The notes beneath the pieces are model-generated. The model did no database searches. It worked only from the letters and a program-made list of their open reading frames with translations, and had not been told where the DNA came from. Made by a program: the position numbers and the translations under genes. Below are positions 1-23,109 of a stretch of 23,109 nt of DNA, piece after piece. The stretch's first letter is position 1. Each line of letters opens with the position of its first letter. Origin of the DNA: Candidatus Desantisbacteria bacterium CG1_02_49_89. GTDB lineage: Bacteria > Desantisbacteria > UBA1551. Where the stretch lies: the NCBI GenBank assembly GCA_001871075.1, contig MNUP01000095.1, positions 1 through 23,109 of the forward strand, in the 5' to 3' direction.

Positions 1-3000
1 GACGTAATCCACTGCGTTGTTGACGCTTGTGTCAAATGACCTTGTGTCAACGATAAGGTTGTTTGTCGCAGTCTCAGTTCCTGTGTTCGAGATGTAAACA
101 GTGTATTCAACAGTGTCAGAAACCCAGAACTTCATCGGCATTGAACCGGTCTCACCCGAACGTAAGTTCATTTGAACCTTAGAAGTAAGAACGGTTGGCT
201 TTGTAACCGTTTCTCCCTGTGTATCCGTCCAGGTCCAGGAGTCTGTCCTGGTCACGGTTATGACAGGGTTGCCGCCTATCTTATCCCTGTAGTATACGGT
301 CTTTGCCCCTGATACAAGGTAGACAATGCTTGTATTCGCCCAGGTAGTTCCGGACACGGAGAACGAACCTTTTGCTGATGTCGTAAGCAGCTGAACCGTT
401 TCGCTGTAAAGAACCGCGGTATTTCCAGAACCGTCTACTGCCTTTAAGAACACAGGCGCGGTACTTATGCTTGTTATTGTGAACGGAGTTGTATTTGAAA
501 ACCTTAGGTACCGTATCGTTATTGTCTCTGTTTGTGTATCAGCGATAAGCGATACGCGATACGCGGTTATCACCGGCCAGCCTACAGCGTTGTCGCGGTA
601 GTAGAAATAACCGAAGCCTGACTGGAACGTAATTGAACTTGTATTTGCCCATGAACTTGATGAAATAGAGAAAGAACCAGAATTAGAGCTTGTGAACAGG
701 CTTACTGTGTCGTTGAACGCGACATCTGTATTGCCGCCCGAATCATATGCAACAGCTGTTATCACAGGAGATGTGTCAGCCGCCCTTATTCTGAAGGAAG
801 CAGATCTGAATTCAAAGTATCCCGCTCCCCCGCCGGTTATTGCCTCTGTCTGGCTATCCGCGATAAGCGATTCGCGATACGCGGTTATTATTGGACTGCC
901 TGCCTGGTCATCCATGTAGTAGAAAGACGCGAACCCTGAAGAAAGCGTTATAGAAGAAGTATTGGTCCACGGGGCTGACAGGACTGAGAAGAACCCGGAA
1001 TTGGAACTGGTTGTAAGGCTTATGGTCTCATTGAAGCTGGGGTCAGTGTTGCCTGCCGCTCCCACAGCCGCAACCGTTATCAGGGGGGACGCTGTGCTCA
1101 CGGGAATACTGAAAGCCGAGGTCCTTAAGTCAAGGGCGCTGGCCCTGAAATAAATTCCCGCCCTGCTCTCGTAACTTGCCTTTATTTCTTCCGCGGAAAG
1201 AGCGCGGCTGTAGATCCTTGCCTCGTCCATCATTCCCTTGAACCACGCGGTTGCGCCGAGATTTGCCGGATCAGCGTTGCCGCCTATCTGCCCTGTCGCG
1301 GCTTGCGGGCCTGCGATCAACACCCCGTTCTTGTAAAGCCTTAGGTATGAACCGTCGTAAGTTGTTGCAAGGTGCTGCCACACCCCGAAATCAATTGAGT
1401 TGTCCGGCGAGCTTGTTTCGTAGTTCGTCCCGATCGTATTTACGATATCCCACTTGATCCTGTTCGCAGCCCACTGGTTATCCAGCCACAGGATATACCC
1501 GCCGTTATTCATCCAGTGCTTATCGAATATCCTGTAATGCGTTCCCGCAGCTATCGTGTCCGGCTTGACCCATGCCTCAAGCGTGATCGCTTCGGTGCAG
1601 TCAAGGCTGAAAGAACTTGTTATCTGGATATAATCGTTGAGCCCGTCAAACTGCGGGCAGGAACCGGCCGGGCCGCTGTTCGGAGCGGATGCCCAGAAAA
1701 CCCCGTTCGCAGAACCGTTGTTGCCCAATCCGGAAGCGTCATTCGTATCCGTGTCTAAATGCAGTATCATGACCGCGCCGCAGGCATCAACACCTTTTGT
1801 GATGGTATTGTTGTCGCACCTCGCAACGATCGTGTCAAGCCCCGTGTACGCGGACCTTATCGTGAAGGCGCACTGCCCGGTTACGCCCGTTGTTCCCGGA
1901 TTGCCCGCGACAGTGTCCTGCCCGTAACGTGTTGAAGTAAGAATGACCGTCCTTCCGTTTATCGGGAACCCGTAGGTGTCGTTTATCGTCACAACAGCGG
2001 TGCATACGGCCGCGCCGCTCGCGGATATCTGGTACGGCGTGAAAGTTATGTATGAAGCGTTCTTATTAGTGGATTGCGCGGCTATTGTTTCTGTCTGAGT
2101 GTCTGAAACCAGCCCTGCCCGCGAAACTGTTATGACGTAACTGCCCGCTGAATTGTTCTTGTAATAGAAAGTTGCTGTCCCACCTGAAAGCTGGATAACG
2201 GTCATATCAGCCCACTGGGTCCTGTTCAAAGAAAATACCCCTGTGCCCGAACTTGCAAGCACCGCGGTCCCTGAGAACGACGAATCTATGTTGCCTGCCG
2301 CGTCCTGCACCTGTATTGTTATATAATAAGAAGGATTGCCCTGAGTTGTTGTAACCGGGGCGCTAACGAATTCCAGCCTGGAACCCGTAAACCGAACAGG
2401 CAGGGCCTTGTTCTCAAACCTTGCCATAACCTCATCCCCTGCCAGGGCGCGGTTATAAATACGCACCTCGTCAATATACCCATCAAAACATCCTGCCTGG
2501 TAACTGGCGCTTATCATAATGTTCGAGGCGTTACCTAAAGTTTCCGAATATGCAGCCGTGTTGATGAGGGTTCCGTTCACATAGAGAGTTATTTTGGCGC
2601 CGTCATACGTCCCTACAAGGTGACACCACTGGTTATTGTTGACTACTCCGCCACCGGTCTGGTGCTGCGCAGTCGTCGAGTCGCAAATGTTAAAATCCGC
2701 GGCATAGCCGGCTATCATCAAAATATAAGAACCTGCGTTCGCCCAGCCCTTTTCTACCACCCTGTTGAAAGATTTGGCGGCATCAAGCGGGTAAACCCAT
2801 GCCTCAACGCTTATCTGCTGGCTGAGGTCAAGGCTTGCTGAATTCAGGATCTCAACATTGCCGTCATTACCGTCCGATCTCAGGCCGTGCCCGAATTCTC
2901 CGTCGTCCCAGGTCATTCCGCCCAGAAGACTACCTGAGTTATTGTTCCCGGAAAGGTCAGACGCAGACGAACCCGCGCATTCCTCGAAAAGCCAGATGCC

Positions 3001-6000
3001 TTTTTCAATATCTCTGAAATACGTTCTTGTTATTGTATCCGCGCTTCCGGCAACCGCTGCCTTTATGGTATCCAGTCCTGCCATTGAAGACACCACCACC
3101 GCAGTGCAGAACCCGTTCGTGTCCGTGACCTGGCCGTACGGATACGTTATTGTGTCAAAACCGGAAGGATTCGTGGTTTTCACTGTCACTGTTTTTCCCT
3201 GCAAAGCGTCCCTTGAATAGTCGGTCACCACAACAGCGACAGTACATTTCGTGATACCGTCAGCAGGCAGGCTTGATTTCTCTATGATCATATACGAAGC
3301 GGTCGCGCAGAACGCTCCCTTGAAAACACTCTCCACCTGGGTCGTATTAGGCAAAGATCCGGAAACAACTGTCAGCGTCGGTGAGCCCGGCATTGAATCC
3401 TTGTAGTAAATTACCGCTTCCCCGTTTGACATAGTCACGACGATCGTCTCGCTCCACGCGCCTGCAGGTGACGTCGCGAACTTCCCGAACTGCGAGGAAC
3501 TGGTGAAAGTGCAGTCCTCGTTGTACCCGGTCACTTTAGTCCCGTCATTCAGCTGAGCCTGCGCGCATATCGTGTCCGACGCTGTATTCACGGCAGTTGC
3601 CCTGGGAGGCGTAACAAACGCGATCTTGTCAGCCAGGGAAGTGAACACTACCGGCCTTATCCTTGATTTGCTGTAGCTGTTTATGGCAGCCGCGTCAATA
3701 GCTGAATTATATATCCGCACATCGTCTATCAATCCGTAAAGGTAATCGGTGCCGTATTCATACCCGAACCGCAGCGGGCTTGTGGTAGTATCTATTGACC
3801 CTGCCCTCGCGCCTTCGGCTTTAAGGTCCCCGTCAACGTAGATTTTCAGGTTATTGCCAGCCGCGTTGCTGTCATAGGTGGCAGCCAGGTGGAGCCAGGC
3901 GCCTGTGTCAGGCCTTACTCCGCTGGACACCCTCAGTTCAGAATTCGTTCCTATGAACACAAAGAAAGACAGGTCACCGCCCTCTGAATCATTGTCCCGC
4001 CTCAGCATCAGGGAGCCGCTTTTATAAACTATGCCCTGCCAGCTTGTGCCGTCCGTGATATTGACCCACGCCTCAACCGTCACCGCGCTTTGCGGGCGCA
4101 AAGCGGAAGCGTCGGCAACGCTTACGTAATCGCTTGTGCCGTTATACGACAGGCAGTTCCCGTATTTCCCCGCTGTCCAGGCAGCGCCGTATATGTTCCC
4201 GTTTGAAACGGTGTTTATCAGTTCGGTCCCGGCGGTTTCGTCAAAATTCCATAAACCCACAGGTGGCGTGCCGTAATACGAGGAGTTTATTATTTTATTT
4301 GGGCTTTCTCCGGCTACCGTCGCGGTTACCGTATCGTAGCCGCCCATTGTTGAAACAAGCGCGCCTGTTGCCAGGCCGCTTGCGTCAGTGGGATTTGATG
4401 GCTGTGTTATGGTGTCATACGCGCTGTAAATAGTGCCCTTGCGATAAGTGGTTATTAAAACGGTTTTTCCCTGCAAAGGATTGCCGTATCTGTCAGTAAC
4501 GGCAACGGCTATAAAGCAGGTATTGGCTCCGTCAGCAGGCACTGTCCTGGAGCTCAGGACGATATATGACGCTGTCTCGTTGAAAGGACCCGGCACTATC
4601 GTCTCAAACTGGGTCGTTTCAGACAGGCCTGTTGCCGAAACAGTTATCTGCGGAAAACCAATCTTTGTATCCTTATAATATACGAACGTCTCGCCGTTCA
4701 CCATTTTAAGGTTTATGGTTGTAGTAAAGGTGTCGGTCTTGGTCGCGCAAAACTTGCCCCAGGAAGAAGACGAGATCAGGCTGCAGTATTCGTTGTACCC
4801 CGCTGCCTTGGAGCCGTCATCCCACTGCGCCTGTATCACGATGGACTCTGAAGAGGCGTTTATCTGCGCTGTCCTGGGAGCGGATATGATCGCGAGCTTT
4901 GTTGCCGCGATGCATTTCACCGGCCTTGTCCTGGACTTCGCATAAGCAGCTGCCTCATCCGCGCTTACAGCCCGGTCGTAGATCCTCACGTCGTCTATGG
5001 CTCCGGTGAACCAGTACGGGTAGCTGGAATTGGGGTGGTCAGCGCACCCGAAGAAATAAGCCGAAGTTCCGAAATCCCTGGGAGTTCCCGCGAAATCCCC
5101 TGAGCCTTCCAGGCTCCCGTTCACATAAACGCGGACCTTGTTCAGCGATGTGTCCAGCACGCCTACAACGTGAAGCCAGGAACCGGTGTCAAAAGTGCTT
5201 GCGGACGTCGCCTCGTACACCGCAGGCACGCTGTTCCATACCTCCTGCCTGAATTTCTTCGCGGAAGTATATGCCATGTCAGTATGGTAACCCGCCCTTG
5301 CCACGAAAGCGCCGGGTCCTGGCGGGGTCGCGCCTGTCGGCACGAAAGCAGGCTTCACCCAGGCTTCAAAGCTGTAACTTGAATCTGTCGCGTTTTCAAG
5401 ATAAGAAGAAGGCTGGACCTTTACGTGCGCCGAATCAGAAGGCCCGCCGAGGTTCAGGCCGTATCCGTATTTTCCAGCTGTCCAGGAACCCGTGTTTATA
5501 ACGCCGACGTCGTAAAGCGAATACGCAAAGCTGTCAGCTCCCTCGTTGAAATCCCAAAGGCCTGCAGGCGCGCCGGTGTAGAATGAAAGCGTTATCTGGC
5601 TCGCTGTATTGCCCTGCACGAACGCGTTTATGGTATCATCCCCGCCCAAACTTGTGACAAACGAACCTGTTGCCTGTCCGCTCGCGTCCGTTTGGCTCAC
5701 CGGCTGGGTAATCGTGTCGTATTTCACGGGCCCCTTACGGCTTGTGGTTATCAGCATCGTAAGTCCTGAAACAGGATTTCTGTATTTGTCAGCCGCGAAG
5801 ACCGTAACCGTGCACCGGCTTATCCCGTCTGCAATGATAGAGAACGGGCTCAGGACTATAAAAGATATTGTCTCGCTGAAAGCCCCAGGGGTTATTGATT
5901 CTGTCTGGTCTGTGTCAGGAAGAACTCCGGCGCTCACCGTAATGACCGGGGAACCCGTTTTGGTATCTTTATAATAAACGTAAGTCTCGCCGTTCACGAT

Positions 6001-7626
6001 GTTGAGCGTGATATTGTTAGACGCGGACCAGCCACCGGTTCCGGTGGCTGAGAATTTTCCTGACATTATTGAAGAGCTGAAAACGCTTTGACCGTTGTAA
6101 GTGTTGTCCTTGTTGCCGTCCATATCCTGCACCTGCACGCATATAGAATTTGAAACCGCGTCACTGGCAGTGCTCCTGGGCGGGGTAACGATAGCAAGTT
6201 TTTTATTGAGGAGGAACGTGATGGTCGGCACCCTTTTCAGCCTTATATCGTCAAACCAGGCGGTTGAGCCTAAGGCGGCGGGCTGGTAAACAGAACACCC
6301 TATCCTGAAGCTCACGCAGTTGGATTCGGCAACAGGATACAATGCATAGAATGTCCAGTCCTGGTCGGTCCCCTGGAACGAGGTCCAGTTCTGCGAAATG
6401 TTGCCGCTGCCCGCGTCAAGGTGGTGGATGAAATATGCCGCTCCTGCCCCGCTTGCCACAGTACCGGTCTTTATCCAGCCGCTGAACTCATACGAAGAAC
6501 CCGGGGTGACCGCGATGATCTGTTCCCAGTTCGCCCAGTTGACCTGCTGGCTGTTCTGCGTCTTGGCGCTCTTATCCCCGGAATGCTTTACCGCCAGGTC
6601 CCACGCCGCGTATCCTCCCGGGCCTGACCAGTTGTCAGGCAGGGCGCCCAAACCTTCTTCAAAAGAAGGGTTCAGGATTATGTTCTGCAGGACAGTGCAC
6701 CCGTCGCATAAAGCGGTCAGAGTATCCAATCCTCCCGCGTTGGAACTTACAGTCGCGGTTGCCTGGCCGTTAATGTCAGTCGTGGCATAAACCATTGTTA
6801 TGGTGTCCTGAGCGCCGCGGATTGACTGGACAGTGACCTGCCTGCCGGGTATGGCTTTGCCTGACCCGTCCTTAATAAAAACCGAGACAGTCGCCGTGGA
6901 AATACCGTCAGCAAGAAGCGAACAGGTATCGGTCGTAAATGAGGAAGCGGTCTCAGACGGGGCGCGCAAAATCACGTAAATGAACTGCGTGTCTGAATTA
7001 AGGCCGGCGCGGGAAGCAGTGATCGTGTAAGTTCCCAGGGTTGTGTCCTTGTAATAAACAGCTCCCAGGCCAGAGGAAAGGTAAACAACAGTGGTATCTG
7101 ACCAGGGGGTCTGGGAAGCGGAAAACTTCCCTGTCCCGGAAGAAACAGCCAGCGTTACAGTGCCGCTGAAGGTTGTAACGCGCGCGTCGTATTTGTTCCA
7201 TACCTCAACGGAAATAGAATCAGACGGGTAGTTTGCATCAGGAGTCCTGGCAGGGCTTGTTATCTTCACCTTTTTGGCGGCGCCCGCGTCCACCAGGTAT
7301 GTCAGGTAAGAAACAGCGCTTCCTATAGACTGGACCAGGCTGTTGGCTGTTGTGGTTGCGGCCATCCTTATATCATATTCTCCTGCCCCTGTGATCGTAC
7401 CTGACGCGTCTTTTATCCTTTCGGAATAGAGCGCTTCAGCGTCCTGATTGGTCGTGATGTAGTCTGCGTCCGCAGGGCTTACCCCTATCTTGAACCGCAC
7501 GTCTGCTGCGCCGTAACTGGTGAACATTTTACCGTAAACGCATGCACTCAAAATCGAGCCAAGGTCATCGTCAGGGAGATACACGTTAGTTTTCAATATT
7601 TTAGTATCTGAAGTCGTGTAAGTATT
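1..7626 (-). CDS. Giant multidomain surface protein, segment after the in-frame TAA (partial, runs off left edge)
   Basis: I read every triplet of this frame from 7626 down to 1 and found no stop, so 2,542 codons are open and continue past the window edge. The frame is the same one as the gene ending at 7627. Modules in reading order (approximate): rest of repeat R4 (7626-7277), Ig-like (7275-6960), Big-1-like (6930-6690), carbohydrate-binding-like domain opening NPSFEEG (6690-6220), Ig-like, Big-1, LamG (5585-4935), Ig-like, Big-1, LamG (4295-3665), Ig-like, Big-1, LamG (3010-2410), Ig-like, Big-1, LamG (1780-1150), three Ig-like repeats (1150-205), then a DUF11/CARDB-like stretch (VEYTVYISNTGTETATN) at the edge. 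LamG domains end with the usual DxVRIYNRAL motif. It has no signal peptide or Shine-Dalgarno of its own; the first ATG is at 7527 without an RBS. It therefore looks like the continuation of the upstream gene, split by a nonsense codon, and not a separate gene. Confidence 0.85.
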
Positions 7627-8862
7627 TTACAAAGCGTTACCGGTTATTGCGCCGAAAAATACAGTCTTCTGGACCTGGCTGGGATTCTTTGGATATTCGT
7701 ATGTGTAAACTATCTCGGCGCTCCTGCTCCCGCCGCCCAAAGCGCTCCACCAGGAACCCACAACGACATTTGTCCCGTCACTTGCAGAACCGTACTGGGG
7801 CGTAAGGTTATAAAGCATTATTGGACCTTCTGCCATCGCGGATCCCTCAGCAGCGAACGCGAGTGTATCCAACCCGTTCTGCCCGATGTTAAAGCTTGTG
7901 TTCGCCGCGTTCGTGGTCCTGAAAACAGCATAAATAGACCTTATGGCAGGCGAAACTATCTTTTCAGGGAAATATATTGTCTGCATATAAACCTTTGCGG
8001 GTGATTCCGCGCCGCCTGTGATGATATCCGTCTGGCCCAGGTAACGCCTGACTGTCTGTATAAGGTTTGCGCTTGCCAGATAATTAAACGAATAGGTTAT
8101 GACCAGTTCCGCGCCCAGGCAGTATACGGCTGAACCGTTTACGTTTATGGTCAAGGTATTTCCCGAGCCTATATTCGGGTTCGAGGATGGTTCATAAAAA
8201 TAAAGAAAATCATCGTCAGTGCGCGCAGCTCCTTCAACTAATTTCACGCCTGCCTGCAGATTCGTTCCGTTTAAATTGATATTTGAAGTAAGATCTGTGC
8301 CCGCAATCGGGGAATAGTAATGCCCTCGTATCTCGTACCAGGCGCTCTGGATCGAGTATCCTGTCTCGGGTATATACGGCGTGTGCACGTATGTCGCTGT
8401 GCTTCCTGAAGCTATGGAAGCGTTGTTTGAACCCGCAAAATACCTGACGGTCTTTACCTGTGAATGCGCTCCGTCGTCGTATTCGTATGTCAGGTAAAGT
8501 TTCACGCTCTCATTATAGCGTAGCGCGGGAACGCTTACCGCAACATAATAGGGCACGTTATTGACACCTCCGCCTGCCAGGCCTAAAAATGCCTGGGTAG
8601 CGTTGTACCTGAGTCCAAAATTCGCGTCGTCTCCGGTACCTGCGGATGCAAGTGCTCCAAATGTAGTCGTATTCGCTCCGTTTACTCCTATTGCGCTGCC
8701 TGCTCCGACTACCACGTTCCCGACCTGGAAAGCGACTTCTATCCACGCGGATCTCAGCGTGAACCCTGATTCAGGGATGTAAATATAGAACGGAGTGCTT
8801 GGGTAAGAAACACCCGAAGCCCTGTCACCCGTTGCCTGGTCAATGAAATATTCCACGGTTTT
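7277..8862 (-). repeat. Four tandem ~130-residue protein repeats (R1-R4), unrecognised domain
   Basis: Copies start at 8862 (KTVEYF), 8454 (KTVRYF), 8058 (QTVRRY) and 7668 (KTVFFG), giving periods of 408, 396, 390 and about 391 bp. Each copy has an opening beta-strand TVxxY/F, a variable Gly/Ser/Thr-rich loop, an aromatic strand ending IPE/FPE/LPD, a strand such as LRSAWIEV or IRSIYAVF, a (F/I)xIGxNG-like turn, and a closing strand of the type LYLTYEY or IVYTYEY. The composition suggests an all-beta adhesin-type domain. I do not recognise the family. R4 contains the TAA at 7627-7629. Confidence 0.75.
7627..7629 (-). other. In-frame TAA splitting the giant gene
   Basis: The minus strand reads GGT AAC GCT TTG TAA AAT ACT TAC. 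The stop is the 14th codon of repeat R4. In R1-R3 the distance from the opening (K/Q)TV motif to the (I/L/F)P(E/D) motif is 29-32 residues; in R4 it is 32-33 counted straight through the stop, so nothing seems inserted or deleted. One base change from a sense codon (CAA, AAA, GAA, TTA or TCA) would explain it. An indel error would not, because the frame is the same on both sides. Confidence 0.9.
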
Positions 8863-11800
8863 CACAGATGTGCCGGGATAAGGCGGTATGCCTGCTACTA
8901 CTTCAATAGACTGGGTGCCGGATAACACGCCTGTCCTTGAGGCTGTTATCGTGAAAATACCGATCGTTGAATCCTTATAATATATGGCTCCTGCGCCTGC
9001 TGAAAGATAGATGTTCGTGGTATCAACCCAGGAAGCGCTTGAGACCGAGAATTTTCCCGTGGGTGAAGACGAATACAGGAAAACCTGGTAAGTGAAATTC
9101 GTGTCCTTTGTGCCCAGTTCGTCCTGCGCCTCAAATGTTATCTGGGACGACGGGTTGTTCTGCGGCACTGTTGCAGGCGAAGAAGTGAACACAAATTTTG
9201 AAGCTGTGAACCTTACTGGTATGGGCAGGACCGCGGTATCGTACCTTGCCCTTATTTCGTCCAGCTGCAGAGCGCGTTCGTAGATCCTTATCTCGTCTAA
9301 AAGCCCGTCAAAGCAGTCCCCTGTGCCCCCGCCGCTTATGCCTATGACGTAAGTGTTGCCGAACGCCTTTGAATATGCTCCGGAAGCAACCTGGCTGCCG
9401 TTCGCGTAAAGCCGGATGTTCAGGCCGTCGTAAGTCCCCACAAGATGGGTCCAGCCGTTGTTGTTTATCACGCCGCCTATCGCGTTCCTCTGCACCCCGT
9501 CCAGCATCAGGCCGAAGTGCGCCTGGTTGGAATATACCATCATAATGAAGGAACCTTCCAGATCCCAGGCTTTGTTTATCAACCTGTTATACATCTTTGA
9601 GGCATTCCTGGGATATATCCACATTTCAACGCTCATCTGCTGCGTCAGGTTCAGGCTGGAAGAGTGCGGAACGATGATATAATCGTTTGTGCCGTCGGAA
9701 TTCATCGCGTGGCCGAACCTTCCCGGCCCCCATCTTATGCTGCCTGTCATAGTTCCGGTGTTGCCGTAGTTGGAAAAGTCGCGCGCGACGATTCCCGCTG
9801 TCTCCTCAAAAGCCCATATCCCGACTTCTATGTCTGCGAAATAGATCCTGGTAATGGTGTTTGAACTGCTCTGTATGGTAGCTGTTATGGTATCAAGGCC
9901 CATCAGGGACGAGACAAGTGCCGCGGTGCAGAACCCTGCCGTGTCCGTCAACTGGCCGTCCGGGTAGGTTATCGTGTCATTGCCTGCCGGGTTTGTGGTC
10001 ATCAGTGTCACGGTGTTGCCCGGCAGCGGGTTGCGGAAGTAGTCACCTACAAAAACCGCGACTGTGCAGGGGTTTGTCCCGTTTGCCGCGATCATAGAGC
10101 TTTTCGCTATCATATAGGACATAGAATTTGAGAACGCTCCCTTTGACACAGATTCAAGCTGGGAGGTTTCTGACATGTAGTAATAGGAAGTGACAGTAAC
10201 CGTCGGGGAACCCGGCCTTGAGTCCCTGAAATAAACGAACGTTTCTCCGCTGACTATGTTTACGCCCAGGTAGTTGTAGGCAGACCAGATTGTAGAACCT
10301 GGCGCGAGGAACCTGCCTGTGGAAGAGCTGGAAGTGATCGTGCAAATGCCGTTGAAATTAGTTGCTTTTGTCCCGTCCGACCACTGCGCCTGGATAACGA
10401 TAGATTCATAATCTGAGGTTGTAAGGAAACGCTGCGGCGTGGTTATGGCAAGCCTGCTCGCTCCCACGAAACTGATCGTAGGGCTCCTGCGTAGCGACAG
10501 ATCGTCGTACCATACCGTTGCGCCGGATGTGTCCGCCTGGTTGTAAGCGCAGATTATCCTGAACCAGTTAACGTCCGATTCCACGGCCGGGTTAAGGGTA
10601 TGCTGGGTCCAGGCTGAGTAAGGAGTGGTTACTGTGACCTGGTCCTGTGATTTCGGATAGCCATCAGCCTGGTTAACCAGGTGGTGTATGATAAAATAGC
10701 ATGTGTCACCGGCTCCCATTGTGTCCGTCTTTGAGCAGCCTGTGAATTTATACGCAGAACCCGGCACAGCGTTCAAAGTCTGCTCCCAGTTGATAAAACC
10801 CATGACCTGGTCGTTCTCGGTTTTGGCGCTCTTCGCGCCTGAGCACGCCACAGTTGAATCCAGCACGTAGCAGTAGTACCTGTCCGGGGACCAGTTGTTC
10901 TTTCCCCAGGGGTCAGGCCACACGTCGCCTTCCTCAAATGAATAATTGATTATAAGGTTCTGGTAAATAGTGTTGCCGTCGCACACAGCCGTAACCGTGT
11001 CGTCCCCCGTGATCCAGGAAGAAATGGTTCCTGTGCATTGCCCGTTGCCGTCAGTAAGACCGGGCTGCACGACTGTGTCGATCACAGAGCCGCGGCTGGT
11101 GTAGATCGTGACTCTTTTGCCTGACAGCGGCACAGCGGTCTCGGTCCTTACGGTAACGGTCACGGTGCAGGAAGCCTTCCCGTTCGCTTCAGCAGCAGGC
11201 GAAGAAACTTCCAGGAAGCACATTGTTTTGCCGGCTGGCGGTGAAGAGCCGGAGAACGTTATTGTAGGCACCCGCGCAAGACGCACGTCGTCAAACCAGG
11301 CAGTCGAACCGCCTGTTGCACCCTGGTATATTGAACAACCAAGCCGCATTTTCACGCATGTGTTCTCGGCGGTTATGGTGCCTATCGTGTATTTTGTCCA
11401 GGGGCTGCTGCTTGCCCCGACCGAAGTCGTCCAGCTCTGGGATATAATAGCACTTTCTGATGTCTGCAGGTTGTGGACGAAGAACGCCGCTGAGCAGCCG
11501 CCTGCCATCACACCTGTCCTGAGCCAGCCTGTGAACCTGTAAACCGAACCCGGGGTCACGTCAACTATCTGCTCCCAGTTTGTCCAGGTATTGGTATCCC
11601 TCGCGTTCTCTATCTTCGCGCTCCTCAGCCCTGTCTTGTAAACCGTGTAATCCCATTCGAAGCTGTTATCTCCCTGGTTCCTTGTCCAGTATTCGGGCCT
11701 GCTCTGCCCGTCCTCAAATGAAGGGTTGCAGTCCACGCACTGGGTAATGGTCAGGCCGTCGCAGGTTGCTGTGACAGTGTCAGCACCGGCAGTTTTGGAG

Positions 11801-14667
11801 GAAATATACCCCACGCACACGCCGCTTGAATCTGTAAGCGAGGGCTGGACGATTGAATCAACGCCCGTGCCCCTGCTCGTTTTCAGGGTAACGGTTTTAT
11901 TAGGCAAAGCGTTGCCGTTGGTATCCCTTACTCTGACGGTGATCATGGAAGACATGAATCCGTCAGCCGGTGTAACGGACGGCTCAACCTGCAGATACGA
12001 AAGCGTCTCTGAAACAGCTGTGCTTGTGCAGAGTATCGCTTCCCTGTAAACGACCCTTGTTTCCCCGTTTATTATGACCCTGGGGTCGCCGAACCCGTGA
12101 TAAACACGTATCCTGTTCGATGTGGCTATGGGCTTGCCGTCAAGGCTACGGTACGTAAAATAGGTAGAGCTGTCATAATTCAACCCCTGCCAGGAAAGCG
12201 CGTGGAACGCGATGAAGTTCGGGGCTTCTATAACGAACCCGTATGGCGGCAGTTTTGCGACGGAAGCGTCCAGGCAGGTATAGTCGTAGTCGCCTGACCC
12301 GGTATTGTACCCCACGCGCACAGCGCCTGAGCCGAACGTGATCCTTCGAACCATGTAATCCGGGGTTAAAAATTCGTAATTCGTTATGAGCATTTTCGCG
12401 GTAAGCTCGTGCAGGGGTGAAAGGAATTCGTGGGTGTTCTTGAAGAACCTGTCGAAAATATACATCCCTTCAGCCCAGCCGTTGTCAGCGCGGCAGAAAA
12501 CCGCTTTGTTCGTGGTGTCCACAGTGGTCGTGTCAGGGGGCACAAAGGTAATAGTGGGCCCGGCGCTGAGAACAATATACCCGGCCCTGTAGCGCAGGGT
12601 GCCGTCGTCATCCCCCTGCAGGCTTGCGCGCTGGCCGGAGGAAGGTTCAAATAAACCCATGGATATTGTATAGGTATCAGGCCCCGGGGACGGAATAGTC
12701 ACGTTGTACGGGCCGTCTATATAAGTTCCCACGGTCCATTCGTTCGTCGGGGGTGTAAGCCCGTGGTCGTTCTGGAAATCGGCAGTGCCGCCGGTCAGCG
12801 GGGTCGTCTCGAAATGGATGAAACTGGTAACGTTCGAGTTAATTTCCCCGAATACGTCCCATTTATAGGTTATCTGAAAGGTATTTGTGCCTGTCTGCGT
12901 CGCGCTCTGCACGCCGGGTGAGATCGGCAGGATAAAAGACGTATCCAGGGTCTTCCAGAAAAGATGATTGTTCCCGAAATTGCTATGGTAGTTCAGCGGG
13001 AACCCGCCGCTTAAATGGTACATAACATAGGGTGCGGCGCCTGTAACTCCGTAACCATATTTCCCGTAAGGCACAACGCAGTCGTGGTAAACCATCGAGA
13101 AAAGCGGAATGTCTATGGCGCCGGCTGCGTCCAGCGGGTTCATGTCATAATTGTATTTCCCCGCGGCGCCGCCTATTCCTTCAAAGAAGGTCGCGTGCGG
13201 CACAGCCCATTCCCTTCCGTCCTCAGAACCCATGAAACCGAAAAGAGAGCGCTCGTAATCGCAGAGCTGCTGCTTGTAATACATATCGCCCCTGAGAGTC
13301 TCGGGGTGGGCAGGAGCAAAACATTCCATAAGCTCTGCCACGAAAGTAGTGTCCGTGAAGTAAAAGGTCGGATTAAACAGCTGTTTGACCATAGGCATGT
13401 TCTGGGGCCTTTGCGCCAGCTGCAGGCCCATCTGGGAGCAAATGAGCCAGCACCAGCCTCCAGCCCATTTGCCGCCCCTTACATAAGTTCCTGCCGGATT
13501 CTGGATAATATAATCATGGCTGTCTATTGAAGTGGCGTCATCATAATAATCCTGGTAATTGTCGTGGAACCCAAAAAGATAGTTAAGGTCCTCGCGTACC
13601 TTTTTTGAGGTTGCGGTTAGCGGTACATTCCCACCGCATTCAGGGGCTGCGGGCAGGATATCCGGGTGGCGGTTGTCATAACCGCGGTTGATCCACCCGC
13701 CTATCTGAAAAAGCACGTTCTCCGCCTGAAGATCGTTCTTAAAGTGATCTGCCACTTCCCCGACTTCTTGAAAAGTCCAGTCAATGCCCTTGCTCTGTTC
13801 AACATTGGACGCGTCGTTCATTGACCGCCACAGAGTGCCCCACAGCTTGACGCTTGACGCCCCGAAAAGTTTATCAAGGTTCCTGTCGTTCTTCTCATCC
13901 CATGTCAGAGCCCAGGTGTCATTTATCTCAGACCTGTACGTGCTGCATATGTTGTCCCAGTCACCCGTGCCAAGAAATACCAGCCTGATCCCTTTTTTCC
14001 CGGGAGGGGAATAAGCACCCCTGTAACTATAGATCGTGGATGAAAGGGTCTGGGTCCCGGAACCTGTGGTTGAACGGACATTGGGCCAGATATAAGGATC
14101 TTCCCATCGCGCCAGGACAGCTGAGCCGTTCTTTGAAGCTCCCATCATCGCGATATCGCAGCCGCCCCTGTATGTGTAAAAATCCCAGGAAAAGCTCTTG
14201 CTGCTGTCAGCGGGCAGCAAAATCCCCATCCTCAGGGGTATGAGCATATACCCGTTGTCAGCCTGCCTTGTCCACAAGCCGTCCTCAACCAGCTGTATCC
14301 AGTCAAGAGTGGTCCCGGTAGTGTCATATGATATATTCATAGCGTTGTTCGCTATATCCATATATATAGTTATGCTGTAGGTGACGCTTGTCAGCGTGAC
14401 CCTTGTAGCGGTAGTGCCCAGGGAAAAGTTGTTAAGCACAGTGGTGCCAACCCCCGTCCTGTAGCACAACCCGAACCTGGCGTTATAGATGTTTGAAGAC
14501 CAGGTCTCGTTGGTCGCCTTGTCCATAACGCCCCAGGTGCCGTTGGTATTCACGGTCAGGCGTATGTTGGCGTTCTCGATCATCACTGCCCCCGCCGTTC
14601 CCGCGGCGAAGACTGCCACTGAGATTAATATTATCCCAATAAGTGTTTTAAACAACAATTTATTCAT
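7627..14667 (-). CDS. Secreted glycoside-hydrolase-like giant protein, N-terminal segment (2346 aa, ends at in-frame TAA)
   Basis: I chose the ATG at 14667 because it opens a Sec signal peptide (MNKLLFKTLIGIILISVAVF, cleavage near AGTAGA); the 32 codons before it derive from repeat-like DNA. Residues about 27-876 form a TIM-barrel hydrolase-like module with GGW, HDNYQDYY, FTDTTF and GSEDGREW motifs. Asp439 and Glu482 are candidate nucleophile and acid/base, 43 residues apart. From memory, that equals the spacing in GH129 alpha-N-acetylgalactosaminidase, related to GH101; the assignment is inference. Then come Big-1, carbohydrate-binding-like (NPSFEDG to AWFDDVRLARVP), Big-1, a second carbohydrate-binding-like domain, Ig-like, Big-1, LamG (about 9840-9235), Ig-like, and repeats R1-R4. 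Likely exported and acting on glycans outside the cell. It ends inside R4 with no anchor domain, which suggests the stop is not the native terminus. The hydrolase module is paralogous to the gene upstream at 14867-18031. Confidence 0.85.
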   Translation of the reverse strand: MNKLLFKTLIGIILISVAVFAAGTAGAVMIENANIRLTVNTNGTWGVMDKATNETWSSNIYNARFGLCYRTGVGTTVLNNFSLGTTATRVTLTSVTYSITIYMDIANNAMNISYDTTGTTLDWIQLVEDGLWTRQADNGYMLIPLRMGILLPADSSKSFSWDFYTYRGGCDIAMMGASKNGSAVLARWEDPYIWPNVRSTTGSGTQTLSSTIYSYRGAYSPPGKKGIRLVFLGTGDWDNICSTYRSEINDTWALTWDEKNDRNLDKLFGASSVKLWGTLWRSMNDASNVEQSKGIDWTFQEVGEVADHFKNDLQAENVLFQIGGWINRGYDNRHPDILPAAPECGGNVPLTATSKKVREDLNYLFGFHDNYQDYYDDATSIDSHDYIIQNPAGTYVRGGKWAGGWCWLICSQMGLQLAQRPQNMPMVKQLFNPTFYFTDTTFVAELMECFAPAHPETLRGDMYYKQQLCDYERSLFGFMGSEDGREWAVPHATFFEGIGGAAGKYNYDMNPLDAAGAIDIPLFSMVYHDCVVPYGKYGYGVTGAAPYVMYHLSGGFPLNYHSNFGNNHLFWKTLDTSFILPISPGVQSATQTGTNTFQITYKWDVFGEINSNVTSFIHFETTPLTGGTADFQNDHGLTPPTNEWTVGTYIDGPYNVTIPSPGPDTYTISMGLFEPSSGQRASLQGDDDGTLRYRAGYIVLSAGPTITFVPPDTTTVDTTNKAVFCRADNGWAEGMYIFDRFFKNTHEFLSPLHELTAKMLITNYEFLTPDYMVRRITFGSGAVRVGYNTGSGDYDYTCLDASVAKLPPYGFVIEAPNFIAFHALSWQGLNYDSSTYFTYRSLDGKPIATSNRIRVYHGFGDPRVIINGETRVVYREAILCTSTAVSETLSYLQVEPSVTPADGFMSSMITVRVRDTNGNALPNKTVTLKTSRGTGVDSIVQPSLTDSSGVCVGYISSKTAGADTVTATCDGLTITQCVDCNPSFEDGQSRPEYWTRNQGDNSFEWDYTVYKTGLRSAKIENARDTNTWTNWEQIVDVTPGSVYRFTGWLRTGVMAGGCSAAFFVHNLQTSESAIISQSWTTSVGASSSPWTKYTIGTITAENTCVKMRLGCSIYQGATGGSTAWFDDVRLARVPTITFSGSSPPAGKTMCFLEVSSPAAEANGKASCTVTVTVRTETAVPLSGKRVTIYTSRGSVIDTVVQPGLTDGNGQCTGTISSWITGDDTVTAVCDGNTIYQNLIINYSFEEGDVWPDPWGKNNWSPDRYYCYVLDSTVACSGAKSAKTENDQVMGFINWEQTLNAVPGSAYKFTGCSKTDTMGAGDTCYFIIHHLVNQADGYPKSQDQVTVTTPYSAWTQHTLNPAVESDVNWFRIICAYNQADTSGATVWYDDLSLRRSPTISFVGASRLAITTPQRFLTTSDYESIVIQAQWSDGTKATNFNGICTITSSSSTGRFLAPGSTIWSAYNYLGVNIVSGETFVYFRDSRPGSPTVTVTSYYYMSETSQLESVSKGAFSNSMSYMIAKSSMIAANGTNPCTVAVFVGDYFRNPLPGNTVTLMTTNPAGNDTITYPDGQLTDTAGFCTAALVSSLMGLDTITATIQSSSNTITRIYFADIEVGIWAFEETAGIVARDFSNYGNTGTMTGSIRWGPGRFGHAMNSDGTNDYIIVPHSSSLNLTQQMSVEMWIYPRNASKMYNRLINKAWDLEGSFIMMVYSNQAHFGLMLDGVQRNAIGGVINNNGWTHLVGTYDGLNIRLYANGSQVASGAYSKAFGNTYVIGISGGGTGDCFDGLLDEIRIYERALQLDEIRARYDTAVLPIPVRFTASKFVFTSSPATVPQNNPSSQITFEAQDELGTKDTNFTYQVFLYSSSPTGKFSVSSASWVDTTNIYLSAGAGAIYYKDSTIGIFTITASRTGVLSGTQSIEVVAGIPPYPGTSVKTVEYFIDQATGDRASGVSYPSTPFYIYIPESGFTLRSAWIEVAFQVGNVVVGAGSAIGVNGANTTTFGALASAGTGDDANFGLRYNATQAFLGLAGGGVNNVPYYVAVSVPALRYNESVKLYLTYEYDDGAHSQVKTVRYFAGSNNASIASGSTATYVHTPYIPETGYSIQSAWYEIRGHYYSPIAGTDLTSNINLNGTNLQAGVKLVEGAARTDDDFLYFYEPSSNPNIGSGNTLTINVNGSAVYCLGAELVITYSFNYLASANLIQTVRRYLGQTDIITGGAESPAKVYMQTIYFPEKIVSPAIRSIYAVFRTTNAANTSFNIGQNGLDTLAFAAEGSAMAEGPIMLYNLTPQYGSASDGTNVVVGSWWSALGGGSRSAEIVYTYEYPKNPSQVQKTVFFGAITGNAL

Positions 14668-14866
14668 AATCTTTTGCCACTGAGAGCACTGAATTCGCTG
14701 AGTTCTGTAACTCAGGGCTTCTCGAAGACCCGCCTCCGCCTTAAGAATTGGCGGATGCGCCAATATTTAAGGTGCAAATCTTTAAGGAGGGAGCCCTCAT
14801 ATCAAACCTAAAGGTTTGAGTTACGATAAACATTCCTTGCAGTTACTCTGACACGTTGACACGCTT
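14668..14866. repeat. Intergenic region between the two hydrolase paralogues, built of short palindromic repeats
   Basis: No gene seen. The stretch holds a perfect 8-bp hairpin TCAAACCT-AA-AGGTTTGA (14802-14819), a 6-7 bp hairpin TTGGCG-GATG-CGCCAA (14748-14763), and on the minus strand a GTG/CAG-rich piece (14670-14720) just before the downstream start codon. None is followed by a T-run in the reading direction, so I do not call a terminator. No convincing promoter was found, and the Shine-Dalgarno of the downstream gene is weak. Confidence 0.6.
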
Positions 14867-17800
14867 TTATTCTATGATCTCTTCTTTCGCGACTGTCCAG
14901 ACCTTGTTCCATATTTTTATCTGCTGCCCGCCGAAGCCGTGGAATACGCGTATCTTCGTTGACTGGTCTACAGGGCTCCCATCAAGGCTCCTTATCGTGA
15001 ACAGCGCCGATTTATCGTATTTCACCCCGTTGTATGAAAGCGCGTGGAACGCGATATACTGCGGCGATTCAACAATGAAGCCGAACGGCGGCAGCAGCGC
15101 CTTGCTCCCGTCCCTGCACTTATACTCGTAATCCTTATCACCTGCGTTCACGGTCACAAACACTTCATTGTTCCCGAACACGCTCCTCCTGACCTTGTAA
15201 TCAGCGGTCAGGAACTCGTAATCCGTAATGTTCATCCTTGCGGTGAGCTCGTGCAAAGGCGAAAGTACTTCGTGTGTGTTTTTCAGGAATATATCCGTTG
15301 TGCACATCCCCTCAGCCCAGCCATTATCAGACCTGCAGAACACGCTTTTGTCCGGGCCTGCCGCGATAACCACGGACGGCTCGAATATAATGCTGTCCCC
15401 CTCAACTTTCAGGTATCCAATCCTGAACCTGCGCTCCCCGTCATTGTCCCCCTCAAGAAGTTCCCTTACCATTGTTTTAGGGTCAAAAAGCCCTACCATA
15501 ACCTGGAATGTCCCTTTAAGACCTTCCGGCACCTTCACAGTGAAAGGGCGTTCTTCAATCGTTCCTGAATCCCATTTGCTTGTCGGCTTTGTCAGATTGT
15601 GGTCGTTCTGGAACTTTATCGCGCCTGCCGAGTCGCAGAAATGCACGAACGCTGTCAGGTCCCTGTCGATCTTGCCCCTTACCCTCCACGCGTATTTTAT
15701 AGAGAACTTATTTATATCTTTCTGCACAACTTCCTTAATAAAAGGGGTTATGGGCAGAGCGCCTGCTTTTTCGCTCTTCCAGTAAAGGTGCGCGCCAAGC
15801 GAATGGTAGTGCAGCGTGTAACCCCCGCTTAAGTGGTAGAGCACGTAATCAGCGGCACTTGACCAGTCATACCCGTATTTCCCGTAGATCGCGATGCAGT
15901 CGTGATAGACCATTGAGAACAGCGGTATCTCAATGCCGCCCACGCTTGCAAGCAAGCCCTGGTTGTGGTAATACCTGCCGCTTACCCCGCCGATACCCTC
16001 AAAGAATTCGGAGTGCGGCACAGCCCATTCTTTCCCGTCCTCAGAACCGAATATGCCGAACAAAGAACGGCTGTAGTCGCCCAGCTCCTGTTTGTATTTC
16101 ATGTCGTCCCACTTTGTAAGCGGGTGGTCTGGGCTGTGGCATTCAATCAGGCCTGCGGCGAAAGTCGTGTCAATAAAATACGCGGTGGGATCAAACAATT
16201 TTTTGACCTCTGGCAGGTTTGTCTGCCGGCGTTTCGCGAGTTCAAGCGCTTTCTTCGAGCAGGTTATATACGCTAATCCACCGTTCCACACCCCTCCCCT
16301 TAATAGATTCCCCCTTGCGTCACGCATTATATATTCTTCTGAAAACGAAGGGGCATCCGCGTACATATCCTGGTAATTGTCGTGGAAGCAGAATAAATAA
16401 CCCAGGCCTTTCACCCGCTTTGAGCAGTCTGCAAGCGCCTCGTTTCCCCCGCACGCCGGAGCCACCGGAAGTATATCCGGATGCTGGTTATCATAACCCG
16501 TAGTGGTCCACCCGCCCAGTATGAAAAGCGCCTTGTCTATCTTCAGGTCGTTCTTAATATGCTCTGCGACCTGAGCCGCCTCATCAAAAGTCCAGGTCAT
16601 CGCCCTGCCTCTTTCCTGCGTGCTCTCCGCATTCATGAACCTCGCGAAACAGGACCATAACTTGATATTGGACGCGCCCAGTAGCTTTGCCGTACCGGGG
16701 TTCTTATTTATCTTCTCATCCCAGTTTGAATACCACCCTTTTTCCTTTGCTTCCTTTATATATGCCTGCCCGATCGTCCCTGCCCCGCCTTTTCCGAGAA
16801 AAATCAATCTTATTGATTTCGCTGACTTCTTCAGGGTGAACGAGGTGGAAACTATCTGGCTTCCCGGGATGATCTTTGAATCTTCAAATCTGGATTTGAG
16901 TTCCGGCTCAACGTAAGGGTCATGCCAGGAGATCAAAAGCGCTGAACCCTGTTTCACCATTCCCATCATCTCCATGTCACAGCCCTCATATTCGAAGGAG
17001 TTGAACCGCTTTGAAAAAACGATCCCGTTGTCAGCCGGTATCAGCATTCCCATCCTTGAAGGCACCAGAGCGTACCCCTTGTCGCTGTCCGTCACCCATG
17101 GAGAATTTTCGAGAAGCCTGATCGACTCCACTTCCACGCCTCGTCCCTTTTCCTCCCCCTGAATGGGGGAGGATTGAGGTGGGGGTGACAAATCATAGGA
17201 AAATTCAACTGTTCTGCCATCCTGCAATATTTTTATAATTACCGCCAGGCCTTCTGCGCTTTCAAGTTTCATCATATCCGGTTCTTTAGAAATTTTTAGC
17301 TTATCCAGCATCACGAACTTCTTCTTCCCGCCGACATTCAGCATCGCGCTCCCGAACCCTTCCTGGTCCGGGCTGGAATGCCACGCAACCCCGCTCTGCT
17401 TGTCTAATATTTCCCAAATACCATTACTATTGACACTGATCTTCACTGATTCACTCTCTATGATTTGCGGATCCTTCAGTCTTTCACTTAATGCTTTTCT
17501 TCGTTTTTCAACTTGTAAACTCTGTAAACTTGTAAACTGTCTTTTTACAGTTTCTGCCTTCTTATCTATTGTGATTTGGCCCGCATACTCGTCGCAGAAC
17601 CTTACGTGCGGCTCCCACTGGTAAACCCCGATATGCATATAATACGTTCCCTCTTCTGCGTTTGAAGGTATCTGGACAGTGTAAGGGCCGTCAGTGATTA
17701 TCTTCCCCGGCTCCCAGGCGACCGTAGGCACAAGCGGCTCGTGGTCCTGCTGGAACTTTATCTTGTCGCAGCCCTTGTCCGGGAATTCAAAGTGCACGAA

Positions 17801-18031
17801 AACCTTGTATTCGTTCTCCGCCGTCTCCGACCCGTCATTCCTGAATTTAATCGTGTACTCAACTATGTCCCCGGGCCGCGCTTTCTGCGGCATTATATTA
17901 ACGCTCTCGATGACCGGCTTAAAATCTTCCATCGCGCATGCCTCCTTAACCGTAGGAGCGTGATTTATCACGCCCGAAACGCTTACTATCAACACAGTGG
18001 CCAGTAAAAGAAATAATAATTTAGATTTCAA
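14867..18031 (-). CDS. Secreted glycoside-hydrolase-like protein (1054 aa), paralogue of the giant protein's N-terminus
   Basis: The start is placed at a TTG (18031) because GGAGG lies 5 nt upstream of it; the in-frame ATG at 18052 would put that ribosome site inside the gene. The N-terminus is then a clean Sec signal (LKSKLLFLLLATVLIVSVSG). Next is a CARDB-like beta-sandwich (about residues 40-158), a linker carrying a nucleotide repeat, and the hydrolase module (about 195-1045) with GGWTTTGYDNQHPD, HDNYQDMY, FIDTTF and GSEDGKEW. Asp621 and Glu664 are candidate catalytic residues, 43 apart as in the paralogue. A second beta-sandwich (VHF, FQNDH, PFTV motifs) is embedded in the module and resembles the N-terminal one. 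A GH129/GH101-like retaining hydrolase acting on external glycans is an inference. Compared with the paralogue it carries an in-frame ~15-residue insertion made of a palindromic repeat. TAA stop at 14867. Confidence 0.85.
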   Translation of the reverse strand: MKSKLLFLLLATVLIVSVSGVINHAPTVKEACAMEDFKPVIESVNIMPQKARPGDIVEYTIKFRNDGSETAENEYKVFVHFEFPDKGCDKIKFQQDHEPLVPTVAWEPGKIITDGPYTVQIPSNAEEGTYYMHIGVYQWEPHVRFCDEYAGQITIDKKAETVKRQFTSLQSLQVEKRRKALSERLKDPQIIESESVKISVNSNGIWEILDKQSGVAWHSSPDQEGFGSAMLNVGGKKKFVMLDKLKISKEPDMMKLESAEGLAVIIKILQDGRTVEFSYDLSPPPQSSPIQGEEKGRGVEVESIRLLENSPWVTDSDKGYALVPSRMGMLIPADNGIVFSKRFNSFEYEGCDMEMMGMVKQGSALLISWHDPYVEPELKSRFEDSKIIPGSQIVSTSFTLKKSAKSIRLIFLGKGGAGTIGQAYIKEAKEKGWYSNWDEKINKNPGTAKLLGASNIKLWSCFARFMNAESTQERGRAMTWTFDEAAQVAEHIKNDLKIDKALFILGGWTTTGYDNQHPDILPVAPACGGNEALADCSKRVKGLGYLFCFHDNYQDMYADAPSFSEEYIMRDARGNLLRGGVWNGGLAYITCSKKALELAKRRQTNLPEVKKLFDPTAYFIDTTFAAGLIECHSPDHPLTKWDDMKYKQELGDYSRSLFGIFGSEDGKEWAVPHSEFFEGIGGVSGRYYHNQGLLASVGGIEIPLFSMVYHDCIAIYGKYGYDWSSAADYVLYHLSGGYTLHYHSLGAHLYWKSEKAGALPITPFIKEVVQKDINKFSIKYAWRVRGKIDRDLTAFVHFCDSAGAIKFQNDHNLTKPTSKWDSGTIEERPFTVKVPEGLKGTFQVMVGLFDPKTMVRELLEGDNDGERRFRIGYLKVEGDSIIFEPSVVIAAGPDKSVFCRSDNGWAEGMCTTDIFLKNTHEVLSPLHELTARMNITDYEFLTADYKVRRSVFGNNEVFVTVNAGDKDYEYKCRDGSKALLPPFGFIVESPQYIAFHALSYNGVKYDKSALFTIRSLDGSPVDQSTKIRVFHGFGGQQIKIWNKVWTVAKEEIIE
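17152..17172. repeat. Palindromic repeat inserted in frame in the hydrolase gene
   Basis: Perfect 8-bp arms CCTCCCCC / GGGGGAGG with a 5-nt loop, inside a C/G-rich block of about 17121-17190. In the coding frame it gives PPPQSSPIQGEEKGRG, between SYD and ESIRLLEN. The paralogue has only about six residues (TTGTTL) between SYD and WIQLVED at the same place. The DNA resembles ACCCCC/CCTCCCCC-type elements usually found between genes. Confidence 0.75.
17511..17540. repeat. Short tandem repeat (TTGTAAAC/CTGTAAAC units) in the hydrolase linker
   Basis: Three ~9-bp units of the form YTTGTAAAC / TCTGTAAAC / TTGTAAAC in a row, coding for QFTSLQSLQV on the minus strand. It falls in the linker between the N-terminal beta-sandwich and the hydrolase module, where extra residues are likely to be tolerated. 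Confidence 0.6.
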
Positions 18032-18036
18032 TTGTT

Positions 18037-18041
18037 CCTCC
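18037..18041 (-). promoter_or_regulatory. Shine-Dalgarno GGAGG deciding a TTG start
   Basis: The minus strand reads CGGAGGAACAATTGAAATCT. GGAGG is 5 nt from TTG, optimal spacing, and the TTG gives a signal peptide without the hydrophilic MQLSEEQ extension. Confidence 0.75.
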
Positions 18042-18057
18042 GATAACTGCATTTTTT

Positions 18058-18298
18058 ACAGGGATTCAGCGGGATTTACAATACAGTCATTTGTCATTAG
18101 TCATGAGCCATGGGTTTAAAACCAAAAAAAGTATTTATCCGTGTTAATCCGTGGTTAAAAAAGCAGAAGGTTTCTCTGTGTCTCCGTGCCTCTGTGGTGA
18201 TTCTTTCGTGCCTTCGTGATACTTTCGTGCTTTCGTGGAAATCTTTAACTTTTCCCGAAGGGATCCCTTTGGGACAGCTTTCAGCTTTGAGCTTTCAG
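18058..18298. repeat. Intergenic mosaic of short dispersed repeats
   Basis: No gene seen. In order: GGGATTCAGCGGGATTTAC (about 18060-18078); a TCATTTGTCATTAGTCAT tract (about 18087-18105); a degenerate phased CCGTG/TTCGTG/CTGTG array (18138-18240) with about ten GTG-containing units; an imperfect hairpin TCCCGAAGGGATCCCTTTGGGA-type palindrome (18253-18274, one G:T pair per arm); and a direct repeat AGCTTTCAGCT-TTG-AGCTTTCAGCT (18276-18300) that reaches the stop codon of the 66-aa gene. The units are irregular and lack unique spacers. Confidence 0.7.
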
Positions 18299-18499
18299 CT
18301 ATTTGAGCCACGGCGCCCCGTAGTAATCCGTCAGCTGCTTGTTCATTATTTCCCTTGTAACAAAACCAAGCCTTACCAGGGTTTCGCCAAGCGTCCTGCC
18401 GGTCACCTTCTGGTTCGAGAGCCCTTCCTTGAGCTGCTGCTCTGTTATTACTCCTTTTTCTATCAGCGTCTCTCCGAACTTTTTCTTCTTCTCTTCCAT
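18299..18499 (-). CDS. Stand-alone MshEN / T2SSE_N-like small protein (66 aa)
   Basis: The ATG at 18499 is preceded by a GGGGGTTGAA ribosome site; the 20 codons upstream are repeat DNA, so a longer start is unlikely. The protein shows two copies of the pattern seen in the N-terminal domain of type II secretion/type IV pilus ATPases (GspE, PilB, MshE): FGETLIEKGVITEQQLKEGL, then LGETLVRLGFVTREIMNKQL, ending in YYGAPWLK. In that family the domain binds c-di-GMP or the inner-membrane partner. Here it stands alone with no ATPase domain after it (TAG stop at 18299). A regulatory or adaptor role is inference. Neighbouring genes do not belong to a secretion system. Confidence 0.75.
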   Translation of the reverse strand: MEEKKKKFGETLIEKGVITEQQLKEGLSNQKVTGRTLGETLVRLGFVTREIMNKQLTDYYGAPWLK

Positions 18500-18623
18500 T
18501 TCAACCCCCTGCCGGGAAATCTCTATATCAATATTAGATTGCTTCACTATCGTTCGCAATGACAGAAAGTATTAAATCTAGTGAAGATCGCGTGGAATCG
18601 TGTGGTTAAATTTTTCCGTGGTG
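18500..18623. repeat. Intergenic dispersed repeat upstream of the 66-aa gene
   Basis: The minus strand contains a TGTCATTGCGAACGATAGTG-type sequence leading into AAGCAATCT (18535-18563). It resembles the ATTGCGAG...GAAGCAATCT elements scattered in many bacterial genomes (recalled, not searched). Next to it, 18580-18620 repeats the CGTGGAATCGTGTGG / CCGTGGTG theme of the larger mosaic. No gene seen. Confidence 0.55.
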
Positions 18624-19604
18624 TTATTTTATCGGAATTTCGCTCTGGCTCTTCGCGCTGCCGGTCGCGATAGTCAACATCCAGCTCATTGTTCCCTTTG
18701 CCGGGATTGGCATAAGCGTACCTTCCTTACTCCCCTGCTCAAGGGTTTCAACCCCGCAGTTCGTGGGCTCAAGCCCGGCGTTAAAATGAAGGTCGTTCCC
18801 GCCGGGAAACCCGCATTGCGTTATCCAGATGCCTATATACGGGATCTTGTCCTTCGGGTAATAGTACATCAGGTATTCCTTTGAATTCGGCTCGTAGAAC
18901 CCGCACCAGCCTTCAGGAACTATGCCGGTGAAAAGCTTGCGCGCGAGCTTTGTTGAAGAATCTCCGAAAGGAGCGGACATTATCGCGCCTTTCTCCGTGA
19001 ATGTCCAGGGAGAAGAGTCTCCTTTTAGCACCGTGCCTTTCGGGAAGAGCATTTCCATTCCCGGGCTGATAGCCGCAAGGTAATGCGCCGCCCATAACGC
19101 CTTGAAAGGCTCGGGAGCGTAATTCGTGACCTTGTACATTATCCTTACTCTGTTCTTGGCAAGGATTATGGTTTTTTCAAAAAGGTAAGGGAAGCGCATT
19201 CCGTGCACCCAAAATCTCGCAAGGCTAAAGCCTTGCCCTACTTTAATTTCATAATCCCAGGGCATCGCCCATATTTCCCCGTGGTCAGGCACTGTAATTT
19301 TTTTCCAGGCTCCGTCAGGATACGGGCACTGCCCCACCGTGGGGAAGCAATCGTCAAATCCGCTGATGTCATAGTTCGTGAAAGTCGCAGCATAGGGCGG
19401 GAGCTTGTACGGCTTGGGATTGTGCCATGCCCAATCCCTTCCTGTAGGCTTATATACGAAGGAAGCAATATTGGCTCCCCTGCCGGGAAGGACGATCAAT
19501 TTAAGCGTCTCATTCTCGATTTGCACCGCCTTAAGCCCGCGGTACTCAACTTCCTTGACCTCGGCAAAAACATTAATAGAACTAATTACCTGAAAAACGG
19601 ACAT
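18624..19604 (-). CDS. Galactose-mutarotase-like protein (aldose 1-epimerase superfamily), 326 aa
   Basis: All-beta protein with features of the mutarotase-like fold: VLPGRGANIASFVYKPTGRDW near the N-terminus, His108 in PDHGEIW, His174 in WAAHYLAAI, and Glu279 in FNAGLEPTN. These sit where the catalytic His/His/Glu of aldose 1-epimerases are expected, so sugar anomer interconversion or hexose binding is plausible; substrate unknown. No signal peptide is seen, so it is probably cytoplasmic. The ATG at 19604 has only a weak ribosome site; a TTG at 19643 is an alternative. Residues 1-5 (MSVFQ) are encoded by the end of the inserted element 19589-19911, so the original 5' end has been replaced. 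Residues 121-131 (KVGQGFSLARF) come from a palindromic repeat. TAA stop at 18624. Confidence 0.7.
   Translation of the reverse strand: MSVFQVISSINVFAEVKEVEYRGLKAVQIENETLKLIVLPGRGANIASFVYKPTGRDWAWHNPKPYKLPPYAATFTNYDISGFDDCFPTVGQCPYPDGAWKKITVPDHGEIWAMPWDYEIKVGQGFSLARFWVHGMRFPYLFEKTIILAKNRVRIMYKVTNYAPEPFKALWAAHYLAAISPGMEMLFPKGTVLKGDSSPWTFTEKGAIMSAPFGDSSTKLARKLFTGIVPEGWCGFYEPNSKEYLMYYYPKDKIPYIGIWITQCGFPGGNDLHFNAGLEPTNCGVETLEQGSKEGTLMPIPAKGTMSWMLTIATGSAKSQSEIPIK
19219..19236. repeat. Palindromic repeat in frame in the mutarotase-like gene
   Basis: GCAAGGCT-AA-AGCCTTGC, perfect 8-bp arms. With its flank it reads GTAGGGCAAGGCTTTAGCCT on the minus strand, a sequence I recall as a common intergenic repeat in several phyla. 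It codes for VGQGFSLAR between two beta-strands. It shares the CT-AA-AG centre with the intergenic hairpin at 14802-14819, so both may be one family. Confidence 0.7.
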
Positions 19605-19634
19605 TTTTGACAAATTTTCCGATGAGTGGGTGCT

Positions 19635-19671
19635 AATCCACAAAGTTCACATTTAGTGAGGTTTGTGGATT
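19635..19671. other. Long imperfect hairpin inside the MITE-like element
   Basis: AATCCACAAA (19635-19644) pairs with TTTGTGGATT (19662-19671). Inner pairs TTCAC/GTGAG follow after a single G-G mismatch, and the loop is ATTTA. The stem ends directly at the ATG of the broken frame at 19672, so it may have limited its translation or formed part of a former element end. Confidence 0.55.
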
Positions 19672-19883
19672 ATGCCAAAAAAAGACTGTAAAAAATTCAA
19701 TTTTCCATCGATACAGATGGTCTTACTCAATTTGGAGGAACATCTTTTTTCATTAATTTTGCAAATACTAAAAGATTTTCAGTTTATATCCCCTCGGGCA
19801 ATACTATAATAAACAATATTTTTGTATTAAATTTTATTCAATTTGCAAATGAATTACATAATAATCCCGACGACGAGAGCTAA
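19672..19883 (+). pseudogene. Decayed reading frame, possibly a transposase N-terminus
   Basis: One frame starts MPKKDCKKFNFPS at 19672 and stops at 19807. A second frame, free of stops from 19692 to 19883, reads IDTDGLTQFGGTSFFINFA just after that point. Joined by one frameshift they resemble the opening of DDE transposases of the IS1380 type (basic start, LTxFGG motif). This is a weak resemblance; the rest of a transposase is missing. It could also be chance AT-rich sequence. Confidence 0.3.
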
Positions 19884-19911
19884 AAAGAAAGCTTTTTATC
19901 CGTTTTTCAGG

Positions 19912-19935
19912 TAATTAGAACCGTCCCCCGATTTT
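19912..19935 (-). repeat. Third copy (head only) of the cassette module
   Basis: The minus strand reads CGGGGGACGGTTCTAATTA, identical to the head of the module at 22680-22877 and one base different from that at 21846-22042. It overlaps the stop codon of the DUF262 gene. On the far side of the MITE-like element about 11 bp of module (TTCTATTAATG) continue before the mutarotase-like coding sequence; the ATPase fragment is absent here. Confidence 0.8.
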
Positions 19936-21826
19936 ATAATTCTGATTTTAATAATCCGACATACTGAATTTGTTGCAGTAATAATTTCTTTCTTTCATTA
20001 ATGAATTCTTCAAATGAACTTATATCCCAATTCCCTTCCGGGATCATGTGAGTTTTAAATACTTCACCCCTTTTACTCCCTAGTCCTTCTACCCATTCAT
20101 TAAAAGGATCATCTAATTTTGTTCTGTTATCATAAAGAGGCACATATCTAATATTGTAAATTGAATTAATTTTGTCATCTGTAATACCAGCAGTTTTTAG
20201 TTCTGCCTTACAGAAAATATGGTCTTGTTCTGGTAAATTCTTTTTATATCTTGGTTTAAATTGAATTGAGTTTTTGTAAATTACTGAAAGAAAAAGATAG
20301 CTTTCCTTACTATTATATTTATATCCATCAATAATATTTTCTTTTAATTCCATGCTCTTATTAGAGCTTTCTATTGCAGATTCAATTATATCTGCAGGGA
20401 AAACTTCGGAGTTTTCATCAATTACCTGTTTACACTTATAGAGTATATTATCGGATTGCCCACCAAAAACACCACTTAATAACGCCTTAATCAACCAAGT
20501 TCTGATATTCGATAATTGAATGAGATCTCTATCGCCACTCAAAGATTTATATTTATTCTTAAATTTCCAATATATGATCGGTATTAATGCATTATAACTT
20601 GGAATAAGTTTTGGTGAATTAATAATGTATTCATCTAACTTATCTATTGTAAACTCAAAGGAAGATTTAATATCTTTCCAATTTTCTATCATTTTGCCTA
20701 TTTTATTTTGCGAGAAGTTGTTAACACTATATTTAATGTCATCGGATTTATCGGCTAAAATCACTAAATAACTTTTTAAAATAAAATCATTGTCAAAATC
20801 ATAATTATTTCCATTTAAATCGTCTAAAAGTTTTTTAAAACTTTCTCTTGCATCTGGCCAGTTTAATTTTATTCTTGAAAATAAAAGATCAGAATATCCT
20901 AATTTAACACCACCGGAATTGGCTCTAACAAAAATATCCAAAACTCGATCATAATCTTTTTCTCTGATAGGAAAATAGTTAATAGTTTTTTCTTGCATTA
21001 CTTGGTATAAATCATTAATATTATCCTTTATTCTCTGCTCCTTCTCTTTCTTGATACTTTTACCTTCCAAAATTTTATTGTAGAATTTTTCTTTATCGCT
21101 TGATTTACCTATATCGGCTTCAAATACCTTTTTTACATTAATCCATGCTTTGATACCAAACTCAATTCTCATAAATATTTCTTTAATTTTGGCTTCTTCT
21201 TTAGCACTCATTCGTCCTTTCCTTTTATAATAATTTCCTTCTCGCGAATATATTGCCTCTATTGTCTTTCTCGCATTATTTTCTAATAGTTCCCCCGAAA
21301 GATTATTTTCATACTCTATCTTATCTATCCTTTTTGGTATGTCCGCATCAAAATAAAATATTCCATTTTTTCCATCCTGAAATTTAAATTCAAACAGCAA
21401 ATTATCATCATTTTCTTTATCTCCACTTAATGCATTTAAATAAAGTTCCTTATCACATTCTTCTTTATCTTCCCAAAATCCACGCAATACAATATTGAAT
21501 GTAGTAAGTCTTTGTTGCCCATCTAAAACAAGCCAATATTCGTCTCGTTCTCTTGTTTTAAGTTTATCATTATTTTTCATATTACTGTTTAAAAAAGTAT
21601 ACATCTCTATACTAATATTTCTAGTTTTTTCGATTTCTTCAATTACATCTTTGGATAGTGTCCATATTAAAAACGTTCCTATTGGATATTTTCGCATCAG
21701 GGAATCAAACAATTTATAAACATCAAGCTCTTTCCAAACAAAAGGTCTTTGAATATCGGGCAAAAATGAATTTTTATTTACTTTGTCCATTATTGTACTT
21801 ATTGTTTCACTTATATATTCAGGCAT
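19934..21826 (-). CDS. DUF262 protein with C-terminal HNH-like motif (GmrSD-type), 630 aa
   Basis: The ATG at 21826 has a strong GGGAGG ribosome site. The N-terminal DUF262 (ParB/Srx-like) domain shows FLPDIQRPFVW (21-31), YPIGTFLIW and the hallmark DGQQR (102-106). The middle is helical and Lys-rich. Near the C-terminus, EQDHIF (His536) is followed by YNIRYVPLYDNRTKLDDPF, which fits the His-Asn-Asn of a DUF1524/HNH nuclease, although the second half is shorter than usual. Proteins of this build include the GmrSD type IV restriction enzymes, which cut modified phage DNA with NTP use; an anti-phage role is therefore likely but inferred. The gene is visibly AT-rich next to its neighbours and lies between repeated modules, which points to horizontal acquisition. 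TAA stop at 19934 overlaps the next module. Confidence 0.85.
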   Translation of the reverse strand: MPEYISETISTIMDKVNKNSFLPDIQRPFVWKELDVYKLFDSLMRKYPIGTFLIWTLSKDVIEEIEKTRNISIEMYTFLNSNMKNNDKLKTRERDEYWLVLDGQQRLTTFNIVLRGFWEDKEECDKELYLNALSGDKENDDNLLFEFKFQDGKNGIFYFDADIPKRIDKIEYENNLSGELLENNARKTIEAIYSREGNYYKRKGRMSAKEEAKIKEIFMRIEFGIKAWINVKKVFEADIGKSSDKEKFYNKILEGKSIKKEKEQRIKDNINDLYQVMQEKTINYFPIREKDYDRVLDIFVRANSGGVKLGYSDLLFSRIKLNWPDARESFKKLLDDLNGNNYDFDNDFILKSYLVILADKSDDIKYSVNNFSQNKIGKMIENWKDIKSSFEFTIDKLDEYIINSPKLIPSYNALIPIIYWKFKNKYKSLSGDRDLIQLSNIRTWLIKALLSGVFGGQSDNILYKCKQVIDENSEVFPADIIESAIESSNKSMELKENIIDGYKYNSKESYLFLSVIYKNSIQFKPRYKKNLPEQDHIFCKAELKTAGITDDKINSIYNIRYVPLYDNRTKLDDPFNEWVEGLGSKRGEVFKTHMIPEGNWDISSFEEFINERKKLLLQQIQYVGLLKSEL

Positions 21827-21845
21827 TTAACCTCCCTTTATAACA

Positions 21846-22042
21846 TCAATTGATCTGCCTTATCAATTTCTAAGTTTAAGCTATCTTATTATTCAAGCCA
21901 CTGAAGAATTCCAGCGTGGCGTTCCTCAAAGCACCGGTATTTTTCAGCCTAATTTTCTTTATAGCCGGTATATGAAAATATGCCGCTACAAGCACTCTAT
22001 TCTTCCCTCATCATAGAATTAATTAGAACCATCCCCCGATTT
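21846..22042 (-). repeat. Cassette module copy A (197 bp) upstream of the DUF262 gene
   Basis: In reading order: CGGGGGATGGTTCTAATTA head (22040-22020), a purine-rich ribosome-site-like tract, a 39-codon GTG-started frame, and a tail AGAAATTGATAAGGCAGATC ending about 20 bp before the DUF262 start. It aligns over its whole length with 22680-22877, with only small indels in the tail, although the genes they precede are unrelated. Confidence 0.85.
21876..21995 (-). pseudogene. Truncated SMC/RecF-like ATPase N-terminus, copy A (39 aa)
   Basis: The GTG-started frame reads AIKKIRLKNTGALRNATLEF followed by FSGLN, then stops. This is the first beta-hairpin of AAA/SMC/RecF-type ATPases (I-K-x-I-x-L-K-N-x-G-x-F, then L-x-F-x-x-G-L-N), which should continue into a Walker A loop. 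Here the frame ends just before Walker A. It is diverged from copy B (38 aa) but keeps the frame. It could be a broken gene start or a leader peptide. Confidence 0.6.
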
Positions 22043-22046
22043 CTAA

Positions 22047-22661
22047 TTATTTATTTTTCACAAATCTTTCTTTGCCGCATTTTTTGCATTTTATACCCGG
22101 AGGCCAGACTGTCATTTTAATTTCCCTGAATTCTCGATTAGTAGTCATATTTTCCTGGCCGCATCCCGAACAAATCCACTTTTCTTTAATAATCTTGACA
22201 GGATCAGGCGGTCTGCCTTTTCTCACAGGCCTTATAGCAAGTTTGTCAATTAATAGCAGTGCAAGCGCTTTATCCTTCTCATCATCCGTTGAAAGATACT
22301 GGCTTTTGTCCCGGTTTACGACAATCTTATCCAGCAATTCTCCGTTTTCCACAGGCGTGAAATGTGCTTTAAAAATCATAAGACCGGTCCAGCTGCGATG
22401 TAAGTATAGCCATTCCCCTTCCCTGTAGATATTCCATTTTTCTTCCATAACCTGCGCTTCATAACCTAAATTTATCTTTTCCAGGTGCCGCCGGTTATAA
22501 AATCTATTGCATTTCAATTCAGCATTAGAATCAGGCATCGGCTTTGACTGATGCGTTTTACCTGCTTTCTCTTTGGAAGTTATCATCGAAAACCCGGTCC
22601 CCATTATCGCCCATTGGCGAAGAGCGTCTGATAGGGAAAACAATTCAGTATTATCTTTCAT
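22047..22661 (-). CDS. Unrecognised 204-aa protein with RSWTG motif and C-terminal zinc ribbon
   Basis: The ATG at 22661 follows a GGAAGAG ribosome site. I do not recognise a named family. Residues about 52-145 look like one compact domain: RFYNRRHLEKINLGYEAQV, then KWNIYREGEWLYLHRSWTG (RSWTG 89-93), MIFKAHF, and an acidic DDEKDKALALLLIDKL helix. The C-terminus has Cys164-x2-Cys167 and Cys192-x2-Cys195, a zinc ribbon that could contact nucleic acid or protein. I loosely recall RSWTG-type domains near ADP-ribosylation genes, but that is not firm. It is one cassette upstream of the DUF262 gene, has the same 5' module, and ends 4 bp before the next module, so it may belong to a mobile or defence set. 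Confidence 0.7.
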   Translation of the reverse strand: MKDNTELFSLSDALRQWAIMGTGFSMITSKEKAGKTHQSKPMPDSNAELKCNRFYNRRHLEKINLGYEAQVMEEKWNIYREGEWLYLHRSWTGLMIFKAHFTPVENGELLDKIVVNRDKSQYLSTDDEKDKALALLLIDKLAIRPVRKGRPPDPVKIIKEKWICSGCGQENMTTNREFREIKMTVWPPGIKCKKCGKERFVKNK

Positions 22662-22679
22662 TTTTTCTCTTCCAATTTT

Positions 22680-22877
22680 AATTCAATCTGTCCTACTAAT
22701 TTCTGAGCTTCAGTTTATCTTTTGATATTCAAACCGCTGGAGAATTCTAATGCGGCGCCCTTGAAAGGACCGATGTTTTTCAGCCTGATTTTCTTTATAG
22801 CTGGTACATGAATATATGCCGCTTTAAACACTTTGCTTTCCCTTTCTAAAGAATTAATTAGAACCGTCCCCCGATTT
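22680..22877 (-). repeat. Cassette module copy B (198 bp) upstream of the 204-aa gene
   Basis: Same layout as copy A: CGGGGGACGGTTCTAATTA head, AATTCTTTAGAAAGGGAAAG tract, 38-codon GTG-started frame, tail AGAAATTAGTAGGACAGATT, ending about 18 bp before the downstream ATG. The GGGGACGGTTC core is a type of sequence I recall near IS200/RAYT-like (Y1) transposase genes, but no such transposase is present in the window. Confidence 0.85.
22715..22831 (-). pseudogene. Truncated SMC/RecF-like ATPase N-terminus, copy B (38 aa)
   Basis: The GTG-started frame reads AIKKIRLKNIGPFKGAALEF, then SSGLNI, then KR and a stop. It is closer to the family consensus than copy A (IGPFKGA, LEFSSGLNI) and ends exactly where GxNGxGKT should follow. 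An AAAGGGAAAG tract lies just upstream of the GTG, so it could still be translated. Confidence 0.6.
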
Positions 22878-22951
22878 ATTTAACCGGGCTCTTCTGACTT
22901 TGTTGTGCATAAAAAACAAGGTTTTATAGACGACAACTGCTCTTTAAAAAC

Positions 22952-22979
22952 TTGACACGTTTTAAATATGTTGTATACT
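22952..22979 (+). promoter_or_regulatory. Sigma70-type promoter, nearly leaderless
   Basis: TTGACA (22952-22957), 16-bp spacer, TATACT (22974-22979). Transcription would start near 22986, only a couple of bases before the ATG at 22988, so the mRNA would have almost no leader. A perfect TATAAT at 22981-22986 lacks a -35 at proper distance. Confidence 0.65.
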
Positions 22980-22987
22980 ATATAATT

Positions 22988-23109
22988 ATGGAAACTAAAA
23001 CTACTTTTAAGGAACTGTACAGTTTCACTGGTTTTCGTGCATGCTCGCGGTTAAAGACGTATCCCGATGACTCTGAGGCACGGGTTGTGGTAGTGAATCG
23101 GCGCCAAAA
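22988..23109 (+). CDS. N-terminal fragment of a plus-strand protein, possibly a transposase (partial)
   Basis: Forty codons are open to the right edge: METKTTFKELYSFTGFRACS, then RLKTYPDDSEARVVVVNRRQ. The basic, arginine-rich start behind a strong promoter and a possible terminal repeat suggests a transposase, but the visible part is too short for a family call. There is no Shine-Dalgarno, in keeping with the near-leaderless promoter. It is the only convincing right-facing gene start here. Confidence 0.5.
   Translation, partial: METKTTFKELYSFTGFRACSRLKTYPDDSEARVVVVNRRQ

Follow-up and report, generated by a model that had tools for sequence, protein, structure and literature searches.

Putative solo ends of Y1 transposase elements, two with a duplicated gene remnant, between accessory genes of a Candidatus Desantisbacteria genome

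Organization of the locus

The window analysed here, a contig stretch of 23,109 nucleotides from Candidatus Desantisbacteria bacterium CG1_02_49_89, carries a minus-strand row of genes that are preceded or followed by copies of a 23-bp sequence (the head), in two cases continued by a longer module. Its features are the following:

22855 to 22877, minus strand: head 1, AAATCGGGGGACGGTTCTAATTA, read as a solo terminal inverted repeat (TIR) of a Y1/RAYT (TIRYT) element, the same TIR standing around RAYT genes at loci L067, L090 and L040
22680 to 22854, minus strand: module 1 body, a putative remnant of the 5' end of an ATPase gene (VFKAAYIHVPAIKKIRLKNIGPFKGAALEFSSGLNI, then a stop) with a tail of about 40 bp, from translation, a weak AAA_23 match and alignment
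22047 to 22661, minus strand: 204-aa protein with zinc-ribbon-like CxxC motifs at its C-terminus; no family found
22020 to 22042, minus strand: head 2, with one mismatch, GGGGGATGG, from sequence match
21846 to 22019, minus strand: module 2 body, 78% identical to module 1 and with the same truncated putative ATPase start (VLVAAYFHIPAIKKIRLKNTGALRNATLEFFSGLN), from search, translation and alignment
19934 to 21826, minus strand: 630-aa DUF262/GmrSD_N protein, PADLOC candidate defence family HEC-05 (Pfam E 6e-28; PADLOC E 4e-115)
19912 to 19934, minus strand: head 3, read as a solo TIR broken at TAATTA by another element, from sequence comparison
19590 to 19911, no strand assigned: 320-bp multicopy element with inverted ends CCTGAAAAACGGA and an AT-rich target duplication, TAATTA; seven genome matches including the window copy

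The two modules (22877-22680 and 22042-21846) lie 835 bp apart and both open with AAATCGGGGGA(C/T)GGTTCTAATTAATTC. As the original prediction had stated, they align with each other, the alignment spanning about 193 bp with 78% of positions identical (E 1e-35 in a search of the whole genome), and the interval between module and gene, foreseen as some 20 bp, was measured at 18-19 bp to the start codon in both cases. The three heads of the window share one orientation, which also agrees with what had been described. The further claim that each gene ends 0-5 bp from the next head holds for heads 2 and 3, the stop of the zinc-ribbon gene lying 4 bp from the former and that of the DUF262 gene overlapping the latter by one base, but no gene was identified ahead of head 1: the contig terminates 232 bp past this head, and the upstream side of the array falls outside the view. 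At 22989-23109, on the plus strand, an ORF begins (METKTTFKELYSFTGFRACSRLK...) that is cut off where the contig terminates; this fragment gave no Pfam match and is possibly a repeat that broke the assembly.

A fourth head is found elsewhere in the genome (C14:1904-1926), in a row composed of a RhuM gene, an ORF6N gene and a 386-aa gene, between the last two. The DUF262 gene of the window and the RhuM and ORF6N genes of C14 are accessory genes that match PADLOC candidate defence families, and the 204-aa zinc-ribbon-like protein was assigned to no family in profile searches.

The module body and the third head

Both module bodies contain 35 codons, open without a frameshift, that read like the beginning of an ATPase (VFKAAYIHVPAIKKIRLKNIGPFKGAALEFSSGLN and VLVAAYFHIPAIKKIRLKNTGALRNATLEFFSGLN) and end just short of the position of the Walker A motif. 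The Pfam match, to AAA_23, spans profile positions 1-23 with an E value of 0.035, below the cut-off, and the body is tentatively regarded as a truncated ATPase N-terminus whose family name comes from this sub-threshold match of 23 positions. Differences between the two copies at codon positions 1, 2 and 3 stand at 8:5:8, which does not suggest purifying selection since the duplication; because the copies diverge evenly over codon positions, the module body is probably a dead, old local duplicate. In the alignment, the homology of the two modules runs on beyond the truncation point, and the truncation would therefore be older than the duplication. An intact parent ATPase gene was not found in this genome, in 98 genomes or in plasmids, a PDB search gave no match, and a query with an artificially added Walker A motif retrieved from the genome itself, as the only other hit, a distant match (37%) on contig C64. 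Neither the rest of the genome nor the 98 genomes searched contain another copy of the 198-bp module.

The third head described at 19912-19935 is indeed present, with its 23 bp, but no module stands behind it, the head alone being common to this site and the modules. The 320-bp element, which is unrelated to the head, begins with its 13-bp inverted end inside the TAATTA of head 3. Its other matches are on contigs C118, C19, C11, C45, C53 and C59; two copies with both ends visible have TAATTA on either side, and others have differing AT-rich flanks. The simplest reading is that a MITE-like element was inserted into head 3.

The head as a terminal inverted repeat

As judged by sequence comparison, the 23-bp head is the TIR of elements encoding Y1 (RAYT/TIRYT) transposases. 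In Elusimicrobia (loci L067 and L090), the 20-mer AAAAGGGGACGGTTCTAATT is arranged as an inverted repeat around a gene for a 222-aa Y1 transposase, and in a deltaproteobacterium (L040) the inverted 16-mer AAAGGGGACGGTTCTA is present on both flanks of the Y1 gene. The original guess that a mobilisation site was involved is thus borne out, as is the proposed search for a Y1 transposase: the window holds no Y1 gene, the genome has 10 Y1_Tnp matches, and all eight other head-bearing genomes searched carry Y1_Tnp, with 2-9 matches each. In the Desantisbacteria genome, the Y1 gene of contig C13 is flanked by AAGGGGGACGGTTC, a close version of the head, and that of C100 by a 26-bp inverted repeat, AAAAAAGGGGACGGGTTCATTTATTT; these resident TIRs match the window head at only 12-14 bases. 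In the tree, the C13 protein is placed with the L040 protein (87/87), and the proteins having TAGGGACAG TIRs constitute a separate group (91/99). Published TIRYT TIRs have GGGGWSAS in common (PMC3733652), as a majority and not a universal motif (PMC3733652, PMC6006769), and the head, GGGGACGG, fits it at 7 of 8 positions, one base off.

Several observations were made around Y1 genes and related motifs. On C14 (locus L008, 180-1380), AGGTTCTTTATAGGCAGGG(GC/AT)GGTTCTATTTT motifs stand ahead of both the RhuM and the ORF6N genes, and the RhuM stop is followed by GGGGACGGGTTCATTT, a TIR of the type carried by the C100 element. On C13 (L010/L014), a Y1 gene, a nucleotidyltransferase-like/HEPN-like pair, the end motifs GGGGACACATTACTTAATT and GGGGTCAGGTCTTGACATTTC, and a DUF4143-like ATPase gene occur together. 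At L040 and L067, which belong to two phyla, the Y1 element adjoins a stretch that reads like the core of RHS repeats, for example YDPALGRFITKDPLAY. Other Y1 genes of the Desantisbacteria genome (L019, L020, L021) lie amid tandem palindromic repeats of a different type, such as CTTCAGGTTTGA and GGGCTTTAGCCC.

Distribution and placement of the head

A scan of GTDB genomes (257 billion bases) with an exact 17-mer yielded 76 contig stretches with 87 head copies in many phyla, the taxa including Elusimicrobia, Omnitrophota, Nitrospirae, Deltaproteobacteria, Syntrophomonadaceae and Planctomycetes, among others. According to a rough base-count calculation, some tens of 17-mer hits would be expected by chance in that many bases, and lone hits are possibly of this sort; neither several copies per genome nor conserved surroundings can be attributed to chance. 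The 17-mer had zero copies in IMG/VR, and a viral origin was rejected on this ground and on the lack of a viral relative for the zinc-ribbon protein. A literature search for the head motif returned nothing relevant (an unrelated fungal paper matched), and there is no Rfam match at the locus.

Placement was evaluated with simple longest-ORF gene calls for 77 intergenic heads with an upstream gene, in comparison with random intergenic positions. The upstream gene was on the same strand for 57 of the 77 heads, compared with 54% of random positions (p 2e-4), and 19 heads were situated no more than 20 bp past a same-strand stop, compared with 5% (binomial p 6e-9). Of the 87 heads, 21 were paired with an inverted copy at most 127 bp away, in the manner of REP or TIR doublets, and five direct pairs were spaced by 39-49 bp. 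Y1_Tnp was the commonest neighbour family (4/86), and the 25 families listed for 86 controls did not include it (Fisher p 0.12, taking the controls to have none); as Y1 genes make up only these four neighbours, most heads are solo. The neighbour families are diverse, arbitrary genes without defence enrichment, PADLOC matches being no commoner than among control genes further off on the same contigs. The earlier description of the cargo as defence or accessory genes stands for the DUF262 gene, with its match to HEC-05, but does not extend to head neighbours in general. Heads often adjoin gene fragments: at Nitrospirae loci, the head is followed by a sequence interpreted as a restriction-modification enzyme's C-terminal tail, and on contig C68 of Elusimicrobia UBA9627 by sequence reading as the C-terminal part of HsdS. 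Deletions linked to the element, one-ended events or recombination involving two ends would be likely to leave such fragments.

Also in UBA9627, contig C79 bears an independent array of four heads in one direction, with spacings of 968, 1252 and 1617 bp. Its genes encode a DUF4143 ATPase and Fic, REase-like and TPR/SIR2-like proteins, the names being based on recognised sequence features rather than on a per-protein family table. Behind three of the four heads lies a shared 128-bp module, the second copy being 97% identical and the third 61% identical ungapped or 78% gapped. Because it ends in ACGTCCCC, which resembles an imperfect inverted end, this module looks like a short non-autonomous element. 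The cassette-like layout therefore recurs, in part, beyond the window.

Interpretation of the array

All things considered, it is probable that the locus contains solo Y1-element ends among accessory genes, that one end was locally duplicated together with a dead ATPase start, and that these ends do not form a dedicated cassette system. The head would be the TIR of a TIRtron/TIRYT-type element with a RAYT-like Y1 (HUH) transposase; from what is known of the family, a transposase acting in trans on solo ends would cut such ends and copy them in single-stranded form. Three such ends would have been left beside gene stops in a stretch of accessory genes, one of them directly upstream of an ATPase gene that was then truncated before its Walker A motif. 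The unit made of this end and the dead ATPase start would have been duplicated long ago, giving rise to two modules, each before a different accessory gene, and a separate MITE-like element would later have inserted into the third end. Local duplication alone leaves the different gene after each module copy unexplained. Homologous recombination between the same-direction repeats may also shuffle genes. Both the mobilisation in trans by a resident Y1 protein and the duplication of end and pseudogene are steps that we infer.

The original prediction had noted a resemblance to gene cassettes joined at a recombination or mobilisation site. In such a cassette-like system, a Y1 transposase would move head-to-head units (head, linker and accessory gene) and insert them at heads, thereby building arrays; the four-head array of C79, with the same layout, and the occurrence of RhuM, ORF6N and DUF4143 genes close to heads or to motifs akin to them in different phyla would fit. 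However, head neighbours are mostly arbitrary, with defence genes no more frequent than in controls; in the one cross-phylum ORF6N pair, the genes match whereas the intergenic DNA differs and the head points the other way; TIRYT ends that have been characterised are inverted and not direct; and no empty or rearranged site was seen, all of which makes this system unlikely. What survives of the proposal is that the head is the end of a mobile element and that the layout recurs in UBA9627, the movement of genes as TIR-bounded units being only a possibility.

The original prediction had taken module copies present only here as the mark of a simple local duplication. This is what was found for the 198-bp module, confined to its two neighbouring copies. 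The head, by contrast, is widespread and lies beside many different genes. A plain segmental duplication of a stretch with head and pseudogene, the transposase having no role, would agree with that confinement and with the even codon-position divergence. Nevertheless, head 3 and the C14 head occur without the module and the head is a TIR elsewhere, and it therefore appears to be mobile in its own right; we regard a plain duplication as quite unlikely. Integron cassettes with an unusual attC, an idea based on same-orientation genes with a common spacer between them, are largely refuted and hardly credible, given that no integron integrase scored above the TIGR02249 cut-off in a genome search (6% of the genome missing) and that the module, already described as not an obvious attC site, gave folding scores no better than those of shuffled sequences (z -0.05 and -1.31).

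The preferred reading, solo Y1-element ends with a local duplication, thus invokes a known kind of element in an unusual arrangement, the cassette idea being a minor hypothesis. By it, a widespread anonymous motif of uncultured bacteria (GGGGACGGTTCTAATTA) is assigned to Y1 transposase elements, an assignment that accounts for apparent cassette layouts and for gene fragments beside the motif. A bolder proposal, with a decidedly small chance of being right, is that solo TIRs of Y1 (TIRYT) transposases serve as one-sided cassette ends, taking up neighbouring accessory genes, whole or in part, and lining them up in a single direction; uncultured bacteria of groundwater and sediment would then possess an integrase-free analogue of the integron. 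If the transposase did build recurrent direct arrays, this would represent a new route for the spread of accessory genes.

Comparison with known systems

The locus resembles integron gene cassettes in its unrelated same-direction genes with a common spacer, but differs from them in lacking an integrase and a foldable attC. The 320-bp element shares with MITEs its short, non-autonomous nature, inverted ends, AT-rich target duplication and several genomic copies. REP/REPIN sequences, like the heads, are short extragenic repeats, frequent 3' of stop codons and thought to be Y1-mobilised in trans; an identity of the head as a GTAG REP was rejected, since the window heads have neither a GTAG tag nor a stable hairpin beside it. 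The closest likeness is to TIRtrons/TIRYT (Di Nocera et al. 2013, PMC3733652; TnpA-REP subclass 2.1, PMC6006769), which have a GGGG-starting TIR, a Y1 gene between inverted copies, and solo and doublet TIRs scattered in the genome. Unlike in these elements, the head here does not strictly follow the GGGGWSAS motif, and the solo ends bear gene fragments and are directly oriented between accessory genes.
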